Shown in pieces: positions 1 through 64,000 of a stretch of 64,000 nucleotides of DNA. Made by a program: the position numbers and the translations under genes. Positions within the stretch are counted from its first letter, which is position 1; every line of letters begins with the position of its first letter. Below the pieces are notes generated by a model that searched no databases, was not told where the DNA came from, and saw nothing but the letters and a program-made list of their open reading frames with translations. Origin of the DNA: a virus; IMG/VR virus record IMGVR_UViG_3300031111_000001, positions 50,563 through 114,562 of that record; one strand, 5' to 3'.

Positions 1-5836: not shown

Positions 5837-6456
5837 TCCTTGCGGTTGGCCGGGAGCATGCAGAGCAGCTTGATCTTCTCGGCGTCGAGGACTTTGCCGC
5901 TCTCGACGCTGTACCACTCGTTGCAGAGGATGCAGCGGGCACCCGTGCCATCGGCGACGAGCTTGCCGCCACAGGGGCAGAGCTTCATGAGGTGGCCGTA
6001 CATGCCCTGAAGGATGGAGTTGGTGATGTCCTGGGAGCCATAGGCAAACGGCTTGTCCTCGACGATCTCGCCGTCATCCTCCAGGCCCGGATGAACCTTG
6101 TCCTTGTAGCACTCGCCGTCGATCTCGCAGGCGGTGCCCTGATCGACGACGCCACGGCACAGACACTCGCCGTCGTCGCACGCGGAACAGTCCACTTCGA
6201 CGTTCTCGATCTCGCAGACCTCGTCCTTCATGAGGGTTTCGGTGGCTTCGTGGCTGGACGGGGACAGGATAAAGTTGCCCTTGTCGTAGTTGATCATGAG
6301 GCCGCGAACATCGTCCAGCAGGGACTCGTTGATGACCATGGGCCTGCCGGTGCGTTTCTTGTAAAGGCTGGCGAGAGCGGCCAGCAGTGCCACCTCCAGG
6401 GTGAGTTCCTTTCCGTTCACGACGACCTTGTCGCCGTAGATCGCTTCGATCTGCAT
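5830..6456 (-). CDS. Cys-rich protein of unknown function (208 aa)
   Basis: ATG at 6456. The middle (about 80-120) has many Cys and acidic residues (CSACDDGECLCRG) and the C-terminus has a zinc-ribbon-like pair, CPCGGK and CILCNE. The first gene after promoter copy 2, and it overlaps the RuvC-like gene. No family recognised; metal binding is inferred from the Cys pattern. Confidence 0.6.
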   Translation of the reverse strand: MQIEAIYGDKVVVNGKELTLEVALLAALASLYKKRTGRPMVINESLLDDVRGLMINYDKGNFILSPSSHEATETLMKDEVCEIENVEVDCSACDDGECLCRGVVDQGTACEIDGECYKDKVHPGLEDDGEIVEDKPFAYGSQDITNSILQGMYGHLMKLCPCGGKLVADGTGARCILCNEWYSVESGKVLDAEKIKLLCMLPANRKEC

Positions 6457-6509
6457 CGTGTCTCCTTGAATGTTGTTGTGCTGCGAAGTGTTTCAGTCTG
6501 CTCGTCGGA

Positions 6510-6539
6510 TTAGTCGTACCGACGCCCGTGTCTGGATGA
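6510..6539 (-). promoter_or_regulatory. Phage promoter element, copy 2
   Basis: Same 30-base sequence as copy 1 (TCATCCAGACACGGGCGTCG plus GTACGACTAA on the minus strand), preceded by AT-rich DNA, 54 bases upstream of the 5830-6456 gene. Confidence 0.65.
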
Positions 6540-6581
6540 ATATTTCAGAAGAAATTTTAATTTTTCTTCTAGTGACCTGGA

Positions 6582-8477
6582 CTAATAGGAAAAAGTTCCT
6601 CGCCGTCCAGTTTTAGAAACGGTCAAAATGTCGCCCACAAGGCTCTTGAAATGGGACTGGTGGGTGATCAGGAAGACGTGGGGGATTTCCTTCGTGATCC
6701 TGAAGCAGAGGTCCATGACCGGCTCCGCAGAGCCTGAGTCCAGGCTTTCAAAAACCTCGTCGAGGAAAATGAAGTTCAAAGAACTCGCGGCCATAGACCG
6801 CACCAGCGCATTGAAAGACACCGCCAGGGCAAGGTTGATTTTCTGCCTCTCGCCGCCAGAACTCCCGACAAACGATGACGCGCCATGCTCGTTTTTGACC
6901 TCGATATCGAATTTCTCGCGCACTTCACCGGACTTGAGTTTCTTCAGCGTGGACACCGTAATCTCGATGTCGTCCAATAACATGGCGTTATCGTAAATGA
7001 TTCTATTCAACTCCGGGGTCACGGAGTCGAACACGTAGGATTTCAATCCGCCGTTCCCGAAGGTGGCCTCCAGCATGTTGACTAGGGCCATCCGTTCTTC
7101 CAGCGGAGAGAGCAGGGCGTTGTGTTCGGACAGCTTGGATCGGGCAGCGTCTAAATTCGCCTTCTGAGCGTCTCTAATGGGGCGATGCGGACACGACTCC
7201 GTTTCAATGGCTTGGAGCCGTCTACGGGCCTCTGAGAGCCTCTGGGAGGCATATTGAAGGTCAGACTCCAACTGCTGTCGGCGGGCCACGTCGGCACCGT
7301 TCTGAATCACCTGCTCACGGGCCTGGGCTGCTTCGGCGGCTCTGGCGGCAAGCTGCTCTCTGAGGTTGGTGAGATTCGCAACAGATGTCGCGACGGTAGC
7401 CGTCTCGATGTCAAGCGCAGCTACTTCGGCCTCCAGCTTGTCGGACTCGTCCTGAAGCCTCTTGAGCATGGCCGCGATGTCCTGCGGGCCGAATGCGCGA
7501 CCACATGCTTCGCACTTCGCGCCGTCGTTGGTGAGCGTCGAAGCCGTCTCGGCCACCTTGCGCTGTCTGGTCAGAACGCCTTCCTGCTTGAGGGTCAGGG
7601 CGTATTGTTCCTGAGACACCCGCTCGATCTTGGCGTTAAGCTGCTGGGCCAAATCATTGAACTTCGACACGGTTGCGTCGGCGACAGCAAGGTTCTGCCG
7701 GTACTGCTCGACATTCGCCGGGCACTGATCCAGGGCTTCCTTGGCTCGGCGCTCCTCAAGCTCCAGTCGGCCCTTGTCGCTATTCGCCTCCAGCACCCTG
7801 GAGCCGAAGTCCGTTTGCCAGACGGCCATGGCCCGTTCAGCGGCCTCCAGGCTCTGCTCGGCGTTGGTGATCTCGTATTCCGTGATTACCCTTATGGTGT
7901 CCCTTATCCGGGTGATCTCGGCCTCCAGACGCTTCTGTTCGGCCTTGATCTTGGCATGATCCTCGGAGAAGAACGTCAGGCCCAGAGCCTCCTCAAAAAC
8001 CGTTTTGAACTCCTTGTCTGTGGACGCGGCAAACGCCTTCACGTCGCCCTGGCCGAAGTGGGCCACCTTGGAGAACGTGCCCTCGGACATGCCCACGATC
8101 TGTTCGATCATGATCTGCGTGTCGAAGGACGTGCCCTTGGTGATCTCCTGCCCGGCCTTCCAGATACGCAGGGAGTTCTTCAGCTTGGCGTCCTTCCGGG
8201 TACGGATGATCACCACGTCGTCGAAGTGAAACTCCACCCGGCAGTCCTTGTCGGCCTCCTCGTTCACTACGGCATCACCCTTCAGGCCGCGCTTCGTGGT
8301 CCCCCACAGCGCCCAATGGATCGCCTCGTAGATGGTTGATTTCGAGGCACCGTTGGAAATAGAGGTCGGGCTGGAGTTGTTGATGCCCTCGATCAAGACC
8401 AGACCCGGCTTTGTAAAGGTAAGTTCCCCTTTGCCGATGCCCATGAAGTTCTGTATTTTGAGTAGTTTGGCGATCAC
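6582..8477 (-). CDS. SbcC/Rad50-like recombination ATPase (T4 gp46-like)
   Basis: 631 residues from a GTG at 8477 that overlaps the preceding stop by GTGA. N-terminal Walker A reads SNGASKST (42-48), with A in place of the usual central G. A long coiled coil with a zinc-hook CEAC (about 322-325) follows, then the ABC signature SSGGERQK and Walker B FIFLDEVFESLD near the C-terminus. Rad50/SbcC works with Mre11/SbcD, encoded at 10920-11975, to process DNA ends and hairpins; T4 gp46/gp47 do this for recombination-dependent replication. Length fits phage gp46 (about 560-650). Confidence 0.9.
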   Translation of the reverse strand: MIAKLLKIQNFMGIGKGELTFTKPGLVLIEGINNSSPTSISNGASKSTIYEAIHWALWGTTKRGLKGDAVVNEEADKDCRVEFHFDDVVIIRTRKDAKLKNSLRIWKAGQEITKGTSFDTQIMIEQIVGMSEGTFSKVAHFGQGDVKAFAASTDKEFKTVFEEALGLTFFSEDHAKIKAEQKRLEAEITRIRDTIRVITEYEITNAEQSLEAAERAMAVWQTDFGSRVLEANSDKGRLELEERRAKEALDQCPANVEQYRQNLAVADATVSKFNDLAQQLNAKIERVSQEQYALTLKQEGVLTRQRKVAETASTLTNDGAKCEACGRAFGPQDIAAMLKRLQDESDKLEAEVAALDIETATVATSVANLTNLREQLAARAAEAAQAREQVIQNGADVARRQQLESDLQYASQRLSEARRRLQAIETESCPHRPIRDAQKANLDAARSKLSEHNALLSPLEERMALVNMLEATFGNGGLKSYVFDSVTPELNRIIYDNAMLLDDIEITVSTLKKLKSGEVREKFDIEVKNEHGASSFVGSSGGERQKINLALAVSFNALVRSMAASSLNFIFLDEVFESLDSGSAEPVMDLCFRITKEIPHVFLITHQSHFKSLVGDILTVSKTGRRGTFSY

Positions 8478-8707
8478 AAAGTCACCCTGATCACCGGCAC
8501 CCAAATGTTGCGAACCCATTCGGCGGCGCGACCATCAGCCCCATTGACCAGCAGGAACTGTGTATCGGTCTTAGAGACGCCCAGGACTTTCTCCAATTGG
8601 TCATCGTTGATACAGACGGCATCCTTGATACAAAACGCCTTCCGTGCCAAAACAGCCTCCTTGTAGGACGGGGCGATGATAATGGTTCGTTTTTCGGGAT
8701 TGATCAT
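8474..8707 (-). CDS. Conserved-looking protein of unknown function (77 aa)
   Basis: ATG at 8707 overlaps the upstream stop (ATGA); an in-frame GTG lies at 8716. Begins MINPEKRTIIIAPSYKEA, an alpha/beta-looking N-terminus, with no motif I can assign. Coupled to SbcC by a 4-base overlap, so probably a recombination-operon accessory. Confidence 0.5.
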   Translation of the reverse strand: MINPEKRTIIIAPSYKEAVLARKAFCIKDAVCINDDQLEKVLGVSKTDTQFLLVNGADGRAAEWVRNIWVPVIRVTL

Positions 8708-9165
8708 ATACTCCACCAGTCTTTCTGGACGTTCTTCATGCGGGCTGCGCCAAGTCCGCGATCCACAAACAGGTTCCCACCGTAGTCGTGAGCTACAACC
8801 TTGCCATTAAGCAACCCGAAGTTTTGGTACTTGAGATCGGTGAAGAAGTTAGGGAGCTTCTTCGGGGCCATATCTGGTGGCAGAGGATGTGTCCGATGCT
8901 GGATCAGCACTTGTGCGCAGGGCGAAACAGCAACGCAGGGGGCGAACCACTGCGCCCACTTCGTGTACTGGACCTGATCCCATACATCCCATTCAATCGC
9001 GTTTTGGAATCGGTTATGGGAACTGAACTCAATCTTCACAACGAGGTTCTTGGGATCAAGCGCGTACTCATAGACGTGTCGGAAGCAGCCACCCCCGATG
9101 AAACACCCCACGAACATTCGCAGGGCGTCATCGAGGCAGACTTTGGGTTCGTCGAGGATGTACAT
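8704..9165 (-). CDS. Minimal protein-kinase-like protein (153 aa)
   Basis: ATG at 9165 overlaps the previous stop (TGATG). Kinase-fold hallmarks occur in the right order: Gly-rich loop GGGCFRHVY (24-32), VVKIE with the ATP-binding Lys (K44), a possible helix-C Glu (E58), catalytic loop DLKYQN (110-115) and the metal-binding DYG (127-129). At 153 residues it is far shorter than a normal kinase (about 250); the C-lobe beyond DYG is almost absent. Catalysis is therefore uncertain. It lies within the recombination operon. Confidence 0.55.
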   Translation of the reverse strand: MYILDEPKVCLDDALRMFVGCFIGGGCFRHVYEYALDPKNLVVKIEFSSHNRFQNAIEWDVWDQVQYTKWAQWFAPCVAVSPCAQVLIQHRTHPLPPDMAPKKLPNFFTDLKYQNFGLLNGKVVAHDYGGNLFVDRGLGAARMKNVQKDWWSI

Positions 9166-9389
9166 CACCCGCTCCCAAGAGCCGCGCACGTACCACCAAC
9201 AAAAATCCCCAGCGGTAATGCAGCCACGATGGCTCCCCAGCCGAACTGGTGCCCCATGATGGCCGACATCAACCCGCCGATCACTGGCGTGAAAATCAAC
9301 GTGAGTACCAGTGCCACGATCATGAACGATCCAGAAGGCGGATCGATGGGAATATCGCCTTCGGGGCTAATGAAAATAGGAACAAACAT
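9165..9389 (-). CDS. Small membrane protein (74 aa)
   Basis: Two hydrophobic segments (about 22-40 and 50-70) with a short polar N-terminus. Overlaps the kinase-like gene's start and follows the ligase gene by 2 bases. No family recognised. Confidence 0.6.
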   Translation of the reverse strand: MFVPIFISPEGDIPIDPPSGSFMIVALVLTLIFTPVIGGLMSAIMGHQFGWGAIVAALPLGIFVGGTCAALGSG

Positions 9390-9391
9390 GG

Positions 9392-10765
9392 CTACTCCCT
9401 GTCCAGTTTCAGCACCCGGAACGTGGGGAACTGCAAGGCCCAGACGCCGTCCTCGTTAGGCTCGTCGGAGAAGGTCTGGAACTGGATTTCGGCCAGCAAC
9501 CCCTTCAGGCGGTCCCGGTTGGCGTACATCCAGTCACGGGTGGGTTTTTCCTGCCAGCCCCAATCCCCGCCGTCCCAATCGAGCTTCTGGGCGATCTTAT
9601 TGCCGTCACGGTCCAGGCTGAACTCGGAAAACCCGGAGCCGCACTCGCACCGCACGAAGCGCTCCTCATATTGTCCATCGACCTTCCACTTCACCGTGCC
9701 GCTGATGACGATGGTGCCGCACGTATTCGCGAAGCGACCATCAGGTTCGCCAAGCTGCACCTCTTCAATGATGAAGTCGGCTTCGTGGAAAGGCTTGTAC
9801 TTGAGAAGCTGGTTGCTGCGCTTCCACTCGTAGGGAATATCCGGGTGGCGCAACATCAAGCCTTCGAAACCTTCCTTGTACATCGCCAGCATGAAGTCTT
9901 CGATCAACTGCGGCTTATTGACCACTTTGAAGTACTCCAGCGGGCGCAGGTACTCGTACTTGCTCCAGTCGATTTCGCGGAGCTTGTTGATCATGTCGTC
10001 GGTGGTTTTGATCTCGTCGCCACCAATGGCGAAGACATTGAAGAAGATTTTCTTCTTGTTTTTCTCGGAGACGTTGCGATTGCCGCGCACGAAGCTCTGG
10101 ATGCGCTGGAACGGAATCTGACGGTTGAAGAGTTCGCCGTCGATGAACTGGAGGTCGTATTCGGCTGCAAGAGCGGCCAATTCGGACACGACGTGACCAA
10201 AACCGAAGAAAGGATGGCCCTCACGGGAGCGGATGACGTTGACGCCCTCCAGCACTTCGCCGTCGATGTCCCAATAGCCGCGCAGGCCGTTCAGTTTACG
10301 GCTACACCACCAGTGGTCCACGCCCTTGTACTTCTTTTCGGAATCGTACTTGTTGGCGAGTTGGACGGTGAAGATCGGGATGAAACCATGCCCCAGAACG
10401 GTGTTGACCAGCTTCGCGCCGATGCCAACCTTGAGGTCTTTCTTGATGATTCTGGAAAATACGTCCTGTGCAATGCCGTTGCATTGGCCCAAGAACCTTT
10501 TGACAGCGTCCTTGGCGTTGTTGCCGGTGAGCTTTCGGGTGGTAAGCTGGTAGAAAAGCTGGCAGAAGTCCTGATAGGCTTGGTCGAATGTTAAACCACC
10601 CAGCGCGGGAGGATCGACTTTCGGCAGCTTCTTCATAAAGGTCGGCGTGAACGGGTTCAGGGCCATGACCAACGCGCTATGCACGCGAGGAGAGGCCGAC
10701 CTGATCAGATCGGCCTTGGCGTTGGTGCCGGGGGTGGAAGTGGCTTCGACTAGGAATCGCTCCAT
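9392..10765 (-). CDS. ATP-dependent DNA ligase
   Basis: 457 residues from the ATG at 10765; upstream codons in frame overlap another gene and lack ligase similarity. Motif I is SRKLNGLRG with Lys157 as the adenylated residue (KxxG form KLNG). Motif III/IIIa-like FIDGELF, motif IV EGLMLRHPD and motif V LLKYKPF follow in order, and an OB-like C-terminus ends with FRVLKLDRE. Length is near T4 gp30 (487). It would seal nicks in phage DNA. The neighbouring genes are all replication/recombination. Confidence 0.9.
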   Translation of the reverse strand: MERFLVEATSTPGTNAKADLIRSASPRVHSALVMALNPFTPTFMKKLPKVDPPALGGLTFDQAYQDFCQLFYQLTTRKLTGNNAKDAVKRFLGQCNGIAQDVFSRIIKKDLKVGIGAKLVNTVLGHGFIPIFTVQLANKYDSEKKYKGVDHWWCSRKLNGLRGYWDIDGEVLEGVNVIRSREGHPFFGFGHVVSELAALAAEYDLQFIDGELFNRQIPFQRIQSFVRGNRNVSEKNKKKIFFNVFAIGGDEIKTTDDMINKLREIDWSKYEYLRPLEYFKVVNKPQLIEDFMLAMYKEGFEGLMLRHPDIPYEWKRSNQLLKYKPFHEADFIIEEVQLGEPDGRFANTCGTIVISGTVKWKVDGQYEERFVRCECGSGFSEFSLDRDGNKIAQKLDWDGGDWGWQEKPTRDWMYANRDRLKGLLAEIQFQTFSDEPNEDGVWALQFPTFRVLKLDRE

Positions 10766-10767
10766 CG

Positions 10768-10920
10768 CTACTTCACCTCGGTGTTCTGGAAGCAAAAGTT
10801 GCAGCGGACAACCCGCGTGCCCCACCACTCGATAACCTCCCAGACTGTGCTGGGGTGGGTGGTTCCGCAGTGCGGGCACTTGAAGACTTTCTTTTTGTCG
10901 AAGGTTTTCTCAAAGGGCAT
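10768..10920 (-). CDS. Small zinc-finger protein (50 aa)
   Basis: ATG at 10920 overlaps the SbcD stop (TAATG) and the stop at 10768 is 2 bases before the ligase start. Two Cys pairs, CPHCG and CNFC, spaced about 26 residues apart form a likely zinc ribbon. Between them lies a Trp-rich stretch. Function unknown. Confidence 0.65.
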   Translation of the reverse strand: MPFEKTFDKKKVFKCPHCGTTHPSTVWEVIEWWGTRVVRCNFCFQNTEVK

Positions 10921-11975
10921 TATACTTTTTCTCCACATAGTTCGTTGTACATGGACAGCAGTTCCCTTTTGTGAGGGACAAGATCGGGCTTCATGTCGAT
11001 GTATTCCCCAAGCATTTGTGTCGGGGTACTCAGGCCAATGGTTTGTGAGTGCGCTGTTGCGAACTCTTTTTCGTACCTAATGGCGAAGCCTGGACAGTTG
11101 TTCTGCTGGCAATATTCCTTGATCTTTTCCGATAGCCGCTTATTTTTGATCTTCCATGTCGTGAATATATTCTCGACAGTGACGTTCCGCATTTCCTTGA
11201 CGTTCGACACGGACACAGTCTGGAAGGAGGGATGTGATTCGATTTTGTGATGCAGCAGTTGGTCGTCGTCCGTCAGGACGTAACAAAACCGGGTACTCCC
11301 GGCATCGCCGAAGTTGTGCTGCACCAACGCTCCAGGGCTGAAGACCTTAGAGTGCGTGGGGTTTATCATCGGGTAGTGATAGTGCCCGGCAATCACCCAA
11401 GCATTAGTCACTGACTCCAAATAGGAGGCGGTGAGTTTGGTTTCCGGCATGTTGCCGTGGGGCCTGAAGTCATCCACGCCCTGGTGGATCAGAATGATCC
11501 GTGGGTTGCCTTTGGCGATCCGCTCGTACTCGCGCCGGAAGTCATCCAGATCGTGACAGTAGGGGATGGCAGCAATCTTGCCGATGCTGGTATCCAGGGC
11601 CACGGGCTCCATAACGATATGGATACGGAATTGACCGCGTCCGAAACCATCAAGCATGTCCAGACTGGACACGTCGTAGTTGTAGTTTTCCAGGTCATGG
11701 TTGCCGACAGAAATGATAGGCTCCATTCCGTGGTCCATGGCGTAGATTAAACAACGCTTGACGACTTTACCGACTGAAGGACGAATATGAGCGCGTGTGT
11801 GAAACACATCGCCGGGAATCAATAAATAATTGCAGTTGTGATTTGCGCCAAATCGCACGGCTTCTCGAAAGGCTGCTTCGATAAGAAGGAGGCGAGAAGG
11901 GAACCCTCCCGCCTCCATTTTTGAGAACGCCTTGAAACCGTGGAAATGCGGATCACTAAGAACCAGTGCTGGCAT
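10920..11975 (-). CDS. SbcD/Mre11-like nuclease (T4 gp47-like)
   Basis: 351 residues. The calcineurin-type phosphoesterase motifs are complete: LSDPHFHG (7-14), PGDVFHTR, SVGNHDLE and VIAGHYHYP, all metal ligands of Mre11/SbcD. Partner of the SbcC/Rad50-like ATPase. The start overlaps the RecA stop by 20 bases, so translation is coupled. Confidence 0.9.
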   Translation of the reverse strand: MPALVLSDPHFHGFKAFSKMEAGGFPSRLLLIEAAFREAVRFGANHNCNYLLIPGDVFHTRAHIRPSVGKVVKRCLIYAMDHGMEPIISVGNHDLENYNYDVSSLDMLDGFGRGQFRIHIVMEPVALDTSIGKIAAIPYCHDLDDFRREYERIAKGNPRIILIHQGVDDFRPHGNMPETKLTASYLESVTNAWVIAGHYHYPMINPTHSKVFSPGALVQHNFGDAGSTRFCYVLTDDDQLLHHKIESHPSFQTVSVSNVKEMRNVTVENIFTTWKIKNKRLSEKIKEYCQQNNCPGFAIRYEKEFATAHSQTIGLSTPTQMLGEYIDMKPDLVPHKRELLSMYNELCGEKV

Positions 11976-12960
11976 CGTCGTCCTTGAACGACTCAGCGAT
12001 GAACTTCTGGTACTCCTCCGGGTTACTTTGGAATAGTTCGGTCAAGTCCTTTGCGCGGTACTTTTTCCCGTCCCACTCCAACCATCCCTGCGAGTCACCC
12101 AGCAACCCAAGCTCGTTGGCGAATTTGAGGTGGGAGCCGATGAAATCGATCCCCGTCTCAAACAGGTTGATGTACTCGCCCGTGACCAGCGGCGGTGCGG
12201 TCTTGTTCTTCTTGCCCAGCGCCCGAATGATTTCCCCGAAAGCGTTTTCGCTTCCTTTGAGGGTTTTGATCTTGGTAAGCTGGATACGCACGGATGCGTA
12301 GAACTTGGTCGCGTTGCCACCGGGAGTCTTCGTCTTGTCGCCCATCATCTGGCCCACGTTGTCGCGAGTCTGGTTCAGCAGGATCAACGTGACGTTCATC
12401 TTGTTGATCATGCTGGCGAGTTTGGGCAGGGCCGAAGACATGACGGTGGGAAGATTGATGCGTGTGTTCATCTTCTCTTCCCCGAAGGCGGTTTCCTGCT
12501 GGCTCTTGGTGACCATCGCCGCCACAGAGTCCACCACGATGGTGATGTGGCGCTGGGAATCACTGTTACGCACGATGTTGATGATCTTCTCGATCAGGGC
12601 GAAGCTCTCTTCCGCAGTCGTTGGCTGCTTGTACAGCCACTTGTTCGGATCGTCGTCCAGACCAAATTGCTTGGCCCGGCTCAGAGAGAAGCTGTGTTCA
12701 TGATCGAGGAAGACGCAGAAGCCACCAACACGCTGGGTTTCAACCATCGCAACGGTGGCGATGGCCGTCTTACCGCAGGACTCCTTTCCGTAAATCTCGG
12801 TGATGCGCCCCACAGGGAACCCACCGTGATATCTGCCGGAAAGCACTTTGTTCAGTTGGACAAGGCCAGTGGAGAGCCACTGGTTCACGTCCTGATTATC
12901 GTCGCTGAGTCCGCATTCCTTTTGGATTTCATCCACAAGACTCATGGGTTTCTTAGCCAC
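11956..12960 (-). CDS. recA: RecA recombinase
   Basis: 334 residues with Walker A GKESCGKTA (58-66), Walker B-like TIVVDSVAAMV, loop 2 region MMGDKTKTPGGNATKFY and the C-terminal residues of phage RecA/UvsX proteins. It forms filaments on single-stranded DNA and catalyses strand exchange. It lies between the putative SSB (13023-14027) and SbcD, a full recombination module. The GC-rich hairpin upstream (12975-13006) separates it from the SSB gene. Confidence 0.9.
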   Translation of the reverse strand: MAKKPMSLVDEIQKECGLSDDNQDVNQWLSTGLVQLNKVLSGRYHGGFPVGRITEIYGKESCGKTAIATVAMVETQRVGGFCVFLDHEHSFSLSRAKQFGLDDDPNKWLYKQPTTAEESFALIEKIINIVRNSDSQRHITIVVDSVAAMVTKSQQETAFGEEKMNTRINLPTVMSSALPKLASMINKMNVTLILLNQTRDNVGQMMGDKTKTPGGNATKFYASVRIQLTKIKTLKGSENAFGEIIRALGKKNKTAPPLVTGEYINLFETGIDFIGSHLKFANELGLLGDSQGWLEWDGKKYRAKDLTELFQSNPEEYQKFIAESFKDDDASTGS

Positions 12961-12974
12961 TATGGCCTCCTAAT

Positions 12975-13006
12975 GGGGGCCGCAGAGCGGGGGCCTTGCG
13001 GCCCCC
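12975..13006 (-). terminator. GC-rich hairpin between SSB-like gene and recA
   Basis: GGGGGCCGCA (12975-12984) pairs perfectly with TGCGGCCCCC (12997-13006) around 12 bases. On the coding strand no T-run follows, so partial termination or 3' stabilisation of the upstream, probably abundant, SSB message is more likely than full termination. Confidence 0.5.
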
Positions 13007-13022
13007 TTTCAGATTGCTCTGG

Positions 13023-14027
13023 TTACTCCTGACAGGCACCCAGAATGGATGCCTCAAGGTCGGTGTCAGCCGGGGTGGACGCCACGGGAGGCGCGGCGTC
13101 AGGGGCCGGGGCGGGAACGCCATAGCCCGGAGGCAGTTCGCCCAACTGACTGGAGGCGGGAGCCGCCGGGGCGGCAGGAGTCGCATCGTAGGTCGTCGGG
13201 GCCTGGGCAGGGGCCGCAGCAGGAGCAGCGGCAGGGGCAGCAGTGCCGGGAGCGGCGTTCTGTTTGCCGCCCCGGCGGGCCTCGATGTTCCGGTTCATGA
13301 TCTCGATGGTTTCCAGAGCGGCCATGTGTTGGTCGTAGAGCTTGCGAATCGGCTCCATGTCGCCACCGGGGCCAGCCATGAACTGGCCCTTGGTCAGGAC
13401 CGGCTCAAAGTAGGTGATGCCGCCGTTCTTCTTCATGACGCTGGAAACGTCGATGGAGAGCATGTAGGGCTGCACCGGCTGGGGGCCGTTGGCGGTCTGG
13501 ATGGAGAAGAACGAGCGATCACGCAGCATATCGAAGAACGGCTTGTAGCCGCTGCGCTTGGCGTAGTGAATGCACTGGACGTGTTCGCCGTCCTCGGTGA
13601 TAGCGATGCAGAAGATGACCATCTGCGCGTTGCAGCGAGGGTTGGCGGTTTCGGCACGGTGAGGGCAGGTCTTGCCGCACTTGTAGCCGTAGTTCACGCC
13701 GAAGGCACCCTCGGAGAAGTCCTTGAACAGGACGCAGGAGCAGTTCTTCTTCTGGTCGGACGGGTGGTACAGGCTGTAGCTGTGACGCAGCGCAAGAATG
13801 ATGATGGACTTCACGGCCTTGCCTTCGTCCACGATGTTCTGCTGCTGGTCCTTCTTCATGCCCACAATCCACGTTCCGGGGCGGTGGGAGATACCCAACT
13901 CGTTCTGGTTGATTCGCAACTGCGGAATGGATGCACGCTGCTCCACTCCGGTATCGCTCTGCGCGGCCATCTTGTTCAGTTCGGCCACCATGGCAGCGTC
14001 AACGGTGGCGGGGACGTTGGTCGTCAT
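13023..14027 (-). CDS. Putative single-stranded DNA-binding protein
   Basis: 334 residues. The N-terminal two thirds are mixed alpha/beta with a Cys cluster (CSCVLF, YKCGKTCPH, RCNAQMVIFC), possibly a zinc site as in T4 gp32. The last 80 residues are Pro/Ala-rich and end acidic (TDLEASILGACQE), as SSB tails do. The position upstream of recA and the strong ribosome site (AAAGGAG) fit an abundant SSB. I do not see a clear OB-fold signature, so the call rests on context and tail. Confidence 0.5.
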   Translation of the reverse strand: MTTNVPATVDAAMVAELNKMAAQSDTGVEQRASIPQLRINQNELGISHRPGTWIVGMKKDQQQNIVDEGKAVKSIIILALRHSYSLYHPSDQKKNCSCVLFKDFSEGAFGVNYGYKCGKTCPHRAETANPRCNAQMVIFCIAITEDGEHVQCIHYAKRSGYKPFFDMLRDRSFFSIQTANGPQPVQPYMLSIDVSSVMKKNGGITYFEPVLTKGQFMAGPGGDMEPIRKLYDQHMAALETIEIMNRNIEARRGGKQNAAPGTAAPAAAPAAAPAQAPTTYDATPAAPAAPASSQLGELPPGYGVPAPAPDAAPPVASTPADTDLEASILGACQE

Positions 14028-14078
14028 TAAATACTCCTTTGGTTCTGGAATCTTCTTTTGGATTCTGGGTTTTTGGTT

Positions 14079-14531
14079 CTAGTCGAGCAGTTGGTCGAGG
14101 GCGAAAAGGCCGTTCACCACTTCGTTGCGAGGGCAATCGCCAAACTCACGGCCCTGCGGGCCAAGCTGGTCATGAAGGCCGAAAGCCTGGACCAGGGCGC
14201 GACAAAGGTTGGACTTCTGCGGTGTGAACAGGATCAGAATGCTGCCGTCGCGCTTCTTCATGAAGAAGGCGGTCAGCCTCTTGCGGTTGATCAGGTCCAC
14301 CAGTTCGGTGCCGGAATAGACCAGCCGAAACTCCGGGGGACGGAGGGGCTGATTCTCGCGGGCGTCGTACCAAGTGGCGGTCATGGAACCGCTGGTAGCG
14401 AGACAACGATCTCCGACGAAGACCATGCGGAGGCCCATCTTTTGGCGTTCGGCTCCAAACAGGTTGCGGAGGTGAATGTTCCCGTTGAATTCGTGCTGGT
14501 TGGAGGGGTTAATAGCCGACCGGCGATTCAC
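14079..14531 (-). CDS. Protein of unknown function (150 aa)
   Basis: GTG start at 14531 overlaps the preceding small ORF (GTGA). The frame is open further upstream without a good start (residues TNRRNCGEERRWSEV precede), so the N-terminus is uncertain. It has NQHEFNG near residue 12 and an alpha/beta mix afterwards. No family assigned. It is coupled to the small ORF and lies in the recombination unit. Confidence 0.5.
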   Translation of the reverse strand: MNRRSAINPSNQHEFNGNIHLRNLFGAERQKMGLRMVFVGDRCLATSGSMTATWYDARENQPLRPPEFRLVYSGTELVDLINRKRLTAFFMKKRDGSILILFTPQKSNLCRALVQAFGLHDQLGPQGREFGDCPRNEVVNGLFALDQLLD

Positions 14532-14611
14532 CTCACTCCAACGACGTTCTTCGCCACAATTCCGTCGATTTGTCGCTCGATCAGTACTTGGTAAAAAGAC
14601 TTTTGACTCAT
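14528..14611 (-). CDS. Very small ORF (27 aa)
   Basis: ATG at 14611, stop TGA at 14528-14530 overlapping the GTG of the next gene. Product begins MSQKSFYQVLIERQID. It may be a leader peptide that couples translation of the next gene, or a short protein in its own right. Weak ribosome site. Confidence 0.35.
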   Translation of the reverse strand: MSQKSFYQVLIERQIDGIVAKNVVGVR

Positions 14612-14625
14612 TGTACTCTCTGGTT

Positions 14626-15048
14626 TTACACCGGAGCAGCGGGATAGGCCGTTTGCAACGACCTCTGCTCGGCGCGTTGGTTGTAGGACAGTGCGACCAG
14701 CAAATCCTTCCGGGCGTAGTACGTGTCCCTTAATGCTTTCATTCGTCCCAATTGGGCCTTGGCGTTGACTACGTTTTGCTGGGCTTGCTGGTATTCCGGG
14801 TCAAGTTTCATATGCTGATCAATCAGCTTTTCGGTGATCTTGACCCCCTCTGCCTCAAGTCGCTGTCGGACCCGGATCGCGACAGCGGCCTCCACGCGCC
14901 CAAGGACATCCTTGTGCGCCTCGACCAGAGCCTCCGCTTGTGCGTAAAGCTCTGCGATGTAAAGGAATTTTGCGGACTGATCTGCGACCTCGTCGTCGAT
15001 CCTCAAGCGATCAACACCAGCGGAGGCCCGCAGTTCGTCAATGTTCAT
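14626..15048 (-). CDS. All-helical protein, possible UvsY-like recombination mediator
   Basis: 140 residues, almost entirely helical and charged, with LYAQAEALVEAHKDVL in the N-terminal half and a basic C-terminal helix (DTYYARKDLLVALSYNQR). Length and helix pattern resemble phage UvsY (137 in T4), which loads recombinase on SSB-coated DNA. Neighbours recA and the SSB-like gene support this. No residue-level proof. Confidence 0.4.
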   Translation of the reverse strand: MNIDELRASAGVDRLRIDDEVADQSAKFLYIAELYAQAEALVEAHKDVLGRVEAAVAIRVRQRLEAEGVKITEKLIDQHMKLDPEYQQAQQNVVNAKAQLGRMKALRDTYYARKDLLVALSYNQRAEQRSLQTAYPAAPV

Positions 15049-15061
15049 CCCGTTCGTCCTC

Positions 15062-15090
15062 TTAGTCGTTTGGTCACCCGTGTCTGGATG
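15062..15090 (-). promoter_or_regulatory. Phage promoter element, copy 3
   Basis: Read on the minus strand: TCATCCAGACACGGGTGACC then AAACGACTAAG; diverged in the middle from copies 1 and 2 but the 15-base core and GACTAA end are kept. It fills the 43-base gap between the DnaE stop and the 15048 start, so it begins a new transcript for the SSB/RecA block. Confidence 0.6.
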
Positions 15091-15091
15091 A

Positions 15092-18000
15092 CTATTTCTT
15101 GAGGTTGAAGATTTTTTTCAGAATCTCCAAAGTTTCCATGTATTTCTCGTTGGGGCCAGCGTTGAACTTGGCGTTCTGCGGCGAGTAGGTGAACAGCACG
15201 TAGCAATCCAACTCCTCGTTGAAGATGCACCTGTTCGCCATATCCCCAATCTTCGCGGAATCCGCGCCCAGAACCTTTTGGAACTGTGCGGAAGAACACA
15301 CGATCAGCTTGGGCTGGACGGCTTTGATTTCGGCCTTCAAGAAGACCTCTGGGCACCTCTCGCAACACTCCTTCGGGGCGTTGTTGATCAGCCCGAAGTT
15401 GCACTTGAGCGGGGAGGTGTAGTAGACCTTCGTGGTCTTGATTCCGATGTAGTCGAGGCACTCCAGCAACCACCTCGTCACCTTGGACGAGAAGTGGGCC
15501 GTCTCATGCTGGGTGGGGTTGTTGATCCACATGATGGCCGGTTTGTAGGCTGTCACGGGCATCAAGGGTGTCAGTTGGGAGTGCTGGGCAGCGCAGTTTG
15601 TGATCCCGTCCACAATCCCCTGGATCATCCCCTTGTCCACCGGGGGACGCTTTTCGTTGATCTCAAACTGCGGAAGCGTCTCAAAAAGCGAGAGCAGCTT
15701 CTTCAGGTTCAAGATGCGCCGGTCGTCGTCGATCTCGTACTCACCCAGGCTGTGGAAGGCGTCGGCCATAAAAAGGGCCTCACGGACGCGCTTGTTGCAC
15801 TGCCGCTTGGTGATGCGATCCTCAAAATCCTTCGTGCTGAGAAAAACACCACCCTTGTCACGGACTTCTATGATGTGTTCCACGGCCTTGGTGCCCACAC
15901 CCTTGATGCAAGACAAGGGGGCGATGATCTCGCCATTGTCGATAATGTAGTCATCGCCAGCGGATCGGTTGATGTCAGGGAACTGCACGGGAATCCCCAT
16001 GCGCTTGCATTCCTTAATGTAAACCGGCAAGTTGTCCCTTTTGGTCGTTTTGGACAATAGAGCGCACATGTACTCCACCGGATAGTGGAGCTTCAGATAC
16101 ATGCTCCACGCGCTCAGATGTGTGTAGCAACAGGCGTGCGACTTGTTGAAGGAATAGTTGGCAAAGGACACCATCTTACCGAAAGTATCCTCGGCAACCT
16201 CTTTGTTGATCCCGTTGGAAACGCAGCCGGTGACAAAGTGTTCCTTGTGCTTGTTGAACTCGTCCGCACCCAGCTTTTTGCCCACGATCTTGCGCATCTT
16301 GTCGGCTTCGGCGAAGGTGAATCCGCCCATATCAACGAAGATTCGCATCATCTGCTCCTGATAAATCAGGACGCCCTTGGTGGGCTTCAGGATGGCCTCG
16401 ATCTCCGCGCAGGAATATGTCTCGTAATCGTCCCCACGGGCGATCCGGGCATACCGCTCAGTCTCACCAGACTCCAAAGAGCCGGGCCGGTTCAGTGCGG
16501 TTATGTCAGTGACCTCGTTGAAGTTCTGCGCGTTGATGGCCTTGAGCCACCGCCTGGACGAATCGGACTCAAACTGGAAGATGCCGATGGAATCTCCCTC
16601 GGAGAATGCCTTCATGACCTTCTCGTCGTTCAGGGGCAGCTTGGTGAACTCGATGTCCACCCCGTGGCCGTCCTTGATCAGCTTCGCGGTATGGTTCAGC
16701 ACAGAGAGCGTACCCAGTCCCAAAAGGTCCATCTTGATCAACCCAAAGGGCTTCTCACACGTTCTCTTGTCCCAGCAGATGGCCTCCGTATCCTCCTTGT
16801 GAACGATGGCCGCACAGTCGATCAGAGGCCGCTTGGCGACGATCAGACCAGCCGCATGCACGCCCATCTGGCGAATCCTGCCATTCAGCTTCAGGGCCTG
16901 TTCCACGATGATCGGGTAGTCCTGTTTGAACTGGATCAGTTCAGGGATGTGGTCGAACGCTTCGGCGTCCGTGTAGGTGCCCACAACCTTGCCGGAATCG
17001 TCCTTGAGAGTGCCTGCTTCGATCAGCTTGGACAGCTTGTTGACCTTGTCCAGCGGAATGCCAGACAGCCTGGACACGTCTCGGAAAGCCGACTTCGCCT
17101 TCAGGTAGGAGAACGTCGAGATCGAAGCCGTCTTGTCGTGACCGTACTTGCCGCGCACGTACTCAAACACCTCGGCCCGCCGATCATCTTGGAAGTCGAT
17201 GTCGATGTCGGGGTAGTCGATGCGCTCCGGGTTCAGGAACCGCTCAAAGTACAGTTCGAATTCCAGCGGATCGACTTGCGTGATGTCGAGCAGATAGCAG
17301 ACCAGAGAGCCGCAGGACGAACCACGGGCGGGGCCAACCATGATCCCTTGTTCGCGGGACCAGCGGATCACATCCTCCACAACGAGGAAGTACGTGGTGA
17401 AGTCTTTGCCCTTGATGACCTCGATCTCGTAGAGCAGCCTCTTCTGGTACTCGGCGTGGCGTTCGGCGGGAATCACCCCGGCGATCTTGCGTCTCCACCC
17501 CTCCATCAGCTTCTGGCCGAAGATTTTCTCGTCGGCTTCCACGTAGGGACTGGGCAGTTCGATGGGGAAGTCGGGCATTTCCACGGCCCAGCACTTCTGG
17601 GCGACCTCCACGGTATTCTTCATGGCAGTCATCCAGACCTCGTCGGGCATGTAGCCCAAGGCCCGGAAGTCAGCCGCCATTTCGGCGATGGACTTCATGT
17701 AGAAGGTGGTGCCCATGCGCCACCGCTTGGGATCGTTGATGCTCCGATTGGACTGGATCGCCAGTAGAATATCGTGCGTCTGGGCGTCCTCGGCGCGGGC
17801 ATAGTGGGCGTCGTTGGTGGCGACCAGCTTGGTGCCATACTGCTGCGAAAGGGCCATGGCCCGCTCGTTGACGATCCGCTGAAGGTCACCACGGCCCCCA
17901 CGGTCATCGATGATGACGTGGGGCATGACTTCCATGTAGAGGTCTTCGCCATACGCCTGATGGAGCATGGCGAAGATGTCCATGAAGTCGTCGCGGATCA

Positions 18001-18400
18001 GCGGGCCGATGCAGCATGCCGTGGTGACCACGCAGTCCTTGAAGTGCTTGATCTGATCAATGGTCAGGCGGGGCCGGTAGTAAAACTGCCGGTTCGCGAT
18101 GGTCAGATGCTTCATGATGGACTGAACACCGCTCCAGTTCTTCGCGAGAACATTCAGGTGGATGCGCTTCTCGCCCTTCTGGCCCTCTTTCGTTTCGGCG
18201 CAATAGAACTCGCAGCCGATGATGGGCTTCATGCCACGCGCCCTGGCCTTGCTGTAGAACTCGGGCAGACCAGAAATACAGGCATGATCCGTCATGGCGA
18301 CGGTGTTCACGCCCAACTCCTGTGCCCTGTCCAGCATCTCGTCGATCTTCATCAAGCCGTCGAGGGCGCTGTATTCTGTGTGATTGTGTAAATGGATCAT
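15092..18400 (-). CDS. dnaE: DNA polymerase III alpha (DnaE) fused to a UDG-like domain
   Basis: 1102 residues. The N-terminal PHP domain begins MIHLHNHTEYS with MTDHACISG (36-44); the C-family polymerase active site YPDIDIDF (396-403) and GIFQFES follow, with SFNKSHACCY-type helix-hairpin residues later. From about 943 the usual DnaE OB/tau-binding end is replaced by about 160 residues resembling family 4 uracil-DNA glycosylases: KVTRWLLECLDYIGI, YYTSPLKCNF, CCERCP, KPKLIV-like QPKLIVCSS and FTYSPQN. The glycosylase active-site GEAPG is not present (MWINNP instead), so this domain is probably a binding module. Four of its Cys could hold an iron-sulfur cluster. Main phage replicase by context. 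Confidence 0.92.
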   Translation of the reverse strand: MIHLHNHTEYSALDGLMKIDEMLDRAQELGVNTVAMTDHACISGLPEFYSKARARGMKPIIGCEFYCAETKEGQKGEKRIHLNVLAKNWSGVQSIMKHLTIANRQFYYRPRLTIDQIKHFKDCVVTTACCIGPLIRDDFMDIFAMLHQAYGEDLYMEVMPHVIIDDRGGRGDLQRIVNERAMALSQQYGTKLVATNDAHYARAEDAQTHDILLAIQSNRSINDPKRWRMGTTFYMKSIAEMAADFRALGYMPDEVWMTAMKNTVEVAQKCWAVEMPDFPIELPSPYVEADEKIFGQKLMEGWRRKIAGVIPAERHAEYQKRLLYEIEVIKGKDFTTYFLVVEDVIRWSREQGIMVGPARGSSCGSLVCYLLDITQVDPLEFELYFERFLNPERIDYPDIDIDFQDDRRAEVFEYVRGKYGHDKTASISTFSYLKAKSAFRDVSRLSGIPLDKVNKLSKLIEAGTLKDDSGKVVGTYTDAEAFDHIPELIQFKQDYPIIVEQALKLNGRIRQMGVHAAGLIVAKRPLIDCAAIVHKEDTEAICWDKRTCEKPFGLIKMDLLGLGTLSVLNHTAKLIKDGHGVDIEFTKLPLNDEKVMKAFSEGDSIGIFQFESDSSRRWLKAINAQNFNEVTDITALNRPGSLESGETERYARIARGDDYETYSCAEIEAILKPTKGVLIYQEQMMRIFVDMGGFTFAEADKMRKIVGKKLGADEFNKHKEHFVTGCVSNGINKEVAEDTFGKMVSFANYSFNKSHACCYTHLSAWSMYLKLHYPVEYMCALLSKTTKRDNLPVYIKECKRMGIPVQFPDINRSAGDDYIIDNGEIIAPLSCIKGVGTKAVEHIIEVRDKGGVFLSTKDFEDRITKRQCNKRVREALFMADAFHSLGEYEIDDDRRILNLKKLLSLFETLPQFEINEKRPPVDKGMIQGIVDGITNCAAQHSQLTPLMPVTAYKPAIMWINNPTQHETAHFSSKVTRWLLECLDYIGIKTTKVYYTSPLKCNFGLINNAPKECCERCPEVFLKAEIKAVQPKLIVCSSAQFQKVLGADSAKIGDMANRCIFNEELDCYVLFTYSPQNAKFNAGPNEKYMETLEILKKIFNLKK

Positions 18401-18433
18401 ATACTTGTTGTCCTTCAGGGACGCGCTTGGAAG

Positions 18434-18856
18434 CTACTCAAACAGCAAGTAGTCGTTCTGCCGAAGCAGTTCTTCAAACTTGTCGAGTAGGTCTTCGACG
18501 TGTCTTTCAGCTTGGCGAATGCCGGTTATTTGTTCAGAGGGGACGTTCTTGTTGAACAGCCGCGCAGCATGGTTTTTGAGTCCCTGTGCGGCGGCGATAA
18601 TGATTTTTTGTTCGTTCTGAGTGAACGTGCGAAGCATCCGCTCAATATCCATGATGGCGATCAGAGGCTCCTCAAAAGAGGGGCAGGCGAGGCACATGCA
18701 GACGCCTTGCGCGTCAAACACGCTTGTCTCGCCCCAGCGAAAACGACCACCACGGATGGCGTCACGTTCATCGAAATAGAACTTGATGCAACTTTCGGCA
18801 CTAGAGAAGCGGATTTCTTCGATAACGAAAGTGTTAAATGCCTGTTCTTGCGACAT
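18434..18856 (-). CDS. Protein of unknown function (140 aa)
   Basis: Mixed N-terminal half (FVIEEIRFSSAESCIKFYF) and helical C-terminal half with coiled-coil character (HVEDLLDKFEELLRQ). Located between the SF2 helicase and the polymerase in the first minus-strand unit. No family recognised. Confidence 0.6.
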   Translation of the reverse strand: MSQEQAFNTFVIEEIRFSSAESCIKFYFDERDAIRGGRFRWGETSVFDAQGVCMCLACPSFEEPLIAIMDIERMLRTFTQNEQKIIIAAAQGLKNHAARLFNKNVPSEQITGIRQAERHVEDLLDKFEELLRQNDYLLFE

Positions 18857-18857
18857 G

Positions 18858-20264
18858 CTATATGATCCTAAAACCCTCCTCTTGTTGAACGAGTCTGTAC
18901 CTACGCATAGAATGCTCTTCTAACTTGTGATGAAACCTGTCGATGAAATCGATTATGACGCAGTAGTTCTGTTCCTCCTTTGGCCGCATGGCGCGACCTG
19001 TCCGTTGGAAAAGCGCTGGTGCAGATTTGGTCCCTCCAGCCAGCACGACTGCCCCAATACAATCTGTGTCTACACCTTCGTCAAAGATGTTGGTGCAGAT
19101 GATACAGTCCCTTTTGCCACTCGCTAAAGCAGCAATTGCTTCTTCTCGCTCACCTGTGTTGTCTTCTCCATCGACATATTGAGCATTCACTCCTGCGTCT
19201 GTGAACATTTCCAGCAGTGTCCTGCCGTGTTCTTTTTCGACGACGATCACAAGAGCTTTTTTGCCCATTCCAATGAGCGTTTTTGTTTGGTCAATGATCA
19301 CGCGGTTGCGGTATGCATTCCCGATGATGCCCTGCTCGTAAATGTCTCTCCAGTTGCGCAGTCGCTTCAGGCTTTTCGGCTCGTCAATGTAGTAGAATTT
19401 GAATAGCGGACGGGCGAGATACCCACGCTCGATCAATTCTGTGGCCGTGACCTTCGCGATGATGGGGCCAGTAATGCCCTCCAGCATCAGGTTGGCTTCC
19501 TGATCATCATGCATGAACGGCGTAGCCGTGAGGCCAAAGCGGAAGTGCGCATTGTGGCATGCGTTGGCGGCACGCCAAAAGTAGGACGCACCAGCCCGGT
19601 GCGCCTCGTCGATGAAGAGGCATTGATACTTGGCAAGCTCGTCGTTGATCTGCCTTGCCTTTTTTGGGTTTTTGCCCATTCGCTGGATGGTTTGAACCAT
19701 TGCGAAAGTGATCTTGCCCGGCTCATAAACACCGTCGCCAATCAGACCAAACTGGTCGGCGAACTCCGGTAGCCGGGAAAGATACCTGCGATGCGACTGG
19801 CGCATCAGGTTGACCCTGTGCGTCAAAAAGATCGTGGGCACCCCTAGAGCCTTTGTAGCGGCTGCGGAAACCTCCGTCTTCCCCGATCCAGTAGCAAGAT
19901 GAACGATCCCTCGCTTCTGTTCCAGCATGTCTTGCAGGGTTTTCTCTTGATAATCCCGCAAGGTGGTGCCGTGCAGCGTATGGTCGCCAAGCCGTCCAAC
20001 CGGGTTATTGCGCTCGTCTGCGATCTCGTACTGGACATTCGCAGCATGGAGCGCGGCCACAACTCTGGGAGTAAAGCCAGTAAGGAAGTGGAAATTCTGG
20101 GTGTTGTAGTAGGATTGGATGCCGTCCCATTGGATACCTCGCTTCCGGGCTATGTGTTCGGCTCCCTTCACTTTGTACGACAGTGTCTCGTACAAAATCT
20201 TCTGGGCTTCCCAGTCTTCCCCCACAACCCGCGTGAAAATGTCTCCGACTACGAGTCGAATCAT
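18858..20264 (-). CDS. SF2 DNA helicase (UvsW/T5 D10-like)
   Basis: 468 residues. Motif Q region TLRDYQEKTL, Walker A ATGSGKTE, motif II FIDEAHR, motif III GLTATPF, motif IV-V (GEREEAIAALASGKRD, NIFDEGVDTD) and motif VI QRTGRAMRPKE are all present and in order. An N-terminal extension of about 100 residues may bind branched DNA. UvsW-type helicases remodel recombination intermediates and control origin use. It is the first gene left of the divergent control region. Confidence 0.9.
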   Translation of the reverse strand: MIRLVVGDIFTRVVGEDWEAQKILYETLSYKVKGAEHIARKRGIQWDGIQSYYNTQNFHFLTGFTPRVVAALHAANVQYEIADERNNPVGRLGDHTLHGTTLRDYQEKTLQDMLEQKRGIVHLATGSGKTEVSAAATKALGVPTIFLTHRVNLMRQSHRRYLSRLPEFADQFGLIGDGVYEPGKITFAMVQTIQRMGKNPKKARQINDELAKYQCLFIDEAHRAGASYFWRAANACHNAHFRFGLTATPFMHDDQEANLMLEGITGPIIAKVTATELIERGYLARPLFKFYYIDEPKSLKRLRNWRDIYEQGIIGNAYRNRVIIDQTKTLIGMGKKALVIVVEKEHGRTLLEMFTDAGVNAQYVDGEDNTGEREEAIAALASGKRDCIICTNIFDEGVDTDCIGAVVLAGGTKSAPALFQRTGRAMRPKEEQNYCVIIDFIDRFHHKLEEHSMRRYRLVQQEEGFRII

Positions 20265-20325
20265 TCTGGGGTGGACCTCCTCGTCCTGCGACGAGCGAGA
20301 TTCAGCGGCGGGTGCTGTCGTAGAG

Positions 20326-20355
20326 TTAGTCGGTCTGGGCTACGTGTCTGGATGA
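20326..20355 (-). promoter_or_regulatory. Phage promoter element, copy 4 (leftward)
   Basis: Minus strand: TCATCCAGACACGTAGCCCA then GACCGACTAA, preceded by a T/A-rich run. It drives the helicase/DnaE unit leftward, back to back with copy 5. Confidence 0.65.
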
Positions 20356-20548
20356 ATTTTTTTTCTGGCTATCAACGCGCATGCGCGATCTTACAGTCTT
20401 ATATAAATATATATTATATATATAATTATTAAGAATATAAGAACTCTTAGTCTCTGTTCAAAACTGCTTCGCAGTTTTTCGCGACGAGACTAAACGTGCG
20501 CTGGGGCGCTCGATTTTTGGCCGCGCAAAAACTTTTTTCGAGAAATTT
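20356..20548. other. AT-rich divergent region with nested inverted repeats, candidate origin
   Basis: About 190 gene-free bases between back-to-back promoters. 20395-20440 is almost pure A/T. To its right lies a nested inverted repeat: outer arms TTAGTCTC (20447-20454) and GAGACTAA (20486-20493), inner hairpin AAAACTGC/GCAGTTTT (20460-20467, 20471-20478). DNA-unwinding-type AT DNA beside a cruciform and between replication gene units suggests a replication origin or a switch region. The inner hairpin with T-run could also terminate transcription. Confidence 0.45.
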
Positions 20549-20580
20549 TCATCCAGACACGGGACTCGCTTCGTCCAATC
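20549..20580 (+). promoter_or_regulatory. Phage promoter element, copy 5 (rightward)
   Basis: TCATCCAGACACGGGACTCG at 20549-20568 preceded by AGAAATTT; the downstream half differs from the leftward copies. It lies 30 bases upstream of the 20608 gene and is the only rightward copy. Confidence 0.6.
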
Positions 20581-20607
20581 AGACGAACACACCAGCAAGG
20601 AGCGAGT

Positions 20608-21240
20608 ATGGATGAACGCATGCTGTACGAGAAAAAGTGGCATGATTATAGACTTTTATCACCAGAGGGCGCGAACTTCGTGTTTTTACAGGAGTTTATC
20701 GCAGCCTACAGGGCCTACTCCGAGATTCGAAGGGGCACCAGCTACATCAACCCCCTGAGTTACAAGCGAAAAAAGAAAGACCCAGAGACAGGAAAGCCGA
20801 AAACCACCAGCGTTTCTGTGCCGGTGGCAGAGGCCCCGTACCGCTGGCCGAGTTGGAAGGTGTTGGTCGAGCTTCGCCAGTGGGCCGACAGCCGGGGCAT
20901 GAAGTACGACAACTTCTGGGCCTGGGCGTTCAAGGCGACCATCGAGTGCCGCCACAGGTTTTTTGCCATCAACTACTGCAAAAGCAAGTGCGTACTGGGT
21001 AAAATTGCGGAATACGCCAAAGAATCCAAACTGATCCCTCTGTCGAAGCTGCCTCTCTTCAAACCCGAGAACTACCGGGGCTTTGAGGCACAGAACGACT
21101 ATTATTGGTACATCGTGTCCAGCGTGCGCGAGAAATATCTTGGCGAATACGTCGAGAAGCTCCGTACCGCAGCAGAAGATGGCCTGATCAGTTGGGATTT
21201 CTTGCAAACCTTTACCAAGGAGTTCAAGGAAAAAGTATGA
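20608..21240 (+). CDS. Protein of unknown function upstream of DnaB (210 aa)
   Basis: ATG at 20608 with AAGGAGCGAGT before it. Rich in aromatic and basic residues (YKRKKKDPETGKPKTT around 50-65), C-terminal half helical. First gene of the rightward unit and overlaps the helicase start (ATGA). A helicase loader or accessory is plausible from position only. Confidence 0.6.
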   Translation: MDERMLYEKKWHDYRLLSPEGANFVFLQEFIAAYRAYSEIRRGTSYINPLSYKRKKKDPETGKPKTTSVSVPVAEAPYRWPSWKVLVELRQWADSRGMKYDNFWAWAFKATIECRHRFFAINYCKSKCVLGKIAEYAKESKLIPLSKLPLFKPENYRGFEAQNDYYWYIVSSVREKYLGEYVEKLRTAAEDGLISWDFLQTFTKEFKEKV

Positions 21241-22544
21241 ATCAGCAGTTTGAGGAGAAGGTGTTGGCCTGTTTCTTGCGCTTGAAGGAGTTCACGGCCA
21301 TCACCGCACCGTTCCTGCAACCATCACTCTTCACCGATACGGTATTTCACAATCTCTACAAAATTGCTCACAACTTCTGGACGCTTTACGACGCCCAGCT
21401 TACAGAAGCTGGATTTTCCAAGGCGATGTCCAATCTTTTGGAAAGAAAGGTCATCGATAAGACGGAAGTCGGGGCCTACGTCGCCCGGTACAAACGTCTG
21501 CTCCAGGCTGATGTGAGTGACCACAAGTTCGTTATGGACGAATTGACGAACTTCGTGCGGCACCAGCGCACCAAGGCTCTGATTGAGAAGACCGTCAAGG
21601 AGTACCTGCCAAAGGGCAGGATCGACAACTTTCTTGCGGACGCCGAGGGCATTCGGGCAATCAGCGGCATTGGCCGTGTAGACGACGTGAGCTATTGGGC
21701 TGAAGAGCGGATCAAGCAGAGGTTTGAGAGGCGTGAGAGGGAAAAGATCGAGTGCATCCGTGGAATCACCACGGGCATCAAGCGGCTCGACGATGCCCTC
21801 CATAAGAGTGGCTGGTTGAAGCGAGAACTGTACGCAGTTCTTGGTGATTCCAAAGCCGGTAAGACACAGTTCCTGCTGTGGTGCGCGAATGCCGCAGCGT
21901 GGGCTGGATACCGCGTCGGGTACTGGACTTTTGAGACATCCACGGAGGTGCTTGAAGACCGCCTGGATGCCTTGAACGTCAACGTCCCGATCAGAAATGT
22001 CACCTCTCAGAACAAGGCCATCATCGACAAGATGATGGCGAACAGACCCACCGGGAACATTCACTTCTTCGAATATCCCACGAAAACCTGTACCCCGGCG
22101 AACATTCGCAACGACCTGCATCGCATGGCCGTGGCCGGGACTCCCATTCAGTTCGGCATCTTCGACTACCTCGACATCTCTAAGTCCGAACGCAGGTATG
22201 ACAGCAAGTGGGACGAGCAGGTTGCCGTTTTTGAGGACACTAGAGCAATTCTAGGCCGTCCTGAGAAAGGGGGTTTTGATATCCCCGGTCTGACCGGCAT
22301 TCAGGTTGGTCAGAAAGGCAGTGGAAAACAGATCGTCAGTGCGTCAGACGGCGCAGGGGCTTATGAGAAAATTGCCGTGGTGGATGGCGCATTGACCATC
22401 AGCGGCACAGAAGAGGACCGCAGAAATAACGAATTGTACATCAATTTGAGCCGGTTCCGTAACGCCCCGCCAATCACGCTAAAGATCAAAACCGATTATG
22501 AACGCGGACGCTTCTACAAAGAGTTCGTACAAACAGCAATTTAG
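21237..22544 (+). CDS. dnaB: DnaB-like replicative helicase
   Basis: 435 residues from the ATG at 21237. A small N-terminal domain (about 1-120), linker with charged helix, then the RecA-like core: Walker A LGDSKAGKTQ (202-211), catalytic-Glu region YWTFETS, Walker B-like FGIFDYLDIS and the C-terminal arginine-finger region. Hexameric 5'-3' helicase that unwinds the fork for the DnaE polymerase and works with the primase at 33851-34822. The track upstream of this ATG belongs to the previous gene. Confidence 0.85.
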   Translation: MNQQFEEKVLACFLRLKEFTAITAPFLQPSLFTDTVFHNLYKIAHNFWTLYDAQLTEAGFSKAMSNLLERKVIDKTEVGAYVARYKRLLQADVSDHKFVMDELTNFVRHQRTKALIEKTVKEYLPKGRIDNFLADAEGIRAISGIGRVDDVSYWAEERIKQRFERREREKIECIRGITTGIKRLDDALHKSGWLKRELYAVLGDSKAGKTQFLLWCANAAAWAGYRVGYWTFETSTEVLEDRLDALNVNVPIRNVTSQNKAIIDKMMANRPTGNIHFFEYPTKTCTPANIRNDLHRMAVAGTPIQFGIFDYLDISKSERRYDSKWDEQVAVFEDTRAILGRPEKGGFDIPGLTGIQVGQKGSGKQIVSASDGAGAYEKIAVVDGALTISGTEEDRRNNELYINLSRFRNAPPITLKIKTDYERGRFYKEFVQTAI

Positions 22545-22547
22545 GGG

Positions 22548-22576
22548 TTGACAGAGTAGGAATTTTCGCTTACCTT
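22548..22576 (+). promoter_or_regulatory. Promoter TTGACA-N17-TACCTT
   Basis: TTGACA 22548-22553, 17-base spacer, TACCTT 22571-22576, then CGCAATC. Serves the Rha-family gene. One of the repeated right-arm promoters. Confidence 0.6.
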
Positions 22577-22677
22577 CGCAATCATTCAACGGCAACCACC
22601 TTTGGGCGGGGCCGTCTTCGTTTGGCCGAAGTGTAGCGATTTTTAATTACCAGCGCAACCAAAACAAGGAGAAGCAT

Positions 22678-24084
22678 GTGAGTATTATCACCTTCAATTA
22701 CAACGGAAATCGCATCCGGGGGATCGAGCAGGACCACAAGGTCGGATTTTCCATGCGTGACATCATCCGTGCCCATGGCCTGGACCTGAAGGCCGACGGT
22801 ATGCGGATAGCAGCGGCTCTGAACCAGTGCCCCGATAAGGGCGGTTCTTTCACCATGTCTCGCTCCAATTGCCCGGAACTGTTCGACAACGTCGGCAGGC
22901 GCGGCGGTACGCAGCGCAAGATGTTGACCCTGGAGTCCATGAATATCCTCGCCAAGGCCAAGACGCCCTACGGCAGGGCCATCAAAGCCATGCTCCCGTG
23001 GGCCGAGCGGTACTCCGTACTCACCCACGGCCAGCCCGTTTTCAAGACCGGCCCGACCACCACAGCCAAGAAGACCGGCAAGGCCGTGCCCTTCACGGCC
23101 AAGGGTGAGATCATCCCGGCCAACGCCGCCGATCTGGTCACCATCGTGGACGGCAAGCCCATGACCACCTCTCTGATCGTGGCCGAGAAGTTCGGGAAGG
23201 ACCACAAGACTGTGCTGCGTAATGTGCAACTGTGCGAATGTTCTGAGCAATTCGCCCAGCACAATTTTGTGCCCGGCTCATATTTGGATAAGAACAGCCA
23301 GTCCCGCAAGATGACCCTCATGACCCGCGACGGCTTCACCTTCCTCGCCATGGGCTTCACCGGCAAGAAGGCTGCGAAGTTCAAGGAGGACTACATCGCC
23401 GCCTTCAACATGATGGAGCAGCGCCTCATGAGCCAGACCACGGCCCCGGCCACCCTGGACATGACCACCATGATCCCTGCGCTCACCAATGCCATCGCCC
23501 CTGTGATTGCCAACACCATGGCCGACGCCATCGCCAAGCGTGAGGACAGCCTGGGCCGTCGCATGGACGAGATCAACCGGCTGAACCGCGAAGCCGCCCA
23601 AAACGATCTCGCCCGGCTGGGCAACCACTTCAGTGCGCTGGGCGTCAAGCTGGACCAGACCACGGCTGACCACGCGAACCTCAAACGGGAAATGACCTTG
23701 GCCCTTCAGACCATGGCCGAGCGCGAGAAGATTCGCCGGGCCACCGAGATCAAGCGGACCAATCGGCTCCGGTTCACCAACGCCGTGGTCGCCGCCGCCA
23801 CCCGTGACGGGGCCAACCCGCAGGACTACTACAACAAGGTCTACGACACCATGGAGGCCCGTGGGTACATCAATCTCAGCGGCAGACCCCGCAAGATGCC
23901 CAAGGTGGAGTTCGTCGAAATGTGGGGCATGCTTCCCAAGGCGTTCGCCGTCATGGCCGAACTGCTCTACGGCGACGAGGCGTTCGACGTGCTGATCACC
24001 AATACCTACGACATGCCGCCGAACGCCCCCACGGCCCAGGCCACCACTCCCGGTGCCATCGCCAGCGGCACGCTGATCAACTAG
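22678..24084 (+). CDS. Antirepressor-like protein with Rha domain
   Basis: GTG start at 22678, six bases after AAGGAG plus AAGCAT. 468 residues. N-terminal segment with BRO/antirepressor-like features (GFSMRDIIRAHG, TLESMNILAKAKTPYGRAI), then a Rha phage-regulatory domain: LVTIVDGKPMTTSLIVAEKF, DHKTVLRNV, MTRDGFTFLAMGFTGKKAAK and FNMMEQRLM. A helical C-terminus follows. Rha proteins act in phage gene regulation; here it probably controls phage or host transcription early. The fusion of two such domains is less common. Confidence 0.8.
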   Translation: MSIITFNYNGNRIRGIEQDHKVGFSMRDIIRAHGLDLKADGMRIAAALNQCPDKGGSFTMSRSNCPELFDNVGRRGGTQRKMLTLESMNILAKAKTPYGRAIKAMLPWAERYSVLTHGQPVFKTGPTTTAKKTGKAVPFTAKGEIIPANAADLVTIVDGKPMTTSLIVAEKFGKDHKTVLRNVQLCECSEQFAQHNFVPGSYLDKNSQSRKMTLMTRDGFTFLAMGFTGKKAAKFKEDYIAAFNMMEQRLMSQTTAPATLDMTTMIPALTNAIAPVIANTMADAIAKREDSLGRRMDEINRLNREAAQNDLARLGNHFSALGVKLDQTTADHANLKREMTLALQTMAEREKIRRATEIKRTNRLRFTNAVVAAATRDGANPQDYYNKVYDTMEARGYINLSGRPRKMPKVEFVEMWGMLPKAFAVMAELLYGDEAFDVLITNTYDMPPNAPTAQATTPGAIASGTLIN

Positions 24085-24103
24085 GGGCATTTTTGCGCCC
24101 AAA

Positions 24104-24129
24104 GCGGAGGTGGGTTCGCTCACCTCCGC
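24104..24129 (+). terminator. Hairpin after the Rha gene
   Basis: GCGGAGGTG (24104-24112) pairs with CACCTCCGC (24121-24129). No T-run after it, so termination is uncertain. Confidence 0.4.
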
Positions 24130-24173
24130 AACCAAAATCCTTCGCAACACAAACAATTAACAAGGAGAATTTT

Positions 24174-24407
24174 ATGGCCTCTTCCAGTGGCGGCATGGGC
24201 CTTTGCAGCGTCCTGCTTGTCGTCTTCATCGTCCTCAAACTGGTCGGCGTGATCGCGTGGTCGTGGTGGCTGGTTCTGACCCCTCTGTGGGTTGGCATCG
24301 CCCTGTGGATCATCATCATCATTATCGCCCTCCTGTTCACCAACAAGATCAAGAAGCACGGCAAGAGCCTCTTCGACGAGTTCGACAAGGCGGTGAGCCG
24401 TGGCTGA
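24174..24407 (+). CDS. Small transmembrane protein (77 aa)
   Basis: ATG at 24174 with AAGGAG upstream. Two hydrophobic segments (about 12-35 and 40-62), basic C-terminus KKHGKSLFDEF. Pattern matches phage proteins often labelled transmembrane Fragile-X-F. Overlaps the RNA ligase start by 8 bases, so the two are coupled. Confidence 0.7.
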   Translation: MASSSGGMGLCSVLLVVFIVLKLVGVIAWSWWLVLTPLWVGIALWIIIIIIALLFTNKIKKHGKSLFDEFDKAVSRG

Positions 24408-25503
24408 ACTGATCGTGGAGGTCGTCGCCATCGACGACATCAAGGAGCATCCGAACGCTGACCGCCTGGAACTGGCCGAGGTCAAGGGCTGGCAATGCGT
24501 CGTCGGCAAGGGTCAGTTCAAGCCCGGCGACTACGCCGTCTACCTGCCTATCGACTCGATCCTGCCGGATGATTTGGAGCAGAGGCTGTTTCCGCCCGAC
24601 GCCAAGGTGAAGCTGAAGAAGTCCCGCATCCGCACGGCGAAAATCCGTGGCGCGATCTCACAGGGCATGCTGGTCGATCTGGAAGTGTGCGGCCTGGACC
24701 CGGCCCAGTGGAAGCCCGGCATGTCCGTCATGGAGAAGCTGGGCGTCACGAAGTACGAGCCGCCGACGAAGGACGCGCCGGGCTACGTGAAGGCCATCGA
24801 AGGCAACCGGAAGGGCTTCCGCAACCCGAACCCCTTCTTCGCCAAGTACACGGACATGCAGCACCTCCAGAACCGGCCCAGAGCCATCGCCCCGGCAGAG
24901 GACGTGATGATCACCGAGAAGATTCACGGCACGTCCTTCCGCTGCGGCTGGGTGGAGGGCTACCCGGTTACCCTCTGGCAGAAGATCAAGGACTTCTTCG
25001 GAATCCTGGGTCACCAGTTCGTGGTCGGCTCCCGCAACTGCGAGATCACGGCCCGGAGCAAGACCTTCTACGGCGACGATGTCTACTCCAAGATCGCCAA
25101 GCGGTACATGCTCAAGGAACTGCTGGGTATGGGCGTCGTGATCTACGGCGAAATCTACGGTGACGGCATCCAGAAGGGCTACTGCTACGGCATGCTGGGG
25201 GACATCGACCTCGTCGTCTACGAGGTCAAGGTCCGCGACAAGTGGATGAACCCCGACGAGGCACGCGAGTTCTGCGAACTGTACGGCCTCCCGTTCGTCC
25301 CGGTCCTGTACCGTGGCCCGCTGGGCGAAACCGACATCAAGGAGCATATGGGTGGCCCGTCCGTGCTGAATCCGGTCCAGAAGGTTCGCGAGGGCTGCGT
25401 GGTTCGCTCCATCACCAACGACAAATGCTACGCGGGGCGCACGGTCTTCAAGTGCATCAACCCCGAGTACCTGCTGTCCAAGAACAACACTGACTGGCAC
25501 TAA
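24400..25503 (+). CDS. RNA ligase, DraRnl (Rnl5)-type
   Basis: 367 residues, GTG start. N-terminal OB-like module (about 1-100: EVVAIDDIKEHPNADRLELA, YLPIDSILP), as in Deinococcus Rnl, then a nucleotidyltransferase domain with motif I ITEKIHGTSF (Lys174 nucleophile), motif III-like LGMGVVIYGEIYG, motif IV EGCVVRS and motif V TVFKCIN. Such ligases seal RNA nicks. First of a cluster with RtcB, CCA-adding enzyme and RlaP-like protein. Likely substrates are tRNAs cut by host anticodon nucleases, by inference. Confidence 0.88.
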   Translation: MAELIVEVVAIDDIKEHPNADRLELAEVKGWQCVVGKGQFKPGDYAVYLPIDSILPDDLEQRLFPPDAKVKLKKSRIRTAKIRGAISQGMLVDLEVCGLDPAQWKPGMSVMEKLGVTKYEPPTKDAPGYVKAIEGNRKGFRNPNPFFAKYTDMQHLQNRPRAIAPAEDVMITEKIHGTSFRCGWVEGYPVTLWQKIKDFFGILGHQFVVGSRNCEITARSKTFYGDDVYSKIAKRYMLKELLGMGVVIYGEIYGDGIQKGYCYGMLGDIDLVVYEVKVRDKWMNPDEAREFCELYGLPFVPVLYRGPLGETDIKEHMGGPSVLNPVQKVREGCVVRSITNDKCYAGRTVFKCINPEYLLSKNNTDWH

Positions 25504-25516
25504 GCCGAGGAATATC

Positions 25517-25810
25517 ATGAAGATCACCCCGAGCAGCAAGAGTGACCTGTGTCGCAAGGAACTGAAACATCTGGAGCCTTTGGCGACCTTCGTCAGGGAG
25601 TACCACGATCTGGACGCCATCCTGAAGGGCACCTACGGGAAGCGGTTCTCCGTCTATATGGTCCTGCCGCCGTCCACCTACACGGCGGCGTCCGTCAAGT
25701 TCGGCAGCGTCATGTGCATCAACCTGCGCACCGGCAAGCTGGCGAACATCGGCGATCAGACCGCCGTCAACCCCGTGGTTTGCGAGTTGCTCTTCAACAA
25801 GGTGTTCTAG
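25517..25810 (+). CDS. Protein of unknown function (97 aa)
   Basis: ATG at 25517. Mixed alpha/beta, begins MKITPSSKSDLCRKEL. It lies between the RNA ligase and RtcB genes and overlaps the next start by one base. No motif recognised; an RNA-repair accessory by position. Confidence 0.6.
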   Translation: MKITPSSKSDLCRKELKHLEPLATFVREYHDLDAILKGTYGKRFSVYMVLPPSTYTAASVKFGSVMCINLRTGKLANIGDQTAVNPVVCELLFNKVF

Positions 25811-25941
25811 TGGTCATCTTCCCATGGGCGCACATGCTTCTGAAACGCTGCATGTGCGCCCATACTTACCAGCGGCGGTACGACAGACAAAACCCAGAAT
25901 ACATTTACGAACAATGCACGAAATGTGGGAGAAAACGATAA
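25810..25941 (+). CDS. Small zinc-ribbon-like protein (43 aa)
   Basis: GTG at 25810 overlaps the previous stop, and its stop TAA overlaps the rtcB start (TAATG). Two Cys pairs, CMC and CTKC, and a Tyr/Arg-rich middle suggest a small zinc-binding protein. An alternative start is the ATG at 25834. The coding sequence contains a perfect 14-bp inverted repeat. Confidence 0.5.
   Translation: MVIFPWAHMLLKRCMCAHTYQRRYDRQNPEYIYEQCTKCGRKR
25824..25863 (+). repeat. Perfect 14-bp inverted repeat upstream of rtcB
   Basis: ATGGGCGCACATGC (25824-25837) is the exact reverse complement of GCATGTGCGCCCAT (25850-25863), with a 12-base loop. It would form a very stable RNA hairpin within the short ORF before rtcB. 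Possible translation control, processing site or protein-binding site. Confidence 0.6.
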
Positions 25942-27122
25942 TGGACCCGAGGCTCAAGCTCACCATCCCCGCCCATGAGATCGAGAGTGAGGCATGGGAT
26001 CAGATTAAGGCGATCCTTGCCCTGCCGTGCCTGAACACCATGGCCGTCATGCCTGATGCCCATTCCGGTTATGATTGCCCCATCGGCGGGGTGGTCCTGC
26101 TGCACGACTATGTTTCCCCCGGCTTTGTGGGATTCGATCAGGGCTGCGGCATGACCCACGTCAACACGCACCGTCAGGTCGAGGAAATCTGCCCCGAGGG
26201 CATGCGCCAGTGCATCTTTGACATGCTGGTGAGCACGATCCCCACCGGATTCGCCATGCATGGCACGAAGAACCTCTACGCCCGCTTCGGCCCGAAGCCG
26301 TTCAAAACCGCCGGGAAGGGTGGCCTGTGGGTGCAGCGCATCCATGAGAAAGAGGCCAAGCAGTTCGGCACGCTGGGCGGCGGGAACCACTTCCTTGAGG
26401 TCGGCGTCAACGACTTCGGCGAGGTCGGCGTGACCATCCACAGCGGCTCCAGAAAGCCCGGCTGGCTGGTCGGCAAGCACTACATGGACCTCGCCAAGGC
26501 CGAAGGGGAGCAGTACGGCAAGCTCCACCTGTTCCCCATCAAGTCCGAGCAGGGGCAGGCGTTCCTGCATGACATGGCGTGGTCCCTGAACTACGCCCTC
26601 GCGAACCGGAAGGTCATGATGGCGACGGCCCTGCGCGTGCTGGGTTTCAGCCCCGCCGAGGTGGCTGAGTTCATCGAGGGCGGCGACATGATCAACGAGA
26701 ACCACAACCATGCCGAGTACTACGTTTGGAAGTACCCCGAGGAACCGGGTGGGCGCATGGTGGCTCACCAGATGGTCCTGCACCGCAAGGGTGCGACTCC
26801 CGCCGAACTGAACCAGTACGGCGTGATCCCTGCCAACCAGCGGGACGGCGTCTGGATCACCCGTGGCCTGGGTAACAAGGATTTCCTTGAGTCGGCCTCG
26901 CACGGTGCTGGGCGCACCATGTCTCGCACCGCCGCGAAGAAGACCCTGGACCCGGAAGAGTTCAGGCAACAGATGCTGGGCATCGTTGCCCGCACCGACC
27001 TGGGCGTCCTTGACGAGGCCCCCGGCGCGTACAAGGACATTCGCGACGTTCTGAATGCACAGGATGGCATTCTGGTGGACGTGGTGGACCACTTCAAACC
27101 TCTGATCGTTTTGAAAGGATAG
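25941..27122 (+). CDS. rtcB: RNA-splicing ligase RtcB
   Basis: 393 residues from the ATG at 25941. Metal and guanylate-site motifs are complete: MPDAHSGYD (37-45), FDQGCGM (65-71), GTLGGGNHF, VTIHSGSR, NHNHAEY and SHGAGRTMSR. RtcB joins 2',3'-cyclic phosphate or 3'-phosphate ends to 5'-OH ends, the ends left by many tRNA-cleaving toxins. Normal length is 400-480; this is a short, complete form. It sits with an RNA ligase of the other end-type, a CCA-adding enzyme and an RlaP-like protein, making a repair set that covers both kinds of break. Confidence 0.95.
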   Translation: MDPRLKLTIPAHEIESEAWDQIKAILALPCLNTMAVMPDAHSGYDCPIGGVVLLHDYVSPGFVGFDQGCGMTHVNTHRQVEEICPEGMRQCIFDMLVSTIPTGFAMHGTKNLYARFGPKPFKTAGKGGLWVQRIHEKEAKQFGTLGGGNHFLEVGVNDFGEVGVTIHSGSRKPGWLVGKHYMDLAKAEGEQYGKLHLFPIKSEQGQAFLHDMAWSLNYALANRKVMMATALRVLGFSPAEVAEFIEGGDMINENHNHAEYYVWKYPEEPGGRMVAHQMVLHRKGATPAELNQYGVIPANQRDGVWITRGLGNKDFLESASHGAGRTMSRTAAKKTLDPEEFRQQMLGIVARTDLGVLDEAPGAYKDIRDVLNAQDGILVDVVDHFKPLIVLKG

Positions 27123-27125
27123 GCC

Positions 27126-27347
27126 ATGGAAATCGAACTGAACTGGAACAAAATTCCCTTTGGTATCCGGCTGATCATCATCGGCATCATCGCGTTTTTG
27201 ATCGGCCTGTGGACCCTGATCCCTGTTTGTAGCTGGCTTGGCGGAACCATCTTCGCGTGGCCCATGTACAGCACTGCTGGAGTGGTGCTGGTCGGTTCTG
27301 TGATCACTACCATCGTCGGCGCGGCTCACTTCATGGATAATCTCTAG
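27126..27347 (+). CDS. Small membrane protein (73 aa)
   Basis: ATG at 27126, three bases after rtcB. Two hydrophobic segments (about 14-34 and 46-66). No family recognised. It and the next small gene close the rtcB unit. Confidence 0.6.
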   Translation: MEIELNWNKIPFGIRLIIIGIIAFLIGLWTLIPVCSWLGGTIFAWPMYSTAGVVLVGSVITTIVGAAHFMDNL

Positions 27348-27357
27348 GAGTCCAATA

Positions 27358-27537
27358 TGAAAATCAACAAGCTCTTTGCCAGCGGTCTGGGCTGCATGTT
27401 TGGCGGCATCTGGACGTTCGGCTTTGTCACCCACATCACTGGCTCCGGTTCCCTGATGATCGCGTCCCTTGCCACTGCCGCCGTATTGGTGATTATGGGT
27501 GTCAAGTTGGTGCAGAAATCAAACATTTTCAAGTAGA
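27358..27537 (+). CDS. Small membrane protein (59 aa)
   Basis: ATG at 27358, ten bases after the previous stop with GGAGTCC upstream. Two hydrophobic stretches (about 9-24 and 32-50), C-terminal basic tail. No family recognised. Confidence 0.6.
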
Positions 27538-27543
27538 TTTCGC

Positions 27544-27572
27544 TTGACATTTGTGAAGGAAAATACTATTAC
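27544..27572 (+). promoter_or_regulatory. Promoter TTGACA-N17-TATTAC
   Basis: TTGACA 27544-27549, 17-base spacer, TATTAC 27567-27572, followed by CTTCGCAA. Drives the CCA-adding enzyme unit. Confidence 0.7.
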
Positions 27573-27601
27573 CTTCGCAACGCAATCAAAACGGAGATCA
27601 C

Positions 27602-28978
27602 ATGAATCTGAGCAACCAAAGACACGTCGCCGGGCACCTGATAGCGATTCTGAAAGCCGCCGGTCATGACGCCTACATTGTTGGCGGGGCCGTCAGGGAC
27701 AAGCTCCAGGGCAAGCTCCCCGAGGACGTGGATGTCGCCACCAGCGCAACACCGGAACAGGTCCAATATGCCTTGGGACAGTTTTTTATCGATACCAAGG
27801 TGGTGGGAGAATCCTTCGGGGTGGTTTTGGCTTCCGGCATCGAGATCGCCACGTTCCGTAGGGATATCCACAACGGCATCGGCGACAAGAATTGCACCGT
27901 GGAGTACGCCAAAACCATCGAAGAAGACCTTTCCCGGCGCGACTTCACGATCAACGCCATGGCCCTGGACCCGACGAGAAATGAGATCATCGATCCCTTC
28001 TGTGGATGGGACGACCTGAACCGCAAGACTCTGCGCTTTGTCGGTGAGCCGAGCGATAGGATTCTGGAAGACCCCAACAGGATGATCCGCGCTGCTCGTA
28101 TGATGGCAAAGCTGGGGATGAAGTCTGGCATTTGCCCGGCAACCCTGAAGGCTATCGTGGAGCATCGTGATTTGGTCCGCACGCACGTTGCCCCGGAGCG
28201 CATCCGGTTGGAGATCATGAAGGCTATGAAGCTGGAGCGGCCCAGCTTGTTCTGGTGGTGGTTACGGGCCTTCGGGATTCTGGAGATTATCCTGCCCGAA
28301 CTGGACGACCTCTGGGACTGGCCCGGCGGCAAGCATCACAAAGAGACTGTCTGGGAACACTCCATGCTGGTGGGAGACGCCATTAGCCCGAAGTTTCCGT
28401 TGGTGCGTCTCGCCGGATACCTGCACGACATCGGGAAGGCTCCCTGTTGGTGCCCCGTGGATGGAAATTTCCTTGGGCATCAGGTGGCCGGAAGCAAGAT
28501 GGCCGAGGACCGGCTGCTGGAACTGAAGTTCTCCCTGCGCGAGACGGAGCGCGTCGTCACCCTGATCAGGATGCACATGCGGTCCATCTTCCAGTCTGGC
28601 CCCAAGGCCATCCGGCGGCTGCTGGTGGACCTCCAGAACGGTCACGTCAGCTACTGCGAGTTCGTCCGTCTGGTCATCGCTGATCACAACGGGAACCTGG
28701 GCCAAACGCCGTACAGCTTCAGGGAGATCAAGAAAATCATCTTGGCCCTGGAAGCGGAGCAGATCAACTTCTTCGCCGCGAACCGGCCCAGCGACCTGAA
28801 GATCAACGGCAACGACGTGATGAAGACCCTGGACCTCAGGCCCGGCCCGCAGGTTGGCATGGTTCTGCGGAAGCTGTTCGGCTACGTGGACGAAGACCCA
28901 GAGCGCAACGAGCGTGGGCACTTGATGTCTGTGTTGAGCGAGTGGAACTATCCCTACGACTATCTGGAGGCTGCGTAA
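27602..28978 (+). CDS. cca: CCA tRNA nucleotidyltransferase
   Basis: 458 residues. Class II motifs: VGGAVRDKLQ (27-36), EDVDVATSATPE (41-52), RRDFTINAMALD, DPNRMIRAARMMAKLGM and an ERIRLEIMKAM helix, then an HD domain (LAGYLHDIGKAP). It adds or repairs CCA at tRNA 3' ends. One tRNA in the window lacks encoded CCA, which makes the enzyme useful, and 3'-end repair complements the ligases next door. Related poly(A) polymerases share the fold, so specificity is inferred. Confidence 0.88.
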   Translation: MNLSNQRHVAGHLIAILKAAGHDAYIVGGAVRDKLQGKLPEDVDVATSATPEQVQYALGQFFIDTKVVGESFGVVLASGIEIATFRRDIHNGIGDKNCTVEYAKTIEEDLSRRDFTINAMALDPTRNEIIDPFCGWDDLNRKTLRFVGEPSDRILEDPNRMIRAARMMAKLGMKSGICPATLKAIVEHRDLVRTHVAPERIRLEIMKAMKLERPSLFWWWLRAFGILEIILPELDDLWDWPGGKHHKETVWEHSMLVGDAISPKFPLVRLAGYLHDIGKAPCWCPVDGNFLGHQVAGSKMAEDRLLELKFSLRETERVVTLIRMHMRSIFQSGPKAIRRLLVDLQNGHVSYCEFVRLVIADHNGNLGQTPYSFREIKKIILALEAEQINFFAANRPSDLKINGNDVMKTLDLRPGPQVGMVLRKLFGYVDEDPERNERGHLMSVLSEWNYPYDYLEAA

Positions 28979-29475
28979 TGCCTAGCATCACCAAAGACAC
29001 CGCTCGTCAGTTGGGTTTGGCATCGCTCATGCTTATGGCCGGGGCATTCGCCTTCATCTTCTTGATGGCTTCGATGCAGAACCACATTGCTGCCGCAGCG
29101 TCCAAATCCATGACCCACATGGAAGAGCGCATCGATGACATGCGGCTGGAGTTCGTGCGGAAGATCGACAAGATCATGGCAGCGGAAAAGGGTGTCGCTA
29201 CGGTTACGTGCTACACAGCCAGCCGGGACGAATGCGATAGCACCCCGGACATCGGGGCCATCAACCGCAAAGTCATCCCCGGCAGAACCGTGGCAGTGTC
29301 GAGGGACTACACCAAGTACCTTGGAAAGAAAATCTACATCGAAGGCATTGGTGAGCGCGTGGTCGAAGACCTCATGAACGCCCGGTACAAGAACCGCGTG
29401 GATGTGCTGGTGATCACCAAGAGCGAAGCCTACAAATTTGGTGTGCAAAAAAGGATGATAGCGTTCTATGATTAG
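28978..29475 (+). CDS. Membrane-anchored 3D-domain protein
   Basis: ATG at 28978 overlaps the previous stop (TAATG). 165 residues: N-terminal membrane anchor (about 14-36), a helix, then a 3D domain like that of MltA/YabE-type cell-wall enzymes: VTCYTASRDEC, VIPGRTVAVSRDY, KIYIEGIGERVVEDLMN and VDVLV with a final FG. Likely periplasmic and possibly acts on peptidoglycan; only two of the usual Asp residues are obvious, so activity is uncertain. Confidence 0.6.
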   Translation: MPSITKDTARQLGLASLMLMAGAFAFIFLMASMQNHIAAAASKSMTHMEERIDDMRLEFVRKIDKIMAAEKGVATVTCYTASRDECDSTPDIGAINRKVIPGRTVAVSRDYTKYLGKKIYIEGIGERVVEDLMNARYKNRVDVLVITKSEAYKFGVQKRMIAFYD

Positions 29476-29689
29476 CAACAAAAACATCGCAAATGTCATC
29501 GCGTACCTTGAGGGCATCATCGACGAAGGACGCCCCAAGGACAAGTACGGCGAGGTTTTCGACTACGTCGGAAGCCATGTTGATGACGCCTACACTCTGG
29601 GCCGGGACGATGGAGCGAAGCATGGTGCGTGCGCCGTCGCGGAAACTGTCTTCGAAATGCTCAACCTTAACCCCAAGGAAATCAAATAA
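29468..29689 (+). CDS. Protein of unknown function (73 aa)
   Basis: ATG at 29468, overlapping the previous gene by 8 bases. Acidic, helical; no motif recognised. Stop overlaps the next start by one base. Confidence 0.55.
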   Translation: MISNKNIANVIAYLEGIIDEGRPKDKYGEVFDYVGSHVDDAYTLGRDDGAKHGACAVAETVFEMLNLNPKEIK

Positions 29690-29955
29690 TGAAAACCAGA
29701 GTACAGGTGGCTATTTTTCAAGGAACATACAAGAGTTTGGAAGTCGTCATGAACAACAAACTCCACCAGCTTTCCATGGATAACACGGCGATCATCGACA
29801 TCAAGGTGACCCGTGCCAACGACAGCTATGTCTTGGGCGTCATCACCTACACCGAGAAGCTGGCCGAGGCTGATCCCGAGATCCTGCGGCTGGTGCGCGA
29901 CGTACAGAATTTTGACGAGGAGGCCGACGATGGCGAGTATCGCGAAGCGGCTTAA
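29689..29955 (+). CDS. Protein of unknown function (88 aa)
   Basis: ATG at 29689. Beta-rich first 60 residues (TAIIDIKVTRANDSYVLGVITY), acidic C-terminus. Its end overlaps the RlaP-like gene by 26 bases, so the two are translationally coupled. Confidence 0.55.
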   Translation: MKTRVQVAIFQGTYKSLEVVMNNKLHQLSMDNTAIIDIKVTRANDSYVLGVITYTEKLAEADPEILRLVRDVQNFDEEADDGEYREAA

Positions 29956-30820
29956 AAGCCTGGAACTGGTCCCCGGAATGCCGCACTTCGTGCCCGACAA
30001 CGTCCAGTACGAGGTGATCGTCGGTAGCATGGCCTACGGCGTCAGCACCGACACTTCCGACATGGACGTGTACGGCTTCTGCGTCCCGCCCCGGCACATC
30101 GTTTTCCCGCATGAGAACGGCGTGATCCACGGCTTTGACGAACAGGTCCAAGGCTTCGCCCAGTATATGCAGCACGGGATCATCGACAAGGACGCCCGGA
30201 AGGAATACGACCTGACGATCTTCAATATCGTCAAGTACTTCAAGCTGTGCATGCAGAACAACCCCAACATGATCGACAGCCTGTTCGTGCCGCAGACGTG
30301 CGTCCTGCACGCCACCCGCGTGGGCCAGATGGTCCGTGAGCAGCGCAAGCTGTTCCTCCACAAGGGCGCGTGGCATCGCTTCAAGGGGTACGCCTTCAGC
30401 CAGATGAAGAAGATGAAGACGAAGAATCCCGAGGGCAAGCGCAAGGCCATGGTGGAGGAGTTCGGCTACGACGTGAAGTTCGCCTACCACGTCGTGCGGC
30501 TCCTGAACGAGGTCGAGCAAATCCTCACAGAACACGACATCGACCTCCAGCGCAACCGGGAGCAGTTGAAGAGCATCCGGCGCGGCGAGTGGAAGCTGGA
30601 AGACATCGAGCGCCACTTCGCCGACAAGGAACTGGAGCTTGAGAAAATGTACCTCGCGTCCACGCTCCAGTACGGCCCCGACGTGGACAAGCTCAAGCAA
30701 CTGCTGATCGACTGCTTGGAGCAGCACTACGGATCGCTGGGGAACGCAGTGGTGGTCCCTGGCCGGGACGGGATGATCTTGAACGATCTTGAGGCTCTTT
30801 TGCGGCGTTACCGCAGCTAA
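29930..30820 (+). CDS. RlaP-like nucleotidyltransferase (polymerase beta fold)
   Basis: 296 residues from the ATG at 29930. Nucleotidyltransferase signature VGSMAYG (31-37) followed by SDMDVYGFCVPP (43-54) with two catalytic Asp, as in the RlaP family (RNA repair pathway polymerase beta-like). C-terminal half helical. RlaP proteins occur with DraRnl and RtcB ligases in RNA-repair operons, exactly the company seen here. The proposed role is to add or rebuild nucleotides at RNA ends before sealing. Confidence 0.75.
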   Translation: MASIAKRLKSLELVPGMPHFVPDNVQYEVIVGSMAYGVSTDTSDMDVYGFCVPPRHIVFPHENGVIHGFDEQVQGFAQYMQHGIIDKDARKEYDLTIFNIVKYFKLCMQNNPNMIDSLFVPQTCVLHATRVGQMVREQRKLFLHKGAWHRFKGYAFSQMKKMKTKNPEGKRKAMVEEFGYDVKFAYHVVRLLNEVEQILTEHDIDLQRNREQLKSIRRGEWKLEDIERHFADKELELEKMYLASTLQYGPDVDKLKQLLIDCLEQHYGSLGNAVVVPGRDGMILNDLEALLRRYRS

Positions 30821-30849
30821 TTTTACTTACCTTCGCAATAGGAATCAAC

Positions 30850-31317
30850 ATGTTCATCGAGCGGTTTGAACAGGCCCCCATCGCGGAACTGGCCCGCATG
30901 TATTGTGGCGTCTACAACGACGAGTTCTGGGGAGCCAACTGGAGCCTCGACGCCGCCCAGGCCCGGCTCATGAGCCTTCGCGGCAAGGGGCACACCGGCT
31001 ACGTGGCGTGCATGGACGGCCCACAGGTCAACCTGAACACCAAAGCGCCGTGGCAAACCATCGGCATGGTCGTCGGCGTTCAGGAGTACTGGCACTTTGG
31101 GGCCTTCTTCATCATCAAGGACTTCTGTGTGGCGAAGCAGTGGCAGCGCATGGGAGTGGGCAAGAAGCTCATGGAAGCACTGCTGAACACGCTCAAAAAC
31201 ACCAACGTCAACAAGGTGTGCGTCATGACGAGGGGTGGCTCCGACTGCATCGATTTCTACAAGAAGCACGGACTCCATACCATCAACTCCATGCACTTCA
31301 TGGGCTGCGATCTGTAG
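30850..31317 (+). CDS. GNAT-family acetyltransferase
   Basis: 155 residues. Motif A of GNAT enzymes is clear: FCVAKQWQRMGVGKKLMEALL (Q/RxxGxG/A acetyl-CoA loop), then a strand KVCVMTRGG and the C-terminal FYKKHGL. Acetylates an amine; the substrate is unknown and could be a host protein, RNA-modifying target or small toxin. Preceded by the CTTACCTTCGCAA motif. Confidence 0.8.
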   Translation: MFIERFEQAPIAELARMYCGVYNDEFWGANWSLDAAQARLMSLRGKGHTGYVACMDGPQVNLNTKAPWQTIGMVVGVQEYWHFGAFFIIKDFCVAKQWQRMGVGKKLMEALLNTLKNTNVNKVCVMTRGGSDCIDFYKKHGLHTINSMHFMGCDL

Positions 31318-31325
31318 GAGATCAA

Positions 31326-31682
31326 ATGCAAAATCATATCAATGCTCTGGCCGACATGATTGGCAAGAATGTGTTCTTGGTGGACACAACCACGCCCGAC
31401 ATCATTATGGGCATCTTAAACAGTATCACCATCGACGGTGGAGATGGCGTGTCGGTGATGATCAACGTCGATGGAGACGACTGGCAGGCAGGTGCCGATG
31501 GGGTTTTCGGTTCGTTTGACGCGGCCCGCAAGGCGTTGTCCGACCACTACCGCGAAATGGCCGAAGCCGCCGAAGGGCTGGAAAACCGCTTCGTTGCCCC
31601 CGAGGTTACCGGCGAGGAAGAGGCCCAGCAAGAAGACGACCTGGAGGACGCCCTGTTGGGTGCCGTGAAGGACGACGAATGA
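31326..31682 (+). CDS. Acidic protein of unknown function (118 aa)
   Basis: ATG at 31326. N-terminal 60 residues mixed, C-terminal third strongly acidic (EEEAQQEDDLEDALL). Overlaps the next gene by 4 bases (ATGA). Confidence 0.6.
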   Translation: MQNHINALADMIGKNVFLVDTTTPDIIMGILNSITIDGGDGVSVMINVDGDDWQAGADGVFGSFDAARKALSDHYREMAEAAEGLENRFVAPEVTGEEEAQQEDDLEDALLGAVKDDE

Positions 31683-32236
31683 TCGTTGTAAACCTCTACG
31701 GAGGCCCTAGTGCCGGGAAAAGTACCGTCGCCCTGGGCCTGACCCATCTACTGAAGATGGAACACCTTGAGGCCGAGTTTGCAAACGAATACGCCAAGGC
31801 TCTGACTTTGGAGGGCCGGGCAAACATTCTCAAAAGGGACCAACTGTACATCTTCGCCAAACAGCATCGGAAGCTCCAGCGGTTAGAGGAAGCCGGTTGC
31901 CGAATCGCCGTGACCGATTGCCCGCTATTGCTGTGCTGCGTCTACTTTGGCCCTGGCAACCGATACCCGAGGAGTGCTTTCAATTCTTTGGTGATTGGTA
32001 CTCACGACACCTACGAGAACTGGAACTTCTTTTTGAAGCGTGACCCGCAGAACCCCTACCAGCAATTTGGACGCTCACAGAGCCTGGAAGAAGCAGAGGC
32101 ACTGGATAGTATGATCCGCTCTACTCTGCGACGAATGCGTGTTGGGTACGATGTGTTGGTGGGGGATGAAGAAGCAGTTCCGACAATCTTCAACGCGGTA
32201 ATGAGCCGCATCGAACACAACAAGGAAGTAGCATGA
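31679..32236 (+). CDS. P-loop NTPase/kinase (AAA_28/NadR-like)
   Basis: 185 residues. Walker A YGGPSAGKST (7-16), a lid-like Arg-rich segment and VTDCPLLLCCVYF as the strand bearing an acidic Walker B position. Resembles small phage nucleoside or NadR-type kinases. It could be part of nucleotide or NAD metabolism; substrate unknown. Confidence 0.65.
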   Translation: MIVVNLYGGPSAGKSTVALGLTHLLKMEHLEAEFANEYAKALTLEGRANILKRDQLYIFAKQHRKLQRLEEAGCRIAVTDCPLLLCCVYFGPGNRYPRSAFNSLVIGTHDTYENWNFFLKRDPQNPYQQFGRSQSLEEAEALDSMIRSTLRRMRVGYDVLVGDEEAVPTIFNAVMSRIEHNKEVA

Positions 32237-32475
32237 GCGAACCCATCAAAGACAAGGCCGGAAACGAACTGAACGTGGGCGATCTGATCGCGTCTGCCGT
32301 GTGCGTCTACCAGAATTGCGCCCTGCGTATTGGCAAGATCATTCGGTTCACCAAGACCGGCTTGATCACGATCACCAAGGAGAAGGACAGCATGCAGATG
32401 TGGGACTCCAAGGACTACTGCACCGTCCGTCCCGGCAACAGCATCCTGCTTGCAGAGGCTGCAAATGTCCTGTGA
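32233..32475 (+). CDS. Small beta-rich protein (80 aa)
   Basis: ATG at 32233 overlaps the previous stop. Begins MSEPIKDKAGNELNVGDLIA, like small SH3-barrel phage proteins with a GDxV-type turn. No specific function assigned. Overlaps the exonuclease start. Confidence 0.6.
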   Translation: MSEPIKDKAGNELNVGDLIASAVCVYQNCALRIGKIIRFTKTGLITITKEKDSMQMWDSKDYCTVRPGNSILLAEAANVL

Positions 32476-33535
32476 GGTTTTTTTCGACCTGAACAACCTC
32501 GCGCACCGGGTCTTCTTCGGCATGAAGGAGATCAAGGCGCAGGGGCCGTATCCTGAATATGCGCTGTGGCACTACATTATGTACACGCAGATCAACGACT
32601 TCCTCTCGACGGTGCCCGGCGATCTGTCCAAGGTGATCCTGGCCGTGGACGACCAGAGGAACTGGCGCAAGCTGATCTACCCGCCGTACAAGGCCGACAG
32701 GGCCGGGAAGCGTGCCGCCCAGGCAGAGCGCGATGTCAAGGCCGGGAAGCAGCCCGTGGACATGGAGAAGTTCTATGCGGAATACGAGAAGTTCATCGTG
32801 TACGCCCAGACATACCTCCCGTTCCACACCCTGCGCCAGAGATTTGCCGAGGCTGACGACATCATCGGCATCCTGGCCTTGCGGAACTCCGACACAGACC
32901 CTGGATGTACGTCGATTATCGTCAGCGCGGACGAGGATTATCTCCAGTGCTTCCGTAGCAGGAAGATGGGCCGTGGCCCCGTGTTGATCTTCGATCCCCT
33001 GAAGCGGCAGTACCGGGAGTGCGAGAACACCGAGCGGTTCCTTGAGGAGCGGTTCCTCATGGGCCAGAAGAAGGATAATATCTTCAACTGCCTGACACCC
33101 TCGACGTGGGATAAGATGTCCGAGCGGAAGGGTAGCAGGAAGCCCGCCTTCGGCGCGACGGCTGCTGAAAAGGCCCTGGCTGGCGCTCACCGGCTGCTCT
33201 GTCCGACGCACGATCCCAAGAACAGACGTGAACTGGTGTCCGAGTTCATGGACAAAAAGGCAGCGGTCAAAATCAAGCGCGACAAAGAAACCGGCAAGAT
33301 GGTGAAGCCCAACTTCTACCGGGGGTGGCGGCACCGCGTCAGACGCAACCGGCGTCTGATCGATCTTCGCCAGATTCCGCAGCCTCTGGTTGACGCGGTT
33401 CTGGCCCAGGATGCCGCCTATGCCGTACCCGGCCCGGAAATGCTGGAGGCGTACTTCGCCGCCTACAATTGGCCTTCTATTATCCCGCAACTTCAAACCA
33501 TCCAGCAGCGTTACGCTGGACTTTACAGGAGCTAA
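32465..33535 (+). CDS. 5'-3' exonuclease/RNase H-like (FEN family)
   Basis: 356 residues from the ATG at 32465. N-terminal FFDLNNLAHRVFFG with the first metal Asp; VILAVDDQRNWRKLIYPPYKADR matches the second conserved block (Asp and Arg/Lys) of T4 RNase H and T5/T7-type exonucleases; FAEADDIIGILA and IVSADEDYLQC carry the remaining acidic residues. It removes RNA primers and flaps. It lies 0.3 kb from the primase gene. Confidence 0.82.
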   Translation: MSCEVFFDLNNLAHRVFFGMKEIKAQGPYPEYALWHYIMYTQINDFLSTVPGDLSKVILAVDDQRNWRKLIYPPYKADRAGKRAAQAERDVKAGKQPVDMEKFYAEYEKFIVYAQTYLPFHTLRQRFAEADDIIGILALRNSDTDPGCTSIIVSADEDYLQCFRSRKMGRGPVLIFDPLKRQYRECENTERFLEERFLMGQKKDNIFNCLTPSTWDKMSERKGSRKPAFGATAAEKALAGAHRLLCPTHDPKNRRELVSEFMDKKAAVKIKRDKETGKMVKPNFYRGWRHRVRRNRRLIDLRQIPQPLVDAVLAQDAAYAVPGPEMLEAYFAAYNWPSIIPQLQTIQQRYAGLYRS

Positions 33536-33536
33536 C

Positions 33537-33833
33537 ATGGACCGTGAACAGTGTCGCAAAGAAGTGAGGGATGTCTGTGACAACCTCCACAAGGAAATCT
33601 GGACTTTTGGCCTTCAGCTTTCGGGCTGGATTTTTTGCATCATCATGGCAATCATCACGCTGATCACCGGCAAGTTCCTGCTGACTGTGGGTTTCGTTCT
33701 GGTCTGGATCATGTGGACTGTCAGCCTGAAGAAGTCCCTCACCGAACTGGCCGCGATCCCTGGCTGCAACAGGGACGGACGGCCCCGTTTCCTCTCCGGG
33801 GGTGATTCCACCTCCGGGGGTGGTTTCGCATAA
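33537..33833 (+). CDS. Small membrane protein with Gly-rich tail (98 aa)
   Basis: ATG at 33537. Charged N-terminus, two hydrophobic segments (about 26-45 and 48-65), and a tail ending TSGGGFA. The tail's coding DNA contains CCACCTCCGGGGGTGGT, repeated at 58231-58247 in another gene's end. Confidence 0.6.
   Translation: MDREQCRKEVRDVCDNLHKEIWTFGLQLSGWIFCIIMAIITLITGKFLLTVGFVLVWIMWTVSLKKSLTELAAIPGCNRDGRPRFLSGGDSTSGGGFA
33808..33824 (+). repeat. 17-bp repeat, copy 1
   Basis: CCACCTCCGGGGGTGGT, self-complementary ends (CCACC/GGTGG), in the 3' end of 33537-33833. The identical copy is at 58231-58247. Confidence 0.6.
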
Positions 33834-33850
33834 GGGAGGGTGGTGCCCTT

Positions 33851-34822
33851 ATGAGTGAATTCGTCGATTACCTCGACGAGAACTTCGGAATCCGCACGGT
33901 GGCCGGGGGTAAGCAAGTTCAGCTTACCTCCGGGCCGTGCCCTTTCTGCGGCGAGGATAGGCGCGATCTTCGGGTCTATTATGATCCGAGGTGTGAGGAT
34001 ATCCGTGCCCGGAGGGGGTTTTGCCACCATTGTGATGCCGGGTTTTCCGCAGTCGAGTTTGTGGCTGCTTTTGAGCAGTGTTCCATCAGGGAGGCCATCG
34101 CCATCCTTGGCGGGAACGAGGATGGCTTCAAACGCTCTCAGGAGGCCCAGGACGGCTCCGAAGAGTCTAAGATGATCTATCCCCCGCTTTTAGAAGTAGA
34201 AGCCGTCCCAGAGGCTCTGGAGTACTGCGAGAGTCGTGGAATCACCAGAGAGATCATCCGGCAGCAGGGCATCTACTTCGCGGAGCAAAATACACTGCGT
34301 CCTGACGGGAGGATAATGTGGTCGGCCAACCGGCTGATCTTTGTGATTTATGACCGGGCTGGGCAGCCCGTGGCTTGGCAGGGCCGGGATATCACCGGCT
34401 TGGCAAGACAGAAGTATCTCTTTCCAGATGGCTTCAAGAAGGCCGAGTATCTCTACAATATCCATCGGATAAAAAATCGACCAGAATATTTAATACTCGC
34501 CGAAGGCGTGATGGACTCCATTGGATGGATTCGGGCGGAATTGGATTCAGTTGTTTCCACGTTTGGAAAAACCATTTCTGGGGAGCAACGAAGGATTCTT
34601 GCGGAAGTAGCACCCAAGCGTCTCTATGTGGCCTGGGACAGTGACGCCCACTGGAGCAAATATGAACTGGTCGAGTCTGTGCGCCACCTCTACGAGGACA
34701 TCAGGATCATCGACCTGCATGATCAGGATGCAGACGAACTGACCAGAGAACAATTAAATACGGCCCTGCACGATGCAAAGCCGTATTCATGGGAAGATAA
34801 GGTGTTGGGCCAGTTGGCCTAG
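33851..34822 (+). CDS. DnaG-like primase
   Basis: 323 residues. N-terminal zinc finger CPFCG...CHHC (C30, C33, C58, C61), then an RNA-polymerase-like core and TOPRIM domain (YLILAEGVMDSI with the catalytic Glu, and YVAWDSDAHW for the DxD site). Shorter than bacterial DnaG (about 580) and without its helicase-binding C-terminus. Makes primers for DnaE and DnaB. Its end overlaps the end of the convergent gene 34819-35289 by 4 bases. Confidence 0.85.
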   Translation: MSEFVDYLDENFGIRTVAGGKQVQLTSGPCPFCGEDRRDLRVYYDPRCEDIRARRGFCHHCDAGFSAVEFVAAFEQCSIREAIAILGGNEDGFKRSQEAQDGSEESKMIYPPLLEVEAVPEALEYCESRGITREIIRQQGIYFAEQNTLRPDGRIMWSANRLIFVIYDRAGQPVAWQGRDITGLARQKYLFPDGFKKAEYLYNIHRIKNRPEYLILAEGVMDSIGWIRAELDSVVSTFGKTISGEQRRILAEVAPKRLYVAWDSDAHWSKYELVESVRHLYEDIRIIDLHDQDADELTREQLNTALHDAKPYSWEDKVLGQLA

Positions 34823-35289
34823 CAGCCCTTCGTGGACATCTTCAGTACCACGTCGAACAGGCCTTCAGTGTCCATGCGCTCCATCTTGTTGCCGAGGGCC
34901 TGTTCGACTTCGTCGATCATGGCTTCGGACCCCATGGGGCGCATGAGGCGCACATTGTACCACACATCGGGGTACAGTAGGGCTGTCGCCAGCATCAGGA
35001 AGTAGCCGGTGTGCAACTGATAATGCTGGGCGAACTTCTCCATTTCGTAGTTCGGAATCTTTACGGTTCCGCGCTCGACGCTGGAGATAAAAGACGGGTA
35101 GTCGTAGCCCATCTTTTTGGTCATTTGCCGCTGTGATAGCCCGGCAGGACCGCCGATGCGTTCACGACGTGCCGACAAGGCTGCACCAAGGGCGACCATG
35201 TTGTTTTCCACGATCTGCCGCAACTTCTTCTTGTCGTGCAAGATGTCGCGTTTCACGCTCATTTGGTTGGCTTGTTTCTTGGTGGTCAT
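34819..35289 (-). CDS. XRE-family HTH regulator
   Basis: 156 residues from the ATG at 35289, which overlaps the previous stop (ATGA). HTH: GLSQRQMTKKMGYDYPSFISSVERG, the typical XRE helix-turn-helix with the final recognition helix, followed by a helical C-terminal domain. Likely a transcription regulator; forms with 35286-35699 a two-gene minus-strand island inside a plus-strand region, perhaps controlling the rightward promoters. Confidence 0.75.
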   Translation of the reverse strand: MTTKKQANQMSVKRDILHDKKKLRQIVENNMVALGAALSARRERIGGPAGLSQRQMTKKMGYDYPSFISSVERGTVKIPNYEMEKFAQHYQLHTGYFLMLATALLYPDVWYNVRLMRPMGSEAMIDEVEQALGNKMERMDTEGLFDVVLKMSTKGC

Positions 35290-35699
35290 GACTTTTTGTC
35301 CTTGTTTTGTTCGCGAAGTTTTTTCCTGCGCTCCTTGCGGCAATCTGCACATTCTATGATTCGTTTTTTCTTGTGCTTGTTCTTCATTTGGAATGTGCGC
35401 GTTTCAAAGATGGTGCCGCAGTCGCATCGGACCTCTACCTTCCGGTCCCCAAGGTAGCGGAGGACTGTTAGTCTTCCGTACCGCTCTCCTTGGTTGACGC
35501 TAGGAGCAAGCCCCTTACCATCGGGGGCGAGGTTGTCAGTGAAGCGGCCAGTCTTGCATCCACAACTGGATACATTGCCTTGCTTCACATCTTCAGCGGC
35601 GACTATGAATACGTTGCCACAAGAGCAGCGGAACTGTCCTATGGTTTCGTTTTGCATGACCTCAAGGGTCAAGTCGCCATGTTGTTCGCCTATTTTCAT
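35286..35699 (-). CDS. Zinc-finger-like DNA-binding protein (137 aa)
   Basis: ATG at 35699, seven bases after AAAGGA; the upstream ATG at 35714 is less likely. Two similar Cys blocks: FRCSCGNVFIV...SSCGCK and VRCDCGTIFE...CADCRK, each with CxCG. This CxCG/SCGC pattern is common in phage homing-type or AP2-associated DNA-binding proteins. Basic C-terminus. First gene of the minus island. Confidence 0.55.
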   Translation of the reverse strand: MKIGEQHGDLTLEVMQNETIGQFRCSCGNVFIVAAEDVKQGNVSSCGCKTGRFTDNLAPDGKGLAPSVNQGERYGRLTVLRYLGDRKVEVRCDCGTIFETRTFQMKNKHKKKRIIECADCRKERRKKLREQNKDKKS

Positions 35700-35897
35700 T
35701 GCTTTTCCTTTCATTAAGTACTTACATACATTTGTCGTTCGATGTGAGTAAGCAATAGCTTACTTCGGAATTTGTGTCAATGTGTTTTTTGAACTTTTCT
35801 TACGGTTCACCGAAATTTTTTCCAATAAGGGTTTCTACAGATTGCGGGGAGACAACCCTGAAATCTTAGAAATTTTTATCGGAGGCCCAAAAAGACA

Positions 35898-35926
35898 TTG
35901 ACATCTTCCGGGGTGTAGCGTAGTCA
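35898..35926 (+). promoter_or_regulatory. Promoter TTGACA-N17-TAGTCA
   Basis: TTGACA 35898-35903, 17-base spacer, TAGTCA 35921-35926, followed by the CTTCGCAATC leader motif. Drives the CobT/CobS/sigma-like unit. The 35700-35954 gap otherwise holds AT-rich DNA, probably also the promoter for the minus island. Confidence 0.65.
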
Positions 35927-35954
35927 TATCACCTTCGCAATCACAGGAGTGGGC

Positions 35955-37883
35955 ATGAGTTTGGTTCTTGGTCTTGCACGGAAGCAGGCCCTCATAAATA
36001 TTACACAAGTTCTGTCGGAAACCGAAAACCTTCAGGTGACCTTCTCTGGAGGGGACGCCTACACGGACGGCAAGCGCATCAATATCCCCGCCATGCCCGA
36101 CGAGGCATGGTCCGATCTGGGGCTTTTTGTGCGGGCCAGAGGGTATTCTTATCATGAAGTGGGACACTGTCTATACACTGATTTTGATGTGTTTGATCGC
36201 CTACAGGGGACAGACTTGTTCGACATCGTGAACCTCTTTGAGGACATCCGCATTGAGCGGTCGATGGCCCAGCGATACCGGGGCGCAGCCGAATCCATGG
36301 AAGAGTTAATCAACCAGCTATATCCTCAATTGGATCAAGAGTCCATTTGGACCGCAGTTGGGGTTGAGGGGCGGCGTCAGGTCTGCGGCTATGACATTGA
36401 CGCACTCAGCTACAAGCAAGCCCTGGAGGATATCGCGCCGGGGTTGATTGCCGAAATTGGAGGGCTTGATAGCACGGAGGACGCGCTTCGCCTAGCAAAA
36501 AAGTATAAGGACTTGTTCAAAAATCCCCCGCAGTCAGGTTCCAAACAACAGGGAACCCCCAGCGCTTCCAGTGGTAACGGGCAAGGGGCCGAAGCGCAAG
36601 ACGCCGAAGCCAGCGGCAATACAGACCCAAATGGTAGGAAAAGTCAAGCCCAAAAAGCCGCCGAATCTCAGCAAGGCGATGGAAAAGACCAGAAGGGCAG
36701 TGCGGACAAACAAGGCGACAAAAAAGCGGAGGCCAAGCCCGGCCAGGGTGACAGCCAAGGGAAAGACGGCCAGGACCAATCCAAGGGCCAGGACGCGGAC
36801 AAACAGGGCAAGGGCCAGCAGTCCTGCCAAGGGAAAGACGGCAATCAGTCCTGTGGCAAAGACCAAACCGAATCCAAGGACGAACCCGGCAAGCGCGGGG
36901 CCGAACCAGAGTTCAACGAGTGGTGCGGGAGCTTCAGTGGCGGCGTGAAAAACGACAACAACGCCGTCCAGATCGCTGCCGAGCAGATCGCCGAAGCCGC
37001 CCGGATTGCCCGTGCCGCTGGGGAATACATCGTCTATTCTGAGGGATATGATAGGGTGGAATTGGTCAAGGAAGGCCCAACCATCCTTTTCGACGAACTG
37101 AAGGATGCCCTTGGCCCGCTGAACGTCCACCGCCAGAGAATCGTCAATCTCTTCCAGACGAAGACGGCGGCGCGCTGGCGACAAAACATCCCCGCCGGAA
37201 GAGTCAATTCCAGACGGCTGGCAGGGCTGCGCACCGGCAACCTGAACGTCTTCAAAACGAAGGTGAAATCGGACGAGATCGACACTGCCGTGACCTTCCT
37301 GATCGACTGTTCCGGCTCAATGCAAGGGGCCAAGGTGTACCGGGCCATGCAAGCGGCGGTCTTCTTTTTGGAAACGCTGGCATATTCTAAGGTGTCTTGT
37401 GAGGTGCTGGGATATACCACATTGGGCCTTAGAATCCCAGGCGCACCGGCAACACTTGGTGGCGGCATGGACTACGCCCGGCTAGAGTGCCTGCGGCATT
37501 ACATCTTCAAGAACTTTGACGAGCCGTACAGTGGCACTGTGCGGAGACGCCTTGCGGGCTACCAGCACATGAGAATGGGCCGGAACGGTGACGTTTGCTC
37601 CATAAGGTGGGCCTTGTCGCGCCTTGCTCCCCGCAAAGAACACCGCAAGGTATTGGTGGTTCTCTGTGACGGATTGCCGAATGTGGCCGGAAACCGAGCA
37701 ACACAGTACGATACGCTTAAAAAGATGAACAAGGAGGTTCATGAAAGATCGGGAATAGAGCTTGTTGGCATCGGTATAGGCAAAGACATCAGTCAGTTCT
37801 ACCCGAACTGCATCAACATCAAGAACAATGACAACATTGCGGAGGTCATTATGGGCCAAATCCGCAGGATACTTGCGGTCTAA
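35955..37883 (+). CDS. CobT-like VWA protein with HEVGH motif
   Basis: 642 residues from the ATG at 35955 (AGGAG five bases upstream). N-terminal domain holds YHEVGHCLYTDFD (66-78), a zinc-metallopeptidase-type HExxH; next a Gln/Lys/Gly/Asp-rich low-complexity linker (about 195-310) and a C-terminal VWA domain with MIDAS DCSGSMQG. This order is that of CobT-like proteins in phages. Paired with the AAA+ protein downstream as in CobT/CobS. Despite the name, phage pairs are not shown to make cobalamin; a chaperone or protease-like role is inferred. Confidence 0.8.
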   Translation: MSLVLGLARKQALINITQVLSETENLQVTFSGGDAYTDGKRINIPAMPDEAWSDLGLFVRARGYSYHEVGHCLYTDFDVFDRLQGTDLFDIVNLFEDIRIERSMAQRYRGAAESMEELINQLYPQLDQESIWTAVGVEGRRQVCGYDIDALSYKQALEDIAPGLIAEIGGLDSTEDALRLAKKYKDLFKNPPQSGSKQQGTPSASSGNGQGAEAQDAEASGNTDPNGRKSQAQKAAESQQGDGKDQKGSADKQGDKKAEAKPGQGDSQGKDGQDQSKGQDADKQGKGQQSCQGKDGNQSCGKDQTESKDEPGKRGAEPEFNEWCGSFSGGVKNDNNAVQIAAEQIAEAARIARAAGEYIVYSEGYDRVELVKEGPTILFDELKDALGPLNVHRQRIVNLFQTKTAARWRQNIPAGRVNSRRLAGLRTGNLNVFKTKVKSDEIDTAVTFLIDCSGSMQGAKVYRAMQAAVFFLETLAYSKVSCEVLGYTTLGLRIPGAPATLGGGMDYARLECLRHYIFKNFDEPYSGTVRRRLAGYQHMRMGRNGDVCSIRWALSRLAPRKEHRKVLVVLCDGLPNVAGNRATQYDTLKKMNKEVHERSGIELVGIGIGKDISQFYPNCINIKNNDNIAEVIMGQIRRILAV

Positions 37884-37931
37884 GTGTAGTAAAACCGAAC
37901 CACCATCGCAATCATTTTTCGGAGTACAACA

Positions 37932-39083
37932 ATGGATACGAAACGGATCAGGGAGGTCATTGAAAGTTCGCCTCAGTTCAATGGCCCGGAGGTCGTCTGC
38001 AAGGTCTGCGGGTTCAGCGGGCCGACGATCCTCCAGCATCTGCTTAACAATCATTGCGGGACACGACTGGAAGACTATGTCGAGCGGTTCCCGTCCGCGC
38101 CGCTGGCGACGGCAGAGGGCCGCAAGCAAATTACGGCCCTGCTGGACAAGATTGAGCGAGGCCAGCGCAGCTACAAAATCAAGGACACCTTTGGCTGCGA
38201 TATCTGCACCACCGGCACCGTGAAGACCGCCATGGGCCGCATCAAGCCGTGCAAGGCAACCCCGGCGCTGCTGCCGTACTACAAGTTCCGGCCCGACCTC
38301 TTGAAGGTGGTTTTGTTCGCCCTGGAGGAACCCCGCCAGAACCTCTATTTGTACGGCCCGAGTGGCGGCGGCAAGACCTCCGTGGTCGAACAAGTTTGTG
38401 CCCGGCTGAACCGTGGCGTGGTCCGCGTGAACCACGATTCAGATATTGGCCGCGCCGAGATTGTGGGCCAGTGGGTTCTGACCGGCAAGGACTCCATGAG
38501 CTTCGCCGAAGGGCTGCTGCCTATCGCCATGCGCAGCGGCTACGTCTACATCGCCGACGAGTTCGACGTGGTGGACCCGGCTATCGCCATGCTCTATCAG
38601 GCCGTCCTTGAAGGAAAGCCCTTGACCATTCTGGAAACTGCCGAGGTCATCGAGCCGCACCCTGAGTTCCGCTTCATCGCCACCGGCAACACCGCCGGGG
38701 CGGGGGACTTGACCGGGCTGCACCACGGCACCCGGCCCATGAACGAGGCCACCATGCAGCGGTTCACGCTTTTTGAGTGCGTGGACTATCCGACTGCCGT
38801 GGAAGAGTGCGACATTCTGGAAGGGGTCTGTGGGATGAATGATCCCACCTTGCGCCAGAAGATGGTCGAAGTCGGTAATTTGATCCGCAAAGCCTACAAA
38901 GAAGACAAGATCAGCGTCACGTTCTCCACGCGCATCCTGATCAACGTCGCTGACAAGCTGTTGGCCTTTGGTTCTTTGCGTCGGGCATACGAGCTTGCTT
39001 TGCTCAACCGCCTGAACGCCGTGGACGCCAAGACTGTGGAAGAAGCCATTAACGCTGTATGGGGGAGCGAAGCCAATGCCTAA
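37932..39083 (+). CDS. CobS/MoxR-like AAA+ ATPase with N-terminal zinc finger
   Basis: 383 residues. N-terminal C2H2-like finger VCKVCGFSG...LLNNHC (C23, C26, H36, H41) of MucR/Ros type, then an AAA+ core: Walker A GPSGGGKTS (142-150), Walker B VYIADEFDVV, sensor 1 FIATGNTAG and arginine finger region. MoxR-family ATPases remodel partners bearing VWA domains; the gene directly follows the CobT-like VWA gene. The added finger may bind DNA or a protein partner. Confidence 0.85.
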   Translation: MDTKRIREVIESSPQFNGPEVVCKVCGFSGPTILQHLLNNHCGTRLEDYVERFPSAPLATAEGRKQITALLDKIERGQRSYKIKDTFGCDICTTGTVKTAMGRIKPCKATPALLPYYKFRPDLLKVVLFALEEPRQNLYLYGPSGGGKTSVVEQVCARLNRGVVRVNHDSDIGRAEIVGQWVLTGKDSMSFAEGLLPIAMRSGYVYIADEFDVVDPAIAMLYQAVLEGKPLTILETAEVIEPHPEFRFIATGNTAGAGDLTGLHHGTRPMNEATMQRFTLFECVDYPTAVEECDILEGVCGMNDPTLRQKMVEVGNLIRKAYKEDKISVTFSTRILINVADKLLAFGSLRRAYELALLNRLNAVDAKTVEEAINAVWGSEANA

Positions 39084-39738
39084 GAACTGCACCATGATCA
39101 AAGACATGCCTGATACCGAAGTTCTGACTCTGGTAAAACGCTATGCCAGATACCACCACAACACCCACAGCAACTATCTTGGCCGTATGCAGTATGACGA
39201 TCTGCTTTCCTACATGCTGGAGGCTGTGTTCATGCTCTCCAAGAAGTATATGGAGGAGAACGAGGAGTTGCCCAATAAGAGCTTCATCGTGTCGGCTTTG
39301 AGCTACAGGGTTATTGATTTGGTGCGCGAGTACATCAAGCAGGACCGCCGGGAGTCTTTCGCCTGCGAGATTTACGTTGGCACCGACGATCCCGAGATTA
39401 TCTACGGCCTGATCGAGTGTGATCTCGACAGCAATATCCGGCTTATGGAACTGCTGCGGCATTTTGAAGGGCGCGAACTGCTGATCGTCAAGGAGATTTT
39501 GGCCCCCTCCGAGGCCGTGGCAGACTATTACGAGGCATATATGGCAAAGTTCCCGTCTTGTGACAGGGACGGCCTGGGCACCACTGACAGGGCCTTCAGG
39601 CACGCCTTGGGGGCCGTGTATGGGATCACGAAGAACGAGTTCTATTACGCCAAGAAAGGGATCAGGGAGAAGCTGCTGGCCCTACAAAGGGCCGACGAGC
39701 TTCCCAAAGACACACGGCGGTACACCCCGGCGGCGTAA
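39076..39738 (+). CDS. Sigma-factor-like protein (220 aa)
   Basis: ATG at 39076, overlapping the previous gene by 8 bases. The segment YDDLLSYMLEAVFMLSKKY then FIVSALSYRVIDLVREYIKQ resembles sigma70 region 2 helices, and a C-terminal helical part resembles a region 4-type HTH (AFRHALGAVYGITKNEFYYAKKGI). T4 gp55, a late sigma of 185 residues, is a functional parallel. A dedicated sigma could recognise the TCATCCAGACACG element or modify use of the right-arm promoters. Similarity is suggestive only. Confidence 0.45.
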   Translation: MPKNCTMIKDMPDTEVLTLVKRYARYHHNTHSNYLGRMQYDDLLSYMLEAVFMLSKKYMEENEELPNKSFIVSALSYRVIDLVREYIKQDRRESFACEIYVGTDDPEIIYGLIECDLDSNIRLMELLRHFEGRELLIVKEILAPSEAVADYYEAYMAKFPSCDRDGLGTTDRAFRHALGAVYGITKNEFYYAKKGIREKLLALQRADELPKDTRRYTPAA

Positions 39739-39761
39739 TTTCGAAAACTTGAAAAAAGTGC

Positions 39762-39790
39762 TTGACATTTTTGGCGGGCTTGTGTAGAAC
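39762..39790 (+). promoter_or_regulatory. Promoter TTGACA-N17-TAGAAC
   Basis: TTGACA 39762-39767, 17 bases, TAGAAC 39785-39790, followed by CTAACGCAACCG. Serves the DUF932-family gene. Confidence 0.75.
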
Positions 39791-39843
39791 CTTTCCTAAC
39801 GCAACCGGGGATCAACCCCGACACCCAAACCAAGGAGAATTCC

Positions 39844-40668
39844 ATGCACAGCCATCACGCCTACCGCAACCGCCCCGAGATCGCCCTGGACCGCATCGCC
39901 ATGAACCCGGCCTTCACCGCCGTGGCCCCGCACGCCAGCCGATCCGAGAAGTATCAGATGATCCCTACCATCGAGGTGGTCGAAGAAATGGTCAACAAGG
40001 GCTTCAAGCCCGTGGACGTTCAGGTCAGCGGCGTGCGCGACGTGGCCCGCCGTGGCTACCAGAAGCACATGGTCCGCTTCCGCAACCCGAACCTGACCAC
40101 GGGCGAAGAGGAACTGGACGTGGTCCTGATCAACAGCCATGACGGCACCACGGCCTACAAGGTCATGGCCGGTATCTACCGGCTGGTGTGCAGCAACGGC
40201 CTGATGGTCGGCACCGACATCTGCGGCTTCTCCGTCAAGCACATGGGCTTCAATCCGCAGGACGTGATCGACGCCAGCTTCAAGGTCGTCGATCAGGCCG
40301 AGGGCATCATGGCCCACGTCGCAGAATTCAAGGCCATCGAACTGGCCCCCGAAGAGCGTCTGGCTCTGGGCACCGCCGCCGGGCAGCTTCTGTACCCCGA
40401 CAACACCCGGCCCGACGCCCGTCAGTTGACCTACAGCCACCGCAACGTGGATCAGGACCACCTCTGGGGCGCGTACAACGCCATTCAGGAGAACTGGTCG
40501 AAGGGCCGCACCAACTACCGGGGCGGAAATGGCCGCTACCGCAAGAACCGCGCCCCCAAGGCCATCGACAAGCAGACCGGCCTGAACGCCGCCCTGTGGA
40601 CCCTGACCCAGCGCATGGCCGACATCAAGACCGGACGCCCGGTCCAGGCCGTCGAAACGGCGGCGTAG
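39844..40668 (+). CDS. DUF932-family protein
   Basis: 274 residues. Conserved features of the DUF932 family of phage and plasmid proteins: VNKGFKPVDVQVSGVRD, YQKHMVRFRNP, VLINSHDGTTAYKVMAGIYR and LVCSNGLMVGT. Function is unknown; the family is common in plasmids and large phages and is often strongly expressed early. The ribosome site is strong (AAGGAG) and a hairpin follows the gene. Confidence 0.8.
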   Translation: MHSHHAYRNRPEIALDRIAMNPAFTAVAPHASRSEKYQMIPTIEVVEEMVNKGFKPVDVQVSGVRDVARRGYQKHMVRFRNPNLTTGEEELDVVLINSHDGTTAYKVMAGIYRLVCSNGLMVGTDICGFSVKHMGFNPQDVIDASFKVVDQAEGIMAHVAEFKAIELAPEERLALGTAAGQLLYPDNTRPDARQLTYSHRNVDQDHLWGAYNAIQENWSKGRTNYRGGNGRYRKNRAPKAIDKQTGLNAALWTLTQRMADIKTGRPVQAVETAA

Positions 40669-40679
40669 GGCTCTTTATC

Positions 40680-40703
40680 GGGGCGAGGAGTGTTCCTCGC
40701 CCC
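40680..40703 (+). terminator. Hairpin after the DUF932 gene
   Basis: GGGGCGAGGA (40680-40689) pairs perfectly with TCCTCGCCCC (40694-40703), tetraloop GTGT. No T-run; likely 3' stabiliser or partial terminator. Confidence 0.5.
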
Positions 40704-40952
40704 ATCCCACAACAAGGAGCAGAGTAATGAGGTAGTGCTAATCCCTAACATCCATCCATCAGACACCCAATCAAGGTTTCATCCAGCAAAGGCCCGCTGA
40801 AACAACCACCAGTCGCCATAATGCAAGAGGTCTTAATGCATCCACCTTAGATACTTCGAATTTTTACTGAAAAGGAAAACAAAATACACCATGGCCCCGG
40901 AACGCCTGGATTGTTCCGGGGCCAACTTCACAAACAAAAAGTAAGAAACTGC
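40704..40952 (+). other. Non-coding stretch with 12-bp hairpin
   Basis: No credible gene. It ends in a perfect 12-bp hairpin, TGGCCCCGGAAC (40892-40903) with GTTCCGGGGCCA (40913-40924). Read leftward a T-rich run follows the hairpin; read rightward it does not. A 17-codon ATG frame covers the hairpin but is probably chance. Confidence 0.4.
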
Positions 40953-40981
40953 TTGACATTTCTTCCGGGTTCTTGTAGAAC
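40953..40981 (+). promoter_or_regulatory. Promoter TTGACA-N17-TAGAAC
   Basis: TTGACA 40953-40958, 17 bases, TAGAAC 40976-40981, then TCAACGCAACGAG. Serves the leader ORF and 41056-41505. Confidence 0.75.
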
Positions 40982-41020
40982 ATATCTCAACGCAACGAGA
41001 ACCCAAACGAGGAAAACACC

Positions 41021-41059
41021 ATGGCCGTCTACGAAAACGAACTGGAGTTCCCTGGATGA
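41021..41059 (+). CDS. Possible 12-residue leader peptide
   Basis: ATG at 41021 after GAGGAAAACACC, product MAVYENELEFPG, with its stop overlapping the next start (ATGA at 41056-41059). It may couple translation of the following gene. Confidence 0.35.
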   Translation: MAVYENELEFPG

Positions 41060-41505
41060 ATACCATGATACCCTTCCGGGGCGAACTCAGCGCCCTGCGC
41101 AACAACGACGCGAAGAGCCTGGAGTACTACCAGTCCATGCGGGCAACAATCCACGAAGCCATGGCCTATGATGTCCAGTTGTTCGACTGGTTCGACGAAG
41201 AGGACGAGGCCATCGAGATCGCCCGGCAGTGGCTGGCCCTGCGCCCCGGTGAGACTGGCCCGATCTTCTGGGAAATATGGACCGATGGCGAAGAGGGCGC
41301 TTGTTTTTGGGAAGTGTACGTGTCGCAGGAGAAGGCCATCATCGCCCGTGACGAGGCCATCGCCGAGGATATTGCCAAGGGCTACAGATGGCCCTACGCA
41401 CGGGTCATCCGTGCCCTCAAGGCCGACGACAAGGGGCGGCTGGCGTCCAGGGATGGCTGCTTCCACCCCTGCATCCGGCCTTGGGAATACTGGGCCTGGG
41501 ACTAG
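41056..41505 (+). CDS. Protein of unknown function (149 aa)
   Basis: Start ATG at 41056, inside the end of the leader ORF. Acidic, Trp-rich in the middle and C-terminus (GPIFWEIWTDGEEG, PWEYWAWD). No family recognised. Confidence 0.6.
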   Translation: MNTMIPFRGELSALRNNDAKSLEYYQSMRATIHEAMAYDVQLFDWFDEEDEAIEIARQWLALRPGETGPIFWEIWTDGEEGACFWEVYVSQEKAIIARDEAIAEDIAKGYRWPYARVIRALKADDKGRLASRDGCFHPCIRPWEYWAWD

Positions 41506-41514
41506 GAGAACGAC

Positions 41515-41820
41515 ATGAGAGCGCACATCCGAATCGAGTACGAAATCTGGGACGGTTCCCCGGAGTCCACCGAGGCCGTCAAGAAGCTCACCGGCTTCCA
41601 GACCGAGAACGTGGGCGGGACCATTCTGGTGGCCTGGGCCGACGATCCGAACCACGACGGCATCCGGGCCGTCTACGGGGACGCCATCGTCAAGCTGCCC
41701 AACGGCGAGATCACGGTCTTCGACAGCGAGTCTGACGTGGTCGCCGACCTCGAAATGAGGGCCAGCCGTGGCTTGCACCGGCTGATTCCAAACTCCATCG
41801 AAGGGACTTGCCAGAGATAA
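41515..41820 (+). CDS. Protein of unknown function (101 aa)
   Basis: ATG at 41515 after AGGAGAACGAC. Beta-rich with an RIEYEIWDGSPES start. No motif recognised. A hairpin follows. Confidence 0.6.
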   Translation: MRAHIRIEYEIWDGSPESTEAVKKLTGFQTENVGGTILVAWADDPNHDGIRAVYGDAIVKLPNGEITVFDSESDVVADLEMRASRGLHRLIPNSIEGTCQR

Positions 41821-41860
41821 ATTTCACCTCGTCTCCGAGGGGTTACGGGTAAGTTGCGTA

Positions 41861-41887
41861 GGGTGGGCCGGGTTGTCTGGCCCACCC
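41861..41887 (+). terminator. Intergenic hairpin
   Basis: GGGTGGGCC (41861-41869) pairs perfectly with GGCCCACCC (41879-41887). It lies 25 bases before the next ATG, so it could also shape the leader of that gene. Confidence 0.45.
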
Positions 41888-41911
41888 GCTCCCGTTCAAA
41901 AAGGAAAGGGT

Positions 41912-42187
41912 ATGCCGGATATCGAAATTGTTGATCAACAAGGGAACGTGCTGGGGACCATGCCAGTCAAGCTGGGGATGATCACCATGCACGGCAAGGT
42001 GTCTAGTATCTCCAACTCCGGGCAGTCATTTTGGGTTGGCCGGGAGCGCGGGAAGTATCGCTGCGGGGTGAATGTCGGCGGCACACTTGCTGATGGTGGA
42101 GGAGGGCTGACGTGTATTTCGCCGACTGAGGCCAAACGCTGGGGCTGGAAACAAGGAGCGAATCATGGACAACTGGCTGGAGCTTGA
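41912..42187 (+). CDS. Protein of unknown function (91 aa)
   Basis: ATG at 41912 after AAAGGAAAGGGT; the longer upstream frame covers the hairpin and is not used. Beta-rich, Gly-rich C-terminal half (VNVGGTLADGGGGL). Confidence 0.55.
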   Translation: MPDIEIVDQQGNVLGTMPVKLGMITMHGKVSSISNSGQSFWVGRERGKYRCGVNVGGTLADGGGGLTCISPTEAKRWGWKQGANHGQLAGA

Positions 42188-42311
42188 AATCATTGAACTG
42201 GTCAACAAGGCAGAGGATCAGGGCATGTCGTGGGACGACATCATAGCCCAGGTCGAAATGGCTTTCGAGTACGCCCGGCTGCGCGAGAGGGAAGTTTCGA
42301 AAAGAGAGTAA
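42165..42311 (+). CDS. Small helical protein (48 aa)
   Basis: ATG at 42165 after CAAGGAGCGAATC, overlapping the previous gene by 23 bases. Acidic helical peptide, MDNWLELEIIELVNKAED, basic end. The next promoter starts 7 bases after its stop. Confidence 0.55.
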   Translation: MDNWLELEIIELVNKAEDQGMSWDDIIAQVEMAFEYARLREREVSKRE

Positions 42312-42318
42312 AAACTAC

Positions 42319-42347
42319 TTGACATTTCCACCGGGCTGGGGCATAAA
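42319..42347 (+). promoter_or_regulatory. Promoter TTGACA-N17-CATAAA
   Basis: TTGACA 42319-42324, 17 bases, CATAAA 42342-42347, then TTCAACGCAACGA. Confidence 0.7.
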
Positions 42348-42388
42348 GGGTTCAACGCAACGACGAACCCCAACCCCGGAGAAAAGAC

Positions 42389-42721
42389 ATGACGAAGATT
42401 TACGCTGCCAGCAAGACCGAGTTCGGACACACCTCCACCCATGAATACTACTATCAGGACGGCGCGGCCCATTGGGTCAACAACAACGCTCCGGTGCCCA
42501 TGGATGTGGCGGCTGACTACGAAATCAAAATCGACGCCGAACGCCAACAAGCCGCCATCGACGCGCACACTGCCGCCTTCTTGGCCGAGTACAGAAAGAA
42601 CAGGGCCAACATGACCGACGAGCAGCGGGCCGAGGAGCAGTTTGAAGCCCGTGCCGCCTTTGGTCCCAACACTGACGTGGTCAATATTGTGACCGGCGAA
42701 AAGTTCAACACGGGCAAGTAA
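42389..42721 (+). CDS. Protein of unknown function (110 aa)
   Basis: ATG at 42389 after CCGGAGAAAAGAC. Short beta N-terminus then a long helix (AERQQAAIDAHTAAFLAEY). No family recognised. Confidence 0.6.
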   Translation: MTKIYAASKTEFGHTSTHEYYYQDGAAHWVNNNAPVPMDVAADYEIKIDAERQQAAIDAHTAAFLAEYRKNRANMTDEQRAEEQFEARAAFGPNTDVVNIVTGEKFNTGK

Positions 42722-42725
42722 GGGC

Positions 42726-42754
42726 TTGACAGCCCGGCGCAAATCGGGCATAAG
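42726..42754 (+). promoter_or_regulatory. Promoter TTGACA-N17-CATAAG
   Basis: TTGACA 42726-42731, 17 bases, CATAAG 42749-42754. The transcript leader would form a hairpin (GGGAGC...GCTCCC, 42770-42796). ATCGGGCA overlapping the -10 element recurs inverted at 42803-42810. Confidence 0.6.
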
Positions 42755-42861
42755 GATTTTTCACACACCGGGAGCTTCCCTGCGGGGAGGCTCCCCTTGC
42801 GTTGCCCGATATGTACGAACTTTTGCTTATCATCGCAATCAGTTTCAAACAAGGAGTGAAC

Positions 42862-43137
42862 ATGCCCCGAACCCCCAACGTCGAAATTGCCCAAGAGGTG
42901 CTTGACCACCTGACCGCCCACCATTGGGAAATCGGCATCGCCCTGGCCGAGGAGGGCAAGCGCGGCTGCTTTGGCAAGGCGTACTCCGACACCGCCCAGT
43001 GCCACGGCTGCGAACATCACGACGAATGCAAGGCCACATTCGACGCGAGGCCAATCTTGAACGAAACCGAGGCCATTATCCAGATTAAGGAGGACATTGA
43101 GCGTGCCACCCGGAACAAAGAAGAAGGGGAAGCCTAA
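42862..43137 (+). CDS. Cys/His-containing protein of unknown function (91 aa)
   Basis: ATG at 42862 after AAGGAGTGAAC. A Cys/His cluster CHGCEHHDEC near residue 52 suggests zinc binding. Helical ends. Overlaps the next gene. Confidence 0.55.
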   Translation: MPRTPNVEIAQEVLDHLTAHHWEIGIALAEEGKRGCFGKAYSDTAQCHGCEHHDECKATFDARPILNETEAIIQIKEDIERATRNKEEGEA

Positions 43138-43396
43138 GAAATCCGCTGACGGCGAACTTTGGTTCAGTTGTTTTTCTGCCAAATTCGACAGTAAGTGCCC
43201 GGATTGTGGAAAGAAATTACCGGAAGGAACTATGGTCTGGGGACATAAGTCTGATGACGCCAATTGGTACGTCGTTTGTGAAGATTGCTACATGAAAAAC
43301 TACAAAGGCAAGTCGGTCGTAACCAAGAAGACCAGCAACAACACCAGAGAAAACAACGCCTTGGAGGCAATCAAGCTGAAAGCAAAGTGGGCGTAG
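43103..43396 (+). CDS. Zinc-ribbon protein of unknown function (97 aa)
   Basis: GTG at 43103, nine bases after AGGAGG, within the end of the previous gene. Basic N-terminus, then CPDCGKKLPEG and VCEDCY, a zinc ribbon. No further family. Confidence 0.55.
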   Translation: MPPGTKKKGKPKKSADGELWFSCFSAKFDSKCPDCGKKLPEGTMVWGHKSDDANWYVVCEDCYMKNYKGKSVVTKKTSNNTRENNALEAIKLKAKWA

Positions 43397-43424
43397 AAAA
43401 GATTCACAATGGTGAATTTTCTGC

Positions 43425-43453
43425 TTGACAAACACGCCTGAATGTGAGAGAAC
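43425..43453 (+). promoter_or_regulatory. Promoter TTGACA-N17-GAGAAC
   Basis: TTGACA 43425-43430, 17 bases, GAGAAC 43448-43453. The leader then carries CTTCGCAACACC before the 43564 gene. Confidence 0.65.
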
Positions 43454-43563
43454 ATATTCACGACGACGGGGAAGACACAACGGGACGACGAGTCCCGCTT
43501 TTTACCCCCCGAATGTATGAAGAAAATTTACCTTCGCAACACCTTCAGACAAGGAGCTTCGAC

Positions 43564-43929
43564 ATGCTGAACCGCACCCGCTTCAACCGTTCCACCCGCC
43601 GTGAACTGGCCTTCCGCACCATGCGTGGCGTGAACCCCAGAGGCCCCGAAGTTTCCCGTGCCAAGCTGGAAGGCTTCCTGCGCGAACAGGGCCAGGGCGG
43701 CAAGGTCTTCTCCGTGTCCTTCTGCAAGCTCAATGGCCAACCCCGTGACATGGTCTGCCGCCTGGGCGTCAAGAAGGGCGTCAAGAATCCCGGCCAGCGT
43801 TCCACCGCCGAGCAGGACTGCCTGCCCTACATCACGGTCTTCGACATGCAGTGCGGCGGTTTCCGCAACATCAACCTGTCCACCATCTACGGCATCCGCG
43901 CCGGGGGCCAGGACTTCTCCGTCTGCTAG
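43564..43929 (+). CDS. SH3-barrel-type phage protein (DUF2693-like)
   Basis: 121 residues from the ATG at 43564 (AAGGAGCTTCGAC upstream). VFSVSFCKLNGQPRDMVCRLGVKKGVK then ITVFDMQCGGFRNINLSTIYGI matches small SH3-barrel phage proteins of DUF2693 type. Function unknown. Confidence 0.6.
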   Translation: MLNRTRFNRSTRRELAFRTMRGVNPRGPEVSRAKLEGFLREQGQGGKVFSVSFCKLNGQPRDMVCRLGVKKGVKNPGQRSTAEQDCLPYITVFDMQCGGFRNINLSTIYGIRAGGQDFSVC

Positions 43930-43955
43930 ATCGTTTCATTCCTTCCTTCGCAACT

Positions 43956-43982
43956 GGCCCCGTCCTGCGAACGGACGGGGCC
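43956..43982 (+). terminator. Intergenic hairpin
   Basis: GGCCCCGTCC (43956-43965) pairs perfectly with GGACGGGGCC (43973-43982). Followed by AAAACC, not T, on the plus strand. Confidence 0.45.
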
Positions 43983-44008
43983 AAAACCTACCACACTATG
44001 GGAGCCAC

Positions 44009-44179
44009 ATGGAAACGACCGCCAACTGCGATGGCAAAAACATCTTCGAAGTCCTTCAGGACATGGGTAACGCCGTGGAAGACGCGAGGGATAGTCTGCT
44101 CGTCGGCGTCACCCCAAAAGAGGCCGTGGCCGCACTGGTGAACCTGATCCAGCAGGGGCTGATGCCGTTGATCAAGTGA
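44009..44179 (+). CDS. Small helical protein (56 aa)
   Basis: ATG at 44009 after TGGGAGCCAC. Acidic N-terminal and helical C-terminal half (KEAVAALVNLIQQGLMPLIK). Last plus gene before a strong bidirectional terminator. Confidence 0.5.
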   Translation: METTANCDGKNIFEVLQDMGNAVEDARDSLLVGVTPKEAVAALVNLIQQGLMPLIK

Positions 44180-44237
44180 TCCAGAAAGCGCCCCTCTTGG
44201 CTTGGGGAGGTCTGAGACGGGGCAGGGTATCAAAGGA

Positions 44238-44278
44238 ACAGAAAAGGCCCTCAGAATTGATCTGAGGGCCTTTTCTGT
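44238..44278. terminator. Strong bidirectional terminator
   Basis: ACAGAAAAGGCCCTCAG (44238-44254) pairs perfectly over 17 bp with CTGAGGGCCTTTTCTGT (44262-44278). A/T runs at both stem bases allow Rho-independent termination in both directions, and it lies between convergent genes. Confidence 0.85.
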
Positions 44279-44296
44279 GGGTCTGAATAAATGGGT

Positions 44297-44806
44297 CTAG
44301 TCCTCTTTCGGCTTAGTGTACCCGCCCGCCTTTTTGCGGCAGATCGAGCAGAGGCCATCGGGCCTTGGCTTGTAGACCCGGCGGTCGCAGCCTTCGTTCG
44401 TGCAAAACACTGGCGGCGTCGGTTCTTTGCGGGGGACTGGAGAGTCGCCCTTGGGTGGTCTGCCGATTTTTGGCTTGTACTCCTTGAGCCAGTTCGGATG
44501 GATCAGACGGACCCGGCCTTTGAGGACCGACTTGATCTTGCCCTGGCTGGTCAGCCAGCGCAGGTAGGCCACAGTGCTATCCATCTGCTCCGCAGCATCG
44601 CGCAGCGTCAAATATGTGTCGGGCATGTAGGGGTACTGCGGCAGCGGCCCACACGCATTGGGCCAGCGTTTGTCCACGTCCTCGCGCACTACAAGACGGA
44701 TGCCCTGGTGCGTCTCCATGCGGACTTTGTTGTTCTCGACAGCCCGCCACACGGAGGATAGCGAGGTGCCGGTGTAGTCCACCGCTTCTTTGATGGTCAG
44801 TAGCAT
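44297..44806 (-). CDS. DNA-binding protein with two helix-turn-helix units
   Basis: 169 residues from the ATG at 44806 (GAGGAG upstream). Two excisionase/MerR-like HTH units: LLTIKEAVDYTGTSLSSVWRA (2-22) and LTLRDAAEQMDSTVAYLRWL, each followed by a wing-like VRLIHP/IRLVV. C-terminal zinc ribbon FCTNEGCDRRV...LCSICRK. Probably a regulator acting on the palindrome in the adjacent divergent gap. Confidence 0.7.
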   Translation of the reverse strand: MLLTIKEAVDYTGTSLSSVWRAVENNKVRMETHQGIRLVVREDVDKRWPNACGPLPQYPYMPDTYLTLRDAAEQMDSTVAYLRWLTSQGKIKSVLKGRVRLIHPNWLKEYKPKIGRPPKGDSPVPRKEPTPPVFCTNEGCDRRVYKPRPDGLCSICRKKAGGYTKPKED

Positions 44807-44845
44807 TGAGGCTCCTCTGAAATGTTTGCAAACCACTTAACCTTT

Positions 44846-44862
44846 TTGACGGTTGCCGTCAA
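44846..44862. promoter_or_regulatory. Palindromic operator candidate
   Basis: TTGACGG-TTG-CCGTCAA, perfect 7-bp arms, in the 74-base gap between the divergent HTH gene and 44881. The left arm could double as a -35 box. Likely autoregulatory site of the HTH protein. Confidence 0.5.
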
Positions 44863-44880
44863 GAACTTTCTGGAGAGATT

Positions 44881-45132
44881 ATGAGCGAAAAAGTAGTAAA
44901 CCCTGAGCCGGAACCCATCAGGCACCCGCACAATTTCTTGCGCACAACCATTGTTTGGACCGTGCCCTTGCGCGGCGAGGACCATACCGACAAGCTGCGC
45001 GACGTGGCCCAGGCCGAGGCCGAGCGCCTGCGCGAGGGTATCCCGCAACAGACTGACCAGGGCGATAGCGCGGAGGTATTGAAGGTGGAGTTGATCTCCA
45101 CGGACGGCAGAACCGTCTTGGCTGAATATTGA
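44881..45132 (+). CDS. Protein of unknown function (83 aa)
   Basis: ATG at 44881 after CTGGAGAGATT. Pro/Glu-rich start, then a beta-helix-beta pattern. Divergent from the HTH regulator and followed by a terminator. Confidence 0.6.
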   Translation: MSEKVVNPEPEPIRHPHNFLRTTIVWTVPLRGEDHTDKLRDVAQAEAERLREGIPQQTDQGDSAEVLKVELISTDGRTVLAEY

Positions 45133-45137
45133 TTATG

Positions 45138-45170
45138 ATCCCGGTGCCGGAAGGTGCCGGGATTTTATTT
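45138..45170 (+). terminator. Rho-independent terminator
   Basis: ATCCCGG (45138-45144) pairs with CCGGGAT (45157-45163), followed by TTTATTT. Ends the single-gene unit 44881-45132. Confidence 0.7.
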
Positions 45171-45190
45171 TGGAAAAGTTAAAAAAGTGG

Positions 45191-45219
45191 TTGACTTTCT
45201 TCTCGACCCGTGAGAGGTT
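45191..45219 (+). promoter_or_regulatory. Promoter TTGACT-N17-GAGGTT
   Basis: TTGACT 45191-45196, 17 bases, GAGGTT 45214-45219, then TTTTCACGCAACAGAG. Confidence 0.65.
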
Positions 45220-45261
45220 GTTTTCACGCAACAGAGCAACACCAACTACGGAGACACCGAA

Positions 45262-45528
45262 ATGGCGACCTACACGATTACCTTCAAAAATACCAGCGCG
45301 ACCTTCTTGTTGGTCGGCGACTACCATCAGGTCATCAGTGAACACGAAGACAAGAAAGATGCCCTGGACGCTCTGGAGAGCTTCACGCTCGTCGAAATGG
45401 AGCAGGGCAAGTGGGGCATTGTTCAAGTGGTTGAGCCCGGCGAAACGATCACCAGCCACGGCCAGCGCACTGCTTCCATCGAGCAGAGCGATGAAGACTT
45501 GTTCGACAAATATTTCAGGAAAGATTAA
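45262..45528 (+). CDS. Protein of unknown function (88 aa)
   Basis: ATG at 45262. Beta-rich N-terminus (YTITFKNTSATFLLVGDY), acidic C-terminal helix. Single gene between two promoters. Confidence 0.6.
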   Translation: MATYTITFKNTSATFLLVGDYHQVISEHEDKKDALDALESFTLVEMEQGKWGIVQVVEPGETITSHGQRTASIEQSDEDLFDKYFRKD

Positions 45529-45536
45529 AAAACTAC

Positions 45537-45565
45537 TTGACTCTTTTGTCGGGTTGGGGTAGAAC
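45537..45565 (+). promoter_or_regulatory. Promoter TTGACT-N17-TAGAAC
   Basis: TTGACT 45537-45542, 17 bases, TAGAAC 45560-45565, then TTTTCAACGACGCAACGA. Eight bases after the previous stop. Confidence 0.7.
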
Positions 45566-45613
45566 AATTTTCAACGACGCAACGAACTACCCCAACTCGA
45601 ACAGGAGAACAAC

Positions 45614-46087
45614 ATGCCCAAGACCGAACTTTCCATCGACAAGCTGCGCGAGTTCAAGACCATGCTGACCGACGCCCTCAAGAACTCCCAACACCGCATG
45701 GCCGAGTTGGTGGAGTTCATCGAGCGGGCCGACCGCACCGAGCAGCCCATCGACGAGCAGTACGTCGTCCAGCGCCTGGAAGCCAACGTCTGGAAGACCA
45801 TGTTCCGCTGGGACAAGGAAACCAATCAGCTTCACTTCGGCATCGACAGCCACTTCGACGCCGAACTGACCGACGTGCCTGTCTTCTCCAAGGACCGCGC
45901 CGAGCGGTACGCCGCCGGGCTGAAGCGCGACAGCGAAAAGAACGGCGAACCTCGCGTGTACCAAGTCATTTCCGTGCGGGAGCTTCAGCAAAACCGCATC
46001 GACGAGGCCGACGAAGGCCGGAAGGCCCTGATGAAGACGCTGGGCAACATCAACGGCCAGATAGCCATGGCTGAAGAAGGCAAGTAG
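45614..46087 (+). CDS. Protein of unknown function (157 aa)
   Basis: ATG at 45614 after CAGGAGAACAAC. Helical and charged throughout; LRDSEKNGEPRVYQVISV-like strand in the middle. No family recognised. Confidence 0.6.
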   Translation: MPKTELSIDKLREFKTMLTDALKNSQHRMAELVEFIERADRTEQPIDEQYVVQRLEANVWKTMFRWDKETNQLHFGIDSHFDAELTDVPVFSKDRAERYAAGLKRDSEKNGEPRVYQVISVRELQQNRIDEADEGRKALMKTLGNINGQIAMAEEGK

Positions 46088-46096
46088 CAACCACAA

Positions 46097-46116
46097 GGGG
46101 CCGGGCAACCGGCCCC
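46097..46116 (+). promoter_or_regulatory. GNRA-type hairpin before a small gene
   Basis: GGGGCCGG (46097-46104), GCAA tetraloop, CCGGCCCC (46109-46116). It lies between two genes 19 bases before the next ATG, so it may stabilise the upstream message or limit the next gene's translation. Confidence 0.45.
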
Positions 46117-46134
46117 CACCCAAGGGAGAATATC

Positions 46135-46278
46135 ATGAAAATCATCGCGATCACCGAGCAGCATCTCAATATGCTCATGCGGGGCCAGCTTGTTTTGGGC
46201 ATCGGCTACGGCGTCCTGACCTGCGTGGCCCTGTTCTGCGGCACCATGGCCTACCTGACCACCACCGGCATCATCTAG
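46135..46278 (+). CDS. Small membrane protein (47 aa)
   Basis: ATG at 46135 after AAGGGAGAATATC. One long hydrophobic segment (about 19-45). No family recognised. Confidence 0.6.
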   Translation: MKIIAITEQHLNMLMRGQLVLGIGYGVLTCVALFCGTMAYLTTTGII

Positions 46279-46289
46279 GAGCGCGACCA

Positions 46290-46979
46290 GTGACCCACTA
46301 CATCCTCAGAAACCAGATCGTCAGTTACATCAGCCCCAACCGACTCCCTGGCCTCTGCAAGCTGGACATCTTCCGGCGCTATGAGAAAACTGTGGTGGTC
46401 ATGACGGAAGTGGCCGACAACACCGGGCAGAGCGTCACGAACGCCTCCGAAGTCATTGCCATGTCCATCATGAACACCTTCCGGCTCAATCCTGACCTGA
46501 CCATGTTCGTCGAGCATTACGGCCCAGAGAGCTTCGACGGCAACCTGGATCGCGAGGACACCTACACCGTCGTGACCTACGACGTGGCCGAACTGAAGCC
46601 CGGCGAGTACGACCTGTCCCGCCCGTCGTGGCACAACGCCAAGCGCAAGGATAACGCCCCGGAGGCCGTGGAGTACGCCTTCAGCTTGATCGGCGATCCC
46701 ATCGTCGGCATCACAGTGGGCCGGGCGCATATCCTGAACCCTGACGGCACTGACACCTCCATTGAGTTCACCGAGGAACCCACCCTGGAGTGGTTGCAGG
46801 AACAGGTTCAGGGGCACATCGAGATCACATGGTGCGGCTTCAACAATCTCCGATCCATGATGGTCGTCAACGACGAGGGGCTGCTGATCAACATGAAGCC
46901 GAACCCCAAAGCCTCGATCCTCGCCGGTCAACCCATCGTCGGCCCCGCCGTGGTGCTGGAAGGTTTTATGCTGCGGTAG
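46290..46979 (+). CDS. Protein with C-terminal DUF3846-like domain (229 aa)
   Basis: GTG at 46290 after AGGAGCGACCA. N-terminal part unknown. The C-terminal part (about 160-229: LEWLQEQVQGHIEI, VVNDEGLLINMKPN, IVGPAVVL) matches DUF3846, found in many phages. Function unknown. Confidence 0.65.
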   Translation: MTHYILRNQIVSYISPNRLPGLCKLDIFRRYEKTVVVMTEVADNTGQSVTNASEVIAMSIMNTFRLNPDLTMFVEHYGPESFDGNLDREDTYTVVTYDVAELKPGEYDLSRPSWHNAKRKDNAPEAVEYAFSLIGDPIVGITVGRAHILNPDGTDTSIEFTEEPTLEWLQEQVQGHIEITWCGFNNLRSMMVVNDEGLLINMKPNPKASILAGQPIVGPAVVLEGFMLR

Positions 46980-46990
46980 CGAAAAACTGC

Positions 46991-47019
46991 TTGACATTTC
47001 TTTCGGGTTGTGAGAGGGT
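46991..47019 (+). promoter_or_regulatory. Promoter TTGACA-N17-GAGGGT
   Basis: TTGACA 46991-46996, 17 bases, GAGGGT 47014-47019, then TCTTCAACGCAACGAG. Confidence 0.65.
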
Positions 47020-47072
47020 TTCTTCAACGCAACGAGAAACGCCTCTCACAACCCGAACCAAGGAGAACCCCC

Positions 47073-47897
47073 ATGGCCCGCCGCAACCGCTACCTGATCG
47101 TCAAGCAAGCCATCGCCCAGACCATGAAGATCGACGAAGTCCCCATGGGCGACGTGAAGCCGGTCACCATGGACGGCAAGGGCAATACCCTGAACCCCGT
47201 CTTCTTCGCCCATATCGATGGCAGCGCCTACTTCGTCGGCTCCCACGCCGAGCGCGAAGAGATCGCCCCCGTCATCACCAAGTATCTGGGCTGCTCTATG
47301 GACACCTGCAAGAGGGTGGTCGTTCCCATGAACGGCGCGGCTGGCGACGGCTGGCACGTCTACCACTTCATCCCCTACACCGCCGCCGAGCGCGAGGTGA
47401 CCTACAGGGCCATACTGGCCAAGCAGCGCGAGGCCATCATGGTTGCCATTGACCGCCTGGGCGACTATGCCGAGAGCGTCTTCGATATGTTCGACAAGCT
47501 CTATCAGAGTGGGGACTATGAGTCGGCCATACGCTGGCATGCCCATGGTCCGATCTGGCATGAGTACTGTCGCGCCGAGGCCAATGCCCTTGGGCAGATA
47601 ATGCGCGATTACGACACCCGATACATGACGTGGCAGCAGTGCCGGAATTACATCGCCAGCCATATCCAGCAGATCAAGGACGAAGTGGGGACCACCGCTT
47701 TGTTTAATGGCAGCAACATCAACCACAATATCACCAATCTGCACCGTTTCAACCTCCTGCGCAAGCTGCTGGAGGAGACTTCGCCCCTGCGCCACATCGA
47801 GCGCGAGTTTCTGCGGCTGCGCCCCATCATCAACAGCCTGAACGCCTGTTTGCTCCAGCAGGGCAAGACACCCATCGATCTGGGCTACGACGATTAG
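47073..47897 (+). CDS. Protein of unknown function (274 aa)
   Basis: ATG at 47073 after AAGGAGAACCCCC. An alpha/beta N-terminal half and a helical C-terminal half rich in Arg/His (LHRFNLLRKLLEETS). No family recognised. A hairpin plus promoter follow at once. Confidence 0.6.
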   Translation: MARRNRYLIVKQAIAQTMKIDEVPMGDVKPVTMDGKGNTLNPVFFAHIDGSAYFVGSHAEREEIAPVITKYLGCSMDTCKRVVVPMNGAAGDGWHVYHFIPYTAAEREVTYRAILAKQREAIMVAIDRLGDYAESVFDMFDKLYQSGDYESAIRWHAHGPIWHEYCRAEANALGQIMRDYDTRYMTWQQCRNYIASHIQQIKDEVGTTALFNGSNINHNITNLHRFNLLRKLLEETSPLRHIEREFLRLRPIINSLNACLLQQGKTPIDLGYDD

Positions 47898-47906
47898 AGG
47901 CCTGAT

Positions 47907-47928
47907 GGGGCGGGTTTCAGCCCGCCCC
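47907..47928 (+). terminator. Hairpin abutting the next promoter
   Basis: GGGGCGGG (47907-47914) pairs with CCCGCCCC (47921-47928), followed directly by TTGACATTT, so the T-run and the next -35 box overlap. Confidence 0.55.
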
Positions 47929-47957
47929 TTGACATTTCTCAACGTGCAGCATAAACG
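47929..47957 (+). promoter_or_regulatory. Promoter TTGACA-N17-TAAACG
   Basis: TTGACA 47929-47934, 17 bases, TAAACG 47952-47957, then CCTCACCTCCGCAACGC. Leads 47990-48415. Confidence 0.6.
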
Positions 47958-47989
47958 CCTCACCTCCGCAACGCGGGAAGGGAAATAGC

Positions 47990-48415
47990 ATGTCGCAGCA
48001 ACTTGCCGAAATAAATCTCAATTTGAACGCACAGGCGATTGCGGTTCTGGCCGCTCTGTCTGGTATGCAACCTGACGGGATCGCCCGGTGGGACGACAAG
48101 ATCAAGGGGTACGACTTTAAGTCCAAGACCACGGCGTGGTACAATGGGCGGGAGCGCGGCTTCTGCTTGGCCGCCCGGAACTATCTTGGCACCAGCCCCT
48201 GCATCCACATTTGCGTGGCCGAGTGCCGTTCCGGCGACCAGATCGTAGTCTATCGCGAGATCACCGAACACCCCTTTCTGAATCACATGGACCTGAAGGA
48301 TGAAAGCTACGATACTGCCGAGTATTTCGACTACCTGCGCATCGACGAGGTGGTCCAGTACATCCGTCAGCTTTTGCGGGACTACTTCGACGCCCTGGCC
48401 GAAGAAATCTCATAA
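47990..48415 (+). CDS. Protein of unknown function (141 aa)
   Basis: ATG at 47990. Mixed alpha/beta with a Cys-containing middle (HICVAECRSGD) and a helical end. No family recognised. Confidence 0.6.
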   Translation: MSQQLAEINLNLNAQAIAVLAALSGMQPDGIARWDDKIKGYDFKSKTTAWYNGRERGFCLAARNYLGTSPCIHICVAECRSGDQIVVYREITEHPFLNHMDLKDESYDTAEYFDYLRIDEVVQYIRQLLRDYFDALAEEIS

Positions 48416-48421
48416 AACAAC

Positions 48422-48450
48422 TTGACAAAACTATCGGGCTGGGGTAGAAC
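48422..48450 (+). promoter_or_regulatory. Promoter TTGACA-N17-TAGAAC
   Basis: TTGACA 48422-48427, 17 bases, TAGAAC 48445-48450. Its downstream leader differs (TCCAACAGATGCAG). Confidence 0.7.
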
Positions 48451-48493
48451 TTTTCCAACAGATGCAGTTCTACCCCGGCCCCATGGGGGCAAC

Positions 48494-48691
48494 GTGGAAC
48501 AGATCAGCAGCACCAACACCGGGAGCCTAACCGCACAAGGACGCGAACTGCTGAACAGAATGATCGCCGACCAGAAAACCATGCGCGGCCATGCCGACCA
48601 CGAAGACGTGACCGGCGAACCGTGGGCGCAAGCCCTGGTGGACGCCGTAATGGCCCCGAAGTTCAAGGGGGAACTCTGGAAGGCGGTATAA
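48494..48691 (+). CDS. Protein of unknown function (65 aa)
   Basis: GTG at 48494 after TGGGGGCAAC. Helical, charged. In-frame codons upstream cover the promoter, so the GTG is preferred. Confidence 0.5.
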   Translation: MEQISSTNTGSLTAQGRELLNRMIADQKTMRGHADHEDVTGEPWAQALVDAVMAPKFKGELWKAV

Positions 48692-48709
48692 AACGCAACG
48701 GGAGAAACC

Positions 48710-49054
48710 ATGAACACCCACGGAATGACCGAAGAAGAACTGAACCGAGACGGCGGCTACGAAAAGTGGCGGGCCAAGGACAACGCCTTCCTGTGCGGCC
48801 AGGGCCACGCCGAGCAGATTGAGAAGGCGTCCAATGGTCTGAACGAGTTCAACGCTTTCTGTGAAGGCTTCGCCGCAGGGTTTCTGCGGATGCACCCCAC
48901 ACTCCAGCAGAAGAACATGCGCCTGATTCTGGCCGTCATCAAGGCCCTGGCCGAGAATGAGTGTGTGGACGCCCGGAACGAAGCAGCCCAGCAGCTTGCC
49001 CGGAAGATCGACGAAGTGGTAGGCCTGAACGGCGTCTTCCTCCCCTACATCTAG
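48710..49054 (+). CDS. Protein of unknown function (114 aa)
   Basis: ATG at 48710 after GGGAGAAACC. All-helical, with CGQGHAEQIEKA and a long C-terminal helix. No family recognised. Confidence 0.6.
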   Translation: MNTHGMTEEELNRDGGYEKWRAKDNAFLCGQGHAEQIEKASNGLNEFNAFCEGFAAGFLRMHPTLQQKNMRLILAVIKALAENECVDARNEAAQQLARKIDEVVGLNGVFLPYI

Positions 49055-49064
49055 GAGCCCCACC

Positions 49065-49298
49065 GTGCCCGACAAACTCAAGATCGAAGACCTGAAGGGT
49101 TATGAGGCCCAGGCTCTGTTGGCCTCCATCGATAGCACGCGCCTTTGGGTTTCCGTTACGGACGACAACGTCATCTATAAGATCGAAGACCTGACCAAGG
49201 GTGTGATTGTCGATGCGGCCCGCACCCTTGAAGAGGCGGTCGCCAAGTTCAACAAAATCCACAGAGAAATCGAAGCCCGGAAGCGGGCAGGGAGATAA
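49065..49298 (+). CDS. Protein of unknown function (77 aa)
   Basis: GTG at 49065 after AGGAGCCCCACC. Small, mixed fold, basic C-terminus (EIEARKRAGR). Two bases before the next gene. Confidence 0.55.
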   Translation: MPDKLKIEDLKGYEAQALLASIDSTRLWVSVTDDNVIYKIEDLTKGVIVDAARTLEEAVAKFNKIHREIEARKRAGR

Positions 49299-49300
49299 CC

Positions 49301-50398
49301 ATGAAGAGAATCTACCGCTTCGATTCCAAGGCCGAGCGCAATGAGGGCCTGTTCAAGTGGCTCTGGTATCGCACCTTCGGCGAGAAGTTCACCTTCGATC
49401 CGAACCTGACCACGGCGCAGGAGATCATCGACACGGCCAAGTCCGAATACAACATGACCATCGAGCAGATCGGCCCCGAAACCATGCTGGTCACGGGTGT
49501 CGAGGGCGGAGTCAGGACCACCGGGGGCGACGGACGGCTGGACCGGGCCGAGTATCGCCACCCGTCCTACGTCATGTGCAGTCTGACCCGTGGGTTCGGG
49601 GGTGAGAACCGGGCCTTCGGGTCCAACATCACGCACAACAGCCACGTCACCCTGCGCATCCAACGTGGTGTTCTGTACCGTAGTGATCTGCATCACGAAC
49701 GCTACGGGGCCGACCACAGCAAGCCCACCTTCGTCGAGGTGCGGTTGACCCCCAACCAGTTCGCCGAAATGATCACGAACATGAACGTGGGCGACGGCGT
49801 GCCCGGCACCCTGATGCATGAGAACGGCAAGCGCATCCGCTTCCAGCCGCCCTACGAGGAAACCATCGTCTCCGAGGGCCAGAAGGGTTTCAGAGAAATC
49901 TGCGGCGATGTCCACAAAAAGTTCGCCAAGTTGGAAGAGGAAATGGATGTGATCCTCGCCAAGAAAAACATCGGCAAGGCCGACCGGGAACGCCTTTCCA
50001 ACATCACCGACATCGCCCGCCGAATGCTCAAGGACAGCTTGCCGTTCCTCGCCTCCCAGATCGAGGAGTACGGCGAGACGGTGACCACCCAAGCCAGGAC
50101 CGCCGTGGACAACGCCATCACCACGGCCATGATCAATCTGGGTGGCGAGAAGCTGGCCGAGAAGCTGTCCCATGGCGTGTTGACCCCGAACGGTGCGGAT
50201 CGCATGCTGGCCCTGGACGTGACGCCGCAGGAAACGGCCCTGGCGTCCCCCGAGAGCGATTCTGTGGGGGAATCCGAACTGGTGGCTGATCTGGAGTCCT
50301 TGGGGGCCGTAGAGTGCCACGAATGCAAGCGGTGGGGATTCCCCGGCCACGTCTGTCATGGTTGCGGCGCGGACCTCCCCGACGAGGAAGACGCATGA
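49301..50398 (+). CDS. Protein of unknown function with C-terminal zinc ribbon (365 aa)
   Basis: ATG at 49301. A long first region, then coiled-coil-like helices (EMDVILAKKNIGKADRERL), and a C-terminal zinc ribbon CHECKRWGFPGHVCHGCG. No family recognised. Overlaps the next gene by 4 bases. Confidence 0.6.
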   Translation: MKRIYRFDSKAERNEGLFKWLWYRTFGEKFTFDPNLTTAQEIIDTAKSEYNMTIEQIGPETMLVTGVEGGVRTTGGDGRLDRAEYRHPSYVMCSLTRGFGGENRAFGSNITHNSHVTLRIQRGVLYRSDLHHERYGADHSKPTFVEVRLTPNQFAEMITNMNVGDGVPGTLMHENGKRIRFQPPYEETIVSEGQKGFREICGDVHKKFAKLEEEMDVILAKKNIGKADRERLSNITDIARRMLKDSLPFLASQIEEYGETVTTQARTAVDNAITTAMINLGGEKLAEKLSHGVLTPNGADRMLALDVTPQETALASPESDSVGESELVADLESLGAVECHECKRWGFPGHVCHGCGADLPDEEDA

Positions 50399-50619
50399 TC
50401 ATCCGACTCCAATGTCTGTGCGTGGCTCTGGTGGTCCTCATTGCGGCCATCCTGAAGCCCAGCGAAGTGAAGCGGCTGATGATGGATGCTAACGCCGAGG
50501 CCCGGCGGCATGAGCAGCAGATGCTACTCGACAAGGTCCACTTCAAGTTCGGCATGAACGTGACGGAATGCACCGCCTGTGGCGGCAGGGGCATCATCGA
50601 AGACAAGGAGAAAGTATAG
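50395..50619 (+). CDS. Membrane-anchored CxxCGG protein (74 aa)
   Basis: ATG at 50395 in the end of the previous gene. N-terminal membrane segment (about 4-22), helix, then CTACGGRG, a half DnaJ-type zinc motif. Overlaps the next start by one base. Confidence 0.55.
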   Translation: MIIRLQCLCVALVVLIAAILKPSEVKRLMMDANAEARRHEQQMLLDKVHFKFGMNVTECTACGGRGIIEDKEKV

Positions 50620-51374
50620 TGGCTGGCAGACACCCCTTCGGACCCATCGTGAAGCGTCGGAAAGACTACTTGGTGAATCCGGTGACCGGGAAGCCCGAGA
50701 ACATCAGTATTCCGATTCGCATGAACCAGAACATGACCTTCGGGATCGAGGTGCCCGACGACCTGTTCAATATCATCGCGCCATTCACGGAGCGCATGGA
50801 TGACGCCCTGCGGCCCACCGGGGCCAGAGTGACCATGACCAGCGGAGGGTTCGGGAAAGACCGTGCCCGCATGCTGGTCACCAAGGACGGCGAAAAGTGT
50901 CTGACGGCCTTCAAAACCCTCCATGGGCTGGCGAACCAGATCAGAGAAGAGCGCGTGTCCGAGAAGGTCATCGTGGTCCGCTTCAACGGCGTGCTGCCGA
51001 ACAGCGATGTAATCGCCCTGGCGCAGGATAGCGGCATGGACAACAGGGCCGCAAGCGACTTCATGAGCAAAATGAAGATCAGCTTCCATGATGGCTCCCC
51101 GCTGCTGTTTCTGAACACGTACATCGCGTGGCGCGTCGGCGACAAGCTATACACCGACGATACACTGCGTTTCCCCGTTCATCGCGACAAAGGACACTTC
51201 ACTGTTCTGCCCTGGACCGAGCAACGGGAAGCATTCTTCAATAACGCCGTCAATGCGCTGCGCGATCTGACTGCTGGCGTGATGTCGTTTTTCATGAACC
51301 TGGACGATAAGCTGCCGCAGATCGACAGCGGCAACCTGAAGGCCATCGGAACCACTGCAAAGGAGAGCGCATGA
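50619..51374 (+). CDS. Protein of unknown function (251 aa)
   Basis: GTG at 50619, overlapping the previous stop. Basic N-terminus, then an alpha/beta core with SEKVIVVRFNGVLPNSDV. C-terminal helix. No family recognised. Overlaps the next gene by 4 bases. Confidence 0.6.
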   Translation: MAGRHPFGPIVKRRKDYLVNPVTGKPENISIPIRMNQNMTFGIEVPDDLFNIIAPFTERMDDALRPTGARVTMTSGGFGKDRARMLVTKDGEKCLTAFKTLHGLANQIREERVSEKVIVVRFNGVLPNSDVIALAQDSGMDNRAASDFMSKMKISFHDGSPLLFLNTYIAWRVGDKLYTDDTLRFPVHRDKGHFTVLPWTEQREAFFNNAVNALRDLTAGVMSFFMNLDDKLPQIDSGNLKAIGTTAKESA

Positions 51375-51700
51375 ACATGACCGACTTCTTGTGGCTGATT
51401 GGAGGGGGAACTGGCACGTTCGTTGTTTTGGCCCTGTGGGCCATCGTCCTGATCTGCCTGTTCTTTGCCCCCTTGATCATTTGGCGCAACGGAAACCGCA
51501 CAAACCGGCTGCTGGCCCTGTACATGCTGCACTGCGGCGTGCCCGCCAACAACATCTACGCCGTCTATAAGTCCCGTGGCAGTGACCTTCCGTCTGGCGT
51601 GTACGAAATGCGCAAGCGGCAGATCGCAGAAGAGAAAACCGCCAAAGCAGCAACCAAGGCCGCAGCGAACGAAGCCAAGGCGGCAGGGGAGTCCGAATGA
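51371..51700 (+). CDS. Membrane protein with Ala/Lys tail (109 aa)
   Basis: ATG at 51371. One or two N-terminal hydrophobic segments (about 8-38), then a soluble part ending in a Lys/Ala/Glu-rich helix. Overlaps the next gene by 4 bases. Confidence 0.6.
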   Translation: MNMTDFLWLIGGGTGTFVVLALWAIVLICLFFAPLIIWRNGNRTNRLLALYMLHCGVPANNIYAVYKSRGSDLPSGVYEMRKRQIAEEKTAKAATKAAANEAKAAGESE

Positions 51701-51876
51701 GCAGGGAAGACCGGGAGTACATCGAACACCTCGACGACATGCTGGTGAACGACATCGACGCCCTGGCCGAGGAAATGGGCTGGGACATGGTGGAGTGCCC
51801 GGAGTGTAGCGCGGGCGTGGACACCAGCAAGCACAAGAAGTGCCCGGAGTGCGGGGCCGAGATCAAGACCGAGTAG
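51697..51876 (+). CDS. Zinc-ribbon protein (59 aa)
   Basis: ATG at 51697 (ATGA overlap). Acidic helical start, then CPECSAG and CPECGAE, a clear zinc ribbon. Last gene of a tightly overlapping five-gene run, followed by a terminator. Confidence 0.65.
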   Translation: MSREDREYIEHLDDMLVNDIDALAEEMGWDMVECPECSAGVDTSKHKKCPECGAEIKTE

Positions 51877-51883
51877 TTTCAGC

Positions 51884-51905
51884 AAGGGGGCCGCAAGGCT
51901 CCCTT
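51884..51905 (+). terminator. Terminator-like hairpin
   Basis: AAGGGGGCC pairs with GGCTCCCTT (one G-T pair) around a GCAA tetraloop, followed by TTGC. Confidence 0.6.
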
Positions 51906-51922
51906 TTGCATTGTGAGGGCCT

Positions 51923-52201
51923 ATGCGATTTGAAGAAAAGTATTTCATCCAAGATCGGGAAGCGAGAGACGCACTAGACGAACATTTTGAAGGCAAGGGT
52001 TACGTTCTTTTCGTTCACTACTACAGGAACCAGTACATTTGCACGGTTGCACACTACTACAACATCACGATGGTCAATATTCACATGGACAGGGGCAAGT
52101 GGCTGGTTGTGGAACTGACGAGCCATCGCATGATGATCAACTGGAAGCCTGACACAGGGCGCGACGGTGGCGGCTGGGAGAACACGCGAGGCATTCAGTA
52201 A
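51923..52201 (+). CDS. Protein of unknown function (92 aa)
   Basis: ATG at 51923. Tyr/His-rich beta structure (YVLFVHYYRNQYICTVAHYY). No family recognised; the next promoter follows 15 bases later. Confidence 0.6.
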   Translation: MRFEEKYFIQDREARDALDEHFEGKGYVLFVHYYRNQYICTVAHYYNITMVNIHMDRGKWLVVELTSHRMMINWKPDTGRDGGGWENTRGIQ

Positions 52202-52216
52202 ACTTGCAAAAACTAC

Positions 52217-52245
52217 TTGACATTTCCACCGGCATATGAGAGGTT
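52217..52245 (+). promoter_or_regulatory. Promoter TTGACA-N17-GAGGTT
   Basis: TTGACA 52217-52222, 17 bases, GAGGTT 52240-52245, then TTCAACGCAACGAG. Upstream AAAACTAC is shared with several copies. Confidence 0.7.
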
Positions 52246-52282
52246 GTTTTCAACGCAACGAGAAACCAACCCGGAGACAAAC

Positions 52283-52510
52283 ATGACCTACCTCGCCATC
52301 TGCCACCGCACCAACGGCCCCGACATCGATCCCTGCGAAACCCTGGAACAGGCCAAGGCAGCTTTTGATGGCTGGATGGAAGACATCGAATCCGGGCTGC
52401 TGGACGACTGCACGGCCCTGCGCATCGTTCGCGAGATCACCGAGGAAGAAAAGGCCAACGGCATTCATCAGTATGACATCGATCCCATCCAGATCGCTTA
52501 TTTCGACTAG
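52283..52510 (+). CDS. Protein of unknown function (75 aa)
   Basis: ATG at 52283 after CGGAGACAAAC. Small acidic alpha/beta protein. No family recognised. Confidence 0.6.
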   Translation: MTYLAICHRTNGPDIDPCETLEQAKAAFDGWMEDIESGLLDDCTALRIVREITEEEKANGIHQYDIDPIQIAYFD

Positions 52511-52519
52511 GAGATAGCC

Positions 52520-52780
52520 ATGGAAATCAGCAAGAACGTCTGGGAAGACATCGCGAATCAGACCCACGACATGATCCAGATCATGGAGTGCTTCGACTGG
52601 ATCAGCGACAACGGCGGGATCGCCGAGGGCCACAAAGTGGACGATCCCAACGAGATCAAGCAGATCATCGAGGGCAACGACGCGCTGATCGAGGAGTCTA
52701 CCCGGAGCGCCGCCAAAGAGATCATCAGCAACGAGATTAAGGCCCACTTCACCATGCGGAACGTAAGGATTAGCAGATGA
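52520..52780 (+). CDS. Acidic helical protein (86 aa)
   Basis: ATG at 52520 after AGGAGATAGCC. Mostly helix. Overlaps the next gene by 4 bases. Confidence 0.55.
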   Translation: MEISKNVWEDIANQTHDMIQIMECFDWISDNGGIAEGHKVDDPNEIKQIIEGNDALIEESTRSAAKEIISNEIKAHFTMRNVRISR

Positions 52781-52989
52781 CCCAGAAAGAGATCGACACC
52801 CTGGTCCGCACGTTTGCTGACGCCATTGCCGACATGGCCGCAGGGCACGAATACCTATACCCCGAGGATGTGATGGACCAGTTCGCCATTGCCATGGACG
52901 AGGTGGCCGGGGAGGGCTGGTTTGAATACGCCGGGCTGAAGGATACAGAAGCCTTTGGCGAATACTGCGCGTCCGTCCATGGAGTGTAG
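52777..52989 (+). CDS. Acidic helical protein (70 aa)
   Basis: ATG at 52777, overlap ATGA with the previous stop. Mostly helix, rich in Asp/Glu. No family recognised. Confidence 0.55.
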   Translation: MTQKEIDTLVRTFADAIADMAAGHEYLYPEDVMDQFAIAMDEVAGEGWFEYAGLKDTEAFGEYCASVHGV

Positions 52990-52990
52990 C

Positions 52991-53248
52991 GTGATCCTCA
53001 ACGAACGTCAGCGCAAAGCACTGGCCGCTTTGCACACGATCCCGAATACAACCCTGCATCAGGACAGCGAGACTGCTGCATGGCGATTCTGGCATCCCGA
53101 GAGCTACAACGTCAGGCTGTCCTTGACGTGCCGGGATGTTATGAAGCTGGTGGCCGCAGGGCTTCTTCAGAGCGATCCGATCTACCATACGAAGCATCTT
53201 TTTTTGACCGAGGCCGGAAAACTGCTTGACATTTCTTCCGGGTTGTGA
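52991..53248 (+). CDS. Winged-helix-like small protein (85 aa)
   Basis: GTG at 52991, six bases after GGAG; an ATG lies in frame at 52979. The end VMKLVAAGLLQ...LFLTEAGKLLD looks like a recognition helix and wing of a winged-helix fold. Its last codons overlap the next promoter's TTGACA and spacer. Confidence 0.45.
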   Translation: MILNERQRKALAALHTIPNTTLHQDSETAAWRFWHPESYNVRLSLTCRDVMKLVAAGLLQSDPIYHTKHLFLTEAGKLLDISSGL

Positions 53249-53254
53249 GAGTGT
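53226..53254 (+). promoter_or_regulatory. Promoter TTGACA-N17-GAGTGT, inside a gene's end
   Basis: TTGACA 53226-53231, 17 bases, GAGTGT 53249-53254, then TTCAACGCAACGA. Embedded in the 3' end of 52991-53248, whose stop is the TGA at the spacer's end. Confidence 0.65.
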
Positions 53255-53291
53255 TCTTTCAACGCAACGAACACCAACCCTGGAGAAAATC

Positions 53292-53528
53292 ATGCAGTAC
53301 AAGGGCCACACCATGAAGCAGGTGCCCGCCGACGAGTTCTTCGGTACCGTGGGCCAGTTGGACGTGCATCCCCACATCGTGAATCCCTACAGCTACGACG
53401 AGAAGACCGGCTACACCAGCGAGTGGAAGACCCGGCAGGGCACCTTCGTCGGTCTGTCCTTCGGCGGCACCGTCCACATGCGGTGGGAGAAGTCTTATTT
53501 CGTGCCCGTGACCACGGAGGGGAATTAA
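53292..53528 (+). CDS. Protein of unknown function (78 aa)
   Basis: ATG at 53292 after TGGAGAAAATC. Beta-rich, aromatic (SYDEKTGYTSEWKTR). First gene of a long compact unit that runs to about 55185. Confidence 0.55.
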   Translation: MQYKGHTMKQVPADEFFGTVGQLDVHPHIVNPYSYDEKTGYTSEWKTRQGTFVGLSFGGTVHMRWEKSYFVPVTTEGN

Positions 53529-53529
53529 C

Positions 53530-53763
53530 ATGCGCTGGCAGCAGAAGCTCACCAAGACCCAACTGAAGCACCTCAAGGACTGCGGGATCACCACGCTGAC
53601 CGCGTTCATCCGCTGCCGCAAGCAGCAGCTTTCCGACATGCGGAAGTTCGACGCGAATCCGCAAAATGCCGAGCGCAGCGCGGAAACCGTCGTGGGGTGC
53701 TGGGACTGCCGGGAGATCGCCAAGCGGCTGCAAGTGTGTGACTTCGCCCCGGAGGCCAAGTAG
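53530..53763 (+). CDS. Basic Cys-containing small protein (77 aa)
   Basis: ATG at 53530. Lys/Arg-rich helical start, four Cys spread (DCG, RCRK, GCWDC, VCD). Nucleic acid binding is possible but unproven. Confidence 0.5.
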   Translation: MRWQQKLTKTQLKHLKDCGITTLTAFIRCRKQQLSDMRKFDANPQNAERSAETVVGCWDCREIAKRLQVCDFAPEAK

Positions 53764-53765
53764 CC

Positions 53766-53966
53766 ATGATCACCATCGAAATTGACACCTTCGAAGACGA
53801 CGGCGATTCCGGCTGGGTTGTCTCCGACAGCGGCGACGAATACGATCCCGTCTATTTTTACGAAGGCGAGGGAGCGACGGCCCAAGAGGCCATGGACGAG
53901 GCCGAGGATCGCGCCACCGTGTACGAGGACGACGGCCTGGAAATCACCATCGTGAGGCGGGGCTAA
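53766..53966 (+). CDS. Very acidic small protein (66 aa)
   Basis: ATG at 53766. About one third Asp/Glu, beta-helix-beta outline; stop overlaps the next start. Small acidic proteins in phages can mimic DNA, but this is speculation. Confidence 0.55.
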   Translation: MITIEIDTFEDDGDSGWVVSDSGDEYDPVYFYEGEGATAQEAMDEAEDRATVYEDDGLEITIVRRG

Positions 53967-54121
53967 TGTTCCGCACCGCACTCAGGCACCAGCGTTTCCG
54001 TGGCCGCAACCTCGACGCCGGAAAAGAACACCCCGAGTGGTCCCAGCGCAGAACTGCCGAGAACTTCGGACGCCGCTGGCGGCATAATTCCGTGACTCAC
54101 AAGCTGCATATGGGAGATTAG
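53966..54121 (+). CDS. Very basic small protein (51 aa)
   Basis: ATG at 53966. Arg/His-rich (LRHQRFRGRNLDAG, RRWRHNS), right after the acidic protein. No family recognised. Confidence 0.5.
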   Translation: MFRTALRHQRFRGRNLDAGKEHPEWSQRRTAENFGRRWRHNSVTHKLHMGD

Positions 54122-54123
54122 CC

Positions 54124-54285
54124 ATGACCACCAAGAAGTGCCCCAAGTGCAAGGAACACGATCTGCTTTGGCACTGCATCCACGGGATACGCCTGAAGCG
54201 CGAGGACGAGAACGGCAAAATGGGCTATGACGTGCGCTGCCCGAAGTGCGGCGACTTCACCCTGCCAGCCCCGAAGCGAGGATAA
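54124..54285 (+). CDS. Zinc-ribbon protein (53 aa)
   Basis: ATG at 54124. CPKCKEHD and CPKCGDF about 36 residues apart form a zinc ribbon. Function unknown. Confidence 0.6.
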   Translation: MTTKKCPKCKEHDLLWHCIHGIRLKREDENGKMGYDVRCPKCGDFTLPAPKRG

Positions 54286-54296
54286 CCAGGATAACC

Positions 54297-54782
54297 ATGG
54301 ACATCGAGCGCAAGGAACAGACCGAGAAGCGGGCCATGACGCAGAGCATGGGCTGGTGGCGCTGGAAGTGCCCCTGCTGCGGCCCTGCGGCCAAGACGGA
54401 CGAACGTGCCCAGGCCCATCGCAAGGTGCGCCGGGCGGTCAATCAAGAACTTCATGAAGCCGTAAAGGAAGCCAATATGCCCCTGCCCATGACCAACCTC
54501 CGGGCCATCATGCCCGAACTGGAAGCCGCCGAGCGCCATGTGCTGGCTATCGCCGACATACCCGGCCTTGCCGATATGAACAGCGACGACATCACGGCAG
54601 AATACAACCGGCGGCAGGACGCATACAACGAGGTCGCCCAGCGCGCCGCCCTGGCCCTGTGGGAGGACACGAAGGACCGCAACAGCAAGTCCTCGATCAT
54701 GATGGTCTTCGGCACGCCGAACAGGGAAGGCCGGTGCCCCGGCCCCGGATCGTTCAAGGTCTTCCTGCGGGATAAGGAGTAG
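54297..54782 (+). CDS. Zinc-binding protein of unknown function (161 aa)
   Basis: ATG at 54297 after AGGATAACC. N-terminal WKCPCCGPAAK pair, then long helices. No family recognised. Confidence 0.55.
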   Translation: MDIERKEQTEKRAMTQSMGWWRWKCPCCGPAAKTDERAQAHRKVRRAVNQELHEAVKEANMPLPMTNLRAIMPELEAAERHVLAIADIPGLADMNSDDITAEYNRRQDAYNEVAQRAALALWEDTKDRNSKSSIMMVFGTPNREGRCPGPGSFKVFLRDKE

Positions 54783-54784
54783 TC

Positions 54785-54970
54785 ATGTCCGACTTCAGCA
54801 AAGACACCCCCGAAGAATTTGTCGAGGATGCGTGGTACTGCCTTCAGGATTTCCTCAAGGCCCACGGCGACGAACTCGACGGCGACTACGGCAAGGACAT
54901 CGTGGACATCCTGCGCAGCCTCCGAGACAGGGCGCAGCACCTCACCCTGAACGTCATCAGGAAGAGGTAG
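54785..54970 (+). CDS. Small helical protein (61 aa)
   Basis: ATG at 54785, two bases after the previous stop (ATAAGGAGTAGTC upstream). Acidic helical start, basic end. No family recognised. Confidence 0.5.
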   Translation: MSDFSKDTPEEFVEDAWYCLQDFLKAHGDELDGDYGKDIVDILRSLRDRAQHLTLNVIRKR

Positions 54971-54972
54971 CC

Positions 54973-55185
54973 ATGGCGTTCACCAAACAAGACGCCCTGG
55001 ACATGCTGGCCGAGCATTGCGACATCCAGTCACCAGCCGAGCCGGGTGAAGGCCCGGTTGCGGCTGCGGCCAGGGAGCATCAGGACGCTATAGACTCCCT
55101 TGATGCTGCCCGGATGATTATCCGGGGCTACTTCGACAGCGTGCTGGCCGAGATCAGGGCGAAGAAAGCTCAAGAAACTACTTGA
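54973..55185 (+). CDS. Small helical protein (70 aa)
   Basis: ATG at 54973 after AAGAGGTAGCC. Helical, acidic. Its stop TGA lies inside the -35 box of the next promoter. Confidence 0.5.
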   Translation: MAFTKQDALDMLAEHCDIQSPAEPGEGPVAAAAREHQDAIDSLDAARMIIRGYFDSVLAEIRAKKAQETT

Positions 55186-55210
55186 CATTTCTGCCGGTTT
55201 GTGGGAGGGT
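55182..55210 (+). promoter_or_regulatory. Promoter TTGACA-N17-GAGGGT
   Basis: TTGACA 55182-55187, 17 bases, GAGGGT 55205-55210, then TTTCAACGCAACGAG. The upstream gene's stop is part of the -35 box. Confidence 0.65.
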
Positions 55211-55252
55211 GATTTCAACGCAACGAGATCACCCCAAACCGGAGACATCACC

Positions 55253-55459
55253 ATGAAGAAGATCACCCCCAACGCCACCCTGATCGCAGCCATCAAGAAC
55301 GTCAACCCCATCGAGCGCAAGAACGCGATGATCGTGGCCGAACGTCTGGTCAATGAAAACTTCACCAAGCTGACCGCCTTTAACGACTTCGACGAGGCCA
55401 CCAACATCGAAATGGCGATGGACTCCGCTGCCTCCGAAATCACCTACTGCTTCGCGTAA
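55253..55459 (+). CDS. Protein of unknown function (68 aa)
   Basis: ATG at 55253 after CGGAGACATCACC. All helical. First gene of the unit running to 57669. Confidence 0.55.
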   Translation: MKKITPNATLIAAIKNVNPIERKNAMIVAERLVNENFTKLTAFNDFDEATNIEMAMDSAASEITYCFA

Positions 55460-55471
55460 GGGGGCGTCACC

Positions 55472-55888
55472 ATGGAATCCATCATCGTCAAGTGCTGCAT
55501 GAACGGCTCCGACGTGACCAACTTCACGGACGGCAAGCTCTACAGGGCCACCAAGCCCCGGCCTGATCTGGCCGTGTACGAGATCAAGGACGACAACGGC
55601 CACGTCAAGGTTATCCTACCCGGCGAGAAGTCCCCGCATCTGGTGCGGCAGACCGACTTCAGGGGCTGGAGGACGCAGAAGCCTGTGGGCGTCTTTGAGG
55701 TGGTCACCCCCGAGTTCAAGTGCATCGAGTCCGAACAGTTCGCAGCCGGGCACATGCTGCCCATGGGCACGGGCTGGCGGGCCGAGGACCACGGGACGTG
55801 GCGCATCAAGGGCGTCGGCGGCATGGGCGAGTTCTTCAGGGGCTCCCTGGCCGACTGCAAGGCTTTCGTCGAAAGGATCGGGAGGTAG
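55472..55888 (+). CDS. Protein of unknown function (138 aa)
   Basis: ATG at 55472 after AAGGGGGCGTCACC. Beta-rich throughout with FRGWRTQKPVGVFEVV. No family recognised. Confidence 0.55.
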   Translation: MESIIVKCCMNGSDVTNFTDGKLYRATKPRPDLAVYEIKDDNGHVKVILPGEKSPHLVRQTDFRGWRTQKPVGVFEVVTPEFKCIESEQFAAGHMLPMGTGWRAEDHGTWRIKGVGGMGEFFRGSLADCKAFVERIGR

Positions 55889-55890
55889 GC

Positions 55891-56121
55891 ATGTCCGAAC
55901 CCATCTGGCAGAACCCCAAGGACATGCGCGTCTACAGGATTATCACCGAAAACGGAGACACATACGACTGGCAAGCCCTGGAGGCTGATCTGCGTGACCT
56001 GACCGGCTGGCGTCCCATGGGTCAGGATAACGTCGAAATCTTTCAAGACATGATTAAGCAGCACCAAACAATCCGCAACGTGTGCGGCAGTTTACTGTTG
56101 ATCACCAGGGTAGGGGTGTAG
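55891..56121 (+). CDS. Protein of unknown function (76 aa)
   Basis: ATG at 55891 after GGGAGGTAGGC. Small mixed fold, no motif. Confidence 0.5.
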   Translation: MSEPIWQNPKDMRVYRIITENGDTYDWQALEADLRDLTGWRPMGQDNVEIFQDMIKQHQTIRNVCGSLLLITRVGV

Positions 56122-56123
56122 CC

Positions 56124-56312
56124 ATGGGCTGTGGAGCAGACGCCATGCGCAACACGTTCAAGGACGACGAGATCAGGCAGCTTCGCCTGATCATCACCGG
56201 GCTGCACGCGACCATCCGTGAGGCCATCCAGGCCATCGACGAGGGCGACACGGACGAAGCCATCGAAATCCTGCAACTGGCCGTGGGAGACAAGCGAAAT
56301 GAGCATGATTGA
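56124..56312 (+). CDS. Small helical protein (62 aa)
   Basis: ATG at 56124, two bases after the previous stop. Helical hairpin-like (IRQLRLIITGLHATIREAIQ). Overlaps the next gene by 14 bases. Confidence 0.5.
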   Translation: MGCGADAMRNTFKDDEIRQLRLIITGLHATIREAIQAIDEGDTDEAIEILQLAVGDKRNEHD

Positions 56313-56601
56313 GATCGTCGAGAGGGCAGGGGAGTTCGCCCACGGCGGCGACCCCATCCAGGCCGCAGCCGAGTGGGCCGAGTACGAGTTCACCGAAGAA
56401 GAGGCCGAGCGATGGCTCAAGTCCCGCTGCTTCGATCCGTGGTCAGCCAGCATCCTTGAGGACTGCGGCATCACCCCCGAACAGGTTGCCGCCGAGACGG
56501 ACCAGGGCATGGGCGACTATACGGACACCATCGGCTACAAGTACAGTAATATGGACTTGCCTCTGACGACTGTCGAGCGTATCGTGCGCCAGAACCACTG
56601 A
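56299..56601 (+). CDS. Acidic protein of unknown function (100 aa)
   Basis: ATG at 56299 in the previous gene's end. Helical acidic protein (EWAEYEFTEEEAERWL). No family recognised. Confidence 0.5.
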   Translation: MSMIEIVERAGEFAHGGDPIQAAAEWAEYEFTEEEAERWLKSRCFDPWSASILEDCGITPEQVAAETDQGMGDYTDTIGYKYSNMDLPLTTVERIVRQNH

Positions 56602-56618
56602 TCCGCAGGAGCATCGCC

Positions 56619-56858
56619 ATGAGCATCCACAAGAACTACAACCGCCTGTCCGTCGCAGAATGCGGGTACGTGAACGATCTGTTCAATCGTCTCATTCCAG
56701 AAATGCGCGAGGCCGGTATCGCGGTCAAGGGTGACGACAGAGCCGAACACGCTGTCGAGGCTATTGCCACATGGATCGTGGAGAGCGACGAAAAGACGCC
56801 CGTGGAGTCAAGAGACATATGGGAACGCGCCCGTGAGCAGGGTGATCTGGAAGGCTAA
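56619..56858 (+). CDS. Protein of unknown function (79 aa)
   Basis: ATG at 56619 after AGGAGCATCGCC. Helical; its stop overlaps the next start. Confidence 0.5.
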   Translation: MSIHKNYNRLSVAECGYVNDLFNRLIPEMREAGIAVKGDDRAEHAVEAIATWIVESDEKTPVESRDIWERAREQGDLEG

Positions 56859-56998
56859 TGTACACCATCCAGTGCCCAGAGTGCGGACAGCGCATAACCA
56901 TCACCCCTGATTGTCAGATTGGTGACAAAGAGCAACATCTTTACATGACCGAAGCGGCACTCAAGCAGCAGGGAGCAGAGACATGGACGAGTATTTGA
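56858..56998 (+). CDS. Half zinc-ribbon small protein (46 aa)
   Basis: ATG at 56858 overlapping the previous stop. YTIQCPECGQRITITPDC, one Cys pair plus a later Cys. Overlaps the MucR-like gene by 16 bases. Confidence 0.5.
   Translation: MYTIQCPECGQRITITPDCQIGDKEQHLYMTEAALKQQGAETWTSI

Positions 56999-64000: not shown

What the first reader, a model, noticed from the sequence alone, without database searches (positions are those of the whole stretch)
15092..18400. DnaE polymerase fused to a degenerate family 4 UDG-like domain
The last 160 residues resemble uracil-DNA glycosylase family 4 (YYTSPLKC, CCERC, QPKLIVCSS) in place of the normal DnaE tail, while the catalytic GEAPG is missing. Family 4 UDG was first linked to a phage SPO1 polymerase-related protein, so polymerase-UDG links exist, but a DnaE fusion is unusual. 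It may read template uracil, bind modified bases or hold an iron-sulfur cluster.
Basis: partly seen in the sequence, partly recalled or inferred. Interest (0 to 1): 0.7.

Follow-up and report, generated by a model that had tools for sequence, protein, structure and literature searches.

The report
Phage polymerase carrying retired repair domain
This phage's DNA-copying enzyme ends in a domain built like a uracil-removing repair enzyme whose cutting residues are gone; such fusions were known in bacteria, but they turn out to be common in phages, with intact-looking and 'retired' forms that seem to share one origin.

Summary
The gene at 15092-18400 (-) is a DnaE (Pol III alpha) of a 114.6-kb phage record. 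Residues about 922-1101 form a uracil-DNA glycosylase (UDG) superfamily domain: Pfam UDG E 7.9e-8, model pLDDT 91, family 4 UDG at Z 21. It stands where OB and C-terminal domains normally sit. The architecture is not new: Timinskas et al. 2013 reported DnaE with UDG replacing OB and CTD in Yersinia pestis and Salmonella strains.

New here: the fusion is widespread in phages and phage-plasmids. Of 101 sampled fusion ORFs, 93 lack all three family 4 residues tested (E, N, H). Eight others, in a separate clade, keep most or all of them, with the canonical cysteines. UDG domains of both kinds lie on one side of a 99/93 branch against other UDGs, so one origin is likely. In testable relatives the altered domain is under the same purifying selection as the polymerase (omega 0.135 against 0.131). 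The window's own class has four cysteines in a changed arrangement.

Best reading: a former repair domain kept as a non-excising, DNA- or base-reading module at the old OB position. That function is inferred; an altered glycosylase or a plain DNA grip is not excluded.

The parts
15092..18400 (-). DnaE (DNA polymerase III alpha, family C) with C-terminal UDG-like domain, 1102 aa
   Evidence: AF2 full length pLDDT 89.3, pTM 0.81; residues 1-895 match 5lew at Z 44.6
17918..18394 (-). PHP domain, residues 3-161 (Pfam range); HLHNH, DHA, GCEFY and, further on, NDAHY motifs present (candidate metal ligands, naming by recall)
16211..17503 (-). polymerase core and fingers, residues 300-730; PDIDIDF (from 397) and KMDLLGL (from 556) present (acidic residues catalytic by recall)
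15740..15997 (-). helix-hairpin-helix domain, residues 802-887
15683..15706 (-). LKKLLSLF (residues 899-906), about where bacterial DnaE carries the clamp-binding motif; lacks the Q
15098..15637 (-). UDG-superfamily domain, residues about 922-1101
15593..15595 (-). Cys936, N-terminal cysteine shared by the window, L002, L005 and L093
15512..15526 (-). INNPT (959-963), in place of the water-activating motif GEAPG
15401..15424 (-). YYTSPLKC (993-1000): T and K-C kept, uracil-binding N replaced by S
15353..15373 (-). KECCERC (1010-1016): C1012/C1016 pair; extra cysteine one helical turn before the canonical one
15173..15187 (-). YSPQN (1072-1076), in place of the HPS motif; catalytic H replaced by S

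Best explanation
Shown: a phage DnaE in which a UDG-superfamily domain stands in place of the OB and C-terminal domains; the domain is a relative of intact-looking UDG domains on other phage DnaE proteins and has lost the three family 4 residues tested. Inferred: the fusion arose once in phages as a polymerase with its own repair glycosylase. In the window's clade excision was lost, and the domain was kept as a non-excising module that holds or reads single-stranded template next to the polymerase, at the position where the OB domain sits. The remodelled pocket is conserved, so it probably still recognises a base or nucleotide rather than acting as inert scaffold; a pause or steering signal at uracil or another unusual base is the most likely form. 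In the window's class the domain probably still holds an Fe-S cluster through a rearranged cysteine set (936, 1000, 1012, 1016).
For: Fold. Shared origin: 29 DnaE-borne UDG domains on one side of a branch against 23 other UDGs, 99/92.8; one clade of UDG-tailed DnaE cores not rejected, p-AU 0.431. All-or-none loss of the catalytic set: 93 of 101 lack E, N and H; 6 of 101 keep all three. Maintained: median omega 0.135 for the domain and 0.131 for the core, 67 pairs. Pocket columns are the better conserved ones in altered classes: entropy 0.83 against 1.50 (window class, p 0.0002) and 0.69 against 1.54 (Rhizobium class, p 0.0001). Position: the bacterial OB/CTD profile hits 0 of 102 UDG-tailed ORFs but 39 of 129 other phage DnaE.
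Against: No assay. Pocket conservation may be folding constraint, and it is unclear in the CxxC class (p 0.06). The domain on the Rhizobium side (Rhizobium, CxxC and SSU5 classes together) is net acidic (mean -2.7, 86 ORFs), which speaks against simple DNA gripping there, though the window class is +3.6. MUG/TDG-type enzymes work with other residues at these places (recalled), so loss of E, N and H does not prove inactivity. The omega test covers only the Rhizobium/CxxC side; the window class is too diverged. Only 4 of 7 window-class sequences carry all four cysteines. That the OB domain contacts template is recalled.
Confidence: 0.45

Rival explanations
1. A general DNA grip that gives the polymerase processivity without a clamp, with no base recognition, as the poxvirus UDG D4 does with A20 (D4 recalled, no call).
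For: No beta clamp gene in the record or in 34 fusion records; the strict clamp-binding motif, present in 62 of 79 bacterial DnaE, is in 1 of 101 UDG-tailed ORFs; window-class and intact domains are net positive.
Against: A clamp gene is also absent from 11 of 12 phage records with untailed DnaE, so absence is not specific. A relaxed motif Q..[LM][FLM] is present in 35 of 70 Rhizobium-class, 12 of 13 CxxC and 3 of 3 SSU5-type ORFs, so host clamp use is possible there. Rhizobium-side domains are acidic. Pocket columns are the conserved ones.
Confidence: 0.25
2. An active glycosylase with altered chemistry or specificity, in the manner of MUG/TDG (motifs recalled: GINPG, NPSG), excising uracil or another base during replication.
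For: The pocket is conserved in altered form: INNP in the window class, (N/S)PG in the Rhizobium class. MUG and TDG are in the structural list (Z about 12). A related clade looks active.
Against: E, N and H are all replaced in 93 of 101. Family 4 and UdgX match far better (Z 18-21) than MUG/TDG. Excising a base in single-stranded template ahead of a polymerase would be harmful (reasoning).
Confidence: 0.15
3. An Fe-S redox or damage sensor: the cluster, not the pocket, is the kept function.
For: Four cysteines in window, L002, L005 and L093; CxxC plus the last canonical cysteine in all 13 CxxC-class sequences.
Against: The Rhizobium class (70) and SSU5 type (3) lack the canonical cysteines and keep the domain, so a cluster is not the shared function.
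Confidence: 0.08
4. A decaying remnant without function.
For: Loss of catalytic residues; the tail was dropped once within the intact clade (L103).
Against: Omega in relatives equals that of the polymerase core; all 29 rows of the window-plus-Rhizobium-side group in the tree keep the domain.
Confidence: 0.03

Closest known systems
DnaEX with UDG domain in Yersinia pestis and Salmonella enterica strains (Timinskas et al. 2013, PMC3919608, passages read)
   Same: DnaE with OB and CTD replaced by a PF03167 domain
   Different: The passages read name it a UDG domain and do not remark on catalytic state or on phages as its carriers. The likely equivalent here, SSU5 type, lacks E, N and H; that the two are the same lineage is inferred. 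The window's DnaE is only about 30% identical to the SSU5-type proteins and has its own cysteine set
PolA with N-terminal UDG domain: Pseudomonas phage PaBG group (PMC7412058, passages), BSP7, Lebethron, and phiLo PolA 9qhs (title only)
   Same: UDG-superfamily domain on a phage polymerase
   Different: Family A polymerase, other terminus; the one PolA-borne UDG kept in the final tree (L083) falls with stand-alone UDGs
Family 4 UDG (1ui0, 4zbx) and UdgX (6ajo)
   Same: Fold, Z 18-21; T and K-C of the pocket strand
   Different: E, N and H replaced; cysteine pattern changed; part of a polymerase
Archaeal family B polymerases with a uracil read-ahead pocket (PMC3950489, passages)
   Same: Proposed working principle only
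   Different: Another polymerase family and another pocket; no common origin was looked for

Membership tests
DnaE / Pol III alpha (family C) | PHP, Pol3 core, fingers and HhH domains in order | tested here: met
   Z 44.6 to 5lew and 41.3 to 2hpi
DnaE / Pol III alpha (family C) | catalytic acidic motifs | tested here: met
   PDIDIDF from 397, KMDLLGL from 556; roles recalled
DnaE / Pol III alpha (family C) | C-terminal OB domain and CTD (typical, not universal) | tested here: not met
   none listed; none by profile; lacking in the known UDG variant too
UDG superfamily | alpha/beta UDG fold | tested here: met
   Pfam above cut-off; Foldseek and VIA
Family 4 UDG | motif GEAPG with its E | tested here: not met
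   INNPT; alignment at this motif is uncertain by one column in the window
Family 4 UDG | uracil-binding N of TN and H of HPS | tested here: not met
   S and S; roles recalled
Family 4 UDG | four-cysteine CxxC..C..C pattern | tested here: not met
   one CxxC position is not a cysteine; four cysteines are present in another arrangement
Family 4 UDG | [4Fe-4S] cluster bound | not testable with these tools
   needs purified protein
Family 4 UDG | uracil excision | not testable with these tools
   needs an assay
DnaE-UDG variant of Timinskas et al. 2013 | OB and CTD replaced by PF03167 on a DnaE | tested here: met

The most novel reading that the evidence does not exclude
Phages fused a repair glycosylase to their replicase once and then, in one large clade, turned it into a non-excising base reader: a family C counterpart of archaeal uracil read-ahead, with the window's class re-wiring its Fe-S ligands along the way.
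Probability: 0.22. Interest if true: 0.75.

Novelty: new variant of a known kind. Interest (0 to 1): 0.45.

Why it matters
It turns a side remark about two bacterial species into a large phage family with intact-looking and altered forms of the same fusion, so the effect of losing excision on a replicase can be tested side by side. The SSU5-type form is in hundreds of plasmid records of enterobacteria, where it is annotated simply as dnaE or hypothetical protein in the rows seen. If the tail reads template bases, it would be a read-ahead device in a polymerase family where, to my knowledge, none is described (recalled, not searched for).

Tried and rejected
Modified-DNA link: rejected for this class. 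Thymidylate-synthase family in 9 of 29 altered-class records, 1 of 5 intact (a broken frame) and 2 of 12 untailed, not in the window's record; QueC over its cut-off in 0 of 29 altered-class records (one weak match below it) and not in the window's record, in 1 of 5 intact records and in 2 PolA-UDG records. dUTPase: in 25 of 29 altered-class records plus the window's record, 0 of 5 intact (28-81 kb pieces), 3 of 12 untailed; suggestive, but the records are close kin, so not used as proof.

Tail alone as IMG/VR query found nothing; alignment A2 had no usable pattern. The one-clade test on 74 DnaE rows did not finish and was replaced by one on 46 rows. Looking for OB in L094 and L104, which have about 200 residues between HhH and UDG, gave no significant hit. 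Bacillus BSP7, Lebethron, Microcystis, Brevundimonas, the two Manatee Spring phages, two human faecal contigs and the 595-kb phage carry UDG domains that are not on a DnaE ORF in the stretch fetched.

Full report
What is there. The window is bases 50563-114562 of a 114,562-bp virus record. The gene at 15092-18400 (-) codes for a 1102-residue DnaE. Pfam finds PHP, the Pol3 core, fingers and HHH_6 in order, then UDG PF03167 at residues 966-1081, E 7.9e-8, above the curated cut-off. Neighbours are replication and recombination genes: a helicase (18858-20264), a RecA/UvsX protein, SbcC- and SbcD-like proteins, an ATP-dependent ligase and a RuvC-like resolvase, all on the same strand, and a DnaB-like helicase on the other strand.

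Fold. AlphaFold2 on the last 215 residues with 74 rows gave pLDDT 91.0 and pTM 0.88. Family 4 UDG 4zbx matches at Z 21.2, rmsd 2.6 over 178 residues; 1ui0 at 20.5, UdgX about 18, MUG/TDG about 12; Foldseek agrees, best E 7.4e-10. The full-length model (45 rows; pLDDT 89.3, pTM 0.81) splits cleanly: residues 1-895 match 5lew at Z 44.6, residues 923-1101 match 4zbx at Z 20.7. Caveat: the alignments included intact UDG relatives, so the models are not independent of them; the Pfam match of the single sequence is. A plain phmmer of the tail against the PDB was not significant (E 0.42); a profile of the 74 rows was (4zbx, E 3.7e-34).

Relatives. Searches of IMG/VR and of species genomes with the full protein and with two alignments, plus named phages, gave 327 sources, the window included. 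An iterated profile found UDG-like domains in 109 of them, 102 on a DnaE ORF, 101 when the second copy of the window (L001) is dropped. The queries were themselves fusions, so these are not prevalence figures. Named phages with the fusion include Rhizobium phages RHph_N1_15 and V1VFA-S, Stenotrophomonas BUCTxx99, Escherichia Cyrano, Klebsiella pJN2-26 and Salmonella SSU5 and Pseudomonas nickie (not among the 101). Over whole records the Pfam match is above cut-off for L002-L005, the two Rhizobium phages and BUCTxx99, and below it for SSU5, pJN2-26 and Cyrano. The SSU5-type tail matches 913 of 72,556 plasmid records; the Acinetobacter examples seen are about 30% identical.

Classes. In an alignment of all tails three kinds appear. 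Intact: L094, L095, L096, L097 (cut by the contig end), L099, L104, L109 and L153, with GEAPG-like, TN and HP motifs and CxxC..C..C; Pfam UDG E 1e-17 to 1e-25 on DnaE for the seven scanned, L097 left out. Rhizobium side: 70, plus 13 that keep CxxC, plus 3 of SSU5 type; all 86 have D for E, none has N or H. Window class: window, L002, L003, L004, L005, L092 and L093, with N, G or T for E, and S for N and for H in all 7. In total 93 of 101 have none of E, N, H; 6 have all three; L109 has Q for E and L097 is incomplete. Residue roles are recalled from work on families 1 and 4. In the window class motif 1 can be slid by one residue, which would make INNP look like the GINPG of MUG (recalled); I do not treat inactivity as proven.

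Cysteines. Family 4 structures have an Fe-S cluster next to the active site (PMC3950489, passages). Four of seven window-class sequences (window, L002, L005, L093) have an N-terminal C, the C of K-C, and C-x3-C ending at the canonical fourth place; L003 and L004 have two of these, L092 none. One CxxC cysteine seems to have been exchanged for one a helical turn before the last ligand. Cluster binding is a prediction.

Origin. A careful tree of 52 UDG domains puts 29 DnaE-borne domains (22 altered, 7 intact) on one side of a branch against 23 others, support 99/92.8; five long-branched rows (L084, L092, L087, L341, L347) had been dropped, and the bootstrap had not settled. With all 57 rows the one-clade tree was 10.4 log units better than the quick tree, p-AU 0.736. 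On DnaE cores, window class, Rhizobium and CxxC classes form one all-fusion group at SH-aLRT 97 in 74 rows and 92 in 46 rows; the intact group with L103 is another at 98 in both. Their union is neither shown nor rejected (p-AU 0.431). L103, inside the intact group, ends shortly after the HhH region: one loss of the tail.

Maintenance. For 68 pairs of relatives 80-98.5% identical, median omega is 0.131 for the core and 0.135 for the UDG-like domain (67 pairs with finite values each). The pairs shown are on the Rhizobium/CxxC side; they overlap, so this is a description, not a test. Pocket-motif columns are more conserved than the rest in the window class (p 0.0002), intact (p 0.0001) and Rhizobium class (p 0.0001), less clearly in the CxxC class (p 0.06); the SSU5 type gave a single row after thinning and says nothing.

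Replication setting. No beta-clamp gene was found in the window's record, in 29 altered or 5 intact fusion records, and in only 1 of 12 untailed ones. The strict clamp-binding motif is found in 62 of 79 bacterial DnaE, 19 of 138 untailed phage DnaE and 1 of 101 fusions; a relaxed form is frequent on the Rhizobium side and in untailed phage DnaE (84 of 138), rare in window class (1 of 7) and intact ORFs (1 of 8). The window has LKKLLSLF there without Q. The window's phage has a dUTPase just outside the window edge (record 49730-50212), as do 25 of 29 altered-class records, 0 of 5 intact fragments and 3 of 12 untailed ones. If real, this suggests that lineages which keep uracil out of the nucleotide pool could afford to lose excision; kinship among the records prevents more.

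What it most likely does. The tail stands where the OB domain stands in bacterial DnaE, which by recall contacts single-stranded template. An altered but conserved pocket on a maintained domain fits a module that binds template and perhaps recognises a base without excising it. A plain grip for processivity, as in poxvirus D4 (recalled), is the main rival; an altered glycosylase is possible.

What is known. Timinskas et al. [quoted passage not shown] So the architecture is published. PolA-UDG fusions are published for PaBG-like phages (PMC7412058, passages). In the held library, the searches listed no paper whose title or abstract start is on phage DnaE-UDG fusions or their catalytic state; papers on viral replicases that I tried to read are not held, so earlier mention there is possible.

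Noticed in passing
L104:2370-7772, L092:3944-8161, L093:4001-8202: Intein-like insertions in phage DnaE genes with UDG tails; Pfam Intein_splicing confirmed for L104 only, the others judged by eye.
   Followed up: partly
L369:1299-5151 (Acinetobacter baumannii plasmid p2LMG994): dnaE is split: polymerase ORF, a NUMOD4 ORF, then an ORF annotated 'uracil-DNA glycosylase family protein', as if a homing element interrupts a DnaE-UDG gene.
   Followed up: no
L084, L366, L362: Phages with PolA-UDG fusions carry DNA-modification genes nearby: QueD/QueE/GTP cyclohydrolase (BSP7), 7-deazaguanine genes (StAshley), a 'pyrimidine hmase' gene (MW202455). A possible link of PolA-UDG with modified DNA.
   Followed up: partly
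PDB 9qhs_A: phiLo family A polymerase 'with modified template' matches the tail at Z 13.6 over its residues 34-205: a UDG-like domain on a polymerase solved with template. No paper on it was found.
   Followed up: partly
L103:177-2852: A DnaE inside the intact-UDG clade that has lost the UDG tail.
   Followed up: yes
window 24400-25503 and 25824-27122: RNA ligase and RtcB-like ligase genes close together.
   Followed up: no
window 18434-18856 and 13023-14027: ORFs near the polymerase without PHROG family and without convincing Pfam match.
   Followed up: no
BFVD A0A2U8UWY8: Weak fold match (E 0.038, prob 0.97) of the tail to the DNA polymerase of Escherichia phage Gostya9, by recall a T5-like phage; T5 polymerase is known by recall for processivity without a clamp.
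   Followed up: no
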